Made by a program: the position numbers and the translations under genes
Source: Anaerolineales bacterium
Lineage (GTDB): Bacteria > Chloroflexota > Anaerolineae > Anaerolineales > Villigracilaceae
Direction: 5' to 3'
Assembly: GCA_025056175.1 (NCBI GenBank)
Contig: JANWWK010000003.1
Coordinates: 21,981 to 85,980, forward strand
DNA length: 64,000 nucleotides
The notes under the pieces: model-generated
Database searches by the model: none
What the model saw: the letters and a program-made list of their open reading frames with translations, nothing else
Told to the model about the DNA's origin: nothing
Shown here: piece by piece, positions 1-64,000 of the stretch
Layout: the number at the start of each line of letters is the position of its first letter
Numbering within the stretch: position 1 is the first letter of the stretch

Positions 1-14
1 GTTGAGAGAAACGC

Positions 15-626
15 ATGAACGGCTCTCCCTCATTGGCTCTCGCCGCAATTGTGCTGGCCGCCGGTCTGTCCCGTCGGATGGGACGCCCCAAGATGCTCTT
101 GCCCTGGCGGGAAACGACGGTGCTGGGGCGGGTGGCAAAGACGCTGGCCGAAAGCGGGGTGCAGGAAATCGTTATTGTGACCGGCGGAGAACGACCAGCC
201 GTGGAGGCCGAAGCGGCGCAGCTGGCGCAATTTCTGCCGGTGCGGACGGTGTTCAATCCCCACTACGAAAGCGGGGAGATGATGAGCAGTCTGCGGGTGG
301 GGTTGGCAGCGCTCGGCGCAGAGATACAGGCCGCGCTCATCGCACCGGGAGACCAGCCGCAATTGAGTCTGGAATCCGCACGGAAAATGGTTTCTACCTG
401 GCAAACCACCGGCGCGCGTCTGCTTGTTCCAAGTTTCAAGCGACGACGGGGACATCCGTGGCTGGTGCGGCGCGAGATGTGGCCGGAACTGGCACAGGCT
501 GAGACCGCACGAGCCTTTTTGAACACCCATGCGGACGAGATTCTGTACGTGGAATGTGATGAAACGGTGCTGAAAGATTTGGATACGCCAGAAGATTATG
601 CGCGTGACTTGCAAAATGCCGTTTGA
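15..626 (+). CDS. MocA/MobA-like nucleotidyltransferase (molybdenum cofactor cytidylyl/guanylyltransferase family)
   Basis: N-terminal AAIVLAAGLSRRMGRPKMLLPW NTP-transferase signature; APGDQPQ motif; length 203 aa. Confidence 0.8.
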   Translation: MNGSPSLALAAIVLAAGLSRRMGRPKMLLPWRETTVLGRVAKTLAESGVQEIVIVTGGERPAVEAEAAQLAQFLPVRTVFNPHYESGEMMSSLRVGLAALGAEIQAALIAPGDQPQLSLESARKMVSTWQTTGARLLVPSFKRRRGHPWLVRREMWPELAQAETARAFLNTHADEILYVECDETVLKDLDTPEDYARDLQNAV

Positions 627-674
627 CATGCTATCCTGAAATAGGAGGCGCGTTCACGCTTCCGGGAGGCTGCG

Positions 675-956
675 ATGACAGAACGGGATTTGATGGTAGA
701 GCGAATCCAGAATGCCATGCAGGCGCTGGAGCGGGCGCACGAGGCCAAAGAAAACTTGAAACAACAGGCCAACAGCGAAACCTTGAGCCAGTTTCAAAAA
801 GAGATGAAGCGACTGGAAGAAGAATTGCGCCTGCTGAAGCAAATCCTGGAGCATGAAGACACCTACTCGATGGATGAAATTGCCCAGGCGCTGGCCCGAA
901 CACTGCACCAGAGCGCAACCTACCGGCGCATTCCCGAATTCGAGCCCAAAAAGTAA
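675..956 (+). CDS. small coiled-coil hypothetical protein
   Basis: 93 aa ORF, heptad-rich (ALERAHEAKENLKQQANSETLSQFQKEMKRLEEELRLLKQIL); followed by a terminator hairpin. Confidence 0.6.
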   Translation: MTERDLMVERIQNAMQALERAHEAKENLKQQANSETLSQFQKEMKRLEEELRLLKQILEHEDTYSMDEIAQALARTLHQSATYRRIPEFEPKK

Positions 957-991
957 CACAGGCAGACGGACAAAACCAAACGGTTTTATCG

Positions 992-1017
992 AAAAGCACG
1001 GCGTGTCCGTGCTTTTT
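992..1017 (+). terminator. Rho-independent terminator
   Basis: AAAAGCACGG-CGTGT-CCGTGCTTTTT, 10 bp stem plus T-run, downstream of the 675-956 ORF. Confidence 0.75.
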
Positions 1018-1067
1018 GTTTGGGGATGGGGTTGTATGTGGTAAACTCGACAAACTTTGGAGGTGTT

Positions 1068-2000
1068 ATGAGATATTTCGTCATCGTCAACCCCATTTCG
1101 GGCCGCGGCCTGGGCGAAAAATCTATCCCAATCATCGAAAAGCGTTTGCAAGAAGAAAGAGTACCATACCACCTGGCGCGCACCGAGCGGCCCTGGCACG
1201 CCGCAGAACTGGCCGAGCAGGCCGCACGAGAAGGGTACGATGTCATCGTGAGCGCAAGCGGCGACGGGACCTTAAACGAAACCCTTAACGGCCTGATGCG
1301 CGCTCGTCAGGCCGGGTTCAATCATGCCGCTCTGGGGGTCATCGCCATTGGAACGGGAAATGATTTCGCGGGCGGAGTGGGCATTCCTGCCGATTTTGAA
1401 CGGAGTTTATCCATTCTGCTATCCAACAAACGCCGCAAAATAGATGTTGGCCTGGTGAAAGGCGGCAACTATCCGCAAGGACGTTTCTTCGGAAATGGTA
1501 TCGGCATCGGGTTCGATGCGGCTGTGGGTTTTGCAGCTCTGAAAGTACGCTTTTTGCGCGGGTTGCCAGCCTATCTGATTGGCGCTATTCAAACGGTCTT
1601 CTTCTACTACACTCCGCCACGCCTGCGAATCGAGCTGGACGGCGAGCCTATCGAGCAGTATTCGCTGATGGTTTCGATTATGAACGGTTACCGGATGGGA
1701 GGCGGCTTCCGTATGGCCCCGCACAGTCGTCCTGATGATGGGCTGTTCGACCTGTGCATTGCAGAACAGGCCAGCAAGTTGCGAATTTTTCAGTTGATTC
1801 CCATGTTCATTCAGGGGCAGCAAGAGGGACAGCCGGAAATCAAAATGCGGCGCGCGCGCCAGGTACGGGTGACAGCGCTGGAAGGCGATTTTCCCGCCCA
1901 TGCGGACGGGGAAACGCTTTGTACCAACGGCAAAGAATTGATGGTGGAGCTGCACGCAGGGGAACTGGAGGTGGTATGCGGAGCGGGAAGCACGGTCTAA
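1068..2000 (+). CDS. diacylglycerol kinase / YegS-BmrU family lipid kinase
   Basis: MRYFVIVNPISGRGLG start after GGAGGTGTT; SGDGTLNETLNGL and GTGNDFAGGVGIP motifs. Confidence 0.85.
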   Translation: MRYFVIVNPISGRGLGEKSIPIIEKRLQEERVPYHLARTERPWHAAELAEQAAREGYDVIVSASGDGTLNETLNGLMRARQAGFNHAALGVIAIGTGNDFAGGVGIPADFERSLSILLSNKRRKIDVGLVKGGNYPQGRFFGNGIGIGFDAAVGFAALKVRFLRGLPAYLIGAIQTVFFYYTPPRLRIELDGEPIEQYSLMVSIMNGYRMGGGFRMAPHSRPDDGLFDLCIAEQASKLRIFQLIPMFIQGQQEGQPEIKMRRARQVRVTALEGDFPAHADGETLCTNGKELMVELHAGELEVVCGAGSTV

Positions 2001-2008
2001 GGCTTGCC

Positions 2009-3031
2009 CTACCCCTCCAGGCGCAGCACCACTCTCGGACCCAGGCGGACACGACTACCGCGCGGCAAAGCACACGGGATGTTCGGCGGAATGGCGCCGC
2101 TTTCCAGAAACGTACCGTTCGTGCTTCCCAAATCTGTGATGGTAAATTGAGCCGTCGCCGGGTCGAAGTGAATTTCAGCATGACGGCGTGAAACATCGGC
2201 CTCACCACGCAATTGGGGCAGGTCTCGCCCCAGCAAGTAGGGGAAGGTGAACAATTCCAGGCGCTGACCCAGGTTGGTCGGCTGGCTGGCCTGTTCCACC
2301 ACCAGCGCAGGATGGGCAGACACGGGCGCAGGCACAGGAACAGGCGGCGCAGAGGGCGCAACCGGGGTGGAAGGGCGTGGAGAAGCAGCAGAGACCGGCT
2401 GACGTAAATCGGCGCCGGCTGGTGGATGGGTGAAGAAAGTGAAAGTCACTTTGTTGCGCCCAAACGCCAGTTTATCGCCAGATTTCAACTCCCGTCGCGC
2501 ATTTACCGGCACTTCCTTGCCGTTGAGCAGGACGGGGTTGTTCTCGGCCAGCACTTCGAGGTAATAACGTTCCTCCGAAACGATGAACTGCGCATGACGG
2601 CGTGAGATGGTCATGCCATCAGGAATAGATTGCACATTGACCGCCAGAGTCAGGTTATGGTCGGCTTCGTTGGTTGGACGCCCCAACACAGCAGGTTGCC
2701 AGGAAATCTCGAACAGCCGCCCGGTTTTCTCTTCCCGCAGGTACGCAAACTGTTCAGGCCGAAGTGGACGCCGTAAGGTTTGACGAATGTAGTCGAAGAC
2801 CAGTTCATCTTGTGGCTGGATGTCCAGCTGAATCAAGGTGTCGTCCGCTTTGAGTGGTCGGTCATCCCCCTTGAGGTAGATGGCATATTTTTCGGGAGCA
2901 TCGGCAGGGATGTCATCAAATTCTTTAAGAATTTCCCGAATCAGTTCACGGGGGGTAAGCGTACGGCGCACACGGGCGCGTTGACCAGTGTTCTCGAACA
3001 CATCAATTTTGACATCAATGTATTCATCCAT
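2009..3031 (-). CDS. EsaB/YukD-like ubiquitin-fold domain fused to two FHA domains (T7SS-associated)
   Basis: N-term about 85 aa ubiquitin-like (IDVKIDVFENTGQRARVRRTLTPRELIREILKEF...LKADDTLIQLDIQPQDELVF); FHA1 ISRRHAQFIV...LLNGKEV; FHA2 LGRDLPQ...VSRRHAEIHF...GSTNGTFLE; adjacent to EssC-like gene. Confidence 0.75.
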   Translation of the reverse strand: MDEYIDVKIDVFENTGQRARVRRTLTPRELIREILKEFDDIPADAPEKYAIYLKGDDRPLKADDTLIQLDIQPQDELVFDYIRQTLRRPLRPEQFAYLREEKTGRLFEISWQPAVLGRPTNEADHNLTLAVNVQSIPDGMTISRRHAQFIVSEERYYLEVLAENNPVLLNGKEVPVNARRELKSGDKLAFGRNKVTFTFFTHPPAGADLRQPVSAASPRPSTPVAPSAPPVPVPAPVSAHPALVVEQASQPTNLGQRLELFTFPYLLGRDLPQLRGEADVSRRHAEIHFDPATAQFTITDLGSTNGTFLESGAIPPNIPCALPRGSRVRLGPRVVLRLEG

Positions 3032-3037
3032 AGCGGC

Positions 3038-6000
3038 CTACTCCTTTTTTTCTTCGTCGAGCAAGCCCATCGCACGGGCGTTTTCGATGATGTCGGCATC
3101 CGAGAACAGGCCCAGCATGTCAGCAGGCAGGCCGTTTTCTACCAGTTTTTGTTTGAGCAAGGCGATGTTGTATTTCCCTATCTCGGTTTTGTTGGGGGGA
3201 GGAGCAGACGCAAAGGGCGCAGATTCGGTTTTGAGCCTGGTATACGGCTGTTCGTTCTCTGTGGCAGACGAGCCGGCTTCTGGAGAGGGCGCCAGCCAGT
3301 GTGCTTTTTGGTCGGGATAGCGCGCCTGAATTTTCCGCACCCAGGCATCCAGTGAACCCTCGATGTCGTCATCGCTGCCGTAAGGGGTTGCCAGTTGTAA
3401 CATGCTGGTTACGCCGGAACGGACGATAAAAGCCCGTCCCTGCGGTAGTTCCACATCGGCCAGGCTGCGCGGAAAGCGCCCGTTCAGACGACCAACCGCA
3501 TCGGCAGTTTTGAGCGCAATGCCAAAACTGGGTGCGGCAAATACTTTACGCAGGTCATCGGAAGCACTCAGAATTGCCAGCGAACCGCCGATAATCAGGT
3601 ACACGCCTTCGGTTTGGTATTTTCGCACCAGCGCAGCCATGTTCTCAAAGAAACTCATCTTCTTGCGGCTGGCTTCTTCGGTAAAGGCATCGTAATTGTC
3701 AATAAAGACCATGATTTTTCGGCGTTTGGGGTGAGCCTCGAAATCAGCGCATTCGACTTCCATATTTTCATACCAGGCATCCAGCTGCTCGATGTCGTCA
3801 ATGGTTTGGACAACGTGCGGCAGGTCAGCCAGCGAGGTCTCGCTGCCTTTCCATAATTTTCGTGAGAAATCTACCAGCACCATCATAACTTCATCGGGCG
3901 AATAGTTAAAGGCAATCGAAAGCAGCATAGTGCGCAGAGTGGTGGTCTTGCCGGAGAATGGCTGCCCAATGACAACCATGTGCGGTCCCTGCCGTTCAAT
4001 GTCAATCAGCGCCGGTTCAAGCGAACGGTCGTCAATCCCCATTACCGCGTTGAGACGGCGCACTTCAGGCAGAGTCGCCTGCTGGAGGACATTTTCAAGC
4101 GAAACGCGCAGCGGCAGGGTTTCGATGGTGGAGGGACGTTCGCCTTTCCAGCCATCGGCCCATAGCTCTTTCATCCGCACACACATCCGATTAATTTTCG
4201 CCAGCCCATCGGGGTCGTTTTCTTCAGGCGCAAAGGTCAGTGCCGTCTGAAATTCAAGCGGCGTGTTCCCCACGCGCACGTAGCCGCGTCCAGGGATGGG
4301 ACTCAAATCTGCCGGAACGCCGCGTCCCACGACTTCGGCGTATTCGGAGGGGTCCGAAAGCTTCAGAGTGAAACGTTCAGTAATCAGGTTATAGAGTTTT
4401 CCAGTCAACGCATTCGGCAGGTCAGCGGAAATCAGAAAATGAACGCCATACGCACGCGATTCGCGCACGAGTGAGATGAGTGGTCCCATCAGACCGTCGT
4501 AGTATTCTTTGAATTCTGCAAAGTTATCAATTACCACCAGCACGGCAGGAAGAGGGCGTTCAGGATGTGCCAGGTTGTACGAATCCAGGCTATTGACGCG
4601 GGCTTCACTGAACAAAACCTGCCGATGGTCAATGATGTCATTGACCTTACGGAGAACGCGCAAAACGCGCTCTTCTTCTTCCGAAGTAATCACCGCGCCG
4701 ACGTGCGGCAAGTCGCGCAGGATGGTGAGCGCGCGTCCGCCAAAATCCAAAATATAGATATGGAGTTCATCAGGTGAATGCGTCAGCGCCAGGCTGGTAA
4801 TGACCGTACGCAGGAACGTGGTTTTGCCGCGCCCCGAAGCACCGAAGATGACCGCATGACCATTGGGGAAATCAATTTTGAGCGGCTTCTGACTGGCCTG
4901 GTAGGGATTGTCAATCACCCCCACCAGTGGACGCATCGCCGTCTTGCCCCAGCCGGCGCCTTCCCAGCGGAATTCGTCCTCCCAAAAAGTCAGGGCTTTT
5001 TCATTGAGCGCGAAGCCGCTCACCTTGTGCGAATCAGAGGCGCGCAAGAGTTCAATATCGGCATCGGACATGTAAGCCGTATCAAGCGGGGAGTGCAGGG
5101 TGAGAACATTTGCTCCCGTTTGGGTTGGCAAAAATTGCGGCCAGGGCCGCCACTGCGGCTTAGATTCTTGCGTGGCAAGCCCGGCGAGCATTTCGACAAT
5201 GACATCATACAATTTGGGCGGTTCGGTAGACTTCTGTCCACCCGTTTTACGTGGTCGGTCAAGCCAGATGACGTTGGGAGTCACGTTTTCTTCCTGCGGG
5301 CCTTTGTAATCGCCGCCGGTGTAAGCAGTTTGAATCAATTCAATGTTCTCATTGCCAATTTGCAAATAGCCGCGTCCCGGAATACCAGGCGGGAGAAACG
5401 CCGCATCGGGTCGGCGCAACACTTCGCGGCTGTCATCGGGAGTTTCCACACGCAGGGAAATACGGAATTTGATGTTGGCGCGCATCTGGTCAGTGACCCC
5501 CACCGGACGCTGCGCCGCCAGGATGAGCGACACTCCCAGCGCCCGCCCCAGACGGGTGATGCTTTCGAGTTGCGCCCGGAATTCAGGGTTGCCCGAAATC
5601 ATCTCGGCGAATTCGTCAATGATAATGAAGAGATGCGGATAAGGCGGGCGTTCCGGGTCCAGGTGCAATCCCTTTTTTCGGTAGTGAACGATGTCTTTAG
5701 AGTTGGTGTAGGTGTTCAGGCGCTGGCGACGGTCGAGTTCTGCGATGATGGAGGCAAACACACGTGCAGTGGCCGATTGGTCCAGGTTGGAAACAATGTC
5801 CACCGCGTGCGGCAGGCGCTTAAAGGGCTCAAAAGCTGCACCACCCTTGTAATCTACCAGGACGAAGTTGAGCGCATCGGGACTGAAGTTGAGCGCCAAA
5901 CCGATGACCAGTGTCATCAACAGTTCAGATTTGCCCGAACCGGTAGAACCGGCGATGATGCCATGCACGCCATCGGCTTTGGCCGAGAAGGTTAACACGC

Positions 6001-7597
6001 GCGGTTCATTCCCCGAAAGCAAACCCACCGCCGTGTAAGGCCAATCGGCGGTGGCAGGGTTCGTGCTGCGCCGCCAGTTTTCGCGGGCAAACTCCTGCAT
6101 TTCGTCTATGGATTGCAGGTTGAGCATTTCCATCAGGGTCACAGTCGCTGCCAGGCTGGAGCCATAGCCGCGGCGAATATCTACCGGTTCGAGCGCGCGT
6201 GAGAACTCACGGGCTTTTTCCTGCGTAGAGACCAGTTTCGTCGTCCCAACATACCGCACGGTGTTGAACCCGGTTTCTGCATAGCGAAAAACAGCAGACT
6301 CTTCATCCGCAGGGTCATCATCTACTTCGATGATAGCCGAACAGCGACTGGGAACCTTCGCACGTTCGGGAACCAGGAAGATAATGCCCGCGCCCAATTT
6401 TTGGCCGTCCATGAGAATTGTGGAAATGGCGGCCTCGCCTTCCAGGTCACGCAGGCACGACCACTCCGGCGCCGGCGTGCGTACATCCACTACCACCAAC
6501 AAGAAGGGCAGTTTTACATCTGCGCCGCTTTCTTTGTCTTGCAGGCGCATCCGGCGGCGCTCCAACAGGGTGCGAATGTTCTTCCAGAACAATCTCATGC
6601 GGTCAGGTTCATTTTCGCCGGGACGTTCTTCGCTCTCAAAGAGCAGCGTTTCGGTTTTATCGGCTTCTTTGCAGTGGGGAAGGGCGTACGCCCAGCGCCA
6701 GTAGGGACGTGCGGCATTTGTGCCAGCGACGTAAAGCATGGTATCTTGCGGAGAATGGAACGCGGCGTAATCTACCAGCATAGTTCGCAGGTAAGCATGG
6801 ACTTTTTCAGTCGAAGAGCCGGTAATGCCGATAGAATGCCGGACGGTGATTCCCTTAGATTCTTGCGTTTCTTCTTTGGGCGCGCCCTCGCCCTGCTGTT
6901 GCTCTTGCTTTTTTTCCACTTTCTTCTTCTGGCTGTCATCGGAGGGCAGGTACACTGGCACGGTTACCGGCACGTTGTAGAGCAGGCGCGAGTCTTCGGC
7001 CAGGCGCACGGCTTCACGCATAAGCGGATTTTCAGTTTTTTCGTTTTCGGAAATTTTGTAAATGACAGTCGAGGCACGGGTGCTGATTCCCAGCCGTAAA
7101 TGCAGAAAGTCATGGTCGGTGGGGCGACGCTCCCACAGCCGCGTGCCGGAGCGGATGGCTTCCTGCCGGGCCTCCGGTGAGCGCGTCAGGTCGGCAGCAA
7201 TACCGAGCGTTTTTTCGGGGTTGGGGTAGTTGTAAAAATAATAAATGCGCTGTTGTTCGTGTTCGCTTTCCATCTTACGGCGCAGTTCGCTGATTCGGCG
7301 TTTGTAGGCGGCTTCGGCCTGTTCGCGCTGTTTGCGTTCCTGCGTATGGGTGTAAATTGCCAGCGCCACCGTGCCAACCACCGAGAGCGCCATCGGTATC
7401 ATCATCAACAGATTGCGTCCCTGTCCAAAAAAAGACATCAAAATATAGCCCAGAATCATCATCATCGGCAAAAAAGCCTGCTGAAGCAGCTGTCCGTAGT
7501 TCTCCTGGTTATCGGGTGGGTTTGGAACGGAATATACCCCCGAAGGGAGTTGCGGCTCAATGCGCGGCGGGCGGTCAATATAGATTTTCTCTGCCAT
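3038..7597 (-). CDS. type VII secretion EssC/EccC-type FtsK/SpoIIIE ATPase with three ATPase domains
   Basis: 1519 aa; two N-terminal TM helices; Walker A motifs GSTGSGKSE, GASGRGKTT, GQPFSGKTT; FtsK features VDYKGGAAFEPFKRLPHAV and LAAQRPVGVTDQMRANIKFRISLRV. Confidence 0.92.
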   Translation of the reverse strand: MAEKIYIDRPPRIEPQLPSGVYSVPNPPDNQENYGQLLQQAFLPMMMILGYILMSFFGQGRNLLMMIPMALSVVGTVALAIYTHTQERKQREQAEAAYKRRISELRRKMESEHEQQRIYYFYNYPNPEKTLGIAADLTRSPEARQEAIRSGTRLWERRPTDHDFLHLRLGISTRASTVIYKISENEKTENPLMREAVRLAEDSRLLYNVPVTVPVYLPSDDSQKKKVEKKQEQQQGEGAPKEETQESKGITVRHSIGITGSSTEKVHAYLRTMLVDYAAFHSPQDTMLYVAGTNAARPYWRWAYALPHCKEADKTETLLFESEERPGENEPDRMRLFWKNIRTLLERRRMRLQDKESGADVKLPFLLVVVDVRTPAPEWSCLRDLEGEAAISTILMDGQKLGAGIIFLVPERAKVPSRCSAIIEVDDDPADEESAVFRYAETGFNTVRYVGTTKLVSTQEKAREFSRALEPVDIRRGYGSSLAATVTLMEMLNLQSIDEMQEFARENWRRSTNPATADWPYTAVGLLSGNEPRVLTFSAKADGVHGIIAGSTGSGKSELLMTLVIGLALNFSPDALNFVLVDYKGGAAFEPFKRLPHAVDIVSNLDQSATARVFASIIAELDRRQRLNTYTNSKDIVHYRKKGLHLDPERPPYPHLFIIIDEFAEMISGNPEFRAQLESITRLGRALGVSLILAAQRPVGVTDQMRANIKFRISLRVETPDDSREVLRRPDAAFLPPGIPGRGYLQIGNENIELIQTAYTGGDYKGPQEENVTPNVIWLDRPRKTGGQKSTEPPKLYDVIVEMLAGLATQESKPQWRPWPQFLPTQTGANVLTLHSPLDTAYMSDADIELLRASDSHKVSGFALNEKALTFWEDEFRWEGAGWGKTAMRPLVGVIDNPYQASQKPLKIDFPNGHAVIFGASGRGKTTFLRTVITSLALTHSPDELHIYILDFGGRALTILRDLPHVGAVITSEEEERVLRVLRKVNDIIDHRQVLFSEARVNSLDSYNLAHPERPLPAVLVVIDNFAEFKEYYDGLMGPLISLVRESRAYGVHFLISADLPNALTGKLYNLITERFTLKLSDPSEYAEVVGRGVPADLSPIPGRGYVRVGNTPLEFQTALTFAPEENDPDGLAKINRMCVRMKELWADGWKGERPSTIETLPLRVSLENVLQQATLPEVRRLNAVMGIDDRSLEPALIDIERQGPHMVVIGQPFSGKTTTLRTMLLSIAFNYSPDEVMMVLVDFSRKLWKGSETSLADLPHVVQTIDDIEQLDAWYENMEVECADFEAHPKRRKIMVFIDNYDAFTEEASRKKMSFFENMAALVRKYQTEGVYLIIGGSLAILSASDDLRKVFAAPSFGIALKTADAVGRLNGRFPRSLADVELPQGRAFIVRSGVTSMLQLATPYGSDDDIEGSLDAWVRKIQARYPDQKAHWLAPSPEAGSSATENEQPYTRLKTESAPFASAPPPNKTEIGKYNIALLKQKLVENGLPADMLGLFSDADIIENARAMGLLDEEKKE

Positions 7598-7614
7598 ACG
7601 CGGTTACTCCATTT

Positions 7615-8685
7615 TCAAGGGACGGTCGCCACAGCGAACATTAACAAGAGCGAAATTGCCAGCAACGAAGCCAGGATGATGAACACCATGCGCCAGTTAA
7701 CCCCGCGCGGCTTCTTTTCTGCCGGGATGGGCGGAAAATTCGGCTGAAGCGCCCGCACGAACGCCAGGACATCCGGAAAACGCTGGCTAACCTGCTGGCT
7801 GACCGCCTTTTCGGCAATAGCGGGGATGTTTTTCAAGTCAATGCGACCGGTGGGGGGCGGCTCTGTCTGCAACACACTCTTTAACACAGCGTCATCTTTT
7901 TTGAGATGATACGGATAAGCCGGATGACCCTTGAGCATTTCATACAAAATCAACCCCATGCCATAAACATCGGTGGCCGGTCCCACCGCGCCTTTCGTGC
8001 CATCCAGCATCTCCGGCGCGGTATAGGCAGGGAGGTTATAGTTTGGATTCCACATCTCAAAGACGGCGTTTCCTGAAGCGCTCACGCCCAAATCGAGCAG
8101 CATAGGGCGCGGAATACCTTGCTTATCGAAGCGCACCAGCACCACATCGGGATTGAGACACAAATGCAGCCGCCCGGCTTTGTGCAGATACAAAATTACA
8201 TCGGCGATGCTCAAAATAATCCAGCCAGCGTGCTGAAACCAGGGCTGAGGATTGCGAAGCAAAAGGTTACGCAAAATGACGCCATCCGCATATCGGAAGA
8301 CTTCATAATACTTCACCCGTCCGTTAATCACCGTCCAGCCGTAAGGATATGCCGTTACCGAGCCTTGCGGATGGGCCGGAAGTAACACCGGAAGAAGCGG
8401 ATGCTGACCAGCGCGCGCCAGCGTGAGAAAAGCTTTGGCTTCTGAGCGCAGCTTCTCTTCACAGCCCACATTGGCAATTTTGAGCAACACTTCTTCGTCA
8501 CCGCGCCGGGCATGATACACGATAGCGGAGCGGGTCACCACAATCGGCTGCACAATTTCGATAGGGCCAAACCATTCCCCATTATCGAAAATCTCGGTGG
8601 CGTTTTCTGCCGGGCAATAGGTTTCCTGACACCACAAATTGAAATCTTGCGAAATGACGTTGCACTTCTGGCAGATACGCTTCAT
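7615..8685 (-). CDS. protein kinase-fold protein, predicted pseudokinase, with N-terminal CxxC zinc-ribbon-like motif and C-terminal TM helix
   Basis: VLLKIAN (Lys retained), YLHKAGRLHLCLNPDVVLV in place of HRDLKPEN, LLDLGVSAS in place of DFG, APE motif (YTAPEML); C-term MVFIILASLLAISLLLMFAVATV TM; between WXG100 genes and EssC-like gene. Confidence 0.8.
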   Translation of the reverse strand: MKRICQKCNVISQDFNLWCQETYCPAENATEIFDNGEWFGPIEIVQPIVVTRSAIVYHARRGDEEVLLKIANVGCEEKLRSEAKAFLTLARAGQHPLLPVLLPAHPQGSVTAYPYGWTVINGRVKYYEVFRYADGVILRNLLLRNPQPWFQHAGWIILSIADVILYLHKAGRLHLCLNPDVVLVRFDKQGIPRPMLLDLGVSASGNAVFEMWNPNYNLPAYTAPEMLDGTKGAVGPATDVYGMGLILYEMLKGHPAYPYHLKKDDAVLKSVLQTEPPPTGRIDLKNIPAIAEKAVSQQVSQRFPDVLAFVRALQPNFPPIPAEKKPRGVNWRMVFIILASLLAISLLLMFAVATVP

Positions 8686-8713
8686 AGCACCTCGCAAAAC
8701 AAGTTCAGCCAAA

Positions 8714-8762
8714 GAGAAAACCGCGCCTGATTTTGGGTTCCCCTGCGCAGGCGCGGTTTCTC
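8714..8762 (-). terminator. strong hairpin with T-rich tail between the WXG100 genes and the pseudokinase gene
   Basis: Minus strand GAGAAACCGCGCCTG-N18-CAGGCGCGGTTTTCTC followed by TTTGG; about 15 bp stem. Confidence 0.7.
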
Positions 8763-8832
8763 GTCCTGATTGCAGACATCGGAAGAGTTCCGCCTGACGG
8801 AAAGCGTTCGTCCGACGGATAGATGCCAGCCT

Positions 8833-9129
8833 CTAGCAGAAACGGCGCGAGCCAGAATAGTCCCCATCGCGGTAAGCCCGGATGGCGCTTTGAATATCGC
8901 CAGAGAGTTCAATCATCTTGTTGGCTGCACGCTGCACATTCGGCTTGATGCGGTCTACAAACGCTGAAAGCGCAGCGGTGGCACCGAAGGAAATCCAGGC
9001 AGTTGCCTTCAGCACGAAACTAATGGCCTCGAGCGCTTTCGCTACGGCGTTCAGAACTTCGCCAAAGTTCTTAAAGTCGTTGCTCATTTTCTCGACGGCG
9101 GGAATATCCATATAGACTTCTTCAGCCAT
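8833..9129 (-). CDS. WXG100-superfamily-like small helical protein
   Basis: 98 aa helical protein; N-term YMDIPAVEKMSNDF; C-terminal YRDGD (YxxxD-type); in WXG100 cluster. Confidence 0.6.
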   Translation of the reverse strand: MAEEVYMDIPAVEKMSNDFKNFGEVLNAVAKALEAISFVLKATAWISFGATAALSAFVDRIKPNVQRAANKMIELSGDIQSAIRAYRDGDYSGSRRFC

Positions 9130-9148
9130 AGTTGCCTCTCTTTACGGG

Positions 9149-9478
9149 TCAAAAAATCTGCGAGAAGACATCGAACAGAGATTGTGCCTGTGAGGCGGCT
9201 TGCCTACCGGCCTGATTCATGCGGTCTTGCGCTTTTTTGAGAGCGTCGGCATAACCGTTATTGACGTTCATAATGTTGACCAGCATGGGAATGACCTCAG
9301 AGGTCATCTCATTCACAAAACGGGTCGCGCCATCGCCTTTCCAAATGCCGCCCACCACCTGTTGAACCAGCGCGCGTAAAGGTGCAGTCACGGCATCTTC
9401 AATGATGCGCACCTGTTGCAAAATCTGGCTGATGATATTGCCCACCAGGTCGTCCACAAATTTGAACAGTCCAAACAT
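9149..9478 (-). CDS. WXG100-family protein
   Basis: 109 aa, central IWKGDGATRFVNEM (WxG) motif, helix-turn-helix hairpin. Confidence 0.75.
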   Translation of the reverse strand: MFGLFKFVDDLVGNIISQILQQVRIIEDAVTAPLRALVQQVVGGIWKGDGATRFVNEMTSEVIPMLVNIMNVNNGYADALKKAQDRMNQAGRQAASQAQSLFDVFSQIF

Positions 9479-9488
9479 AGGTCACCTC

Positions 9489-9779
9489 CTAGAAATTGCC
9501 CCCGGCTTTCTGGTCGGCGGCGCGCATATCGGCAATGGCCTGCTTGATGTCGTTGGCAACTTCCTGATATTTGGCGCTTAATTTGGTCACGCGCTGAAAG
9601 AATACTCCCAACGCCTGTACATACGCTTCGCCAGGTTCGCCCAGCAGCGCGCCATTTTGCATCTGCCCGGCAATTTTGCGGGAAATCGCTGCCGTCTGAT
9701 TCAAACGCTGCGCCACCATTTCGCAATGCTTTGCCATATCCTCCAGAGCAGGATAATTGACGCGAATTCGGTCTGACAT
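9489..9779 (-). CDS. WXG100-family-like protein (divergent, LGEPGEAY in place of WxG)
   Basis: 96 aa, IRVNYPALEDMAKHCEMVAQRL N-term typical of family. Confidence 0.7.
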   Translation of the reverse strand: MSDRIRVNYPALEDMAKHCEMVAQRLNQTAAISRKIAGQMQNGALLGEPGEAYVQALGVFFQRVTKLSAKYQEVANDIKQAIADMRAADQKAGGNF

Positions 9780-9800
9780 TTTGACCTCCTACTACGGTAA

Positions 9801-10109
9801 TTACGCGCCGATATTGTTGAAGAAACCCCTGGTCTCTTCATCGGCAGAGCGAATGATTTGGACAATTTGCGAAGCCACCTTACCGGCCACATCAAGCGCA
9901 TGAACCATCTTCTGATGTGCAGGCAGAACCGTGCCGTTCATTTCGTTAAAGAACTGGTCTGCACCCTGGCCGACCCAGCCATCGCCGTGCAGAGCATCCA
10001 CTTTCGATTTGGTCTGTTGGAGAAGCGCGCGGTGTTCCTGCTCCTCCGCTTCCAACAATTTGATGATGCCCTGCATTTCATCGTAATTGACTTGAAGCAA
10101 TCCAGCCAT
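9801..10109 (-). CDS. WXG100-family protein
   Basis: 102 aa, LLQVNYDEMQGIIKLLEAEE...DGWVGQGADQFFNEMNGTVLP. Confidence 0.88.
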   Translation of the reverse strand: MAGLLQVNYDEMQGIIKLLEAEEQEHRALLQQTKSKVDALHGDGWVGQGADQFFNEMNGTVLPAHQKMVHALDVAGKVASQIVQIIRSADEETRGFFNNIGA

Positions 10110-10220
10110 ACCTCCATCCTTTCTCCTTCAGGGAATTGGTGACAAAAAACAAATAAAACGAGCAAACGTGCAATCTGGAATAGAACCACCTCCTTTTCGA
10201 GACACCAGTAATCTCAAAGT

Positions 10221-11141
10221 TCAATCTTTGTCCTTTTTGGCATCCTTGATGGCTTTGGCTGCCGCGCCTGCTGCGGCACTACCAGCCACGCCGGCCACAC
10301 CAGCCGCCGCTGCGCCCGTGCCTGGCGAGGATGTCTGAACGGCTTCGCCAGAACTACCGCCGCCAGGTGACGGTGACGGCGGCGTGGCACCACCGCCAGC
10401 ACTACCACCACTGCCAAACAGGTGGTCAGGCAGGTCTTCAGGCGCACGCGAACCAACCGAAGCCGATTGCGAAGTCTGGTCTACCATGCCGGCGCCCATC
10501 CCTTTCAGGTCGCCGCGTAAGCCCTCACTGCTGGTTGCACTGCTGCCACCTCCACCACCGCCGCCAGCAGGGGTTGTTTGCGTTTCAGGGGTCTTACCAC
10601 CCCCCTTACCGCCTTCCTGGTCGCCACCGCCACCCCGTTCAAACTCCTGCGAACCAGAAGAAGATTCGGGCGAGGGAGTCTGTGTGTTACCGGTTTCACT
10701 GCCCGGCACTTCCGGTCTCTGCGTGACAGCCTCGAATTCCGAAGCGCCGAAATCACCACCTAAACCACCTTCTCCGCTATCGCCCGGCACACGCCCCAAC
10801 ACCGCTTCAAAGCCCGAAGCGCCGAAATCCTCACCACTCTGAAACTCGTTTTTGAAGAAATTGGCATTTTCTTCGTCCGCTTCACGGATAATTTTCACAA
10901 TTTTCATGAGAACGTCTTGCGCAAAGAAATGCGCTTTCGAAACCCGCATCAGCGCCGGGAGCAAATCCTGTTCCATTTCAGCGAAGAATTTTTCCGCTGC
11001 TTCGCCAGCCCAATCTTTGCGTAAATTTTGCAATCGCAAACGGGTCGCAGTGAGCAGTTGGGCAAAATCTTCGCCTTCGCCGTTGAACGTTTTGACAATA
11101 GCGTCCAATTCGTCATACTTGAGTTGAAGAATCCGGGACAT
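10221..11141 (-). CDS. WXG100-domain protein with long Gly/Pro/Ser-rich C-terminal extension
   Basis: MSRILQLKYDELDAIVKTF...KDWAGEAAEKFFAEMEQDLLP WXG100 domain followed by about 200 aa low-complexity tail. Confidence 0.85.
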   Translation of the reverse strand: MSRILQLKYDELDAIVKTFNGEGEDFAQLLTATRLRLQNLRKDWAGEAAEKFFAEMEQDLLPALMRVSKAHFFAQDVLMKIVKIIREADEENANFFKNEFQSGEDFGASGFEAVLGRVPGDSGEGGLGGDFGASEFEAVTQRPEVPGSETGNTQTPSPESSSGSQEFERGGGGDQEGGKGGGKTPETQTTPAGGGGGGGSSATSSEGLRGDLKGMGAGMVDQTSQSASVGSRAPEDLPDHLFGSGGSAGGGATPPSPSPGGGSSGEAVQTSSPGTGAAAAGVAGVAGSAAAGAAAKAIKDAKKDKD

Positions 11142-11151
11142 AAGACTTCCC

Positions 11152-13452
11152 TCAACTGACCTCGAAACGAACGGATACATTCGGTCCAAAATGAATCACT
11201 GCGCCTTGCCGAAGCGAGACAGGCTGTCCGGGACGAATACGCTGCCCGTCAACAAACGTGCCGTTACTGCTGCCAAAATCGGTAATCAGATACACCTGGC
11301 GCACGGCATCGAAAGAAATTTCGGCATGGCGGCGAGAGATGTTGGGTTCTTTAAGAACCAGATTGCCTTCCACACGTCCAATCACAAACGGCAAAGGTTG
11401 TAAAGGAAGCCGGGCATCGAGCGCCAGTTCCGGCGGTGATTTGACGATGGTCAACGAAGCCGGTGGTCTGCTAACCGGAACAGCGAGCAGGGTGGCTTGT
11501 GAAGCGGGCGGCGCAATCAACGTCGCATCCGCCGAAGCAGACGCAGAAGGAGCGGGGGACACTAAAGGCGGACGAGATGCCTGCGAAGCAGGCGCAGATG
11601 ACGAAGTCGCCGGTTTACGCGCAGACAAGGGTTCTTCATCGGCAATCGGCAGAGAGGCACCAGAAGGCACTCCGTCTGCCAGTTTGCCGCCGAGCCGACC
11701 CTGCAAAACCGGTGTGCCGGTAAGTGTCTTTTCGCGCCGCGAGGAATACATCATGAACCCCACCACCCCAAGAAGAATTGCCACAATCATGAACAGAATA
11801 ACCGGCGCAGCTACCAGGGCTGCCACCAGCACCTGAACAAGATTGGGGCGCACGGCCTGATAGACGACGCCGGCGAATTGAGCAGTGTTGTACACCTGTC
11901 CATCTTTACCGAGAACGCGCACAAACAGGGTGTACTTACCATCCGGCACTTTGGATTGACTGAGCGGCACGATGATTTGCCCTGTGCTGGCGCTCTCGGC
12001 AGGGGCGGTGAAGTCAGAGCCTTCCACTTTGGTGTTCGTGGCTTCATCCACCAGCCAGCCATCGAACCCGCCAATCAGCGCAGGGTTGGTGGTTTTGATG
12101 GAAAGCACCAGGTCATTGTTCTTAATCGAAACTGCCTGCACCGTCACCGAAGGCAAAACCGCGCTGGGGTCGAACAGGAACTCGTGCGTGATGACGGTGA
12201 AGCGCTTGCCTTCGGCATTCGTGAACCAGGCAAAGGGGCGTTTATCCTCCTTACTGATGGCGCTGATGCGTAACTGATAATCGCGTCCGGGCGTCATTTG
12301 CGAGGTAGAAATGTTGAAAACGTTATTTTGCTGGAGCGAATCAAACGTAAATTCGGCCACTTTCAAGCCGCCCTTGACATCCCACACCTCTATCTTGACG
12401 TATTCGACCTGTTCAGGCGAAGTCATCGAGAGTTGAATGTCATAAGTCAGGTTTTCTGGCACAAACTGCAAGCCAGCGAACTGTCCTTTCACCGGACTGG
12501 GTGGCCCTTCGTAATCCGTTTCCGAATTGATAGAAAAACTGACACTCAACGTTTCTTTATCATTCAAATTAAGCGTCAGCACCACCGGGTTACTGCCTTG
12601 TTTGGGATAAACCTCCGCCTGCACCATCCATTGCGCCTTCAGACCATCCATAATCGCCTGAAACGCCTGCGAGATGTCCTCTCTTTGGGCAATGGTTGAG
12701 AACCCACCCGTGCTGGCAGCCATCCCTTTGAGTTCCACCTCATTCAGGTTGGACTCTTTGGAAGCCAACCCAATGGTATTTATGGGAATCTGCGTCTTTT
12801 GAGCAAACTCGGTGACTTCCATGAACGTCTTCTTGCTGCACGGTTGATTCGGCACGAAGGTTTCATCCCGTCCATCAGCAAACAGGATGATAGCCCGGCG
12901 GCCCGGCGGTGCTTTTTGCAAACTTTCTGCTGCTGTAAACAGGGCGTCATACAAACAGGTTTCCTTGCTGGCGGCCTGATATTGGTCAATCGCAAAGTTC
13001 ACAGCAGAGATATTCTGCGTAAAGTCTTGCAGCAATCGAATTTCGGAATTGAACTGCACCACCGAGAAAAAGGCATTATCGGGCGTGTTGTTGAGCGCTG
13101 CTTTGGCCGCACGGCGAACATCCGGCACGGCACGTATCATCGTGCCGCTGGCATCCAGCAGAAAGACAATATAAATCGGCACATCTGGTTTCTGCACTCG
13201 TGTATCAGCAAAGAAATTCACCCCCGGCAAATCTATCCGCGCCGTTTCGGCCAGCGTCTCCACCACCGGCAGGCCAGTCTTCGGGTCGTAGATGTTGTAG
13301 TACACCTTGAGCGTCATCGCTTCGGGCGTTTCGACCGTCACGATCTGACTGATTCGAATCGCCAATCCCGATTGCGCTTGAACCACCGCCACCGGAGACA
13401 AAAACAGCCCACACACGAGCAACCACAAGACCAACCGCTTGCCAGCCTGCAT
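11152..13452 (-). CDS. secreted VWA domain, TM helix, cytoplasmic FHA domain protein
   Basis: Signal peptide MQAGKRLVLWLLVCGLFLSPVAVVQAQ; VWA IYIVFLLDASGTMIRAV...IILFADGRDE; TM LVQVLVAALVAAPVILFMIVAILLGVVGFMMY; C-term FHA FVIGRVEGNLVLKEPNISRRHAEI...DFGSSNGTFVDGQRI. Confidence 0.88.
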   Translation of the reverse strand: MQAGKRLVLWLLVCGLFLSPVAVVQAQSGLAIRISQIVTVETPEAMTLKVYYNIYDPKTGLPVVETLAETARIDLPGVNFFADTRVQKPDVPIYIVFLLDASGTMIRAVPDVRRAAKAALNNTPDNAFFSVVQFNSEIRLLQDFTQNISAVNFAIDQYQAASKETCLYDALFTAAESLQKAPPGRRAIILFADGRDETFVPNQPCSKKTFMEVTEFAQKTQIPINTIGLASKESNLNEVELKGMAASTGGFSTIAQREDISQAFQAIMDGLKAQWMVQAEVYPKQGSNPVVLTLNLNDKETLSVSFSINSETDYEGPPSPVKGQFAGLQFVPENLTYDIQLSMTSPEQVEYVKIEVWDVKGGLKVAEFTFDSLQQNNVFNISTSQMTPGRDYQLRISAISKEDKRPFAWFTNAEGKRFTVITHEFLFDPSAVLPSVTVQAVSIKNNDLVLSIKTTNPALIGGFDGWLVDEATNTKVEGSDFTAPAESASTGQIIVPLSQSKVPDGKYTLFVRVLGKDGQVYNTAQFAGVVYQAVRPNLVQVLVAALVAAPVILFMIVAILLGVVGFMMYSSRREKTLTGTPVLQGRLGGKLADGVPSGASLPIADEEPLSARKPATSSSAPASQASRPPLVSPAPSASASADATLIAPPASQATLLAVPVSRPPASLTIVKSPPELALDARLPLQPLPFVIGRVEGNLVLKEPNISRRHAEISFDAVRQVYLITDFGSSNGTFVDGQRIRPGQPVSLRQGAVIHFGPNVSVRFEVS

Positions 13453-13570
13453 TCGAGCGCCTCCCAAAAACTACCAAGCAAAACAGACATTACTTATCAA
13501 AATTGTAAGGATTGGAAGTATCTGTTTCTATCCCCCAAAAGGTTGTATTTGCAAAACAAGCCCCACTGAC

Positions 13571-13605
13571 TTGCCCGACAGGGTGACTTCGAGTATCATA
13601 GTCGC
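13571..13605 (+). promoter_or_regulatory. sigma70-like promoter abutting the start codon (candidate leaderless transcript)
   Basis: TTGCCC-N17-TATCAT-N6-ATG(13606). Confidence 0.5.
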
Positions 13606-14097
13606 ATGTTTGCAAACGATGAGACCACCCTGCGCCGCCGGCAAACCCTGATTGCCATTATTCTCTCAACCATTCCCTGTTACTGTCTGGGGGGCGTTTT
13701 GCTTTGGTTCCGTCCTGAACCGCCTACACCCACCCCCACGCCGACCATCACCCTGACCGTCACCAACACGCTGGTCATCTTCATTCCAACGGCAACACAA
13801 TTCCCTACCTTTGGCCCCAGTCCAACGCCGGGCATCCTGACGGCCACACTCACCTTTACCCCCACCCAAACCCCCACCCCAACCGGAACCCCAACGCTCA
13901 CCCGCACCACCACCGTCACGCCATTCCTGCCGCCCACATTCACGTTCACACCCTCCATTACGCCCCAAACGCCTACGCTCACGTTTACCCCCTCGGTCAC
14001 GCCGATTCCCCCATCGCCGACCTTCACCAACACGCCTTTGCCACCTACTTCCACCAGCACACCTACCACTACACCAACTGAAACCCCTACCCCCTGA
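13606..14097 (+). CDS. TM-anchored Pro/Thr-rich low-complexity protein
   Basis: N-term TM (LIAIILSTIPCYCLGGVLLWF) then (TP)n/TPT repeats to the stop. Confidence 0.65.
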   Translation: MFANDETTLRRRQTLIAIILSTIPCYCLGGVLLWFRPEPPTPTPTPTITLTVTNTLVIFIPTATQFPTFGPSPTPGILTATLTFTPTQTPTPTGTPTLTRTTTVTPFLPPTFTFTPSITPQTPTLTFTPSVTPIPPSPTFTNTPLPPTSTSTPTTTPTETPTP

Positions 14098-14102
14098 ACT
14101 TC

Positions 14103-15170
14103 ATGCCCGAAATCACCCCTTTTCTCAAATCCTTGCTTTCCGTTGCCGGCATCTCGGCTTACGAAACGCCAGTAGCGCAACTGATTGAAGAAAAATGGCG
14201 CCCGCTGGTAGATGAAATCCGTCTCAGCCGCATTGGTTCACTCGAGGCACTCAAGCGCGGTTCAGGAAGCGAACCACGGCCCTCCATCATGGTCGCTACC
14301 CACATGGACGCGATTGGCATGATGGTCACCTCCGTGGCCGAAGGCTTTTTGCACTTCACGCAAGTTGGCGGCGTTGACCCGCGCATCCTGCCCGGCACGC
14401 CCGTGCTGGTTCACGCCTCGGCCAGCGGCGAGGCACTTCCCGGCATTGTGGTCATGCCCCCGTCGCGCGCCCTGCCTGCTTCGGTCGGAGATGGTGTCGT
14501 TGGACTGGACTATCTGCTGATTGACCTGGGCCTGCCGCCGGAGGAAGTTGCCTCCAAAGTGCGGACGGGCGACCCTGTTTCGTTTGCCACCCAACCCCAG
14601 GAACTGGCAGGCGAAGTCCTCTCCGGGCATACCCTGGACAACCGCGCTTCCGTCGCCGTCTTGACAGTGGCACTGCAGGAACTTCGCAGCCAGACTCACA
14701 CGTGGGATGTCTGGGCAGTAGCTACAGCGCAAGAGGAAGTCTCGCTGGGCGGAGCGTTCACCTCGGCCTTCGGTCTGCGCCCACAGATTGCCGTGGCTGT
14801 AGATGTCACGTTTGCCAAAGGGCCAGGCGCCAACGACTGGCAAACCGTGCCGCTCGGCAAAGGCCCCACCCTGACGATGGGACCCAACATCCACCCGTAC
14901 CTGTTCAAAAAGTTTGAAGAACTCGCCAAAAGCCTGGAAATCCCCTATCAGACCGAAGTAACCCCACGACACACCGGCACCGATGGCTACGCTACCCAGG
15001 TGGCCGCCGAAGGCATCCCGACAATGGTCATCGGCATTCCTCTGCGTTATATGCACACCCCGGTCGAAATTGTAGCACTCAAAGACATCCAGCGCGCCGG
15101 GCGTCTGCTGGCCGCATTTATCGCCAGCCTGGAGCCAGACTTCGTCGAAAAAATTTCGTGGGAGGATTAA
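14103..15170 (+). CDS. M42 family metallopeptidase
   Basis: VATHMDAIGMM, LDNRASVAVL, AQEEVSLGGAFTSAFG, PLRYMHTPVE motifs. Confidence 0.9.
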   Translation: MPEITPFLKSLLSVAGISAYETPVAQLIEEKWRPLVDEIRLSRIGSLEALKRGSGSEPRPSIMVATHMDAIGMMVTSVAEGFLHFTQVGGVDPRILPGTPVLVHASASGEALPGIVVMPPSRALPASVGDGVVGLDYLLIDLGLPPEEVASKVRTGDPVSFATQPQELAGEVLSGHTLDNRASVAVLTVALQELRSQTHTWDVWAVATAQEEVSLGGAFTSAFGLRPQIAVAVDVTFAKGPGANDWQTVPLGKGPTLTMGPNIHPYLFKKFEELAKSLEIPYQTEVTPRHTGTDGYATQVAAEGIPTMVIGIPLRYMHTPVEIVALKDIQRAGRLLAAFIASLEPDFVEKISWED

Positions 15171-15229
15171 CGGCCAGCCCCCCAAAGTTCCAAGGCCAAA
15201 ACCTGCCCCCGAAAAACCGGACACCGAAT

Positions 15230-16285
15230 ATGCCGAATATCTCCGAAACCCAAATAGAACTGCTGGAAAAACTGTGCAACGCCTCCGCCGTTTCGGGCGA
15301 TGAGGGCGAGGTGCGGAAAATTATCCTGGAAGAAGTCAAACCCTATGCCGATACGGTCAAAGTAGATGCGTTGGGAAACGTCCTGGTCACCAAAAACGGA
15401 ACAGGAGCAGACCGTGTACGGGTGATGCTCGACTGCCACATGGACGAAGTTGGTTTTATGCTTGTCTCCGATGATGGAGAGGGGTTATACCGCTTTGAGC
15501 TGGTCGGCGGGATTGACGTACGTCAGCTGCCGGGCAAACAAGTGCTGGTTGGCAAAGAAAAAATTCCTGGCGTCATTGGGGCGCGCCCCATTCACCTGAC
15601 CACATCCGAAGAACGGCAGAAGAAAATCCCTCTAGATGCGTTGCGAATTGACATTGGCCCCGGCGGAAAAGCCAGACCTGGCGACCGCGCCGTATTTGCC
15701 ACCCGTTTCCAGCGCGTGGGGTCTTCCATCCTGGCAAAAGCAATTGACAACCGCATCGGATGCGCGCTTCTGATTGACCTGCTCAAAACATCTCCTGCAA
15801 ACATAGACTTATGTCTGTCCTTCTCGGTACAGGAGGAAATCGGCCTGCGTGGAGCAAAGGTAGCGGCCTTTCATTTCAACCCCGATATGGCAATCGCCAT
15901 AGACGCCACCCCCGCCAACGACCTGCCCGTTTATGACGGAAGTGAAAACACCTTCTACAACACCAGACTCGGCCAGGGTCCAGCCATCTACACCTTCGAT
16001 TCCGGCACGCTTAACGACCCGCGCCTGATTCACTTTCTGGCGCACACTGCCGAAGCAGCCGGGATCCCCTACCAGTTCCGTCAACCAGGCGGCGGCGGGA
16101 CGGATGCAGGTGCAATTCACCGCACGCGCACCGGCGTCCCAACCGTCTCGGTGTCGGTTCCCCATCGCTACACACACAGCGCCATCAGCCTGGCCCGCAT
16201 CGAAGATTGGCAAAACACCCTCGCTTTGCTGACAGCAGCCCTGGAACGCATCACGCCGGATTTGCTCCAGCAAGCCAGGCCATAG
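15230..16285 (+). CDS. M42 family metallopeptidase
   Basis: DCHMDEVGFM, IDNRIGCALL, VQEEIGLRGAKVAAF, GGGTDAGAIH, PHRYTHSAIS. Confidence 0.9.
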   Translation: MPNISETQIELLEKLCNASAVSGDEGEVRKIILEEVKPYADTVKVDALGNVLVTKNGTGADRVRVMLDCHMDEVGFMLVSDDGEGLYRFELVGGIDVRQLPGKQVLVGKEKIPGVIGARPIHLTTSEERQKKIPLDALRIDIGPGGKARPGDRAVFATRFQRVGSSILAKAIDNRIGCALLIDLLKTSPANIDLCLSFSVQEEIGLRGAKVAAFHFNPDMAIAIDATPANDLPVYDGSENTFYNTRLGQGPAIYTFDSGTLNDPRLIHFLAHTAEAAGIPYQFRQPGGGGTDAGAIHRTRTGVPTVSVSVPHRYTHSAISLARIEDWQNTLALLTAALERITPDLLQQARP

Positions 16286-16359
16286 CGCGCCTGCGAATGA
16301 GTATAATCAAATCATGGGCATCAAACGGCTCCTCAACTGAATGAAAAAATCTCAACCCT

Positions 16360-17346
16360 ATGAAATCACTCCTGCAAAAACTCACCGAAACGTTCGCCCC
16401 CTCCGGCTACGAAGCCGCCATCCGCGAAGTCATTCGCGCCGAAATCGAACCGCTGGCCGATGAAATCCGTGTAGATGCACTGGGAAATCTGATTGCCCGC
16501 AAAGGCAAAGGCGGCAAAAGAATCATGGTTGCCGCCCACATGGATGAAATCGGTCTCATCGCCAGCCACATAGACGAGAACGGCTTCGTGCGCTTCACCA
16601 CCATCGGCGGCGTGTACCCACAAATGTTAATGGGCGCGCGTGTCCGCTTTTATAGCGGTGTGCCGGGCATTGTTTACACCGAACCCCTCGACAAACCCAC
16701 CGACACGCCCGCCATCGAAAAAATGTTTATTGACGTGGGAGCCACAAGCCGCGCCGATTGCCCCGTTAAAGTGGGCGAAGTGGCGGCCTTTGAGCGCCCC
16801 TTCCTCGACCTGGGTGACCGCCTGGTTGCCAAAAGCATGGATGACCGCATCGGCTGTCTGGTCGCCATTGAAGCCCTGCGCGCGCTCAAAGATACCCCCA
16901 ACGAAGTATATTTCGTTTTCACTACCCAGGAAGAAGTCGGCACACGCGGCGCCGAGACCTCCGCCTTCGGCATTGACCCCGATTTGGGCTTCAGCCTGGA
17001 TGTCACCAGTTGGGGTGATACCCCTGGGCGCAAACATTTCGAGATGGCGCTGGGCAAAGGGCCAGCCATCAAAATCAAAGACGGTGGGATGCTCTCCGAC
17101 CCGCGCATCATCCGCTGGATGGTGAACACTGCCGAAGCACAGGGCATCCCCTATCAGCGCGAAGTACTTTTGGGCGGCACCACCGATGCCCGCGCCATGC
17201 AACTCGTCCGCGCTGGTGTACCGGTCGGGTGCATTTCCATCCCCTGCCGCTACGTTCACTCCCCCAGCGAGATGGTGGATTACAACGACGTGCAAAATGC
17301 CGTCAAACTGACCACTGCTCTCCTGGCGAATCCGGTGGAGTGGTAG
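16360..17346 (+). CDS. M42 family metallopeptidase
   Basis: AAHMDEIGLIASHI, MDDRIGCLVAIEAL, TQEEVGTRGAETSAFG, GTTDARAMQ, PCRYVHSPSE. Confidence 0.92.
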   Translation: MKSLLQKLTETFAPSGYEAAIREVIRAEIEPLADEIRVDALGNLIARKGKGGKRIMVAAHMDEIGLIASHIDENGFVRFTTIGGVYPQMLMGARVRFYSGVPGIVYTEPLDKPTDTPAIEKMFIDVGATSRADCPVKVGEVAAFERPFLDLGDRLVAKSMDDRIGCLVAIEALRALKDTPNEVYFVFTTQEEVGTRGAETSAFGIDPDLGFSLDVTSWGDTPGRKHFEMALGKGPAIKIKDGGMLSDPRIIRWMVNTAEAQGIPYQREVLLGGTTDARAMQLVRAGVPVGCISIPCRYVHSPSEMVDYNDVQNAVKLTTALLANPVEW

Positions 17347-17347
17347 A

Positions 17348-17860
17348 TTACACCAACACCCATAGCAGCCAGAACCCAATCATCAGGATTCCAATCGCAA
17401 ACAAGGCCAGAAACGTCCACCCGAACCCCACCAGCCAGCCCTTAGCCGAATCGAAGGCTGCACGCGCTTCACGCAAGCGAAGATACTCCACCAGGTAGAG
17501 CGTCAGCGGGGTGATGAGCAGCGCGGCCAAAGGCGTTAGAAAACAGCTGGAAACCAGTCCCACCGCCAAACCGATGCCAATCGAGCGCCAGGGCGTGCCG
17601 GTTTCGCGCAGTTTGGCGGTGATGATGATATTGTCTATCACCCCGCCCACGGCTGCCAGGAGCGTGATGAGCGCGAACAGAAACCAATCCCAGCCGGTCA
17701 TCAAGCCACTCCAGGCGGCATAAAACATATAAACCACCGCAGCCAGCCAGATGACGGCGATGCCCGGAAAGATGGGGATGAGCAAACCCGCAAGACCCAC
17801 CAGCATAAAGGTCAGGGTGAGGGCTTGCATCAAAATTTCGCCGAATAGAGGGATATTCAT
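17348..17860 (-). CDS. DUF456-like integral membrane protein
   Basis: Hydrophobic 170 aa; GLIPIFPGIAVIWLAAVVYMF..., DNIIITAKLRETGTPWRSIG. Confidence 0.65.
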   Translation of the reverse strand: MNIPLFGEILMQALTLTFMLVGLAGLLIPIFPGIAVIWLAAVVYMFYAAWSGLMTGWDWFLFALITLLAAVGGVIDNIIITAKLRETGTPWRSIGIGLAVGLVSSCFLTPLAALLITPLTLYLVEYLRLREARAAFDSAKGWLVGFGWTFLALFAIGILMIGFWLLWVLV

Positions 17861-17880
17861 AGCAACTGGCCTGAATCAAG

Positions 17881-19155
17881 TTACGTGTTCCGAATCACAT
17901 CCACCCCGCCCATCCAGGGTTTCAGCACGTCCGGCACCACAATCGAACCATCGGCCTGCTGGTAATTTTCCATCACCGCAATCAACGTGCGGGGCAGGCC
18001 CAACCCCGAACCATTGAGCGTATGCACCAGGCGGGCTTTGCCACCATCCGAGGGACGGTACTTGATGTTAGCGCGCCGCGCCTGAAAATCGGTTACGTTG
18101 GAGACGGAAGAGACCTCTAACCACTCGTTACAGCCAGGCGCCCATAGTTCCAGGTCATACGTCATGGCAGAGCCAAAGCCCAAATCACCTGTACATAGTT
18201 GTTTGACACGGTACGGAATGCCGAGCAGAGCACAGGTTTCTTCGGCATCAGCCAGCATCTTCTGGTGCATGGCTTCGCTTTCTTCGGGTTTGCAGTAGAT
18301 ATACATCTCGACTTTGTCGAACTGATGTCCGCGCTTGATTCCGCGCACATCCCGCCCGGCGCTCATCTTCTCGCGGCGGAAACAAGGCGTATACGCTGTG
18401 TACAGGCGCGGCAGACTGGCTTCGTCCAAAATTTCGTCCATGTGCAGGCCAGTGAGCGGAATTTCCGCTGTCGGCACGAAGTAGTAATCTTCCTCGTGGT
18501 CTTTGTAAAGATTATCGGCAAACTTGGGCAGCTGCCCGGCTCCAAAGACGGTGGCGGTCTTGACCATAAAGGGCAGATATTGTTCGCGGTAGCCCTGGCG
18601 GATGTGCAAATCGAGCATCCAGGCAATCAGCGCACGCTGAAGTCGCGCCCCTGCCCCGCTCAACACGTAGAAGCGCGAACCGGTCAGTTTCGTACCGCGC
18701 TCAAAATCAATGATACCCAGCGCCGGGCCGAGTTCCCAGTGTGGTTTGGGCGTAAATTCAAAAACGCGCGGTTCACCCACCGTTTTGATGACGATGTTCT
18801 CGCTATCATCTTTGCCATAAGGAACGCGTGGGTCGGGAAGGTTCGGCAAAGTTGCCACCTGAGCGGTCAACGCCGCTTCGACTTCCGCCAGTTCCCGGTC
18901 GAGAACGGCGATTTTCTCGCCGACCAGACGCATGGCCTCGATTTTGGCCTGACGCTCGTTTGGGTCTTTCATCTTGCCAATTTCTTTCGAGACGGTATTT
19001 CGCTCGGCTTTGAGCGCCTCTACTTCCGCAATGACCGCCCGACGCCGGGCATCGCGCTCCAAAATGACATCCACTGCCGCAGGGTCTTCCTGCCGGTCGC
19101 GCAAGGCCTGGCGAACGCGTTCAGGATTTTCGCGGATGAAATTAATATCCAACAT
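17881..19155 (-). CDS. serS: seryl-tRNA synthetase
   Basis: [18 protein letters not shown]...; [63 protein letters not shown]. Confidence 0.97.
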
Positions 19156-19181
19156 GAACTGCCTCCGAATATAATGAAATG

Positions 19182-19492
19182 GCCGCCCCTCCCGGCAGGA
19201 CGAGGGGCGGCTCGTGGTACCACCTGCGTTTGCGCTTTTTTTCGCTTCGCCCTCTTCTTTATCAAAGAGACCAGCAAGATATAAAAGCGCCTCGACTTCG
19301 CTGTAACGGGCGTCCCGGCTCTCTTACGATGGCGCAACACGCGCTATCCCTGCGAGAGCGACTTGCGGCGGGCAATGCGTGGCTATTCCGCGCCGCAGCC
19401 GGAGGGGATTTCGCTCCCCACTCGCCTGTCTTGCACCAGCCGGCAGGTCTCTGATACCGCAAGGGGAGGTACTTGTCTCCGGGCCGTCTTTC
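19182..19492 (-). ncRNA. T-box leader upstream of serS
   Basis: Minus-strand T-box core GCAGGTGGTACCACGAG (19211-19227) followed by terminator GCCGCCCCTC...GAGGGGCGGC (19182-19211) just before serS; about 300 nt structured leader. Confidence 0.88.
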
Positions 19493-19499
19493 AGACATG

Positions 19500-19527
19500 A
19501 TTATACGCGGAGCAAAGGGCATGTCAA
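19500..19527 (-). promoter_or_regulatory. sigma70-type promoter for the T-box/serS transcript
   Basis: Minus strand TTGACA-N16-TATAAT, consensus hexamers. Confidence 0.8.
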
Positions 19528-19548
19528 CCCCGCAGTATAATCAGACCC

Positions 19549-20295
19549 GTGTCTGCTCGCCGCCGCGACCTCATCCTTGCGTTTCTGTTTCTGCTGACCA
19601 CCTGGCAAATGGCTGCCTGGCTGTTTGAGCGTCCAATTCTGCCGACGCCCGGCGCCGTGTTACAGGTATTCTGGCACGAGCTGACACAAGGCGCGTTGAT
19701 GGGGCATTTCCTGGTCAGTTTCTGGCGGGTCACCGCCGGAATGTTGCTCGCCGTCTTAACGGCAGCGCCGTTAGGGTTGGTACTGGGGCAATCGAAACGG
19801 CTCAACAGCCTGATTTCGCCGGTCATCTATCTGCTTTATCCTATCCCCAAAGTTGTGTTTGTTCCGGTTATCCTGCTGTTCTTCGGCATCGGAGACGCAT
19901 CGAAAATCGCCGTCATCTTCGTCATCCTGTTCTTCCAGATTCTCGTGCTGGTGCGCGACCAGGCTGCCAGCCTGCGCCCGGAATTAATCCAATCGGTTCG
20001 CAGTCTCGGCGCAGGCCGGCGAGCTTTATTCTGGTTCGTCTATTTCCCTGCCAGCCTGCCCGCTATTTTGACTGCACTGCGCCAGAGCATCGGCACGGCA
20101 GTGGCGGTACTGTACATTGCGGAAGTGATTGCCACCACGCGTGGATTGGGATATTACATCTACTATCAGGGTAATACCCTGTTCGATTACCCGGCGATGT
20201 ATGCCGGCGTGGTGGCAATGAGCCTGCTGGGACTGGGGATGTACTTCTCGGTAGACTGGCTGGAGCGCCGCGTGTGCCGATGGCAATTCGTCTGA
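19549..20295 (+). CDS. ABC transporter permease, SsuC/TauC-type (BPD_transp_1)
   Basis: GTG start; PTPGAVLQVFWHELTQGALMGHF..., VRSLGAGRRALFWFVYFPASLPAILTALRQSIGTAVAVLYIAEVIATTRGLGYYI. Confidence 0.88.
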   Translation: MSARRRDLILAFLFLLTTWQMAAWLFERPILPTPGAVLQVFWHELTQGALMGHFLVSFWRVTAGMLLAVLTAAPLGLVLGQSKRLNSLISPVIYLLYPIPKVVFVPVILLFFGIGDASKIAVIFVILFFQILVLVRDQAASLRPELIQSVRSLGAGRRALFWFVYFPASLPAILTALRQSIGTAVAVLYIAEVIATTRGLGYYIYYQGNTLFDYPAMYAGVVAMSLLGLGMYFSVDWLERRVCRWQFV

Positions 20296-20296
20296 C

Positions 20297-21322
20297 CTAG
20301 CGCCAAAATGCCGGGAGATATATCCGAATCAACACATCGGCCAGCAAACCGAGCAGGAACAGCCCCCCAAAGGCACGGTTATTGCGAAATGCCAGCGGCG
20401 CAAAAAAGAGTGGCCAGCCGCCCTGCCCATCGGGAAACCAATCGGGGCGAGTGGCAGGACGCGGCTGAAGGAAAAACGGCAGAGTCGTCTTCAGGGTTGG
20501 GAGCGCAAACAAGACAACCAGCATAACCGGCGTAAAATAGCGCACGGCAATCAGCGCCAAAACCACCAGATACGGCGCAATCATCAATCCGATGACGGCC
20601 CAACGCGCGTTGCGCTCACCCAGCAAAACCGGCAGGGTGTGAATGCCCTTTTCTTTATCGACCGTAATTTTATCAATGTGCTTACCGAAGATAACCGTAG
20701 TTACACCAAAATAGTAGGGAATTGTGGCCCAGACCACGTTCCAATCCCAGGCATGCGCCAGAACATAATAGCCGCCGCCTATCATCAGCGGCCCCCAAAC
20801 CAGCAACACAGCCACCTCGCCCAGCGCAATGTACTTAAGCGGCCAGGTGTAGAACAAAACAAAGAAGGCGCCCAGGCCAAGCAGAACCCAAATGAGCGGG
20901 TCCCAACCGTTGATGGCAAGCAGATAGACGCCCATCGCAGCAGCCAGCGCACCGGTGACAGCAGTATAAGTGAGCAGTTGCGTGGTGGTCAACAACCCAT
21001 TCGCAACCGGCTGTGGGCCATACAGGGTGCGAAAATAGTTATCCTTATCCACGCCTTTGACGTAATCAGTGTAATCATTGAACAGATTGTTGGTTGCGTG
21101 TGCAAGTATCAACCCCAGGGTCAGCGCCAGCCAGGGTAAAAAAGCGAACTGACCATCGCGCAAGGCAAACAGTCCCGCCAGTGCAGCCGAGATGAAAGTC
21201 ATCACCAACACTGCCGCACGGGTAGAAATCAGCCACTTCGAGACAATATCGAGCGAATCCCACTCCTCTTTGCTCACGGCAGGGATAATATTCAGGGCTT
21301 TCTTCCACATTGCAAAGTTCAT
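20297..21322 (-). CDS. UbiA-family prenyltransferase (MenA-like)
   Basis: ATNNLFNDYTDYVKGVDKDN (NDxxDxxxD-type) and FGKHIDKITVDKEKGIHTLPVLLG; multi-TM. Confidence 0.82.
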   Translation of the reverse strand: MNFAMWKKALNIIPAVSKEEWDSLDIVSKWLISTRAAVLVMTFISAALAGLFALRDGQFAFLPWLALTLGLILAHATNNLFNDYTDYVKGVDKDNYFRTLYGPQPVANGLLTTTQLLTYTAVTGALAAAMGVYLLAINGWDPLIWVLLGLGAFFVLFYTWPLKYIALGEVAVLLVWGPLMIGGGYYVLAHAWDWNVVWATIPYYFGVTTVIFGKHIDKITVDKEKGIHTLPVLLGERNARWAVIGLMIAPYLVVLALIAVRYFTPVMLVVLFALPTLKTTLPFFLQPRPATRPDWFPDGQGGWPLFFAPLAFRNNRAFGGLFLLGLLADVLIRIYLPAFWR

Positions 21323-21349
21323 AGATGACGCTCCTTCGGTCAGAATTTT

Positions 21350-21377
21350 GTGGGACAACTCGCATGAGTTGTCCCAC
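21350..21377. other. perfect 12-bp inverted repeat in the pfk-ubiA intergenic region
   Basis: GTGGGACAACTC-GCAT-GAGTTGTCCCAC followed by TTTTT on + strand. Confidence 0.7.
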
Positions 21378-21404
21378 TTTTTCACAGGCATGGATGTGAC
21401 ACCG

Positions 21405-22643
21405 TTACAGCTCGCTGGTCATGATGAAGAGCGGCTTCATCTCAAAGTTCTCATAGCGTGGGCGGTAACGGTCGGTATCGTAGAAGTGTTCAACGTTGAC
21501 CAGTTTCTTTGTAGAAGTCACAACATCGAGCGGGACGTTATCGTAACGACCATTTTTGAGAACCACCAGCCGCCCATGAATGCCCTTGAGAATCAGGTCA
21601 AGCGCCAGGTTGCCAAAAGCCATTGGCACAATCGAGTCAATCGCATCGGGGTCACCGCCACGCACCATGTAACCAAGTTTCTGTTCCACAACTTCGATGG
21701 TCTTTCCGTTGTTGTATTTGGGCGAAATATCCTTCATGGCTGCCGCCACCAGGTCGCCGATGCCGCCCAGTTTGGCGTGGCCGTAAGCATCGGTCTCCAT
21801 TTTTTCAAAGACCATCTCACCGCCCTCGAACATCGCGCCTTCTGAAACCAGACAAATCGAATACTTGCTGGGATTGCGGTTGCGGTCATACGTCATCAGT
21901 TCGGTCAGGCGTTCGATATTGAACTTATACTCCGGGATGACGCAGCGATTGGCTGCCCCGGCCATCGTGGGAAGCATCGCCGTAAACCCGGCATAGCGGC
22001 CAAACACCTCCAGCACCAGGAAGCGTTCATGCGAACCAGCAATCGTGCGAAGGTTGTTGACAAGCGCGATCGTGCGGGTGACACACGTACTGAAACCGAT
22101 GCAATAATCGGTGCCAGGCACATCGTTGTCCATCGTCTTCGGAATGGCAACCACCTTGACGCCTTCCTGATACAGGCGCACGGCATACGAGAGGGTATCG
22201 TCGCCACCAATCGGAATCAGGTAATCAATCCCCAGAAAATCCAGGTTTTTGAGCACTTCTTCGGTCAGGTCGGCGCGCTCTTCAGTGTATTTTCCCTTCA
22301 GATGTTCAGGCATATCCTTCTGCTTCACCTTGCTGGGGTTGGTGCGCGAAGAATGCAGAAACGTACCGCCCGTGCGTCCGGCGCGATTGACGATTTCCTC
22401 GCTCAAAAATTGATAGTTGGCGCTGTTATCGGCGTTTTTATCGCGCACAATCTCGGTCAGCCCGGCCCAACCGCGCCGAATGCCAACCACCTGATACCCC
22501 TCGCGCAAAGCGCGGATGGTGACAGCGCGAATGGCCGGGTTCAGGCCTGGCACATCCCCACCGCCGGTCAGAATGCCAATGACTCCGGGTTTCTTTTTGA
22601 TTGCCATAGGGATATTCTCCTTCGATGGATTTGGGAACTCCAC
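21405..22643 (-). CDS. 6-phosphofructokinase family, predicted PPi-dependent type
   Basis: GILTGGGDVPGLNPAIRA; GGDDT and PKTMDND active-site signatures; start may be internal MAIKKKPGVIG. Confidence 0.9.
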   Translation of the reverse strand: MEFPNPSKENIPMAIKKKPGVIGILTGGGDVPGLNPAIRAVTIRALREGYQVVGIRRGWAGLTEIVRDKNADNSANYQFLSEEIVNRAGRTGGTFLHSSRTNPSKVKQKDMPEHLKGKYTEERADLTEEVLKNLDFLGIDYLIPIGGDDTLSYAVRLYQEGVKVVAIPKTMDNDVPGTDYCIGFSTCVTRTIALVNNLRTIAGSHERFLVLEVFGRYAGFTAMLPTMAGAANRCVIPEYKFNIERLTELMTYDRNRNPSKYSICLVSEGAMFEGGEMVFEKMETDAYGHAKLGGIGDLVAAAMKDISPKYNNGKTIEVVEQKLGYMVRGGDPDAIDSIVPMAFGNLALDLILKGIHGRLVVLKNGRYDNVPLDVVTSTKKLVNVEHFYDTDRYRPRYENFEMKPLFIMTSEL

Positions 22644-22681
22644 TGTATCTTACACTGGCACAAAGCGATTTTCAATACTCT

Positions 22682-25600
22682 TCATCTCCCCAACATCTCG
22701 TCACTCACCTCGTCCAGGCGCAGGCTGATTTGCTGACTGGCCGAATCGCGGCCCATCGTAATCCCATAAATCACATCGGCCACCTGAACGGTATTGCGGT
22801 TGTGGGTGACGACAATAAATTGTGTATGCTCGCTCAACTCATCCAACAGGTCGCGGAAACGCCCCACGTTGGCTTCATCCAGCATCGCGTCCACCTCATC
22901 CATCACACAGACCGGCGTTGGCGAGACCTTGAGCAGAGCAAACACCAGCGAAATCGCCGTCAGCGAGCGTTCTCCGCCCGAAAGCAAAGAAAGCCCCTGT
23001 TCGCGCCGGCCCGGCAGACGGGCTTCGATATCAATACCGGTCTCGGTCAGATTGTCGGGGTCGGTCAACACCAGGCGTGCCGAACCGCCACCAAACAAAC
23101 GGGTGAAAATGTGCCTGAACTCAGCAGCAACGGCTTCAAACGTCCTGGTAAACTCCTTTTTGGTGACTTCATCCAATTCCGCAATCACCTGCCGCAAATC
23201 GGCCTCTGCCTGACGCAGGTCAGCCACCTGACTGGTCATGAAGTCATAACGCTCTTTGACCGATTCATATTCCTGCTGTGCTTCCATGTTGACCGCCCCC
23301 ATGCGCCGAATCTGGGCACGCTTTTGGGCCAGCGCTTCTTCCAGTTCGGGCGCCAATTCGGTCACATACGGCAGCGTCTCTACCATTTCACCCAGCGGCA
23401 GAGGAACGGCGCCGGTCACGCTGGTTTCATACTCAAATTGAACCAAACCAAAATCTTCCTCAATCCGGCGCCGCAAGGTTTCCAATGCTTCTTGACGGCG
23501 GCCTAATTCCAACTGTGCTTGCGCATTAAAACGTTCCACGTTTGCCAGCGATTTCTGGGCAGCGGTTTCACGCTCCTGCAAGGCCGCTTCTTCCTGCTCA
23601 GCCTGAGTCAACTGCGCTTCTGCTGGCTCAATTTGCGCCCGCAGCGTCTCAATTTGTTCGTGCAAAACACGTTCATCGGCCTGTAAGCGCGCCTTTTCAG
23701 CCTCCAGGTTAACAAGCGCGGCCTGTACTTCGGCCTCCCGCCGGCGTGCGGCTTCGATTTGCGCCTTCACACGCTCCATCGCCTGCGTTCGTTCGTGCAA
23801 ACGGGTACGCGCATCATTCACCGTGCGTTCAGAAACCGAAACACGCGCCCCCCAGTAATTCACCTGCGAGAGCATCTCCTCCAGCGACAAACCAGCCAGT
23901 TCACCGTTTAACTTACGCAGCGTCTCTTGCGCCGCGCCCAACCGCTCTTCCACATCTTCCAGCAACAAACCGGTTTCGGTCTGTTCGCGCTCAGCCTCAC
24001 GCAGCTCCTTGTGCAGCGTCTCCTTCTGCCCGGCCTGAAAATCGCGCTGGCGGCGCGCCGATTCGACCGCCAGCGAAGCCTCACGTTCGGCCTGAACGGC
24101 CTCATTCAAAACCTTACGCGCCTTACGCAACGCCTCCTCGCGGGCAGCAATCTCTTTTTGAGTGGCAGCCAGGTCAGCATTCAAACCATTCAGCCTCTCC
24201 GCAAGTGCATTCAACGCCTCCACCGTCTGCGCCAACCGTTCAGAAAGTTCCCGCTTCTCGCGCGGACGGCCCAGCGCTGCGGCGCGCGTTTCGCGCCCGG
24301 CAGCAATCAACCCGTTCGGGCGAAACACCTCCCCCTTCAACGTCACAAAGCGTACCTGCGGGTACTCCCTCCGCAAGACCTGCGCCACGGCGCGATTCTC
24401 CACCACCGCCACATCCCCCAAAAGCGCCTCTACCGCCGGACGAATGTCCTCCGCCACCTGCACCAAATCCGCGCCGAAACCAATGATTTTTGGGGAAAGG
24501 TCGCCCCGCAGCGCCTCCCGTTGCGCGCGCTGGCTCCTGGCTTCGTCATCATCCGTTATCGGCAGGATGACCGCCCGGCCTGTAGCCTGCTCCAGGAATT
24601 CGAGAGCGCGTTCGACGCTCAAACCGGATTCGACCAGCACCACATCAAACGCATCGCCCAGTGCCGCTGCCAGCGCCGTCTCATACGCTGCCGGCACATC
24701 CATCATCGCCGAGAGCGCCCCCTTTGCGCCCTGCCAACCGGTCGTCCGCGCCGCTTCCAGAAGAAAACGCGCCCCCTCAGCATACCCGGAGAACGATTTC
24801 TCCGCCTGCTCCAAAACATCCAGGCGCGCCTGAAGTTTGGCCTGCTCCCCCGCTTTGAGATTGCGCTCGTCCTGCTTTGCCCGGCGGGCTGCTTCCAGTT
24901 CCGTCAACTGCTGACGCGCCGCCGAAAGCGCCGTTTCGGCCTCCTGCACGGCAGTTTCGGCCTGCTGACGTGCTTTCTGGGCAGCCAGATGCTTTTTTTC
25001 AGCCGAGGCAAAAGTCTGCTCGGCAGTCGCAATCACCACATCGGCTTCACGCAATTTCTGGCGGAACGAATCGGCCCGGTTTTTGAGTTCGTGCAAACGC
25101 GCCTGATGACGCGCCCGGCGGCCATTCAATTCATTCAGCTGATTGCGCGCGGCATTCAGTTTTTGCTCCACCGCAGCGCGCTCCATTTGTCGGGCCGAGA
25201 GCGCCGCCTTCGCGGCAGATTCTTGCGCCCTGGCTTCTGCGGCTTCCGCCTGAATACGCTCCAGGTCGGTGCGGGCTTCTTCCAGCCGTTCGGCGGCAGC
25301 ACGCTGCTCATCGTTCAGGCGTTCCTGTTCAGCGGTAGATTGCGCGCGGCTCTCCGTCAGAGCGCGGCGGCGTTCCTCTAAAACAGCCAACTCCCGGCTG
25401 ATGGCCTCACGCCGCTGATGTAACCCCGCCGATTGACGATGCCACTCGTTCAACTGTGCGCGCAAATCGAACAGCCGGACGCGCGTCGTGGCAAACCCTT
25501 CTGTCAGCGCACGATACGTTTCACGCGCTTCATGCAGTTTGGCCTCCTGCTGACGAGCAAACGCTTGCGCTTCGGTCCACTCTTTTTGCGCACGATGCCA

Positions 25601-26305
25601 GTGATAGCCATACCACTCACGCAAAATGAGTTTCAAATCGGCCTGAACCTGCTGATATTCCTGAGCGCGCCGTGCTTGCCGTTCCAATCCACGCAAACGC
25701 GGCTCCAGTTCGGCCAAAATATCCAGGACGCGCTCCAGGTTACGCTGTGTCGTCTCCAGGCGACGCAAAGCCTCCTCACGCCGGGCGCGATACAGACCAA
25801 TGCCCGCGGCTTCCTCGAACAAACGGCGGCGTTCCTCGGCCTTAAGCGCCAGAGAAGCATCCACCATTCCCTGCCCCAAAATCGTATATGTGCGCTCCGA
25901 CAAGCCCGATTGTGCCAGCAACTCGTTGATGTCACGCAAGCGGACGGTCTGACCGTTGAGCAGATATTCATTGCGCCCATCGCGGTATGCGCGGCGGGTG
26001 ATGGCAACTTCAGAAAAATCTACCGGCAGCCAGCCGGTCGTATTATCAAAAGTGATTGTAACAGAGGCCATACCGGCGCGCGGACGGTGTTCTGAACCCG
26101 CAAAAATCATATCTTCCGTCTTCTTGGCGCGCAACAGGCTGGCCGATTGCTCTCCCAACACCCAGCGCAGAGAATCAGCAAAATTTGACTTGCCCGAACC
26201 GTTCGGGCCCACAATCGCAGTAATTCCATCCGCAAATTCAAACAGCGTCCTGGAGGCAAATGTTTTGTAACCGTGCAGTTCAAGAGATTTGAGACGTAAA
26301 GGCAT
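22682..26305 (-). CDS. smc: chromosome segregation protein SMC
   Basis: MPLRLKSLELHGYKTFASRTLFEFADGITAIVGPNGSGKSNFADSLRWVLGEQS; coiled coils, hinge, C-term LSGGERSLTAISLVFALLKVSPTPVCVMDEVDAMLDEANVGRF. Confidence 0.97.
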   Translation of the reverse strand: MPLRLKSLELHGYKTFASRTLFEFADGITAIVGPNGSGKSNFADSLRWVLGEQSASLLRAKKTEDMIFAGSEHRPRAGMASVTITFDNTTGWLPVDFSEVAITRRAYRDGRNEYLLNGQTVRLRDINELLAQSGLSERTYTILGQGMVDASLALKAEERRRLFEEAAGIGLYRARREEALRRLETTQRNLERVLDILAELEPRLRGLERQARRAQEYQQVQADLKLILREWYGYHWHRAQKEWTEAQAFARQQEAKLHEARETYRALTEGFATTRVRLFDLRAQLNEWHRQSAGLHQRREAISRELAVLEERRRALTESRAQSTAEQERLNDEQRAAAERLEEARTDLERIQAEAAEARAQESAAKAALSARQMERAAVEQKLNAARNQLNELNGRRARHQARLHELKNRADSFRQKLREADVVIATAEQTFASAEKKHLAAQKARQQAETAVQEAETALSAARQQLTELEAARRAKQDERNLKAGEQAKLQARLDVLEQAEKSFSGYAEGARFLLEAARTTGWQGAKGALSAMMDVPAAYETALAAALGDAFDVVLVESGLSVERALEFLEQATGRAVILPITDDDEARSQRAQREALRGDLSPKIIGFGADLVQVAEDIRPAVEALLGDVAVVENRAVAQVLRREYPQVRFVTLKGEVFRPNGLIAAGRETRAAALGRPREKRELSERLAQTVEALNALAERLNGLNADLAATQKEIAAREEALRKARKVLNEAVQAEREASLAVESARRQRDFQAGQKETLHKELREAEREQTETGLLLEDVEERLGAAQETLRKLNGELAGLSLEEMLSQVNYWGARVSVSERTVNDARTRLHERTQAMERVKAQIEAARRREAEVQAALVNLEAEKARLQADERVLHEQIETLRAQIEPAEAQLTQAEQEEAALQERETAAQKSLANVERFNAQAQLELGRRQEALETLRRRIEEDFGLVQFEYETSVTGAVPLPLGEMVETLPYVTELAPELEEALAQKRAQIRRMGAVNMEAQQEYESVKERYDFMTSQVADLRQAEADLRQVIAELDEVTKKEFTRTFEAVAAEFRHIFTRLFGGGSARLVLTDPDNLTETGIDIEARLPGRREQGLSLLSGGERSLTAISLVFALLKVSPTPVCVMDEVDAMLDEANVGRFRDLLDELSEHTQFIVVTHNRNTVQVADVIYGITMGRDSASQQISLRLDEVSDEMLGR

Positions 26306-26470
26306 AAAAAATCACATCCAACAATGCGTTGAGAACAGTATTGTACAGACAGTCATTTCTACAATCGGCATGGAGACACGCAGAAAACACAAGCAACACG
26401 CTAAAAAATCGTTATCCAGACTACTTTTCCTGCGCGTCTCCGGCCATGTCCTGCCTTCTGCGTACCAGAT

Positions 26471-27205
26471 TCAATCTTCACTCATCTCAATCCCATCCAG
26501 CGCATTCTGAGCAGCAGCCTGTTGTGCAGCGTGCTTCGACGGCCCCGTCCCGCGCCCAAAGCACTTACCGGCGATATGCACTTCCACCTGAAAAGTCCGC
26601 GCATGGTCTGGCCCGCTGGAATCACGGGTGATGTATTGTGGTGTACCAAGCTTGTGTGCCTGCGCCCACTCCTGCAAGCGTGATTTGGGGTCCAACGTAT
26701 GCATTTGGACAAAAATACGGTCAGCGGCAGGTTCCAAGAGCGGCATTACAAACGCTCGCGCCGCCTCCAGCCCCTTGTGCTGATAGAGCGCGCCGACAAT
26801 CGCCTCAAACGTTGCACACAAGAGCGCATCGCGGTCACGCCCGCCGCCATGCAATTCTCCGCGTCCCAACCGCATCGCGTTTCCCAGCCCTAACTGACGG
26901 GCAAAATCGGCCAGGGTTTCGGTACGCACCAGCGCCGAACGCATACGGGTCAGTTCGCCTTCGGGCATTTCCGGGTAAGCGTTATACACCCATGCCCCTA
27001 CCAAAAAGTCCAGCACGGCGTCGCCCAGAAATTCCAGGCGTTCATTATCCGCCGGCACATCTGGGTGTTCGTTGACATAAGAACGATGGGTCAACGCACG
27101 GGTAAGCAGGCGCAAATCGTCAAACGGCAGGTTGAGCCGCTGCGCAAGTTGAGCGGGCGTTTCACTGCCAGCCCGCTCCGTCAGGGGTTCGTTCATTTCT
27201 AACAC
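26471..27205 (-). CDS. rnc: ribonuclease III
   Basis: THRSYVNEHPDVPADNERLEFLGDAVLDFLVG RNase III signature; C-term dsRBD (PSKHAAQQAAAQNAL). Confidence 0.96.
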   Translation of the reverse strand: MLEMNEPLTERAGSETPAQLAQRLNLPFDDLRLLTRALTHRSYVNEHPDVPADNERLEFLGDAVLDFLVGAWVYNAYPEMPEGELTRMRSALVRTETLADFARQLGLGNAMRLGRGELHGGGRDRDALLCATFEAIVGALYQHKGLEAARAFVMPLLEPAADRIFVQMHTLDPKSRLQEWAQAHKLGTPQYITRDSSGPDHARTFQVEVHIAGKCFGRGTGPSKHAAQQAAAQNALDGIEMSED

Positions 27206-27472
27206 GGGGAATCTCCCCGGAACTCAGGGAGCGCCAACCCCCCACCCACCGAAACTACGCGAACATCAGAGAGCATTGGCAGGGGTTCGCGGCCACTCAG
27301 TTCCTTATCTTGAAGAATTGCACGTCGGAGAAGACAAAACATCACCGAAGCACGCGCTGATTTTACACGGGTTTACGCGATTTGGGAAACCCCAACTGCC
27401 CTGCCAGCCACGCGCCTGCTGCGCGTATAATACATTTGTAGTGCATCCTCATTCGGTTCGGAGCGAATCGCC

Positions 27473-28393
27473 TTGTCTTTGTGTCCTCCTCTCATCGTCA
27501 TCGTCGGCCCGACTGCCGTTGGCAAAACCCACCTCGCCATCGAGCTGGCCTTGCGCCTGAATGGCGAGGTGGTTTCTGCCGATTCGCGCCTGTTCTACCG
27601 AGGGATGGACATCGGCACCGCCAAGCCCTCCCTTGAGGAAAGGCGCGGTGTGCCACATCATTTGATTGACGTCGCCGAGCCGGATGAAACCTGGTCTTTG
27701 GCTCTTTTTCAACAAAAAGCACGCGCGGCCATCCAGGAAATTCATGAGCGCAACAGGCTGCCTTTTCTGGTAGGCGGCACAGGGCAATATGTGCGTGCCG
27801 TGACCGAAGGCTGGACCCCACCCGAAGTCCACCCCAACCCTCGCCTTCGCAGCGTTCTTGAACATCTGGCCGAACACCACAGCCCTTACTGGCTACACGA
27901 CAAACTGAAAATGCTCGACCCCTCCGCTGCCGTTTCCATTGACCCACGCAACCTGCGCCGCACCGTGCGAGCGCTGGAGGTCATTTTCAGCACCGGGCGG
28001 CCTTTTTCCGCCCAACGCCAGAGCGGACAATCGCCCTATCACCTCCTCACCCTGGGCCTGACCCGGCCACGAGACGAACTCTATCGCCGCATAGACGAAC
28101 GGATTGAAGCCATGTTTGCACACGGCCTGCTCAATGAAGTCGAAGCCCTGCTCGAAAAAGGCTACTCTCCCAACCTGCCAGCCATGTCGGCGATTGGCTA
28201 TCGAGAAGCGGCCGCTGTCTTAAGGGGACAAATGACCCTCGAAGAAGCCAAAACCCAAATGAAGCGGCTGACGCGCGTCTTCGTGCGCCGTCAGGCCAAC
28301 TGGTTCAAAGTCAATGACCCATCCATTCAATGGTTCCACGCCGGCAAAGTCAGCATAGATGAAATTGAACACTTCCTGCGGCAAAAATTGTGA
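27473..28393 (+). CDS. miaA: tRNA dimethylallyltransferase
   Basis: TTG start; IVGPTAVGKTHLAIELA, SADSRLFYRGMDIGTAKP, GGTGQYVRAVTEGW. Confidence 0.95.
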   Translation: MSLCPPLIVIVGPTAVGKTHLAIELALRLNGEVVSADSRLFYRGMDIGTAKPSLEERRGVPHHLIDVAEPDETWSLALFQQKARAAIQEIHERNRLPFLVGGTGQYVRAVTEGWTPPEVHPNPRLRSVLEHLAEHHSPYWLHDKLKMLDPSAAVSIDPRNLRRTVRALEVIFSTGRPFSAQRQSGQSPYHLLTLGLTRPRDELYRRIDERIEAMFAHGLLNEVEALLEKGYSPNLPAMSAIGYREAAAVLRGQMTLEEAKTQMKRLTRVFVRRQANWFKVNDPSIQWFHAGKVSIDEIEHFLRQKL

Positions 28394-28407
28394 ATTTTTT
28401 CCCTTTG

Positions 28408-28435
28408 TTGACTTTTCTTTTGGTTGCCTTATACT
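28408..28435 (+). promoter_or_regulatory. sigma70-type promoter for acyl-CoA synthetase gene
   Basis: TTGACT-N16-TATACT, about 60 nt upstream of the start. Confidence 0.65.
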
Positions 28436-28497
28436 TTTAACTGCACGCGGTCGCTTGACCAAAAAATATAAAACACATAGCAAAAGGAGAAGTGACG

Positions 28498-30207
28498 ATG
28501 GAGAACCGTCCGTGGTTGAAGAACTATGACGAGGGAGTTCCTGCCAGCCTGGACTATCCCCCCGTGCCGTTGTTCCACTTCCTCGAAGAATCGGCGCGCA
28601 AGTATCCTGACCGGCCTTGCACGCTCTTCAAGGGAGCAACCATATCGTTCAAAGAAATGAACGAAGCCACCGACCGAATTGCCGGAGCGCTGGCGGCGAT
28701 GGGCGTCAAAAAAGGCGACCGTGTAGGCATCTTCATGCCGAACACGCCACAATTCGTCATGTGTTACTTCGGTATTCTCAAGGCAGGGGGCGTTGTCGTT
28801 GCCACCAACCCGCTCTACACGCCAAACGAAATCGAACATCAGGTCAATGATGCGGGTATCGAAGTGATGTTCGTGATGACGAACTTTTACAAAACCATTA
28901 AAACGGCCCAACCCAAGACGAAAATTAAAACTCTCATTGTCACCAACCTGAAAGAAACTCTGCCCCCGGTGTTACGGCTTCTGTTCACGCTCTTCCGCGA
29001 GAAAAAGGGCGGCTTCCGCATTGAGGGTGGGTTGCAGCCTGGCGATGTCTGGCTGCAAGACCTGCTGAAAAAATACACCCCCGCCGACCGCCCCAAACTG
29101 AACATCAGCCCAGATGACACCTGTCTATTCCAGTATTCCGGCGGCACCACCGGAATCTCTAAAGGCGCGGTCGCTCTGCATCGCAACATTGTGGCCAATT
29201 CCCTGCAAATCAGAGCCTGGATGGGCAAAGCCCTCGAGGAAGGCAAAGACATTATGCTGATGGCGATTCCGCTCTTCCATGTATACGGCATGGTAGCAGG
29301 CATGAATTTTGCGCTTTCTGCAGGTGCAACGATGGTGATGGTGCCAAATCCGCGCGACCTGAAAGATGTGCTGGAAAATATCAACAAATACCGCCCAACT
29401 ATCTTCCCCGGCGTGCCAACGCTCTACAACGCCCTCAACAACCATCCCGACGTCATCGCCGGCAAGTATGACCTTCGTTCCATCAAGGCCTGCATCTCCG
29501 GGTCGGCACCGCTCCTGCGCGAGACCAAAGAAAAGTTCGAGGCGCTAACGGGTGGCAAACTCTTCGAGGGCTATGGGCTGTCTGAAGCGCCAACCGCCAC
29601 GCATTGCAACCCAATGTTTGGTGCTAACAAAACCGGTTCAATTGGTATGCCGCTGCCAGATGTCGAGTGCAAAATTATCAGCCTGGATGACGGTGTGACC
29701 GAACTGCCCACCGGAGAAATCGGCGAGCTGGTCATTCGCGGTCCACAAGTCATGAAAGGCTACCACAACATGCCCACCGAAACCGCCAATACCCTGCGCG
29801 ATTTGGGTGATGGCGGCGGCCCCTGGCTTTTCACCGGCGACATCGCCCGCATGGACGAGGACGGCTATTTCTACATCGTAGACCGCAAGAAAGAACTTAT
29901 CAAGCCGGGCGGCTTCCAGGTGTGGCCACGCGAGGTGGAAGAAGTCATCATCGCCCACCCCAAAGTGTTAGAGTGCGGCGTAGCCGGTATCCCAGACCCC
30001 TATCGCGGCGAAACCGTCAAAGCATGGATTGTCAAAAAAGACGATAGCCTGACCGAAGACGAAATCAAGGCCTGGTGCAAAGAGCGGCTGGCCGCCTACA
30101 AAGTGCCAACCCACATCGAATTCCGCACAGAATTGCCCAAAACCACCGTTGGTAAAATTTTGCGCCGTGAACTGGTGCGCCAGCACAAAGAGCAAAGCGG
30201 CAAGTAG
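28498..30207 (+). CDS. fadD: long-chain fatty acid-CoA ligase
   Basis: AMP-binding motif FQYSGGTTGISKGAVALHRN; GYGLSEAPT; TGDIARMDEDGYFYIVDRKKELIKPGGFQVWPREVE. Confidence 0.92.
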   Translation: MENRPWLKNYDEGVPASLDYPPVPLFHFLEESARKYPDRPCTLFKGATISFKEMNEATDRIAGALAAMGVKKGDRVGIFMPNTPQFVMCYFGILKAGGVVVATNPLYTPNEIEHQVNDAGIEVMFVMTNFYKTIKTAQPKTKIKTLIVTNLKETLPPVLRLLFTLFREKKGGFRIEGGLQPGDVWLQDLLKKYTPADRPKLNISPDDTCLFQYSGGTTGISKGAVALHRNIVANSLQIRAWMGKALEEGKDIMLMAIPLFHVYGMVAGMNFALSAGATMVMVPNPRDLKDVLENINKYRPTIFPGVPTLYNALNNHPDVIAGKYDLRSIKACISGSAPLLRETKEKFEALTGGKLFEGYGLSEAPTATHCNPMFGANKTGSIGMPLPDVECKIISLDDGVTELPTGEIGELVIRGPQVMKGYHNMPTETANTLRDLGDGGGPWLFTGDIARMDEDGYFYIVDRKKELIKPGGFQVWPREVEEVIIAHPKVLECGVAGIPDPYRGETVKAWIVKKDDSLTEDEIKAWCKERLAAYKVPTHIEFRTELPKTTVGKILRRELVRQHKEQSGK

Positions 30208-30228
30208 GCCAATGGAAGAGAACAAGCA

Positions 30229-30256
30229 AAAAGCCTCCTGGGTTCAGGAGGCTTTT
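30229..30256. terminator. bidirectional terminator between fadD and ftsH
   Basis: AAAAGCCTCCTG-GGTT-CAGGAGGCTTTT, 12 bp perfect stem between convergent genes. Confidence 0.85.
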
Positions 30257-30285
30257 GAGTTTCTGCTCACGCGTTGGTCTCTGGC

Positions 30286-32172
30286 TCAATTCGGAGAAGC
30301 CCATGCAGGCTGGGGTGTACCGCTGCGCTTGGGAACTGGCGGCGGAAAGACCTGTTCAAATTCCTCGCGCGTAATGGTCTCTTTTTCCAGCAAGAGATGG
30401 GCAACATCATCTAACTGCTTACGATATTCCAGCAAAATTGAACGCGCACGCTGATAGGCCTCATCCACAATCCGACGCACTTCGCGGTCAATCTGTTCAG
30501 CAACCGCTTCCGAATAGTCGCGCTGTTCAGAAATTTCGCGTCCCAGAAAGATGAGTTCTTCCTTTTGACCATACACGCGGTTGCCCAATTCGTCGCTCAT
30601 CCCCAGCCGCGTGACCATTGTGCGCGCCATGCGCGTTACCTGCTCCAGGTCACCCGAAGCACCCGAAGTAATATCATCGAACACCAACTCCTCGGCTGCA
30701 CGCCCGCCCAGCGCATAAGCCAGCGTGGCAAACAGTTTTTTGCGCGACATAAGAATACGGTCTTCTTCTGGACGGAACCAGGTTACACCGCCAGCCTGTC
30801 CGCGTCCTACGATAGAGACCTTTTGCACCGGGTCAGCTTCTGGGATGGCGTTCGCCACCACCGCATGACCCGCTTCATGATAGGCAATGATGCGCTTCTC
30901 TTCATCGCTAATCAGACGCGACTTGCGTTCTGGCCCCATCACCACGCGCTCGATAGCTTCTTCCATTTCTGCTTGGGTGATAGACCGCTTGTTGCGACGG
31001 GCAGCAAGAATAGCGGCTTCGTTGACCAGATTTTCCAAATCAGCCCCGACAAAACCGGGCGTTCCGCGCGCAATCGAGGCCAAATCTACGCTGGGGTCGA
31101 GCGGTTTACCCTTCACATGCACCCGCAGAATGGCTTCACGGCCTTTCACATCGGGGCGGTCAAGCGTCACGCGGCGGTCAAAGCGTCCCGGTCGCAGCAG
31201 GGCCGGGTCGAGAATATCGGGACGGTTGGTTGCAGCAATGACAATGATGTTGGTGTCAGTATCAAACCCATCCATCTCCACCAGCATCTGATTCAAGGTT
31301 TGTTCGCGTTCATCGTGTGAACCGCCCAAACCCGCGCCACGCTGACGCCCAACTGCGTCAATTTCATCCACAAAAATAATGCAGGGCGAGTGACGTTTGG
31401 CCTGGTCGAACAAATCGCGTACACGACTTGCGCCGACACCCACAAACATTTCCACAAATTCCGAACCGGAAATCGAAAAGAACGGCACGCCCGCTTCTCC
31501 AGAAACGGCCTTTGCCAGCAACGTCTTGCCTGTGCCAGGGGGCCCTACCAGTAAAACGCCTTTCGGAATACGTGCGCCCAATTGGATGAACTTCTGCGGT
31601 TCACGCAGAAACTCCACCACCTCTTTCAATTCTTCTTTCGATTCATCTGCTCCAGCAACATCCTCGAAAGTGACAGTCGGATGTTCGCCACTGAACATAC
31701 GCGCTCGCGACTTGCCAAACGACATCGCCGCATTGTTAGAACCTTGCGCCTGCCGGAAAATCCAGAAGAACAGTGCAATCATCAAGACAAACGGCAAAAT
31801 ATACCCCAGCACGCTCAAAACGGTCATCCACGAACTGGGCGGATTGATGACTACCTGTAACCGTTCCGGGGCGAGTTGCTCCGGTGTGACGCCCAACAGA
31901 ATCAGCTGGTTGATGAGAGAAGTGCCATCTTCCTTGTGCGCCGTTCGTTCAACGTCGTTTCCACTATTACCGGGATAAATGACGCGCAGACGATTGTCCG
32001 ATTCGACCACAATGCGCTTGATTTTGCCGGCTTTGATGTCGGCAGCCACCTGGTTGATGGTGAGCGGAGTCTCAGCATTGGCTGGTTGGCGCAACTGAAA
32101 CGCCACCATCGAGACAATCGCAATAAACAGCAGCGCGTAAATGAGAAAAGACTGGTTGCGAGAATTGTTCAC
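30286..32172 (-). CDS. ftsH: ATP-dependent zinc metalloprotease FtsH
   Basis: [21 protein letters not shown] region, HEAGHAV; GTG start with AGGAGG. Confidence 0.97.
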
Positions 32173-32292
32173 ACAGACCTCCTGATATCGGTCGGTCAGA
32201 TTATATCCCATGCGTTGCCGCAAAGGGTTTTTGCAGAAGAAACGTTATATGATTTTCTAATGGATTGCTTGCAAAAGCCATCCAAATTGCGT

Positions 32293-33054
32293 TCAAGCGA
32301 GTAACAATTCCACTGGACAGTGGTCTGAACCGCTCACGTCCTCGTGAATCACGACATCACGGACGCGCCCGGCCAGACGCTCCGATACCAGGAAATAATC
32401 AATGCGCCAGCCGATGTTACGCTGACGCGCTGCCATGCGATACGTCCACCAGGTGTACTGAGTCCGCTGCGGATACAGGCGGCGGTAGACATCTACAAAA
32501 CCATGATCGAGGTACTTTTGCACCCACGCGCGCTCTTCCGGCAAAAAACCAGAGGTGGTCTCGTTTTCTTGTGGATTAGCAAGGTCTATGGGCTGATGCG
32601 CTGTGTTGAAATCACCCGTCAGAATGATATTTTCGCCCGCTGCGTGCAACGAATCACAAATTTCGAGCAGGCGGGCATAAAAATCAAGTTTATACAGCAC
32701 CCGGTCGTAGCCGCGCTGCCCATTGGGAAAATAGATGTTGTAAAGCAGAAAATCCTCGTGCCGCGTGCAGATGACTCGCCCCTCGACATCGAAGCGCTCC
32801 TCGTCCAACCCAAGTCGGATTTCAGCTGGTTCCCGCTTCGAGAAGGTTGCCACGCCGCTATAACCAGCGCGCTGGGCCGGGTTCCAAACGGCCACATAAC
32901 CGGGGAAATCCCGCTGTTCCTCGGTGAGCTGTTCTGGACGGGCTTTAATTTCCTGTAAACAAAACACATCTGGCGACTGGGCCAGCATCCAGGCTTTGAG
33001 ATGTTTGCCCAGCGCCGCGCGAATGCCATTAACGTTCCAGGTGATAATTTTCAT
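32293..33054 (-). CDS. xth: exodeoxyribonuclease III
   Basis: MKIITWNVNGIRAAL, CLQEIKA, GSDHCPVEL. Confidence 0.94.
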   Translation of the reverse strand: MKIITWNVNGIRAALGKHLKAWMLAQSPDVFCLQEIKARPEQLTEEQRDFPGYVAVWNPAQRAGYSGVATFSKREPAEIRLGLDEERFDVEGRVICTRHEDFLLYNIYFPNGQRGYDRVLYKLDFYARLLEICDSLHAAGENIILTGDFNTAHQPIDLANPQENETTSGFLPEERAWVQKYLDHGFVDVYRRLYPQRTQYTWWTYRMAARQRNIGWRIDYFLVSERLAGRVRDVVIHEDVSGSDHCPVELLLA

Positions 33055-33138
33055 ACGCACGCATGACCTTCATGGTAAACTTAATACATCAATATCATTT
33101 TTTGCCGCAGCCGCAAATCATTTTTCAGGACTGTTACG

Positions 33139-33531
33139 ATGAATTCTCTTAAACGCCTTATCCTTTGCATCGAGGATGAACCCGATATGATTGACCTGTT
33201 GCGCATCATCCTGGAAAGCAAAGGATTTGAAGTGGAAGGCGCGGCCGGCGGCGAAGAAGGGTTGCAAAAACTCCGTCAAGCCAAACCCGACCTGGTCTTG
33301 CTCGACCTGATGATGCCCGACATAGATGGTTGGGAAGTATACCAGCAAATGAAATCGGACGAGGCCACGCGAAACATTCCTGTCATTATCGTCACCGCCA
33401 AAGCGCAAAACGTAGATAAAGTGCTGGGCCTGCAAATTGCTAAGGTGGACGATTACATTGCTAAACCCTTCAGCCCCGAAGAGCTGCTTCACAGCGTAGA
33501 AACTGTGCTGGAACGCCAGCGGCGCGCCTGA
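33139..33531 (+). CDS. CheY-like response regulator (stand-alone receiver domain)
   Basis: ILCIEDEPDMIDLLRIIL, LVLLDLMMPDIDGWEV, VDDYIAKPFSPEEL. Confidence 0.93.
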   Translation: MNSLKRLILCIEDEPDMIDLLRIILESKGFEVEGAAGGEEGLQKLRQAKPDLVLLDLMMPDIDGWEVYQQMKSDEATRNIPVIIVTAKAQNVDKVLGLQIAKVDDYIAKPFSPEELLHSVETVLERQRRA

Positions 33532-33600
33532 AGCACCACTTGCGCCGCATCCCCAATCTCCGCTATACAGACGCGGAGGGTTTTGGTATTTTTGGAGACC

Positions 33601-33975
33601 ATGAACGACCATCCCGTTATCATCCGCAATCTAAGCAATCCCTCCGTGGCACCCATTCGGGGCAAATGGTGTCAATCGTTTCTCTCCCGGCTGCGTGGTT
33701 TTACCTTTCGCTCGCAGCTTGCACCGGAAGAAGGCCTGGTGCTGGTAGAATCACACGATAGTCGCATCGAAACTGCCATTCACATGCTCTTCGTGTGGAC
33801 CGACCTGTCAATTGCCTGGGTAAACACGCAAAACGAAGTGGTAGATACCGTTCTGGCAAAGGCCTGGTGCCCTTTTTACGGCCCGGCCAAACCTGCGCGT
33901 TATGTCATCGAATACCACCCTGCCCGATACGGCGATTTCCAGGTCGGCGACCAGATTGCCTTTGACCATGATTAA
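33601..33975 (+). CDS. DUF192-family-like protein
   Basis: LRGFTFRSQLAPEEGLVLVESHDSRIETAIHMLFVWTDLSIAWVN...VVDTVLAKAWCPFYGPAKPARYVIE. Confidence 0.7.
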   Translation: MNDHPVIIRNLSNPSVAPIRGKWCQSFLSRLRGFTFRSQLAPEEGLVLVESHDSRIETAIHMLFVWTDLSIAWVNTQNEVVDTVLAKAWCPFYGPAKPARYVIEYHPARYGDFQVGDQIAFDHD

Positions 33976-35377
33976 GCGCATTCTATTCGCATTCTTGATA
34001 TTTACGCTGCTCCTGCCGGTGAGCGCAGCACAGGCGCAGGATACTCCCCCTCCTTCTGGCCCGATTTACATCGTCCAGCCAGGCGATAGCATGTCACTGA
34101 TAGCCAGCCGCTTCGGCGTTACACTCTCGGACTTGATGGCTGCAAACAACATCAGTGACCCCAACAACCTGGCTGCTGGCGCAAAACTCATCATCCCTGG
34201 GTTGGAAGGCATCAGCGGTGTTTTGACAACCGAAGTTCTGAATTATGGCGATACCCTGCACAGCATCAGCCGCCGTAACCGCGTCCCAGAAGCCTTTGTG
34301 CGCAAACTGAATCACATCACCAGTCCGTCGGAACTTTACGCCGGAATGGGGGTTATCTTACCGCAGCAAGAAAACGTCAGCCCACTTCCCTATCGCTTCA
34401 ACCTGCAACCTGGCGAAACCCTGCTCGAAGCTGCCATCCGCACTGGAAGCGACCCCTGGACTTTGACAAGCCTGAACGAACTGGCCGGTACCTGGGGTGC
34501 TTTGCCCGGAGATGTGCTTTACTCACCGACCGGAAACAGCCAGGCAACCCAGGCGAGTGGCATGCCTTCTGCCTTTCTCAGCGTGCAGGTCAGCCCGCTG
34601 CCGATGACGCAAGGACGAACGAGCAAAATCGTCATCCAGGCCCAGCCGGGCGTTTCGCTTGGCGGAATGCTGGTAGATATGCCGTTGCGTTTCTTTCCAC
34701 AAGAAGATGGCAGCTACGTCAGCCTGCAAGGGATTCATGCCATGCTCACCCCGGGCCCCTATCCCCTGCGACTGGAAGCCACCCTTCCAGATGGCACACG
34801 TCAGAGTTACGAGCAAATGGTTGTCGTTCAATCGGGCTTCTACCCGAATGACCCGCTCCTGCTGGTGGAACCGGAGACGATTGACCCCGCCATCACCGGG
34901 CCAGAATCTCAAAAAATTCTTGAACTGACACGCCCGGCAACGCCTACCCGCTACTGGCAGGGAATTTTTCAATCACCGGCCTACTTCCCTGATTGCTTCA
35001 CCTCACGCTACGGCAATCGGCGCACTTACATCGGGTCTGGCACAGGCGAAAAGTACTTTTCCTTTCACAGTGGGGTAGATTTTTGCGGTGGCGAAGGTTT
35101 GCCCATTCTGGCCCCGGCAGATGGAGTAGTGATATTTGCCGATTTTCTGACCGTGCGCGGTAACGCCACGTTGATTGACCACGGCTGGGGCATTTACAGC
35201 GGCTTCTGGCACCAATCGGAAATCAAAGTTACAGCAGGGCAAACTGTACGCAAAGGAGAACTCATCGGTATCGTTGGCGGTACAGGCCGCGTTACCGGCG
35301 CGCACCTTCACTGGGAAGTGTGGGTCAACGGCATCCAGGTTAATCCGATGGAATGGCTGGAAAAAGTCTTCCCCTGA
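33968..35377 (+). CDS. secreted LysM + M23 (LytM-type) metallopeptidase
   Basis: Signal peptide; IYIVQPGDSMSLIASRFGVTLSDLMAANNISDPNNLAAGAKLIIPG LysM repeats; HSGVDFCG...GAHLHWEVW M23 motifs. Confidence 0.92.
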   Translation: MIKRILFAFLIFTLLLPVSAAQAQDTPPPSGPIYIVQPGDSMSLIASRFGVTLSDLMAANNISDPNNLAAGAKLIIPGLEGISGVLTTEVLNYGDTLHSISRRNRVPEAFVRKLNHITSPSELYAGMGVILPQQENVSPLPYRFNLQPGETLLEAAIRTGSDPWTLTSLNELAGTWGALPGDVLYSPTGNSQATQASGMPSAFLSVQVSPLPMTQGRTSKIVIQAQPGVSLGGMLVDMPLRFFPQEDGSYVSLQGIHAMLTPGPYPLRLEATLPDGTRQSYEQMVVVQSGFYPNDPLLLVEPETIDPAITGPESQKILELTRPATPTRYWQGIFQSPAYFPDCFTSRYGNRRTYIGSGTGEKYFSFHSGVDFCGGEGLPILAPADGVVIFADFLTVRGNATLIDHGWGIYSGFWHQSEIKVTAGQTVRKGELIGIVGGTGRVTGAHLHWEVWVNGIQVNPMEWLEKVFP

Positions 35378-35403
35378 ACCAGGAATGTCAGACAAATTGC
35401 CTG

Positions 35404-35432
35404 TTGTTGCCGCGTACGGTTTATGCTACACT
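35404..35432 (+). promoter_or_regulatory. candidate sigma70-like promoter
   Basis: TTGTTG-N17-TACACT, about 30 nt upstream of ATG at 35463. Confidence 0.4.
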
Positions 35433-35462
35433 AGTTTCGTATTTCACAAAACCGAGGCGTGC

Positions 35463-35954
35463 ATGAACGAATTCGTCACCTTTCTCAAGCAAAGCGACAT
35501 TTTCTACCAGTTCACACAAACCCAACTTGAACTGGTTGCCAACCTGTGCCAACAGAAATCGTACAATGCCGGTGAGATTATCTTCGAGGAAAACAGCAGC
35601 AGCAAAGAACTATACGTCATCGTGCAGGGAGAGGTCAACATCATCGTAGATTCTGGGCTGGTGGCCTCCAAAACAAATGCCGAAAAAATTGTCATCGCCA
35701 CCCTGCGGCGAGGACAATCATTCGGCGAAGTGGCGCTGGTGGACGAAGGCTTACGCTCAGCCACCGCACAGGCCAAAAGCAAAGATACACGCCTGCTGGT
35801 CATCCCGCGCGATAAGCTAATTATGCTGTGTGAAACCTACCCTCAACTCGGCTACCGACTGATGTACAACCTGGCCGCCGACCTGGCAATGAAAATCCGC
35901 AACACCGACCTGCGTGTGCGTGAGAGAGTTCTCTACGGCCAGCAATCCTCCTGA
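35463..35954 (+). CDS. cyclic nucleotide-binding (CRP-like effector) domain protein without HTH
   Basis: FYQFTQTQLELVANLCQQKSYNAGEIIFEENSSSKELYVIVQGEVNII...SFGEVALVDEGLRSATAQA. Confidence 0.87.
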   Translation: MNEFVTFLKQSDIFYQFTQTQLELVANLCQQKSYNAGEIIFEENSSSKELYVIVQGEVNIIVDSGLVASKTNAEKIVIATLRRGQSFGEVALVDEGLRSATAQAKSKDTRLLVIPRDKLIMLCETYPQLGYRLMYNLAADLAMKIRNTDLRVRERVLYGQQSS

Positions 35955-36201
35955 CCCAAACGGGCGATTGTCATACAACACGTCTCAAAAGTTCTTGCAT
36001 TTTTGCAAGAGAAAATGTATCATTTTGTACAGTTTGTATTCTAAATGTGTGTAAAAGCAGGTGAAACAGAAAGCCTGCTTTACAAAATTCTTGTGGAGAG
36101 AGCGAGGTGATGGCGTATCGCGCAAACCGTGAATGAACATACCCAACTCAGGTTCCACCTATCCCATCAACAAACCAAAAGAAAAACAGGAGGAAGAAGT
36201 T

Positions 36202-37395
36202 ATGTCTAAGCGACTGATGTTCGTCGTTGCGGTGCTTGTTGTTGCCAGCCTGGTTCTGGCTGCCTGCGGCGGTCAACAGGCCACCACCATCAAAATCGCA
36301 ACCCAAAGCCCGCTTTCGGGAGGCCAATCTTCTCTCGGCGTGGATATCAAGAACGGTGCGCAATTGGCGCTCGAACAGCTCAGCGGTCCGCTAACCGAGA
36401 TGGGCTTCAAAGTGGAATTGGCCCCGTATGACGACCAGGCCAACCCCGATACCGGCGTGGCAAACGCGAAGCAGATTGTCTCCGACCCGGCCATTTTGTG
36501 CGGCGTCGGCCACCTGAACTCCGGCGTCATGATTCCGTCTTCGGAAGAATATCACAACGCAGGCCTGGCGTTCGTCTCTCCGGCGAACACCAACCCCAAA
36601 GTGACCGACCGCGGCTATCTGGAAGTGAACCGCATCGTGGGACGCGATGACGTGCAGGGTGTGGTCGGCGCCGAATACGCGAACTCGATTGGCGTCAAGA
36701 GCGTCTTCATCATTCACGACAAGACCGCTTACGGTCAGGGCGTAGCGGAATTCTTCAAGAAGCGCGCCGAAGAACTTGGTATGACGGTGGCTGGCTTTGA
36801 AGGCACGGAAGAAAAAGCCAACTTCGACCCGATTATCACCTCGATTCTCGCCGCGAATGTGGACATGGTGTACTTCGGCGGTATCTACGACCAGGCAGGT
36901 GTCTTGTTCAAGCAGGCACGCGAAAAAGGCTTCATGGGAACCTTCATGGGTCCAGACGGGATGGACTCCTCGACCCTGGCGGAAATCGCTGGTGAAGCTC
37001 TGGTGCAGGGCGGCGGTATGGTGTACTCGTCCGTCTCCGGCCCGGCTTCTGTGTACCCCGGCACGGCCAAATTCATTTCGGACTTCAAAGCCAAATTCAA
37101 CGCTGAACCGCAACCCTTTGCCGCGCAGGCTTACGATGCGATGGCAATCTGCTTGAAAGCCATCGAAAACGCCGCCAAAGCCAACGGCAACAAAATCCCG
37201 ACCCGCCAACAGGTTGCTCAGGCTATCCGCGAACTGAAGGACTTCCCCGGCATCACCGGTACCTACACCTTCAACAACATCGGTGATATTACTTCCGCCA
37301 AGTACTTCGTCATCAAAGTCGTCTCGGCGGATAAGACCAAATGGGGCGAAAACGAAGTCATTCAGACTCTCGATATTGCGCCGCCTTCCAAATAA
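36202..37395 (+). CDS. livK: branched-chain amino acid ABC transporter substrate-binding lipoprotein
   Basis: Lipobox VLAACGG; Peripla_BP_6 features (IATQSPLSGGQSSLGVDIKNGAQLA); followed by livHMGF. Confidence 0.93.
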   Translation: MSKRLMFVVAVLVVASLVLAACGGQQATTIKIATQSPLSGGQSSLGVDIKNGAQLALEQLSGPLTEMGFKVELAPYDDQANPDTGVANAKQIVSDPAILCGVGHLNSGVMIPSSEEYHNAGLAFVSPANTNPKVTDRGYLEVNRIVGRDDVQGVVGAEYANSIGVKSVFIIHDKTAYGQGVAEFFKKRAEELGMTVAGFEGTEEKANFDPIITSILAANVDMVYFGGIYDQAGVLFKQAREKGFMGTFMGPDGMDSSTLAEIAGEALVQGGGMVYSSVSGPASVYPGTAKFISDFKAKFNAEPQPFAAQAYDAMAICLKAIENAAKANGNKIPTRQQVAQAIRELKDFPGITGTYTFNNIGDITSAKYFVIKVVSADKTKWGENEVIQTLDIAPPSK

Positions 37396-37461
37396 AACCT
37401 GAACTCATTCCCCCTCTCCGCCCGCCTCGCTGGAGGAGAGGGGGAATGTCTTGGTGAAGCC

Positions 37462-38628
37462 ATGCAACGCTCTCTCCGAACGTTCCAAATAGAGGAAGTT
37501 CTACGCCCGCTGGGGCAAATGCTGGCCTTTTCGCTGGTCAGCGGGTTTGCGCTCTCGGCATTTGTCATTGTGCTGGCCTTTCTTTTCCAAAACACCGCTG
37601 TTGGCGCAAGTGTGATGCAGCGATTCGGTGTTTCGCTTGTCAACTATACCCTGCTGAATCTGCCTCAAGTGTTGATGGACGGCCTGACGCTGGGCTTTGT
37701 GTACGCCGCAATTGCGCTCGGTTACACAATGGTCTATGGCGTGCTGGAATTTATCAACTTTGCACACAGCGAAATTTTTGCCATCGGCGCCTTCGTGGGC
37801 GTTGAAGTTCTGATTGCGCTGGCCGCCTATGGGTTGATTGGCGGCCAAAATTCCTTACTCAGTGCATACCTGTGGCTGTTGGTTGCCCTGCTGGCAGGCA
37901 TGCTGGTTGCCGGGACAATGGCCGTGTTGGTTGAACGAATTGCTTACCGCCCGTTGCGAGGCGCGCCGCGCCTGGTGCCGCTTATCTCCGCCATCGGTGT
38001 TTCTTTCTTTCTACAAGACGCCATCCGTCTCATCGAAAGCGTCACCACTGGTCAGTTCCACCGCATCATTCCCGCGTTCGGCAACTTCGACAACCGCATC
38101 CCCCTCTTCACCGTTGCGGGCAACACGGTAGATATTCAAATCAAATCGCTGATTGTGATTGTCGCGGCCATCATCATGCTGGTCGGCCTGAACTACCTGG
38201 TCAACGCCACCAAAGTCGGCAAAGCAATTCGCGCCGTGGCGCAAGACCGTGCCACCGCCAGTCTGATGGGAATTGATGTTAACCGCATTATCTCTATGAC
38301 ATTTCTCATCGGCGGAACATTGGGCGGCGCAGCAGGTGTCTTATACGCGCTCAAATTCACGCGGATTGACCCCTTCGTGGGCTTCTTTCCTGGCCTGAAG
38401 GCCTTTACCGCTGCCGTTTTGGGCGGCATTGGCAATCTGACCGGCGCTCTGCTGGGCGGCATTGTTCTCGGCCTGCTGGAGACCTTTGCCGGAACGTACA
38501 TGTCCATCTTCACAATGGGCGTAGCCGGCGCAGAATATAAGGACATCTTCGCCTTTGGCATTCTGATTCTGGTGCTTATCTTCCGCCCGCAGGGTCTCAT
38601 GGGCGAAAACGTGGCGCAAAAGGCGTAG
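37462..38628 (+). CDS. livH: branched-chain amino acid ABC transporter permease
   Basis: LMDGLTLGFVYAAIALGYTMVYGVLEFINFAHSEIF. Confidence 0.95.
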   Translation: MQRSLRTFQIEEVLRPLGQMLAFSLVSGFALSAFVIVLAFLFQNTAVGASVMQRFGVSLVNYTLLNLPQVLMDGLTLGFVYAAIALGYTMVYGVLEFINFAHSEIFAIGAFVGVEVLIALAAYGLIGGQNSLLSAYLWLLVALLAGMLVAGTMAVLVERIAYRPLRGAPRLVPLISAIGVSFFLQDAIRLIESVTTGQFHRIIPAFGNFDNRIPLFTVAGNTVDIQIKSLIVIVAAIIMLVGLNYLVNATKVGKAIRAVAQDRATASLMGIDVNRIISMTFLIGGTLGGAAGVLYALKFTRIDPFVGFFPGLKAFTAAVLGGIGNLTGALLGGIVLGLLETFAGTYMSIFTMGVAGAEYKDIFAFGILILVLIFRPQGLMGENVAQKA

Positions 38629-38637
38629 GAGGATACG

Positions 38638-39993
38638 ATGTCTCAAGTCTCATTCAACCGCCTCCTGGAAACAGCCCGACAAGGCAGATGGCCGTATATC
38701 CTGACCCTGGCACACGTTCTGATTGGTGCGCTGTTGGTCTATTTCAGTCCGCGCTCCAATATTGCGTTCCTGTTGCTGCTCAGCTCCCTCGGAACTCTGT
38801 ATGCGCTCCCAACTGACCGGCGCTTCAAGGTAATTCTGGGCGCGTTCATTGCCCTGGTTGTCATGCCCATCGTGGGCGTACGCAACATCTTCTACCTGGA
38901 AATCATTTTCCAGATTAGCGTGTTCGTAGCGCTGGCGCTTGGTCTTAACATCGTGGTGGGTTTTGCAGGTCTGCTTAACCTGGGATACGTGGCTTTCTAT
39001 GCCGTCGGCGCGTATCTGTGGGCTTTCTTCGGCTCTCAGCAGTACTACGTCTTACCGTTTGCACCCGGTACGCAACCCACCGACCTGCCGTTCCTGCTGC
39101 CGGGGGATGCCTTCTATCTGTTCCTGCTTCTGGCTATCATTGTTGCCGCGCTCACCGGCATCCTGCTGGGCCTGCCCGTCCTGCGTCTGCGCGGTGACTA
39201 CCTCGCCATCGTCACACTTGGTTTTGGCGAAGTCATCCGCCAGCTCGCCAATAACCTGGATAAACCGCTGAACTTCACCAACGGTCCACAGGGCATCACT
39301 CCCATTCAACGTCCTACGCTGCCGCAGTTTGCGGTGGATGCCTTCAACGCGCTCTTTCAGCCCATCATCGGCCAACCGGTGGCAACCGCAACGCTCTATA
39401 ACGTCATGTTCTATCTGCTTGCGTTGCTGGTCATTATCGTCATCATTATCGTCACCATCCGGCTGGAAGATTCCAAAATCGGACGTGCCTGGACGGCCAT
39501 CCGCGAAGACGAAACGGCTGCAATTGCCATGGGTGTACCGCTGGTTCGATTGAAACTCACTGCTTTTGCCGTTGGCGCCTCGTTTGCAGGCGTGATGGGC
39601 GCACTCATGGCAGCCAGCCGCACCTTCGTCAGCCCGGAATCGTTCTCGTTCATGCAATCCATCGGTGTGCTCTCGATGGTCATCCTGGGCGGCGTGGGCA
39701 GTATTCCGGGGGTTATCCTGGGTGCGGCCACCGTGACCATCCTGAACCTGCAAGTCCTGCAAGGGCTTTCGCTCTATCTGAGCCAGTTGCGCCAGAGCGA
39801 TGCAGTTATCCCCATCATCAATTTTGCCTGGCGCGACCTTTCGACCCAACTCGACCCGGCCAAGTATCAGCGCCTGTTGTTCGGCATCATCCTGATTGTG
39901 ATGATGATTTTCCGGCCTGCCGGCATCATCCCGGCACAACGGCGACAGCGGGAACTGGCCTCCGAACATGCGGACGAAAAACAACCAGCATAA
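38638..39993 (+). CDS. livM: branched-chain amino acid ABC transporter permease
   Basis: GLNIVVGFAGLLNLGYVAFYAVGAY..., RLRGDYLAIVTLGFGEVIR. Confidence 0.95.
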   Translation: MSQVSFNRLLETARQGRWPYILTLAHVLIGALLVYFSPRSNIAFLLLLSSLGTLYALPTDRRFKVILGAFIALVVMPIVGVRNIFYLEIIFQISVFVALALGLNIVVGFAGLLNLGYVAFYAVGAYLWAFFGSQQYYVLPFAPGTQPTDLPFLLPGDAFYLFLLLAIIVAALTGILLGLPVLRLRGDYLAIVTLGFGEVIRQLANNLDKPLNFTNGPQGITPIQRPTLPQFAVDAFNALFQPIIGQPVATATLYNVMFYLLALLVIIVIIIVTIRLEDSKIGRAWTAIREDETAAIAMGVPLVRLKLTAFAVGASFAGVMGALMAASRTFVSPESFSFMQSIGVLSMVILGGVGSIPGVILGAATVTILNLQVLQGLSLYLSQLRQSDAVIPIINFAWRDLSTQLDPAKYQRLLFGIILIVMMIFRPAGIIPAQRRQRELASEHADEKQPA

Positions 39994-40006
39994 GGACGAG
40001 GACGCT

Positions 40007-40801
40007 ATGACACTGCTCCATACGACCGACGTCGTCAAGCGCTTTGGCGGCCTGACCGCTGTCAACAAAATGAATTTCGAGTTGGAACAAGGACGAATCG
40101 TCAGCATCATCGGCCCGAACGGCGCGGGAAAGACGACATTCTTTAACACCCTCACCGGCATTTACCGTCCGGAAGAAGGAAAAATCATCTTCGACGGTCA
40201 CTCGCTGGTTGGTTTGCGCCCCGACCAGATTGCTGCGCTGGGAATTGCCCGCACCTTCCAGAACATTCGCCTGTTCGGGAACATGACGGTTCTGGAAAAC
40301 ATCCTGGTCGGTATGCACTCGCGCCTGAAGCAAAACATGGTCTCGGCACTGCTGCGAACGCCCGCCTTCAAAGAAGAAGAACGTGCTGCCGAGCAAAAAG
40401 CCCACGCATTGATGAAATACGTTGGGTTAGGGAACGTAGAAAACGAGCTGGCAAAGAACCTGCCCTACGGCGGACAGCGCAAAGTAGAAATTGCCCGCGC
40501 GCTGGCCTCCGATCCGCTCTTGCTATTGCTCGATGAACCGACCGCAGGCATGAACCCGCAGGAAACCGAAGAAGCCATCCGCCTGTTCCGCCGCATTCGC
40601 GATGAGAAAGGGGTCACCGTCTTGCTGATTGAACACGATATGCGCGTGGTTATGAACATCTCCGAGCGCATCAGCGTGATGGATTACGGCGAAAAAATCG
40701 CCGAAGGTACACCTGCTGAAATCCGCGCTGACCAGCGCGTCATCGAAGCCTATCTCGGACGCGGCGCTGCTGCCAGCCAGCACGAGGAGAAAGCCCTATG
40801 A
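40007..40801 (+). CDS. livG: branched-chain amino acid ABC transporter ATP-binding protein
   Basis: GPNGAGKTTFFNTLTG, RTFQNIRLF, Walker B LLLLDEPTAGMNP. Confidence 0.95.
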   Translation: MTLLHTTDVVKRFGGLTAVNKMNFELEQGRIVSIIGPNGAGKTTFFNTLTGIYRPEEGKIIFDGHSLVGLRPDQIAALGIARTFQNIRLFGNMTVLENILVGMHSRLKQNMVSALLRTPAFKEEERAAEQKAHALMKYVGLGNVENELAKNLPYGGQRKVEIARALASDPLLLLLDEPTAGMNPQETEEAIRLFRRIRDEKGVTVLLIEHDMRVVMNISERISVMDYGEKIAEGTPAEIRADQRVIEAYLGRGAAASQHEEKAL

Positions 40802-41511
40802 GCCTGCTCAAACTGGAAAACGTCCACAGCTACTATGGGCGCATCCACGCGCTCAAAGGCATCTCGCTCGAAGTGAACGAGGGAGAAATCGTCACCCTCA
40901 TCGGCGCGAACGGAGCGGGAAAATCCACCACGCTGCGCACCATTTCGGGCATCCTGCACCCCAGAGAAGGCCGCATCCTTCTAAATGGGCAAGACATCTC
41001 CCACATGGAGCCGCACAAAATCGTGTACGCCGGCGTTGGTCACGTTCCCGAAGGGCGTGGCATCTTCCCCAAATTGACCGTGCGTGAAAACCTGGAGATG
41101 GGTGCCTTCACCATCAATGACCGGGCCGAAATTGAACGGCGGATGGAATACGCTTTCTCGCTCTTCCCGCGCTTGAAAGAACGCATCAACCAGAAAGGCG
41201 GCACACTCTCCGGCGGCGAACAGCAAATGCTCGCCACCGCACGCGGATTGATGCTTAAGCCCAAAATCTTGATGCTGGATGAGCCCTCGATGGGGCTGGC
41301 GCCGCGTCTGGTGGAACTCATCTTCGACATCATCAAGCAAATGAACCAGGAAGGCACCACCATTCTCCTGGTAGAACAAAACGCCCTCATGGCGCTCTCG
41401 ATTGCCCATCGCGGCTACGTTTTGCAAACCGGTCAAATCGTCCTTTCTGATACCGCAGATAATCTCAAGGCCAACCCGATGGTGCAACATGCGTATTTAG
41501 GCATCGAGTAA
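40798..41511 (+). CDS. livF: branched-chain amino acid ABC transporter ATP-binding protein
   Basis: GANGAGKSTTLRTISG, LSGGEQQMLATARGL, ILMLDEPSMGLAP; ATGA overlap with livG. Confidence 0.95.
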   Translation: MSLLKLENVHSYYGRIHALKGISLEVNEGEIVTLIGANGAGKSTTLRTISGILHPREGRILLNGQDISHMEPHKIVYAGVGHVPEGRGIFPKLTVRENLEMGAFTINDRAEIERRMEYAFSLFPRLKERINQKGGTLSGGEQQMLATARGLMLKPKILMLDEPSMGLAPRLVELIFDIIKQMNQEGTTILLVEQNALMALSIAHRGYVLQTGQIVLSDTADNLKANPMVQHAYLGIE

Positions 41512-41570
41512 GCAGGCCTCCCGTGCAGACGTGAATGGAAATGGGTCTGCTTTCGCACTGCACCCAAAGC

Positions 41571-41607
41571 ACACAGAACCGCAGGGAATGTTCCTGCGGT
41601 TCTGTGT
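41571..41607. terminator. 15-bp hairpin between convergent livF and AOR genes
   Basis: ACACAGAACCGCAGG-N7-CCTGCGGTTCTGTGT. Confidence 0.7.
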
Positions 41608-41637
41608 TAAAGCGCCAAAACAGACAAAAATACAGGC

Positions 41638-43458
41638 CTACAACCCCAGCGCCACCAGTTTTTCGGGTGCAGGGATGCCGCCCGGCCAGTTACGATATGC
41701 GTAATACTCTGGGAGCATCTTATCCAGCTCGACCACGCGACCTTTAGCGGGGCCTTCGGGCAAAGGCTCAGTGAGCAAACGCGGTGAGAGTGTATCCTGC
41801 TCTGGCCCCGAACCCGCCTTGAGCAGGAACAGGCGCTCCAGGGTGTAGACGCGCTCAGCAGCCTGCATCGCTTCTTCGGGGGTGTAATTTGCTCCAGTGG
41901 TAAGATTGAGCAGTTGCGTCAGACGCACCGGCCATACCATGCGCTCTTTGGTAAACACGTAACGAATGGCAAAAAACACGCAGATTCCACCCGAATCAAT
42001 CAACGCAAACGCATCCTGAAAGCGCGCTACCAGTTCGGCTTTCCCTTCGGTCGAAAGCGGGTCCGATTTGACTGGTACACCAAACACTTCTTCATAAGCC
42101 ACATCGCCTTCCATGTGCGAAGCGCCTTTGTTCGAGGTGGCATACAGTAACCCCATCCCCTGCGAACCGCGCGGGTCGTAGCCGGGGAATTCCTGCTTGC
42201 GGGCGGTGATAGACATCTCCGGGTGGTCATAGCGCTCTGCCAGGCGATAACTGCCCTCAGCCAAAACGTCGCCAAAGCCCTGGCGATAACCAATCCGGTT
42301 GACCATCTCAATCACCGCATCAGCATCGCCAAAACGCAGGGGCATGCCAGTCTGTTCGTCGGTGAGAATGCCTTTTTCGTACATTTCCATCGCAGCAGAG
42401 ATGGTCAGACCGGTAGAAATTGTATCCAATCCCAACTCGTTACAGCGATAGTTTGCCTTGAGCAAGCCAGCCAAATCGTCCAGGCCGCAGGCCGAGCCAA
42501 GCGAAGCAATCGTTTCGTATTCGGGACCTTCACCCTTGCCCGCATATTTGCCTTCGGGAACTTCGGTAAGCCGCCCGCAAGAAATAGGGCAGCGGTAGCA
42601 GGGCTTGTGCGTAATCAGATACGTGTTCTTAAGCGCCACGCCGTCAATTTTATCCACGCCCTCGAACACGCCGCTTTGAAAATTTCGGGTGGGCAGAATG
42701 CCGAGTGCATTTGTCACCTGTGGCACATATGCTGTGCCATAAATCCGCAGGTTCGAGCCTTTCTTGACATCCACACCGACTTCTTTGGAAAGTTCCACGC
42801 TCAAGGCGCGCATGCCGGCATCATCGTAAAAAGCCGGATTTTTGCGCCCCATCGCCACCACCGCCTTGAGATTCTTACTCCCCATCACTGCTCCCACCCC
42901 AGAGCGCGCTGCAGCGCGGTGCTTATCGTTCATAATGGCAGCCATCAGCGCCAGTTTCTCGCCCGCTGGTCCAATGCAGGCAACTTTGGCTTCGGGATGA
43001 GTTTCAGCCAGGAGAGTCTCGGTGGTTTCCGGCACTTCCTTTCCCCACAAATGGTCTGCCGGGCGAATTTCCACCGCGTCTTCGTTCACCCACACATACA
43101 CCGGGCGTTCAGCGCGGCCCTCAAAGATATACATATCGAAGCCGGAACGTTTCATCCAGGTCGGAAAATCACCGCCAGAGTTGGAATGCGCCAGCGCTCC
43201 CGTCAGCGGCGACTTGGTGACAACCATGTAGCGATTACCGGTCGGCGCGGTCGTTGCCGTCAGCGGGCCGGTCGTAAAAATGAGTTTATTTTCCGGGGAC
43301 AGTGGCTCCACCTGCGGGTCTACTTCATCGTACAGATAGCGAATAGCCAGACCCCGCCCGCCGATATAGTCTTTCAGCAGTTTGGGGTCAATCGTTTCAA
43401 TAGAAACTTTCTGATGAGTCAAATCCACGCGCAAGAGCCGTCCATGCCAGCCGTACAT
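41638..43458 (-). CDS. aldehyde ferredoxin oxidoreductase family protein (tungstopterin)
   Basis: MYGWHGRLLRVDLTHQKVSIE; GPLTATTAPTGNRYMVVTKSPLTGALAHSNSGG; RSGVGAVMGSKNLKAVV. Confidence 0.93.
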   Translation of the reverse strand: MYGWHGRLLRVDLTHQKVSIETIDPKLLKDYIGGRGLAIRYLYDEVDPQVEPLSPENKLIFTTGPLTATTAPTGNRYMVVTKSPLTGALAHSNSGGDFPTWMKRSGFDMYIFEGRAERPVYVWVNEDAVEIRPADHLWGKEVPETTETLLAETHPEAKVACIGPAGEKLALMAAIMNDKHRAAARSGVGAVMGSKNLKAVVAMGRKNPAFYDDAGMRALSVELSKEVGVDVKKGSNLRIYGTAYVPQVTNALGILPTRNFQSGVFEGVDKIDGVALKNTYLITHKPCYRCPISCGRLTEVPEGKYAGKGEGPEYETIASLGSACGLDDLAGLLKANYRCNELGLDTISTGLTISAAMEMYEKGILTDEQTGMPLRFGDADAVIEMVNRIGYRQGFGDVLAEGSYRLAERYDHPEMSITARKQEFPGYDPRGSQGMGLLYATSNKGASHMEGDVAYEEVFGVPVKSDPLSTEGKAELVARFQDAFALIDSGGICVFFAIRYVFTKERMVWPVRLTQLLNLTTGANYTPEEAMQAAERVYTLERLFLLKAGSGPEQDTLSPRLLTEPLPEGPAKGRVVELDKMLPEYYAYRNWPGGIPAPEKLVALGL

Positions 43459-43519
43459 AGATTCATCTCCTTTTCTGGGGAATTGGGTTATCCGGTTCTC
43501 CGGTTCTCCGCTTATCCAT

Positions 43520-43759
43520 TTATCCCCCTGCAATGGCCGAAAACGCCGTGATAACATCGCCTTCCGAAAGCAAAGCATCGGCTTCGGCCTGGTAGCCGTT
43601 CAGGAGCAACACTGTGCTGTCGTCGAGCGGAACGCCCAGCGGCATCAACACCGCACCAATCGTCGCGCCAGCAGCAACCTCAAGCTCGACTGTATTTCCT
43701 TTCGTACCAGGGGGGAGCAACTTCATGTAGTTGGCAATCAACTTCACGCGCACGCGCAT
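43520..43759 (-). CDS. MoaD/ThiS-family sulfur carrier protein
   Basis: 79 aa, ubiquitin-like, C-terminal ...ITAFSAIAGG; directly upstream of AOR. Confidence 0.85.
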   Translation of the reverse strand: MRVRVKLIANYMKLLPPGTKGNTVELEVAAGATIGAVLMPLGVPLDDSTVLLLNGYQAEADALLSEGDVITAFSAIAGG

Positions 43760-43930
43760 TGGTTAATCTCCATATGCAAAGATAAGTGTAGAACAAATTT
43801 GCCTGCCTGACAAGCGCATCTTGTCACACAAAACGCATACTGAGTTTCATGACTTAACGAAAATCGGAGCAGATACAGTAAAATAACATCACAAACCACC
43901 ATTCCACAACCCGTCCATCCTTCGATTTGT

Positions 43931-45085
43931 ATGCCCTCTGCAGAAATCATCACAATTGGAACCGAAATCCTGCTCGGCGAAATTGTAGATACCAATTCCG
44001 CCTGGCTGGCGCGCAAACTGCGTGACCTGAACATAGATGTCTTCCGCACCTCCACCGTGGGAGATAACACAACCCGCATCGCGGAAGTGTTGCGCGAAAC
44101 ACTGCAACGCGCTGACATTATCCTGACCACCGGCGGGCTTGGTCCCACTGTAGATGACCCCACGCGCGAAGCCGTTGCCCTGGCATTTGGCGTTGAAACC
44201 GTCTATTTGCCTGAATTATGGGAACAAATTGTCGAGCGAATGCAACGCTTTGGACGCACCCCCACCGAAAACCAAAAAAGACAGGCGTTCATTCCGAAAG
44301 GCGCCATCCCCATCAAAAACCCGGTCGGCACAGCACCAGCGTTTATTGTCGAAAGCGGCGATAAATGCGTTATCTCTCTGCCCGGCGTGCCGCGCGAAAT
44401 GGAATACCTGGCCGAACACGAAGTATTCCCCTACCTGCGCACACGCTATCGGCTGCGCGGCATCATCAAAGCGCGCGTTTTGCATACCGCCGGCATGGGC
44501 GAAAGCGTGATAGATGAACAGATTGGTGAGCTGGAAAAACTCGCCAACCCAACAGTTGGCCTGGCAGCGCACTATGGCATCGTAGATATTCGCATCACTG
44601 CCAAAGCCGAAAGTGAAGAAGAAGCCGATGCCCGCATCGGTGAAATCGAAACCGCCATCCGGGGCAAATTAGGCCGCGTCATCTACGGCGCTGATGGCGA
44701 AACGCTCGAAAGCGTAACGCTAAAGGCACTCGCCCAAAGCGGTCACACGCTCACCGTTGTCGAAATCGGGACGGGGGGCGAACTTGCCCGGCGACTCTCC
44801 AGCGCAAATCACGGCGCCTTTCTCGGCGGGCAAATTCTTCCCTTGCTGCCAGAAGGCCAACCGTTGCACGAAGCAGTTGCAGCCCAAAAACAATCCAGCG
44901 GTGCCAGCACTGCGCTTGGGCTGCGAGTCACGCCATCTACTGGCGCATCCGAAGCCGAGTTCGTTCTGTTAACACCCCAAACGCAACAGACCGAAAAACG
45001 CGGCTATGGTGGGCATCCCAAAAACGCTGCTGTCTGGGCTGTCAACACCGCCCTGGACTGGCTGAGAAACATGGTCACCCCATGA
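43931..45085 (+). CDS. cinA: CinA-like protein (degenerate C-terminal PncC domain)
   Basis: AEIITIGTEILLGEIVDTNSAWLARKL, ILTTGGLGPTVDDPTREAVA. Confidence 0.92.
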   Translation: MPSAEIITIGTEILLGEIVDTNSAWLARKLRDLNIDVFRTSTVGDNTTRIAEVLRETLQRADIILTTGGLGPTVDDPTREAVALAFGVETVYLPELWEQIVERMQRFGRTPTENQKRQAFIPKGAIPIKNPVGTAPAFIVESGDKCVISLPGVPREMEYLAEHEVFPYLRTRYRLRGIIKARVLHTAGMGESVIDEQIGELEKLANPTVGLAAHYGIVDIRITAKAESEEEADARIGEIETAIRGKLGRVIYGADGETLESVTLKALAQSGHTLTVVEIGTGGELARRLSSANHGAFLGGQILPLLPEGQPLHEAVAAQKQSSGASTALGLRVTPSTGASEAEFVLLTPQTQQTEKRGYGGHPKNAAVWAVNTALDWLRNMVTP

Positions 45086-46056
45086 GCGGAAAGCGCCTGC
45101 ACAGTCTGGCTGCGCTTCTATGGATTGGAAACCTGCTTCTGGGCATTGTGCTGGCCGGAGGCTGGTTCTGGTTCAATCGCCTGCCACCAGCCCGGGCCGA
45201 AGCAGACCCGGCACAAGCCGTGTTGTCGCCAAAACAGCCAACCCGCACCCCCAAAGCCAGCGTCACCCCCTGGCCAACCCCCACACGCCGCCCCACGATC
45301 ACCCCCTGGCCGACCCCCTCCCCCGCACCCAGCGTCACCCCGTGGAAAATTCGCCCCGCTAACGTGCGCGAAATCGGCCAATCGGTCGAAGGCCGCCCGC
45401 TGGAAACCTATCGCTTTGGGCTGGGGCCTTCGGTCAAACTGATTGTGGCCGGCATTCACGGCGGATACGAACCCAACACGATTGCACTGGCCTACGAACT
45501 GATTGCTTACCTGAGCGACCACCCCGAAAAAGTACCAGCCGATACCACCCTCTACATTTTGCCCAACCTGAACCCCGATGGCTACGCCCGTAAAATCGGC
45601 GTGGATGGGCGCGCCAACGCCAACAATGTAGACTTAAACCGCAACTGGCCGTATAACTGGCAAGCCGAATGGAACCGCGATGGATGTTGGATTTGGCGGC
45701 CTATCACCGGCGGTTCCGGACCAGCCTCCGAGCCGGAAGTGCAGGCGCTGATAGCGTTCATTGATGAAATTCGACCCCAGGCGCTCATCAGTTATCACAG
45801 CGCAGCCCTGGGTATCTTTGCCGGGGGACGACCTGACTTTCCACCCTCCATCCGCCTGGCAGAAGCCGTCGCCGAAGTCACCACCTATCCCTGGCCGCCT
45901 ATCAACACCGGCTGTGACTACACCGGCAATCTCACCGATTGGGCGGCAAACACGCGCGGCATCCCTTCAATTGACATCGAACTCACCAATCACCGCGATA
46001 CCGACTTTGAAATGAACCTGCGGGTATTGCAGGTTTTTCTGACGTGGAAACCGTAA
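45082..46056 (+). CDS. M14-family zinc carboxypeptidase-like protein, membrane anchored
   Basis: IVAGIHGGYEPN, VDLNRNWPYNW, SYHSAALGIF, SIDIELTNH; N-term TM and TPTP linker; ATGA overlap with cinA. Confidence 0.85.
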   Translation: MSGKRLHSLAALLWIGNLLLGIVLAGGWFWFNRLPPARAEADPAQAVLSPKQPTRTPKASVTPWPTPTRRPTITPWPTPSPAPSVTPWKIRPANVREIGQSVEGRPLETYRFGLGPSVKLIVAGIHGGYEPNTIALAYELIAYLSDHPEKVPADTTLYILPNLNPDGYARKIGVDGRANANNVDLNRNWPYNWQAEWNRDGCWIWRPITGGSGPASEPEVQALIAFIDEIRPQALISYHSAALGIFAGGRPDFPPSIRLAEAVAEVTTYPWPPINTGCDYTGNLTDWAANTRGIPSIDIELTNHRDTDFEMNLRVLQVFLTWKP

Positions 46057-46136
46057 ATTAAAATTCAATAAGTCGCTGGAACTTTTCCTTTTCTGCATTC
46101 GTCCTCTCGTGGTATATCCAAATGCACGGAGGACGA

Positions 46137-47312
46137 ATGACAAACCAACCACTCACAAAAGTTTTCCTGCTCCTGACGATTGGCGCGCTGGCGCTTTCTG
46201 CCTGTAATCTCTCTGCAAGCGAACCCACTCCCACCCAGGTCAGCCTGGAAGTCGTATACACTTCTGCCGCACAGACGGTAGAAGCCCAATTGACCGGTAC
46301 TGCTGCCGCGCAGCCAACCGCCACCTTCACCCCTTCTCCCACCCCACCGCCAACCCAAACGCCCACACCGGCGGCGACCAATACCACCATACCCACCCTG
46401 CCACCGACATCAAGCAGCGGTGGCGGAGGGTCAACCGCTGTCGGCTGCAACGATGCACGTTTCGTCGCCGATGTCACCATCCCCGATGGGCAGCAGATGG
46501 CGCCTGGCACGGCCTTCACCAAAACCTGGCGCGTACAAAACAGTGGCACCTGCGCCTGGAATGCAAATTACAAGCTCACCTTTGTCAGCGGCGATGGCAT
46601 GAGCGGTGTCACCACACCCATCAACCAGACCGTCAATCCCGGCGGCATTGTAGATGTTTCTATTGCGCTCACAGCGCCTGCAACGCCAAAAACCTACATT
46701 GGCTACTGGCGGCTGGCAACAGACGGAGGGCAGGCTTTTGGGACTTCGCTATACGTCCAAATCGTGGTCAGTGGGACGCCCGTAACGCCCGGCACCGGCA
46801 CGGTTTTCCCCTCCATCACTCCCACGTTTGGCGCAGTGGGTTGCTACAACGCTGCGCTGGTCAGCGCTAACCCGCCGGATGGGGTCAGCATTGCCCCCGG
46901 TGACTCGTTCCGCAAGACGTGGATTATCAAGAACACCGGGACATGTGAATGGAACGATAACTTCCGCTTTGCCTTCGTCAGTGGCGACATTCTGCGCGAT
47001 AACACGACCAACCGTTTGCGGCGCGGCACCATCAAGCCCGGTGGTACGATTGAATACTCACTGGATTTCACCGCTCCGCTTGCGCCTGGCACGTATACCA
47101 GCATCTGGCGGCTGATGACCGATACCGGCACATTCTTCGGGCCGAGTTTTACATCCCAGATTATCGTGCCGGGAGCAACCTTCACCCGCACACCAACCGC
47201 TTCTACGACGCCTTCACCCGCACCCGGAACACCCACACCCTCAGCAACACCTGTGCCGCCTACCAACACGCCCGTACCGACCGACACTCCCACTCCTTCG
47301 CCAACGCCATAA
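46137..47312 (+). CDS. lipoprotein with two NBR1-Ig-like domains and TP-rich linkers
   Basis: Lipobox ALSACN; two copies of PDGxxxxPGxxFxKTWxxxNxGTCxWNxNxxxxFVSGD...YxxxWRLxTDxGxxFGxSxxxQIxV. Confidence 0.85.
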   Translation: MTNQPLTKVFLLLTIGALALSACNLSASEPTPTQVSLEVVYTSAAQTVEAQLTGTAAAQPTATFTPSPTPPPTQTPTPAATNTTIPTLPPTSSSGGGGSTAVGCNDARFVADVTIPDGQQMAPGTAFTKTWRVQNSGTCAWNANYKLTFVSGDGMSGVTTPINQTVNPGGIVDVSIALTAPATPKTYIGYWRLATDGGQAFGTSLYVQIVVSGTPVTPGTGTVFPSITPTFGAVGCYNAALVSANPPDGVSIAPGDSFRKTWIIKNTGTCEWNDNFRFAFVSGDILRDNTTNRLRRGTIKPGGTIEYSLDFTAPLAPGTYTSIWRLMTDTGTFFGPSFTSQIIVPGATFTRTPTASTTPSPAPGTPTPSATPVPPTNTPVPTDTPTPSPTP

Positions 47313-47322
47313 CCCCAACATC

Positions 47323-47352
47323 AAAAACGCCCTGCTCTGGCAGGGTGTTTTT
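47323..47352 (+). terminator. Rho-independent terminator
   Basis: AAAAACGCCCTGC-TCTG-GCAGGGTGTTTTT. Confidence 0.85.
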
Positions 47353-47371
47353 GATAACAGACAGTATCACA

Positions 47372-47935
47372 TCAGGCAGCGCTTTCAGGAAAATGCTGGT
47401 CGAGCCAGGCAAGCGCCAACCCTAACGTAGCCGTCCAGGAAAGCATCTTGAACTCGCCGTTGAGCATTGCGCGGCGCGCTTCTTCACGGGTCAGCGGGAC
47501 AATTTCCTGTTCTTCCAGGTCGCCGGAGTGCGGTTCGGTTACGGGTCTGGCACCTAACGCCAGGAAGAGATGGGCTGTGCCACAGCGACGATTGGCGTCG
47601 GCAGCATACTTGCCGAGAAAGACCATTTCACGGGCTTCACAGCCCATTTCTTCATACATTTCACGACGAGCGGCCTGTTCAGGCGTCTCACCGGCGTCAA
47701 TCATGCCCCCCATAGTGGAGAGCGAGACCTCGCCAACGCCATATTTGAACTGCCGCATCACCAGCAGACGGCCATCTTCCAGTACCGGCAAAACATCTAC
47801 AAACTCCGGGATGACCACCCACGGCCAGTTTTCGATGATTCGACCATCGGGCAATTCCACGGTGTGCCGTTCGACGGCGAGAAAACGGCTGAAATCCAGC
47901 ACCAATTCACGGGAAAGTGTTTTCCAGGGTTTCAT
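47372..47935 (-). CDS. NUDIX hydrolase (ADP-ribose pyrophosphatase-like)
   Basis: Nudix box GGMIDAGETPEQAARREMYEEMGC. Confidence 0.92.
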   Translation of the reverse strand: MKPWKTLSRELVLDFSRFLAVERHTVELPDGRIIENWPWVVIPEFVDVLPVLEDGRLLVMRQFKYGVGEVSLSTMGGMIDAGETPEQAARREMYEEMGCEAREMVFLGKYAADANRRCGTAHLFLALGARPVTEPHSGDLEEQEIVPLTREEARRAMLNGEFKMLSWTATLGLALAWLDQHFPESAA

Positions 47936-47999
47936 GAGCAAAAAAGAGAGGAGCGGCAAATCACCGCAGGGGCAACTTGCGGCTCATCTCTCAAGCATC

Positions 48000-48995
48000 T
48001 CAGGACATCGTCAGCGCCATGACCGCTTTTTGAGCGTGCAGGCGGTTTTCGGCTTCATCGAAAACAACCGATTGCGGCCCATCGAGAACGCTGGAGGTGA
48101 CTTCGATGTCGCGGTCGGCAGGCAAGGGGTGCATATAAATGGCATCAGGTTTGGCAACCCTGAGTTTGGCGTCGTCCATAATCCAGTGCTTATACATATC
48201 TTGCAGACGCTTGCCTTCGGCTTTATCGGTCGTGGTGAGCAAGGGTCCCCACGATTTGGCATAGATGACATCAGCATCCCGGCAGGCTTCGGTCATGCCA
48301 TCTGGGTCGGCGATAATCTCGAAAGCAGTGCCGGCTTTGCGGGCTTCTTCTTTGGCCTGTTCGACAATTTCGGGCATAAGCGGAAATTCCGGCGGATAGG
48401 CCAGCGTGACATCCATACCAAAACGCGGCATTTGCAAAATCAGCGACTGCGGTACAGAAATGGGCTTAAGGTACGAAGCGGCATAAGCCCACGAGACGAC
48501 AATTTTCTTGCGGCGCAAATCGCGGCCTTTCTTTTCCATAATGGTCATCAGGTCGGCCAGGCATTGGAATGGATGATACACATCGCACTGCATATTGAGC
48601 ACTGGTGCGCGGCTGTGCTTTGCCACTTCGTTGAGGTATTTATTGCCTTCGCCGTAGTCACAATGGCGAATCGCAATGCCATCGAAATAGCGTCCATAAA
48701 TTTGACCGATTTCGACCGCCGTATCACCATGAGAGATTTGGGTCGTATCACTTTCTATGAAAGCAGCATGTCCGCCGAGTTGTGCCATGCCAGCCTCGAA
48801 CGAACCGCGCGTGCGGGTGGACGAGAAGAAAAACAGCATCGCCAGTACCTTATCGCGCAGGTATGGATGCGGTTCACCCAAAGCGCGCTTACGCTTCAGG
48901 TCCCAGGCCACATCCAGTACAGTTTCGACTTCTTCTTTGCTGAAATCGAGGTCGCCGATAAAATCTCGGCCACGAAAATTGGTTTGCATATTCAA
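48000..48995 (-). CDS. YgeW-like knotted carbamoyltransferase (OTCase/ATCase superfamily)
   Basis: SSTRTR; LNMQCDVYHPFQCLADLMTI; VVSWAYAASYLKPISVPQSLILQMPRFGMDVTLAYP resembles E. coli YgeW. Confidence 0.83.
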   Translation of the reverse strand: MNMQTNFRGRDFIGDLDFSKEEVETVLDVAWDLKRKRALGEPHPYLRDKVLAMLFFFSSTRTRGSFEAGMAQLGGHAAFIESDTTQISHGDTAVEIGQIYGRYFDGIAIRHCDYGEGNKYLNEVAKHSRAPVLNMQCDVYHPFQCLADLMTIMEKKGRDLRRKKIVVSWAYAASYLKPISVPQSLILQMPRFGMDVTLAYPPEFPLMPEIVEQAKEEARKAGTAFEIIADPDGMTEACRDADVIYAKSWGPLLTTTDKAEGKRLQDMYKHWIMDDAKLRVAKPDAIYMHPLPADRDIEVTSSVLDGPQSVVFDEAENRLHAQKAVMALTMS

Positions 48996-49035
48996 ATACT
49001 CCTTTAGGGTTAGGATTGGGTATCAGTTGGGAGAG

Positions 49036-49554
49036 TTATACACGCAAAACTTGCACATCAATAAACTGGCCGTTTTCCCACCTCAGGCGGACGCCTTCGC
49101 AGTATTCGAGGTAATCGCCCATAGTGGAAAAATCGAAGGCAGGGAGACAGCCAACAGCACTGAGTTCGACCACACCGCCGTGCGTTACTACCAGCGCTGC
49201 ACCGTCTTCAGGCAAAGAATCCGCTAAATTTGTGTAGAAAGCGGCCAAATTCCGGGCAAACACAAACGTAGCGCCTCCCCGCCGATAAGCGGCGGCATAA
49301 TCGGAAAAGGAAGCCGGCCAGGGGCACTCCACCTCGACCAAATCGCCGGTGGTAGCCAGCAATTCGACCTTCTCATCTACTGTGAACCCCATTGCTTCAG
49401 CAGTTTGAACTGCGCGCGGCAACGGGCTGGCAACCACGCGGTCAAAACGGCGCATTTCCTTTCCTATCCAGCGCGCAAGAGAAATACCCTCTTCCGAAAG
49501 GTCTTGTGCGGCACGATGGCGCAGAGAATGGCGGCGGATTTCAATGATTTTCAC
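49036..49554 (-). CDS. histidine phosphatase (phosphoglycerate mutase) family protein
   Basis: IIEIRRHSLRH..., VVASPLPRAVQTAEAMG, LVVTHGGVVE. Confidence 0.8.
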   Translation of the reverse strand: MKIIEIRRHSLRHRAAQDLSEEGISLARWIGKEMRRFDRVVASPLPRAVQTAEAMGFTVDEKVELLATTGDLVEVECPWPASFSDYAAAYRRGGATFVFARNLAAFYTNLADSLPEDGAALVVTHGGVVELSAVGCLPAFDFSTMGDYLEYCEGVRLRWENGQFIDVQVLRV

Positions 49555-50762
49555 AGCAAACTAGTCAAGAGGGCATAAAACTCTGTGGATTTGACTACGT
49601 CGGCCAGCGGAACGGAATCCCGCACAGTGTGGGCCGTTTCTTCATCCCCGGGACCAAAGCCAATGGCCGGAATGCCTGCCTTGCCTGCCCAGTAAGTGCC
49701 ATTTGTAGAAAAGTTCCACTTGCCGGTTGGTGCTTCGGGCAAGCCAATCAGACGGCGCACTTTTTGTCCGGCCTGCACCAGCGGATGGTCTTCTTCTAAT
49801 GCCCAGGCAGGAAAGTATTTATCTACAGGAAACACAAAGCCGGTATAAGACGGTTCATCGTAGAAAAGTTCTTCCACCTTGACCGTTGCGCGCAACTCAG
49901 ATGGAATCAGGGCTTCCACCTGTTTTTTGACCTGCTCTTTGGTTTCACCGAAGGTCATACGGCGGTCAATGAAAATCACCGCTTCATCGGGAACGGCATT
50001 GATGCTCGGTGTCTGCACCTTCATATCGCTGACGGTAATCTTGCCATGTCCTAAGAAAGGATGGTCACCAAGCTCAGGCTCCAGGTCACGAATGCCGGCA
50101 ATGACAGGTAGAAGTTTATAGATAGCATTCTCGCCCAAATGATTGCTGGCAGCGTGCGCACTGCGGCCTTTGGCCGTGACTTTCATCTCCAACCGTCCTT
50201 TGTGACCACGATATACCTGCATTCGGGTAGGTTCACCGATAACCACAAAATCAGGACGAATGTGAGGGTCAACTTCTACAAACGCATTGGGGGCAATGCC
50301 ATCACACCATTCTTCCATGTTGCCAAAATAATAGGCTGTCCAGCCTTCCAGTAAACCCAAATCACGGGCAATGGCAAGCCCATATACCATGCCAGGCGTT
50401 GAACCTTTTTCATCACAAGCGCCACGTGCATAAAGAACACCATTTTCGACTTTTCCTGTAAATGGGTCCCATTCCCATTCGGTCGGGTCGCCAATCCCCA
50501 CCGTATCGATGTGAGAATCAAAGACGATCACACGCGGACCGTTGCCGATACGTCCAATGGTGTTCCCCATTTTATCGAAACGAACTTCATCGTAGCCAAG
50601 TTTACGCATTTCAGCTTGAATACGCTCTCCAACGGGGCCAATTTTGGATTCTATGCTGGGAATAGCCACAATATCACGCAAAAACTGAACAATTGCTGTT
50701 TCATGCTGGGCAACGCGGGCATGAATTTGGGAGACAACTTCGCTCATATTCAAAACCTCCAA
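49551..50762 (-). CDS. YgeY-type M20 family hydrolase
   Basis: FDSHIDTVGIGD, YARGACDEKGSTPGMVYGLAIARDLGLL, GRSAHAASNHLGENAIYK; M20 metal ligands. Confidence 0.85.
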   Translation of the reverse strand: MEVLNMSEVVSQIHARVAQHETAIVQFLRDIVAIPSIESKIGPVGERIQAEMRKLGYDEVRFDKMGNTIGRIGNGPRVIVFDSHIDTVGIGDPTEWEWDPFTGKVENGVLYARGACDEKGSTPGMVYGLAIARDLGLLEGWTAYYFGNMEEWCDGIAPNAFVEVDPHIRPDFVVIGEPTRMQVYRGHKGRLEMKVTAKGRSAHAASNHLGENAIYKLLPVIAGIRDLEPELGDHPFLGHGKITVSDMKVQTPSINAVPDEAVIFIDRRMTFGETKEQVKKQVEALIPSELRATVKVEELFYDEPSYTGFVFPVDKYFPAWALEEDHPLVQAGQKVRRLIGLPEAPTGKWNFSTNGTYWAGKAGIPAIGFGPGDEETAHTVRDSVPLADVVKSTEFYALLTSLL

Positions 50763-50771
50763 GATTATGGT

Positions 50772-51518
50772 TTATTGTTCACCGGAAACAGGTGTCAACT
50801 CGCTATTCAGACCAACTTTACGGATAAGATGAAACTTAAAGTAGCCGGGGACAAAATAACTATATGAGTAATCTACCACCCGTCCGCTGGCAGTGTACAG
50901 TTTGGCGATGAACTGCAAGAGAACATCACCGCGCTGAATTTCGAGCATTTTGGCGACCTCGGCACTCGCATTAATAGCCGTAATTTCGGTGCGACTAATC
51001 GTTAAGGGGTCACCACGTGAGAGAAGGTAATCTAACACCGAACCACTAAAACGATTACCGAGTTCTTCAGGATGCAAAACATCCGCCGGCAGGGTATCTA
51101 CCAAATACGCCACCGGGCGGTTTTCGGCGCGCATCGTGCGCGAGACGCGCACCAGGGGGTCTCCTTCGGCTACTTCGAGGATGCGGGCAATCTCCAGGTC
51201 GGCAGACATTTTTTCGATGGTCACTGGACCAGGGCCAACGTTCAATCCGGTGCGACGCGCTAACGTCAGCATGGATTCCAACACTTCCAGTCCACTTTCA
51301 ATTACCGGCGGCTTGCCGACCACATACGTCCCAGCGCCTTGACGGCGACGGATAAGCCCCTGCGCTTCAAAGGTGCGCATGGCTTCGCGCAGAGTCGCGC
51401 GGCTGACGCCCAAATCGGCGGCCAAATCGGGTTCGGAGGGCAGGCGCGTCCCGGCAGGCAGACGCGCAATCAGCGCCGAAAGGTCGGCTTGTAAACGTTG
51501 GAAAGGAAAATGGGGCAT
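50772..51518 (-). CDS. GntR-family regulator with UTRA domain
   Basis: RLPSEPDLAADLGVSRATLREAMRTFEAQGLIRRRQGAGTYV; C-term UTRA-like. Confidence 0.9.
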   Translation of the reverse strand: MPHFPFQRLQADLSALIARLPAGTRLPSEPDLAADLGVSRATLREAMRTFEAQGLIRRRQGAGTYVVGKPPVIESGLEVLESMLTLARRTGLNVGPGPVTIEKMSADLEIARILEVAEGDPLVRVSRTMRAENRPVAYLVDTLPADVLHPEELGNRFSGSVLDYLLSRGDPLTISRTEITAINASAEVAKMLEIQRGDVLLQFIAKLYTASGRVVDYSYSYFVPGYFKFHLIRKVGLNSELTPVSGEQ

Positions 51519-51694
51519 GGAGACTCCGGTTATCAGTTATCAGTGAACAGGGATTAGCGCTTTGCTTTGAACAAGTACGGATTTTTACGTCGCAAAATGA
51601 CTTCTAACTTCAAACTTTGCAGTTTTTCAACCGGCGCTTGTGAAATTCGCCAATATGCTGCGAACCCCATCATTACTCTCTCCAAAAATGAATG

Positions 51695-53479
51695 TTATTC
51701 TATCACCGGCACGAAATCGAAGCGATTCACGTCCACCAGCCCCTTATCGGAAATCCGCAATTCAGGAATAACGACGAGGGCCAGCAAAGAAAGCTGCATG
51801 TTGGGATTGTTCAGGGTACAACCACACGCACGAAAACCTTCCAGCACCGTTTCGGCCTGGCGGGCGACTTCCTCAACCGGCGCATTCGACATCAAACCTG
51901 CAATCGGTAGCTGTACCTCGCCGATGATTTGCCCTTCTCGAATGACGACCTGTCCGCCACCTGTTTCGGCCAGGCGGTTGGCAGCCTGCGCCATATCAGT
52001 TTCATCGGTGCCGACGACAATCATGTGATGGCTGTCATGGGCCACACTGGTTGCCACTGCACAGCGCGTCTGAAAACCAAAACCGCTCACCAGGCCAACC
52101 TGTATCGTACCAGCAGCGTGATGCCGTTCCACCAGAGCCACTTTGGCAATATCCGGCGAGGGATGCCTGGTGAAAAGCGAAGAGCGAATTTCACCTTTTT
52201 CTGGTGTCAAAACCAGGCGCAAATGGCGCGTGGGCGCCTGGTTTTCGATGACACCAATCACATTTGCCACCACAGAGGTACGAAGATTGGTCAGTTCGAT
52301 TTTGAAATCATCCGCAGTCAAGAGACGCTTGAGTTTAATGCTGTGTTTAACCCAATCGGGATACGGATACGGAGGCAGTTCGACCAGCCATTGCCCCTGT
52401 TCGGCAATCACCTGGCCTCTGGCTATCACCAGGTCAGCGCGGAAATCGTTCAGGTCGCGGACGAGTAAAACATCTCCCCAGCGGCCAGGCGCAATCAGGC
52501 CAATTTCCCGGCTCAGCCCAAAATGCTCAGCGGGGTTCAGGGTCGCCATCTGAAGGGCGGTCATCGGCGGCAGGCCTTCGGCAATCGCATGGCGCAACAC
52601 ACGGTCCATATGGCCATCATACGCCAGCGTTGCGGCGTGGCTATCATCGGTGCAAAGGATGAAACGACGCGGGTCGAGGCCGCGTTCCGTAATCGCTTTC
52701 GCCTGCACAGCGACATCATGCCAGGCTGAGCCATAACGCAGCATCGGTTTCATGCCTTGACGGGCGCGGGCCAGCGCATCTTCCAGGCGCGTGCCTTCGT
52801 GGTCATCTTCCGGGCCGCCGGCAGCATAAGCATGAAAGGCGCGCCCCAGGTCAGCGGAGGGATAATGTCCACCAATTGTTTTGCCCGCGTGTCGGGTAAA
52901 GTGCATTTCGGCGTGCATCTTTTCGTCCGACGCAATCACACCGGGAAAGTTCATCATTTCTCCCAACCCAATGATACCGGGCCAGGTCATTGCCTCGGCC
53001 ACATCGGCCGGGCTGATAGAGGCTCCCGGTGTCTCCAGGCCTGGTGCAGATGGAACACAGGAAGGCATTTGCACCCAGACGTGGATGGGCTGAACAGCGG
53101 CCTCATCCACCATAAGTTTGACGCCCTTCAACCCAAAAACATTCGCAATTTCGTGCGGGTCAATGAACATCCCGGTAGTACCGTGTGGCGCGACGGCGCG
53201 GACGAATTCCGTCACCGTCACCATCCCACTTTCGACGTGCATGTGTCCATCCAAAAGCCCCGGAACCAGATACCGCCCCTGCGCTTCAATGACTTGCGTC
53301 TGCGGGCCAATCGTATGAGCAGCGTTTTCGCCAACGTAAGCAATGCGCCCAGACACGATAGCAATATCGGTATGGGGAAGAAACTCTCCTGTCTGAACAC
53401 AAGCCCACACGCCATCTCGAATGACCAAATCGGCGGGCAGACGACCCATTGCAACGTGAACAAGAGTTTGTGTGAGCAT
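51695..53479 (-). CDS. ade: adenine deaminase
   Basis: LVPGLLDGHMHVESGMVTVTEFVRAVAPHGTTGMFIDPHEIANVFG; CTDDSHAATLAYDGHMDRVLRHAI. Confidence 0.93.
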   Translation of the reverse strand: MLTQTLVHVAMGRLPADLVIRDGVWACVQTGEFLPHTDIAIVSGRIAYVGENAAHTIGPQTQVIEAQGRYLVPGLLDGHMHVESGMVTVTEFVRAVAPHGTTGMFIDPHEIANVFGLKGVKLMVDEAAVQPIHVWVQMPSCVPSAPGLETPGASISPADVAEAMTWPGIIGLGEMMNFPGVIASDEKMHAEMHFTRHAGKTIGGHYPSADLGRAFHAYAAGGPEDDHEGTRLEDALARARQGMKPMLRYGSAWHDVAVQAKAITERGLDPRRFILCTDDSHAATLAYDGHMDRVLRHAIAEGLPPMTALQMATLNPAEHFGLSREIGLIAPGRWGDVLLVRDLNDFRADLVIARGQVIAEQGQWLVELPPYPYPDWVKHSIKLKRLLTADDFKIELTNLRTSVVANVIGVIENQAPTRHLRLVLTPEKGEIRSSLFTRHPSPDIAKVALVERHHAAGTIQVGLVSGFGFQTRCAVATSVAHDSHHMIVVGTDETDMAQAANRLAETGGGQVVIREGQIIGEVQLPIAGLMSNAPVEEVARQAETVLEGFRACGCTLNNPNMQLSLLALVVIPELRISDKGLVDVNRFDFVPVIE

Positions 53480-53508
53480 TTTTCTCCTAATCAGCAAAGC
53501 CTGCCTGA

Positions 53509-54897
53509 TTAAATTGCATCCACCAACCGTTTCGCGGCGCGATTATGACGGGCAATCAATTCATTTTCATCTACCGTAACCAGCTGCCCCTCTCTAACAA
53601 CGAATCTACCACCGACGACGGTGTAATCCACACGACGCGGCTGACAGAACACAATCGCCGCAACCGGGTCGTGAACCGCACCACCCGCCAGGTCGAGTGT
53701 ATTCAGGTTGATGGCGAAAAAGTCGGCGCATTTGCCCGCTTCAAGCGAGCCGATGTCGCTGCGTCCCAACACCGCCGCGCCGCCGCGTGTTCCCAACCAC
53801 AAGGCCTGGCGCGCCGTCATCAATCTCCGCTCCGGGTTATTTGAGAGCGAGAAACCGGTAATCCCTTCACGCACGCGTGAGAGCAGCATTGCCTGGCGGA
53901 CTTCGGTCAGCAGGTGCGAGCCGTCGTTACTGGCAGAACCATCCACGCCCAGACCAACATTAACACCGGCGGCGAGATATTCGCGGATGGGCGCAATGCC
54001 AGAGGCCAGACGCATGTTGGAGGTGGGGCAGTGCGCCACACCGCATTGATGACGCGCAAACACGGCAATTTCCTGGGGATTGACGTACACCGCATGGGCA
54101 AACCACACATCTGCACCGACCCAATCCAGCGACTCCATGTACCCGACCGGGCGGTAGCCGAATTTCTGAAGACAGAATTGCTCCTCATCTTCGGTTTCGG
54201 CCAGATGTGTATGCAGATGAACCCCATATCGGCGCGCTAAAGCGGCAGATTCTTTCATTAGAGTTCCCGTCACCGAAAAAGGCGAACAGGGGGCGAGGAC
54301 GATTTGGGTCATCGAACCCGGTTTCGGGTCATGATAGCGCTGGATGACGCGCTCACTATCAGCCAGGATGTGTTCCTCGCTGTCGGTGACAGAATCAGGA
54401 GGCAGGCCGCCTTGCGATTCACCGAGGGACATGGAACCGCGTGAGGCATGCAGTCGCACTCCCAACGTGCGCCCGGCTTCGATTTCATCATCCAATTTCG
54501 AGCCGTTTGGGAACAGGTAGAGATGGTCGGAAGCGGTGGTGCAGCCACTGAGCGCCAGTTCGGCCAGAGCGGTTTGGGCAGAAGTGAAAATATCCTCCGG
54601 CGTCAGACGCGCCCAAATGGGGTAGAGTGTTTTGAGCCAGTTGAAGAGATTGGCATCCTGCGCAGCAGGAAGGTTGCGCGTCAGGGTTTGGTAAAAGTGA
54701 TGATGAGTGTTGACCAGGCCGGGCAGGACAACGTGACCGGAGAGGTCGAGGACTTCATCGGCAACGGATGGCAAACTGGCAGTTTGCCCCACAGCCTCAA
54801 TGAAGCCGTCTCGGATAAAAAGGCCACCGTCCGAAATTTCGGTGTGGTGGTCGTCCATCGTGACGATGCAGGCATTTTTGACGAGGAGCGTGGTCAT
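53509..54897 (-). CDS. amidohydrolase, 8-oxoguanine deaminase-like (AtzB/TrzA superfamily)
   Basis: LVNTHHHFYQTLTRNLPAAQDANLFNWLKTLYPIWARL; HLHTHLAETEDEEQF; VGLGVDGSASND. Confidence 0.82.
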   Translation of the reverse strand: MTTLLVKNACIVTMDDHHTEISDGGLFIRDGFIEAVGQTASLPSVADEVLDLSGHVVLPGLVNTHHHFYQTLTRNLPAAQDANLFNWLKTLYPIWARLTPEDIFTSAQTALAELALSGCTTASDHLYLFPNGSKLDDEIEAGRTLGVRLHASRGSMSLGESQGGLPPDSVTDSEEHILADSERVIQRYHDPKPGSMTQIVLAPCSPFSVTGTLMKESAALARRYGVHLHTHLAETEDEEQFCLQKFGYRPVGYMESLDWVGADVWFAHAVYVNPQEIAVFARHQCGVAHCPTSNMRLASGIAPIREYLAAGVNVGLGVDGSASNDGSHLLTEVRQAMLLSRVREGITGFSLSNNPERRLMTARQALWLGTRGGAAVLGRSDIGSLEAGKCADFFAINLNTLDLAGGAVHDPVAAIVFCQPRRVDYTVVGGRFVVREGQLVTVDENELIARHNRAAKRLVDAI

Positions 54898-55020
54898 TGC
54901 TTTCGCCTGAAGGGGAGATTTGTCTGACAACTTCTAGTTTAGCAGAAAGGGATAGACAAGTCAATCGTTAAGACGGGAAAAAATCCCCAAAACAGGGGAT
55001 ATTTGCCCAAGCGGGTAGAT

Positions 55021-55048
55021 TTGAATTCCTGACAATATCTAGTATAAT
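55021..55048 (+). promoter_or_regulatory. sigma70-type promoter
   Basis: TTGAAT-N16-TATAAT, about 160 nt upstream of ATG 55207. Confidence 0.6.
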
Positions 55049-55206
55049 TACGCATAACGAAGCGGATGAATGTAAAACATGGGGAACGCCGCCGCGCACA
55101 ATCAAGAACAGTTTCACAGCTAAAAACACGTTGCATAGTCACCTGAACGCGCGAAACGCAGGGGATTCACCATCATTTCTGTTTTCTTCACCAACAAGGA
55201 CGCGCA

Positions 55207-56076
55207 ATGAACGAGCTGAGAACAAGTTTCATTTTACTGGTCTTATATTTGCTTGCACTATTTGCGGTTGGAGAAGTTTTCGACAACTACGGGTTGATTT
55301 TTGAGTTTCCAACGCATTTTTATTTTCTGATTGTGGCCGTCGTGGGGACGAACATATTCGTGCCGCGCCTGAGTTGGATGTCGGTTACGCCTCTGTTGGG
55401 TTTTTGGGCATTTGTTTTTTTTATCATTGCGTATTTCTACATTCAGGTAAACGGTCTGGGGTCGCTTCAGGTATTAGGCATCGAGTTTATTCTCGTGGAG
55501 GTGGCCGTCTGGATGTCGTATCACCTGAACTCCCAATTACGAGCAGTCGAAGCATTGATGGATAACCTGGCTTCGGCTACTTACACCAACCGTACACTCG
55601 ACCTGAGGCAGGCAACCGAGCGCATCAAAGTTGAAATGACGCGCAGCCGCAGGCATCACCATCCACTCTCGGTTATCTTACTTAAGCCAGAAAAAATCAC
55701 ATCAAACGAAGACCAGAAAGCTTACAAACTCATGCGGGAAGACCTGTTGCGCCACTTTGCCTCAGCACGTATCGGCCAAATTATGACCAATGAACTACGG
55801 CAAACGGACTTGATTCTACGCGCGCCCGAAGGACACTTCATCATTCTCTGCGCCGAGACGCCACGCGAAAGTTCTGTCCTGCTGGCTGAGCGTTTGCAAG
55901 AGGCAATTGACAAAGAAATTGGGGCTTCAGTGGAATGGAGCGTTGCATCCTTCCCTGACGAAGCGCTGACGTTTGAGGAACTGCTCAACAAGGCATACGC
56001 TGCTCTGGGAAAAAACAAGCAGGAAGAGTATATTCGTTCAAGCATATCCGATTTGCAGAAGGTAGAAAAACATTAA
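55207..56076 (+). CDS. membrane protein with degenerate GGDEF-like domain
   Basis: N-terminal TM helices; soluble domain with RAPEGHFIILCAETPRESSVLLAERLQEAI...FPDEALTFEELLNKAYAAL resembling a GGDEF fold with a lost GG(D/E)EF motif. Confidence 0.65.
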   Translation: MNELRTSFILLVLYLLALFAVGEVFDNYGLIFEFPTHFYFLIVAVVGTNIFVPRLSWMSVTPLLGFWAFVFFIIAYFYIQVNGLGSLQVLGIEFILVEVAVWMSYHLNSQLRAVEALMDNLASATYTNRTLDLRQATERIKVEMTRSRRHHHPLSVILLKPEKITSNEDQKAYKLMREDLLRHFASARIGQIMTNELRQTDLILRAPEGHFIILCAETPRESSVLLAERLQEAIDKEIGASVEWSVASFPDEALTFEELLNKAYAALGKNKQEEYIRSSISDLQKVEKH

Positions 56077-56152
56077 AATTCTTCTCGGTGGATACAGACC
56101 GGCTGAAAAATCTTTTCCACTACGACTTAAACGAAGGAACACGCCAGAATAA

Positions 56153-56854
56153 ATGCTCGATGTGACAGAGGAGGACAGTATGTACCATTACGCCGAATAC
56201 TCTTGGATTTCCAGGTTCAACCCCGAAAAACGAATTTTTGTTGGAAAATCCTACCATTTTATGAAGCGAGTGATGGATTTAAGCCTGACCCTGCTCACCC
56301 TGCCATTGTGGATGCCGCTTTTCTTGCTTATTGCTCTGGCAATCAAAATTTCCTCGCCCAAAGACCCCGTCCTGTTCGTCCAAATGCGCACAGGGAAAGG
56401 CGGCAAACGCTTCAAGATGCTCAAATTCCGCACGATGGTGCCGAACGCCGAGCAACTCAAGAGTCAGCTGGCGCAGGTGAATGCCAACGGAGAGTTGACC
56501 GGCCCGCTCAAACTCAAAAACGACCCGCGCGTGACCAGAATCGGGCGATTTCTCCGCAAGACCAGCCTGGATGAACTGCCCCAGCTCATCAACGTTCTCA
56601 AAGGCGAAATGAGCCTGGTGGGGCCGCGTCCAACCTCGTGGAGCGCGAACACCTACAAACTCTGGCAAACCGAACGGCTGGATGTCTTGCCGGGCATCGT
56701 GGGGCTGTGGCAGGTGTATGGACGCGGCAGCGAAAACTTCGACGAATGGCTGCGCATGGACATCGCCTACATCGAGCGGCGCAGCATCTGGCTGGATTTC
56801 TGCCTGTTGGTGATGGCCGTCTTCGTTGTGCTGAGACAAAAAGGAGCGCGTTAA
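56153..56854 (+). CDS. exopolysaccharide sugar transferase (undecaprenyl-phosphate glycosyl-1-phosphate transferase family)
   Basis: [59 protein letters not shown]...[27 protein letters not shown]. Confidence 0.92.
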
Positions 56855-56874
56855 CCGCCCTGACGGGAGATAAC

Positions 56875-58047
56875 TTGAAAAAATCGGAAAGCGGACTTTC
56901 TTTATCGGTGCAGATTGCGTTTTGGTTTCTGTTGTGGAGCGCGACCGCTTGCTCCGCGCCTGAAGTTCGCACGCCGGTCTCTGAGGAAGCGACTCTCACG
57001 CCAACATCAGCACTTGCCACGTCAACGCCGCCTGCCTGGCTGACCGGCAGCGACATCCCCCTGCCGCCGGCCAACCATCTGTATCACGGCGTATTCCCCA
57101 GCGGGGGGTATACGGATGTCACCACGCGCCAGGCATTGCACGAATACGAATCGGCTGTGGGCAAACAGGCCGCCTGGGTATACTTCTCTCATTTCTGGTT
57201 CGAGGGAAAAGAGTTCCCGCTCGAAACGGCGCGCTGGATTCGAGAAGAGCATAGTATCCCCTATCTGCGGTTGATGCTCCAATCGTTTTTCAAATCGCGG
57301 GGCGATGAACCGCTCTACACGCTCCAAAACATCCTGGAAGGCCGCTTTGATGACGATTTGCGCGCGTGGTGCCGCGCAGCGCGCGATTTTGGCACGCCGC
57401 TGATTGCTGAATACGGCGTCGAAGTCAACTCTGATTCATTCCCCTGGTCGGGCATCTTCAATGGCAGCGGAGAAACAACCGGCTATGGCGACCCGGCGCT
57501 GCCCGACGGCCCGGAGCGATTCCAGGACGCCTATCGTCATATCATCCAGTTGTGCCGCGACGAAGGCGCTCGCAACATCACCTGGGTCTTCCACGCCGAT
57601 AGTTGGAGCTACCCAAACGAATCCTGGAACGCGTTTGAGAACTACTATCCCGGCGATGCGTGGATTGACTGGGTGGGATTCAGCATCTACGGCGTCCACA
57701 CCCCCTACGGGCAGTATTACAGCATCTTCAGCGAACGCATGGAAGACATGTACGCGCGCGCAGAACGCCTGGCGCCCGGCAAGCCCATCATCATCACCGA
57801 GTTTGGCAGCGCCAGAGACAACCCGTATCTCGACCAGGCCGCCTGGACGCGCGACGCACTGGAAACGATAACCTCCATGCGTTACCCGAACCTGATTGGT
57901 TTCAGCTGGTGGAACGAAGCCTGGCAAAACGACGGCAACCCCGCCAACGATACCACCATGCGCGTTCAGGACAACCCGGAACTGGTAGAACTGTTCCGGC
58001 GGATGGTGGGAGAAAACCCGGCCATTCTGGGAGAAATCACCCGATGA
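56875..58047 (+). CDS. GH26-like (beta-mannanase-type) lipoprotein glycoside hydrolase
   Basis: TTG start; lipobox ATACSAP; EYGVEVNSDSFPWSGIFNG (HEMNGxWYPW-like) and PIIITEFGS. Confidence 0.75.
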   Translation: MKKSESGLSLSVQIAFWFLLWSATACSAPEVRTPVSEEATLTPTSALATSTPPAWLTGSDIPLPPANHLYHGVFPSGGYTDVTTRQALHEYESAVGKQAAWVYFSHFWFEGKEFPLETARWIREEHSIPYLRLMLQSFFKSRGDEPLYTLQNILEGRFDDDLRAWCRAARDFGTPLIAEYGVEVNSDSFPWSGIFNGSGETTGYGDPALPDGPERFQDAYRHIIQLCRDEGARNITWVFHADSWSYPNESWNAFENYYPGDAWIDWVGFSIYGVHTPYGQYYSIFSERMEDMYARAERLAPGKPIIITEFGSARDNPYLDQAAWTRDALETITSMRYPNLIGFSWWNEAWQNDGNPANDTTMRVQDNPELVELFRRMVGENPAILGEITR

Positions 58048-59207
58048 GATTCGCCCAATTGGACCCACGCCACGAACCTGCGCGCGTGGAACGCATCTGG
58101 CGTTCTTTGCTGGAAACCTGCCCGCACCACTATTTCCTCTCGTGGGGATGGATTTCAACCTGGCTGGACAGCCTGCCCGCCGAACAGGAGACCCGGCTGG
58201 TGGCCGGATTCATGGACGAAGAGCCTGTCCTGGCATTCTTTTTGGGAACAACCATCCGCAAGAACGCCGCGCACAGCTGGCGCATTGCTGCCCTGAACGC
58301 CACCGGAAACCCTTACTTCGACAAAATTTACCAGGAATACAACGCCGTTCTGGCTCACCCAGACATTCGCCTGGATTTCGACCTGTTTCAGCGCGCCTGC
58401 CATCAGATTCGATGGGATGAACTGCGTCTGCCAGGGCTTGCGGAAGAATTTACGTTGCTGCTGGGCAGCCTGAAAGACCAACCCACGCGTTACAACGCCT
58501 TCATCGAAGACGACCCGCCCGCGTTTTACATTGACCTGGAACGAGTACGTCAACACAACCTGGATTACCAGGCATTGTTAAGCAGCAACAAGCGTTCCCA
58601 AATCCGGCGGTCTATCAAAGAGTACGAGAAAGACGGCCCCATCACACTTCAGGAAGCGCAAACCCCGCAAGAAGCGCTTGCGTTCCTGCATCGCCTGGCA
58701 GAATATCACGAACGAGAGTGGCAACAGCGCGGCCAACCAGGCGCCTTCTCGAATGCGTACTTCTTCGAGTTCCACCGCGAACTGATTGCCCGCCGCTTTC
58801 AGCACGGAGAACTCCAACTCTTGCGGATTGCCACACCCGGCACAGAATTGGGCTATTTGTACAATTTCGTTTACCAGGGATGGATATACTGCTACCAGAG
58901 CGGGTTCAACTATCTGCCTGGCAACATCTATCGGCCTGGCCTGATTTCGGATTACTTCGCCATCCTGCACAATGCGCGACTCGGCCATCAGGCCTACGAC
59001 TTCATGGCAGGCGATAGTGAATACAAACGCAGCCTGGCAACCGATTCTCGCCGAATGCACTGGATGCGGCTGTTCCGCTCCCGCCCGGCCTTCCTGGCCT
59101 GGCAATTTTTCAACTGCATCAAAACGACAGCCAGAAGATTTCCTGTCGTTTACAACCTGCTCATGCGGCTCAAAAAGCAGGTTTTTCCAAAGAAAAATGA
59201 GAGATGA
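58044..59207 (+). CDS. CelD/BcsL-type GNAT (FemAB-like) acyltransferase
   Basis: FLSWGWISTWLDSL; NKRSQIRRSIKEYEKDGPITLQEAQTPQEALAFLHRLAEYHEREWQQRG; LGYLYNFVYQGWIYCYQSGFNY. Confidence 0.82.
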   Translation: MRFAQLDPRHEPARVERIWRSLLETCPHHYFLSWGWISTWLDSLPAEQETRLVAGFMDEEPVLAFFLGTTIRKNAAHSWRIAALNATGNPYFDKIYQEYNAVLAHPDIRLDFDLFQRACHQIRWDELRLPGLAEEFTLLLGSLKDQPTRYNAFIEDDPPAFYIDLERVRQHNLDYQALLSSNKRSQIRRSIKEYEKDGPITLQEAQTPQEALAFLHRLAEYHEREWQQRGQPGAFSNAYFFEFHRELIARRFQHGELQLLRIATPGTELGYLYNFVYQGWIYCYQSGFNYLPGNIYRPGLISDYFAILHNARLGHQAYDFMAGDSEYKRSLATDSRRMHWMRLFRSRPAFLAWQFFNCIKTTARRFPVVYNLLMRLKKQVFPKKNER

Positions 59208-60394
59208 ACCCGACTTCCCCGCTTACTCGCTTACGCTTTTCCCGCTTCGATTGCCGCTCGGAATTTTCGGCGGTCGAGCAAATCTGGAAGGCGCTCCAGG
59301 CGCGCTGCGCCCATCCGTACTTCCTTTCCTGGGGCTGGCTCTCCACCTGGCTCAAGACTCTGCCGCCCGCTCAGCGCGTGTGGCTGATTGCCGGTTTCTC
59401 AAATGGAGAAGCGGTTCTCGCCTTTTTCGTTGGAACAACTATCTCCTGGCTGCCCGTGCCAGGTCTGCGCCGCGCCGCGCTCAACGCAACGGGAAACGAA
59501 CGACTGGACAAAATTTACGTGGAATACAACGGCCTGCTCGCCGACCCGGAGATTGCCGTAGATTTCGACCTGTTCCGGCGTGCCTGCGGACAAATTCGCT
59601 GGACGGAATTGCGCCTGCCTGGGCTTTCCTGCCGGTTTGCAGCACAATTGCATCCACTGACCGAACATCCCGAAGCACATCTGGCCCTGCTCGAAGAGAC
59701 AACTGCCGCCTACTGGGTCAACCTGGAACAGGTTCGGGCGCAAAACATGGATTACGCCGCCCTGTTGAGCGCCAACAAACGCGCCCAAATCCGGCGGTCT
59801 ATCAAAGAATACGAAAAAGATGGACTCATCGCGATTCAGGAAGCCCAAACCCCACAGGAAGCCCTGCGCTTTCTGGAACAACTGGCAAACTATCACCAGA
59901 AAGAATGGCAGGAACGGGGCCGCGATGGCGCATTCTCGAACGAATATTTCCGCCGCTTCCATCGCGCGCTCATCACCGAGCGATTCGCGCATGGCGAAAT
60001 TCAACTACTGCGGATAGCAGCCCCGAACGTCGAACTGGGTTACCTCTACAACTTCGTCTATCACGGACGCGTGTATTTCTATCAGAGCGGATTCAACTAC
60101 CAGCCCGGCAACCTTCATCGGCCAGGGTTGGTTTCGCATTATTACGCCGTTTTACGCAACGCTCAACACGGCCACGCGGTGTATGATTTCATGGCCGGAC
60201 AGGATGATTACAAAAAGAGCCTTTCCACCGACTCCGAGCCGATGTACTGGCTGCGACTATTCCGTTCTCGACCAGTCTTCTGGGCCTGGAAAGCATTTGC
60301 CGCCGCCAAGAAGAGAGCCAAAACTTCGCCACTGGCGTACCGGTTGCTTCAATCACTAAAAAAACTGGCCTCTTCACAGGAAAACGAGAGATGA
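59204..60394 (+). CDS. CelD/BcsL-type GNAT (FemAB-like) acyltransferase, paralog of upstream gene
   Basis: Extensive identity to the 58044-59207 product (NKRxQIRRSIKEYEKDG, LGYLYNFVYxGxxYxYQSGFNY); ATGA overlap. Confidence 0.82.
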   Translation: MNPTSPLTRLRFSRFDCRSEFSAVEQIWKALQARCAHPYFLSWGWLSTWLKTLPPAQRVWLIAGFSNGEAVLAFFVGTTISWLPVPGLRRAALNATGNERLDKIYVEYNGLLADPEIAVDFDLFRRACGQIRWTELRLPGLSCRFAAQLHPLTEHPEAHLALLEETTAAYWVNLEQVRAQNMDYAALLSANKRAQIRRSIKEYEKDGLIAIQEAQTPQEALRFLEQLANYHQKEWQERGRDGAFSNEYFRRFHRALITERFAHGEIQLLRIAAPNVELGYLYNFVYHGRVYFYQSGFNYQPGNLHRPGLVSHYYAVLRNAQHGHAVYDFMAGQDDYKKSLSTDSEPMYWLRLFRSRPVFWAWKAFAAAKKRAKTSPLAYRLLQSLKKLASSQENER

Positions 60395-62091
60395 CCCTGC
60401 GCCTTCGTGAACTTTCATGGATGAGTATTCCGATGGCCCTGCTGGGGCTGATTTTTCTGTTCGGCGGCACCTTCATTTACATTGACGGCGACGATGCGGC
60501 CTCGATTGCCTATCATGTAATGGGACGCAACCCACAACTGCATCTGCCCTATTCCCCCTATCACGGCATGATGGACCGGTTGTTGAGCCTGTTTCCGGCG
60601 CAAGAGCCGCTCCTGCGCGTGGCAGCCTTCAGCCTGACACGGCTGGCGGGCATCGGGTTTGTCCTGCTGGCGCTGCAACTTGCCTTCGACTGGCTGAAAC
60701 AGACCAACATCGTCCTTTCCCCCTCTCAAAAAGCGCTCACCGCTCTGACATTGCTGCTGGCCGCGCCCGAACTCGCCTATTTGAGCCTGACGTATTCTCC
60801 CACGCTGATAGCGATGTGCCTGGCGCTGGGAGCACACCTGCTCGCGCGCCAAACTCTGCGAACGAGAGAACTCTCTCCCCTCACCCAGTCCCTGCGCTAC
60901 GCCGCAGCCCTGCTCTTGTTCGGGCTGGGCGCCTCTTTCCGCTGGAATGTGACCGCTTACGCGCTGGTCATCGCTGCCGACCTTTGGGTCAGCGAAACAA
61001 TCGAAAGACAACCCACTCGCTGGCTATGCGCTATTCTGGGGGGCGGACTGGCCGGATTGAGCGCCCTGCTCCTGATTGCGTTCAGCGGCTATGGTCTGAC
61101 CGATTTTCTCGCCAGATTGAATACGGTGGAATATGTCATGAATCAGGCCGGTTCGCTTGGGCCACAGGCAGACGCGCCACTCAGCGAAATCCTGCTGCGT
61201 TCCGGGCTGACCCTCACCCCGCTGCTCACGCCTGCATTCGTGGGATTGGCTCTGCTGGGATTCGGGCAACTGGCAAGGCAGCGTCACCCCCTGCTCCTGC
61301 CAATTTTGGCCGGGCTATTGAGCGCGCTGCCCTGGCTCAAATCGGGCGTGCCGAAGTTCATCATCACCTCGCTGCCGCCGATGGTCTTTCTGATGGCGCT
61401 GGGTTTGTGGATGGCGTTCACGTTTGCGCGGAAAAAACGCGCCCAAACTGCGTTCACCCTGCTTCTGGCGGCGGTGCTGCTCCTGCCATGGGGAATTGGA
61501 ATCCGCCTGAGCCGGGAGGATTCAGCCTGGGGGCCGGGCTTCCAGGCGCGACGTTTCGATGAACCTTCTGGCGAAACCGGCGTGTCGTTCCAGTTCGGGG
61601 CAGGCGCGGCCTTCCCCACGCCGGAGGGAGTGCGTCCGCTGTACGGTCATGGTTGGGTGTTGTTGAGGGAGTGGAAAACCTTTACTGAAACAGCCGCCGC
61701 CGAGCGTGAGCAGGTGGTCGAAACCGCCCTGCAGCGCAACCTGCCGATTGTGGTCACAAACTGGTCGCCCGATTACTATCTCAATGCCCTGTATGCGCGT
61801 GGTTTTCAGACCACCGACCCACACGACCGCCCGGATAAGAACGGATTCTTCACCGAACGACGCTTCGAGGGGCCGGACGGCAAAACAGTTGTCCTGCGCT
61901 ACGGCGAGATAGAAGGGGAAACCGCGGCGTTCCTGCTCGAAACGCTCTCCCGCCTGCCCGATGCGCAAACCGTGCTGCTGACCGGCTACCCGCGCACTCT
62001 GCGAACGCTGTATCAGGAACGCCCGCATGCCCTGCAAGCGTTAGGGGTCAATTCAGCCCTGCTGAACCTTGCCGAGCTACGTCAACCGTAA
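60391..62091 (+). CDS. polytopic membrane protein, possible GT-C-type glycosyltransferase
   Basis: 566 aa, about 10 TM segments; acidic motif YIDGDDAAS after TM1; in polysaccharide gene context. Confidence 0.55.
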   Translation: MTLRLRELSWMSIPMALLGLIFLFGGTFIYIDGDDAASIAYHVMGRNPQLHLPYSPYHGMMDRLLSLFPAQEPLLRVAAFSLTRLAGIGFVLLALQLAFDWLKQTNIVLSPSQKALTALTLLLAAPELAYLSLTYSPTLIAMCLALGAHLLARQTLRTRELSPLTQSLRYAAALLLFGLGASFRWNVTAYALVIAADLWVSETIERQPTRWLCAILGGGLAGLSALLLIAFSGYGLTDFLARLNTVEYVMNQAGSLGPQADAPLSEILLRSGLTLTPLLTPAFVGLALLGFGQLARQRHPLLLPILAGLLSALPWLKSGVPKFIITSLPPMVFLMALGLWMAFTFARKKRAQTAFTLLLAAVLLLPWGIGIRLSREDSAWGPGFQARRFDEPSGETGVSFQFGAGAAFPTPEGVRPLYGHGWVLLREWKTFTETAAAEREQVVETALQRNLPIVVTNWSPDYYLNALYARGFQTTDPHDRPDKNGFFTERRFEGPDGKTVVLRYGEIEGETAAFLLETLSRLPDAQTVLLTGYPRTLRTLYQERPHALQALGVNSALLNLAELRQP

Positions 62092-62101
62092 ACAAAATGC
62101 C

Positions 62102-63262
62102 ATGAACCTGCAAACGACCTGGAAGCACTACAACGCGCGCCTGCTCACCGCCGCCGAAATCGAACCCCGCCTGGTTGCGGCCTGGACGGAACTGGAAGGG
62201 CGCGCCCTGCACCCAAACGCTTTCCTATCGCCCCATTTCGTCTTGCCGGCGCTCAAATACCTGGAACCAGCCCAGGAATGCTTCGGTGTGTTCATCGAAA
62301 GACAGGCGGCAGGAAGCCGCGACTTGGTCGGCGTGGCCTGGCTGCGGATACGCAAACCCACCCATCGATTCCCGCTCCCCCATCTGGCGGCGTTTCTGTC
62401 CATCCATTCATACCTTTCCGACTTTCTGCTGGACCAGGAATGCGCCGCAGACGCCTTGCAGGCAATTTACTGCGCCCTGCGCCGCGCCGGACAGGGCTGG
62501 CATGGCCTGTACATCAACAACGCATCTGTGGAAAGCCTGTATGATGAAGCCCTGCAGGCAACAGCCCGCGAGAACCGATTGCGCTGGCATCTGGTCGAAG
62601 AGTGGCAAAGAGCCATCCTTTATCCCACACAGGCAGAGATGGCCCTCTCCGAGTACATCTCCAAAAGAAGGCTGAAAAATTACCAAAAAAGTTGGAAGAA
62701 ACTCGAAGAACAAGGCCGCCTGGAATGGGCTCTCCACTGGAGCGAAGCAAACAACATCGAGACAGGTATCGAGGCATTCCTGCGCATGGAACATTCCGGC
62801 TGGAAAAAAGAAGAAGGGACCTCCCTGCTCTCGCATCCACACGAAGCGGGTTTCTTTCGAGAGATGATGCAAGGTTTTGGGAAGGCCGGGCGGGCGTATT
62901 TCACGGAAATCCGGCTGAACGACCGGGTCATTGCCTCGACGGCGAACATGATTTCCGGCAGAGTCGGGGTCGGTTTCAAAATCGGATGGGAGGATGAATA
63001 TACCGGATACGGTCTCGGAATCGCCAACGAAATCAAACTTATCGAACACGCCGGGCAGTTTTCGCGCCTGGCATTCATTGATAGTTGCGCCGCGCCCGAT
63101 TCGTACATGAACGAACTGTGGCCGGGACGGCGCAAAATCTGCGAAGGCTGGTTTTCGCTCACGCCCATCGGCGAAGCAGCGCTTCAGGCAGCGCAATTTG
63201 CCAGAAAACTCAAAGCCGGGCTGCAAAATGCCTCGAGGGGCAAAGAAAGCCATAAGACATGA
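62102..63262 (+). CDS. CelD/BcsL-type GNAT (FemAB-like) acyltransferase
   Basis: HPNAFLSPHFVLPALKYL; SKRRLKNYQKSWKKLEEQG; AFLRMEHSGWKKEEGTSLL. Confidence 0.8.
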   Translation: MNLQTTWKHYNARLLTAAEIEPRLVAAWTELEGRALHPNAFLSPHFVLPALKYLEPAQECFGVFIERQAAGSRDLVGVAWLRIRKPTHRFPLPHLAAFLSIHSYLSDFLLDQECAADALQAIYCALRRAGQGWHGLYINNASVESLYDEALQATARENRLRWHLVEEWQRAILYPTQAEMALSEYISKRRLKNYQKSWKKLEEQGRLEWALHWSEANNIETGIEAFLRMEHSGWKKEEGTSLLSHPHEAGFFREMMQGFGKAGRAYFTEIRLNDRVIASTANMISGRVGVGFKIGWEDEYTGYGLGIANEIKLIEHAGQFSRLAFIDSCAAPDSYMNELWPGRRKICEGWFSLTPIGEAALQAAQFARKLKAGLQNASRGKESHKT

Positions 63263-63891
63263 ATACGTTGCCAGGCATCACTCTAAAACTCTTGCACCCC
63301 GCCGAACTCGAAGCGAGGACGCTCTCAGACTGGGCAGACTTGGAAGCGCGGGCAAGCATGCCGAATGCGTTCCTCTCGCCCTACTTTGTCCTGCCAGCCT
63401 TGCGGCACCTCGATGCGCAAGAGAACGTTTTTGGCGCGTTCATCGAAAGACACAGCGCAGGGAACTCCACGCTCATCGGCGTTGCGTTATTTCGGCACAA
63501 AAAACCATCCCGACACTTCCCGCTACCGCACCTGACCGCGTATGCTTCGGTTCATTCTTACTTAACCGGGTTTTTGTTAGATGCAGACTATGTAGAAGAG
63601 ACCAGCCTGATGCTCGCGCGTTTTCTCAAATCGAACAGTTACCGCTGGCACGGCGCGCATTTCGAGAACTGTCCGCATGAATTGATGTTAAGACAAGAAA
63701 CGCTAACGGCTTTTTCCTCCTTTGGTCTGCGCTGGCGTCCCACCGCAAATTGGCAGAGACCTGTTCTGCGGCCCGGTCAAGACAACATCAGTGCATTGCC
63801 GCAGATTTCGCGGCATTCCCTGAAAGACTATCAGCGTCACATGCGGCATCTTCAATCGCTAGAAAGTGTTATGAACTTTTACAAGAGATAA
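63259..63891 (+). pseudogene. C-terminally truncated CelD/BcsL-type acyltransferase paralog (possible pseudogene)
   Basis: N-terminal about 200 aa parallels the 62102-63262 product (MPNAFLSPYFVLPALRHL...LKDYQRHMRHLQ) but stops at 210 aa, losing the second half. Confidence 0.6.
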
Positions 63892-64000
63892 GCGATGGCA
63901 GCTACAAACCTGGGAAGCATGAGCATCAAGAAAGCCAAAAAGTGAAGTCCAGCCAAGATTTCGGGTGTTCGTTCAAAATCACGCGCCAATCTACGAAACC

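Follow-up and report, generated by a model that had tools for sequence, protein, structure and literature searches.

The window analysed here, a 64,000-nucleotide stretch of DNA from a Chloroflexota bacterium of the order Anaerolineales, contains a type VII secretion system (T7SS) operon whose last gene encodes a 340-aa protein with an unusual architecture: a YukD/EsaB-type ubiquitin-like (Ubl) domain followed by two FHA domains. The gene lies next to that of an EssC motor devoid of FHA domains. We propose, with a probability of about 0.5, that this protein is a soluble assembly or regulatory adaptor that links the motor of Chloroflexota T7SSs to a pseudokinase or to a phosphothreonine partner.

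The ORF was confirmed at positions 3031-2009 of the minus strand, exactly where the original prediction had placed it, and it closes a tight minus-strand run of genes extending from 13467 to 2009. This run encodes, in order, a VWA-FHA protein, five WXG100 or WXG100-like proteins, a pseudokinase with a C-terminal TM helix, EssC and the YukD-FHA-FHA protein. The features, listed from the 3′ end of the run, are:

2009..3031, minus strand: candidate YukD(Ubl)-FHA1-FHA2 adaptor protein, 340 aa (ORF, PF00498, ribosome-binding site)
2777..3031, minus strand: YukD/EsaB-like ubiquitin-fold domain, residues 1-85 (PF08817 in 7/10 orthologues, hhalign 93%, AlphaFold and Foldseek)
2432..2749, minus strand: FHA1, about residues 95-200 (PF00498; inherited with the fusion; G of the NG motif replaced by P)
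2027..2284, minus strand: FHA2, about residues 250-335 (PF00498; GR..SRRH..STNG; later addition, related to VWA-FHA)
3038..7597, minus strand: EssC/EccC-type FtsK motor, 1519 aa (TIGR03928, TIGR03925, YukB/EccC structures; three Walker A motifs)
7615..8712, minus strand: zinc-ribbon-like N-terminus, PknB-related pseudokinase and C-terminal TM helix, 365 aa
8833..9129, minus strand: WXG100-like protein, 98 aa (weak PF06013/TIGR03930 matches, under cut-off)
9149..9478, minus strand: WXG100-like protein, 109 aa (weak matches, under cut-off)
9489..9779, minus strand: WXG100 protein, 96 aa (PF06013 27.4 bits, just above cut-off; TIGR03930 39.6 bits)
9801..10109, minus strand: WXG100 protein, 102 aa (PF06013 45.9 bits and TIGR03930 52.2 bits, above cut-off)
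10221..11144, minus strand: WXG100 protein with a long Gly/Ser/Pro-rich tail, 307 aa (TIGR03930 48 bits, above cut-off)
11152..13467, minus strand: secreted or membrane VWA domain, TM helix and C-terminal FHA, 771 aa (PF13519/PF00092, PF00498)

Intergenic gaps within the run measure 6-21 bp, save two of 111 and 120 bp. The ATG of the YukD-FHA-FHA gene is located 6 bp past the essC stop and its ribosome-binding site (AAAGGAG) falls inside the last codons of essC, which suggests that translation of the two genes is probably coupled. Two of the five WXG100-like proteins score above the TIGR03930 cut-off. The VWA protein has a predicted signal peptide, a TM helix and a cytoplasmic C-terminal FHA domain, and it is kept in related T7SS loci; it may be an outward-facing component where EsaA is absent.

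The 340-aa protein consists of a ubiquitin fold (~residues 1-85), FHA1 (~95-200), a Pro/Ala-rich linker and FHA2 (~250-335). Taken alone, the window sequence is suggestive of YukD: the YukD profile PF08817 matched the whole protein with 19.5 bits (E=0.0017) and the N-terminal domain with 22.7 bits (E=1.7e-4), both below the cut-off of 27 bits, and PDB searches with the N-terminal domain, single-sequence as well as profile, did not find YukD. These low scores would be expected if the resemblance were due to chance and the protein were an ordinary FHA protein encoded near a T7SS. We consider this highly improbable given the orthologues and the modelled structure. Indeed, PF08817 was matched by seven of ten orthologous N-terminal domains scanned singly (best E=4.7e-7), and the other families that these domains matched were mostly ubiquitin-like, each in at most three members. 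Using hhalign, the ten domains were aligned to 13 independent Chloroflexota YukD domains scoring over the cut-off with a probability of 93% (E=3.1e-7). The AlphaFold2 model of the 90-aa N-terminal domain (pLDDT 83, pTM 0.70) presents strands at residues 4-11 and 14-22, a helix at 27-37 and strands at 49-53 and 76-81, i.e., the beta-beta-alpha-beta-beta order of a beta-grasp. Foldseek matches of this model included SUMO and ubiquitin (probability 1.00, E down to 3.8e-6) as well as EccD5 of ESX-5, through its cytosolic ubiquitin-like domain (7npt, E=1e-5). Finally, YukD passes the Pfam cut-off in a second YukD-FHA protein (199 aa) encoded at locus L009 on contig C2 of the same genome, and in another YukD-FHA protein at locus L094. 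Together, orthologues, profile-profile comparison, model and structural matches settle the assignment to the YukD type at the level of sequence and predicted fold.

With the PF08817 matches in orthologues, the predicted fold and two PF00498 domains, the original prediction of a YukD-like domain ahead of two FHA domains in a separate polypeptide was borne out, including the profile match on which it had staked the N-terminal domain. The protein resembles EsaB/YukD (T7SSb; TsxB in T7SSc and T7SSe-j) in its ubiquitin-fold domain, its similarity to PF08817, its YukD-type sequence and the position of its gene beside EssC, but the known form, as in T7SSb, is a free protein of about 80-100 aa, whereas the Chloroflexota form is fused to FHA.

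PF00498 matched the protein in two stretches (E=5.1e-24). FHA2 possesses a complete phosphothreonine motif (SRRHAEI..GSTNGTF), whereas FHA1 (SRRHAQF..NNPVLLNG) keeps GR, S, RRH and N with NP instead of NG. In the FHA tree, FHA1 grouped with the FHA1 of the orthologues (support 99/98) and then with the type-B proteins of L009 and L094 (99/99). FHA2 grouped with the FHA of VWA-FHA proteins, including the one encoded in the same operon (99/99), and with a remnant at locus L012. The orthologues have FHA1 only, and this includes the closest full orthologue, at locus L050 of Anaerolineaceae bacterium NAT124, which presents a single FHA. The structures nearest to FHA2 by Foldseek and phmmer were DgcB, GarA/OdhI and FhaA, and the EssC FHA was not among the best matches of either search. 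The single-FHA orthologue and the grouping of FHA2 with VWA-FHA indicate that FHA2 is a later, lineage-specific addition, whose source is probably the VWA-FHA gene of the same operon. The same evidence rejects the possibility that the two FHA domains represent the FHA1-FHA2 pair of EssC moved as a block. The L012 remnant (1498-1890, minus strand) is a lone 130-aa ORF, 72% identical over the linker and FHA2, from a genome of the same family (G096). Type-A EssC was not found beside it, and it is probably what remains of a T7SS locus that was lost.

The motor of the window matched TIGR03928 with 712 bits (cut-off 778), TIGR03925 with 374 bits (above cut-off) and the YukB/EccC structures. It has three Walker A motifs and is a multi-FtsK membrane motor of the EccC/EssC type, which, like the WXG100 proteins of the locus, marks the system as type VII. 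Its N-terminus comprises about 40 residues followed by hydrophobic helices, and the Pfam profile search of the 1519-aa protein found no FHA in this region, in agreement with the prediction of a motor that opens with TM helices. The original interpretation, in which the FHA domains were relocated, holds in part. A YukD-FHA polypeptide beside an FHA-less motor is present and conserved, but neither a move away from the motor nor a transplanted EssC pair was supported. Indeed, an N-terminal FHA was found on only two (L138 and L157) of about 80 Chloroflexota EssC frames, and FHA-less motors are also known in T7SSa, c, g and h (PMC11217815), so that the direction of any FHA move is not established. 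FHA in trans is the rule in Chloroflexota.

In a sample of 301 Chloroflexota genomes, 61 had a strong EssC. YukD-FHA proteins of type A were found in 15 genomes, including that of the window, from at least two classes: Anaerolineae MAGs, Herpetosiphon species, Oscillochloris and Chloroflexales ZM16-3. In 15/15 genomes the gene immediately follows an FHA-less essC in the same orientation, at a distance of -16 to +115 bp, and a weak type-A match occupies the same place at a sixteenth locus (L178). The fusion is conserved in relatives, a point that the original prediction had proposed to check. Orthologues of the window protein are 206-231 aa long vs 340 aa. The gene order at L050 is the same as in the window, with VWA-FHA, four WXG100, pseudokinase, EssC and YukD-FHA. 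Outside Chloroflexota, one genome-contig scan, sensitive to close relatives only, returned no YukD-FHA fusion.

Beside the YukD-FHA gene of Herpetosiphon and relatives we observed giant EssC proteins of 2847-2958 aa, most of which have seven Walker A motifs; the D1-D2 pair occurs three times in tandem before D3 (L042 735-9605, plus; L047 10154-18769, minus; L051 1206-9983, plus; L052 1345-9888, plus; L055 1024-9900, plus). In contrast, EssC of the window and of L050 has the ordinary three Walker A motifs.

Other Chloroflexota loci presented different arrangements. At the 12 loci of type C, which adjoin essC directly or nearly so, YukD is combined with a strongly degenerate FHA; other loci encode a free YukD beside an FHA-less motor; and at L158 and L183 a separate FHA protein is encoded beside essC with YukD slightly further off. 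Among the approximately 80 EssC frames, one (L114, genome G084) carries an N-terminal YukD (PF08817, 38.7 bits). These varied arrangements indicate that Ubl and FHA modules have been shuffled around a constant motor in Chloroflexota. In the L114 protein (1327-5799, minus strand), YukD is fused straight to the N-terminus of EssC. The motors of L138 (1000-5373, minus) and L157 (3130-7461, plus) carry one N-terminal FHA after about 90-100 residues, and these preceding residues may be ubiquitin-like: hhalign of this region against YukD scored 20.4 vs a shuffle maximum of 17.5 (200 shuffles), but with a probability of 10%.

The kinase-like protein of the operon (8712-7615, minus strand) has PknB-type kinases as its best profile match. 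The HRD Asp required of an active Ser/Thr kinase is replaced (HLCLNP), while Lys78 and DLG are kept. Across six aligned homologues, C, A, G or N stands in place of the catalytic Asp in 6/6, the VAIK Lys is kept in 6/6 and the DFG-type Asp is also kept. A homologue adjoins EssC in most loci that have flanking sequence. The window pseudokinase did not match the EssB/YukC model (TIGR03926), and the only matches to this model genome-wide were at chance level (13.1 and 9.3 bits, both canonical kinases on contig C2), so an EssB encoded in this genome was rejected. The genome likewise gave no match to the EsaA model (TIGR03929) and a single chance-level match (14.2 bits) to the EccD model (PF19053). 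By component list, the system is therefore neither T7SSb, with its EssC N-terminal FHA, EssB/YukC and EsaA, nor T7SSa.

Nevertheless, comparison with known systems offers several parallels. As in T7SSb, an FHA and a membrane-anchored pseudokinase surround the same motor, but here the FHA is in trans on a Ubl protein, FHA2 keeps the phosphothreonine motif and the pseudokinase, unlike EssB, has a short tail after its TM helix; its equivalence to EssB would be one of analogy. EccD of T7SSa likewise has a Ubl fused to another module, which is a multi-TM bundle rather than an FHA. Component J of T7SSe/f/j is a separate FHA protein with DUF6382 instead of YukD, and T7SSh (TshA/B/C/G/M), by its description, has a kinase-like TshM with one C-terminal TM beside an FHA-less TshC but a free TsxB; these subtypes are reported in Bacillota only (PMC11217815). 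The T7SSa-j survey, which covers Bacillota and Actinomycetota only, describes free TsxB/EsaB, Ubl fused to EccD and separate DUF6382-FHA, and no YukD-FHA fusion (PMC11217815). In the classic survey of ubiquitin folds, the sole YukD fusion is an actinobacterial YukD-membrane protein (PMC1779556). Searches of open-access full texts yielded no paper describing a YukD-FHA fusion or the T7SS architecture of Chloroflexota, which is weak evidence of absence.

We suggest that the YukD-type Ubl docks on the cytoplasmic part of FHA-less EssC, much as the EccD Ubl does on the first ATPase domain of EccC, and it is plausible by this analogy that the Ubl keeps the FHA at the motor. The FHA part would replace in trans the N-terminal FHAs of Bacillota EssC and hold the membrane-anchored pseudokinase to the motor in an EssB/YukC-like role; in the window's lineage, the canonical FHA2 probably adds phosphothreonine-dependent binding. 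This adaptor reading is supported by the YukD-type fold, the invariable position of the gene 3′ of FHA-less essC, the operon order at L050 and the catalytically altered pseudokinases beside EssC, and the fusion at L114 ties the Ubl to the motor. EssC-EssB contact in T7SSb does not depend on phosphorylation and involves FHA domains that lack the phosphothreonine motif. The complete motif of FHA2 counts against an EssB-like bridge, as does the best match of the pseudokinase to PknB-type kinases. Experimental precedents for both docking contacts, which we infer, exist: the FHA region of B. subtilis YukB copurifies with the YukC pseudokinase independently of phosphorylation (PMC9600267), and in ESX-5 the EccD Ubl touches the first ATPase domain (NBD1) of EccC, as cited in PMC11217815.

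In B. subtilis two-hybrid assays, YukD interacted with YueC and, weakly, with YukC, but showed no binding to YukB (PMC9600267); the docking site of the Ubl may therefore lie elsewhere than on the motor. This would fit an EsaB-like substrate or assembly factor whose partners are WXG100 substrates or the VWA-FHA membrane protein, the proximity of FHA and motor being incidental. The kinship of FHA2 with the FHA of VWA-FHA could then mean a common partner. We regard this as improbable, since the gene is tightly and exclusively adjacent to essC in 15 genomes and YukD is fused to EssC at L114.

Alternatively, the FHA domains might act as a phospho-switch without any fixed bridge, reading Thr phosphorylation by an active Hanks-type kinase elsewhere in the cell and gating secretion on a signal. 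PpkA/Fha control of type VI systems provides a model for this. The phosphothreonine motifs are complete in FHA2 and in the type-B FHA of the second locus, the nearest folds are phosphothreonine-binding FHAs (DgcB with phosphopeptide, GarA, OdhI, FhaA), L009 is flanked by kinases whose HRD and DFG motifs are intact, and phospho-control has been suggested for some T7SS subtypes (PMC11217815). We nevertheless find this possibility the less convincing one: the sole kinase of the operon is catalytically degenerate, and FHA1, which is common to all orthologues, lacks the G of NG and, in Herpetosiphon, also the H of SRRH. The strong degeneration of type-C FHAs further indicates that phosphothreonine binding is not the conserved trait.

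Returning to the adaptor reading, its broader form is tentative: Chloroflexota might possess a distinct T7SS subtype whose Ubl and FHA form one exchangeable module, free as YukD-FHA here and with parts fused to the motor elsewhere (YukD-EssC in L114, FHA-EssC in L138 and L157), that couples the motor, including the giants with seven ATPase domains, to the pseudokinase and may be tuned by phosphorylation. What EsaB/YukD and the EssC FHA domains do in T7SSs is in both cases unsettled, and a natural YukD-FHA fusion near an FHA-less motor and a pseudokinase suggests that both act at one interface. The soluble protein offers a handle for studying FHA-pseudokinase and Ubl-motor contacts. These loci also extend T7SS diversity to Chloroflexota, a phylum outside the T7SSa-j survey (PMC11217815).

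The second T7SS locus of the same genome (L009, 3494-10976) is different. It encodes WXG100 and an EssC of 1358 aa whose Walker motifs are degenerate. Next come a 345-aa WXG protein that has a hydrophobic pair at its C-terminus and a 271-aa protein with no match in Pfam, and a further WXG100 precedes the YukD-FHA protein. Other YukD fusions were observed in Chloroflexota. Genomes from the same family or order as the window encode YukD fused to an E2 ubiquitin-conjugating-enzyme-like domain (PF00179), next to a free YukD gene (L095 2490-3326, minus; L097 1987-2889, plus), an arrangement more suggestive of a bacterial ubiquitin-like pathway than of a T7SS. Finally, YukD is fused to WD40 repeats at L109 (653-2188, minus) and to a ParA/MinD-like ATPase at L082 (445-1740, minus).
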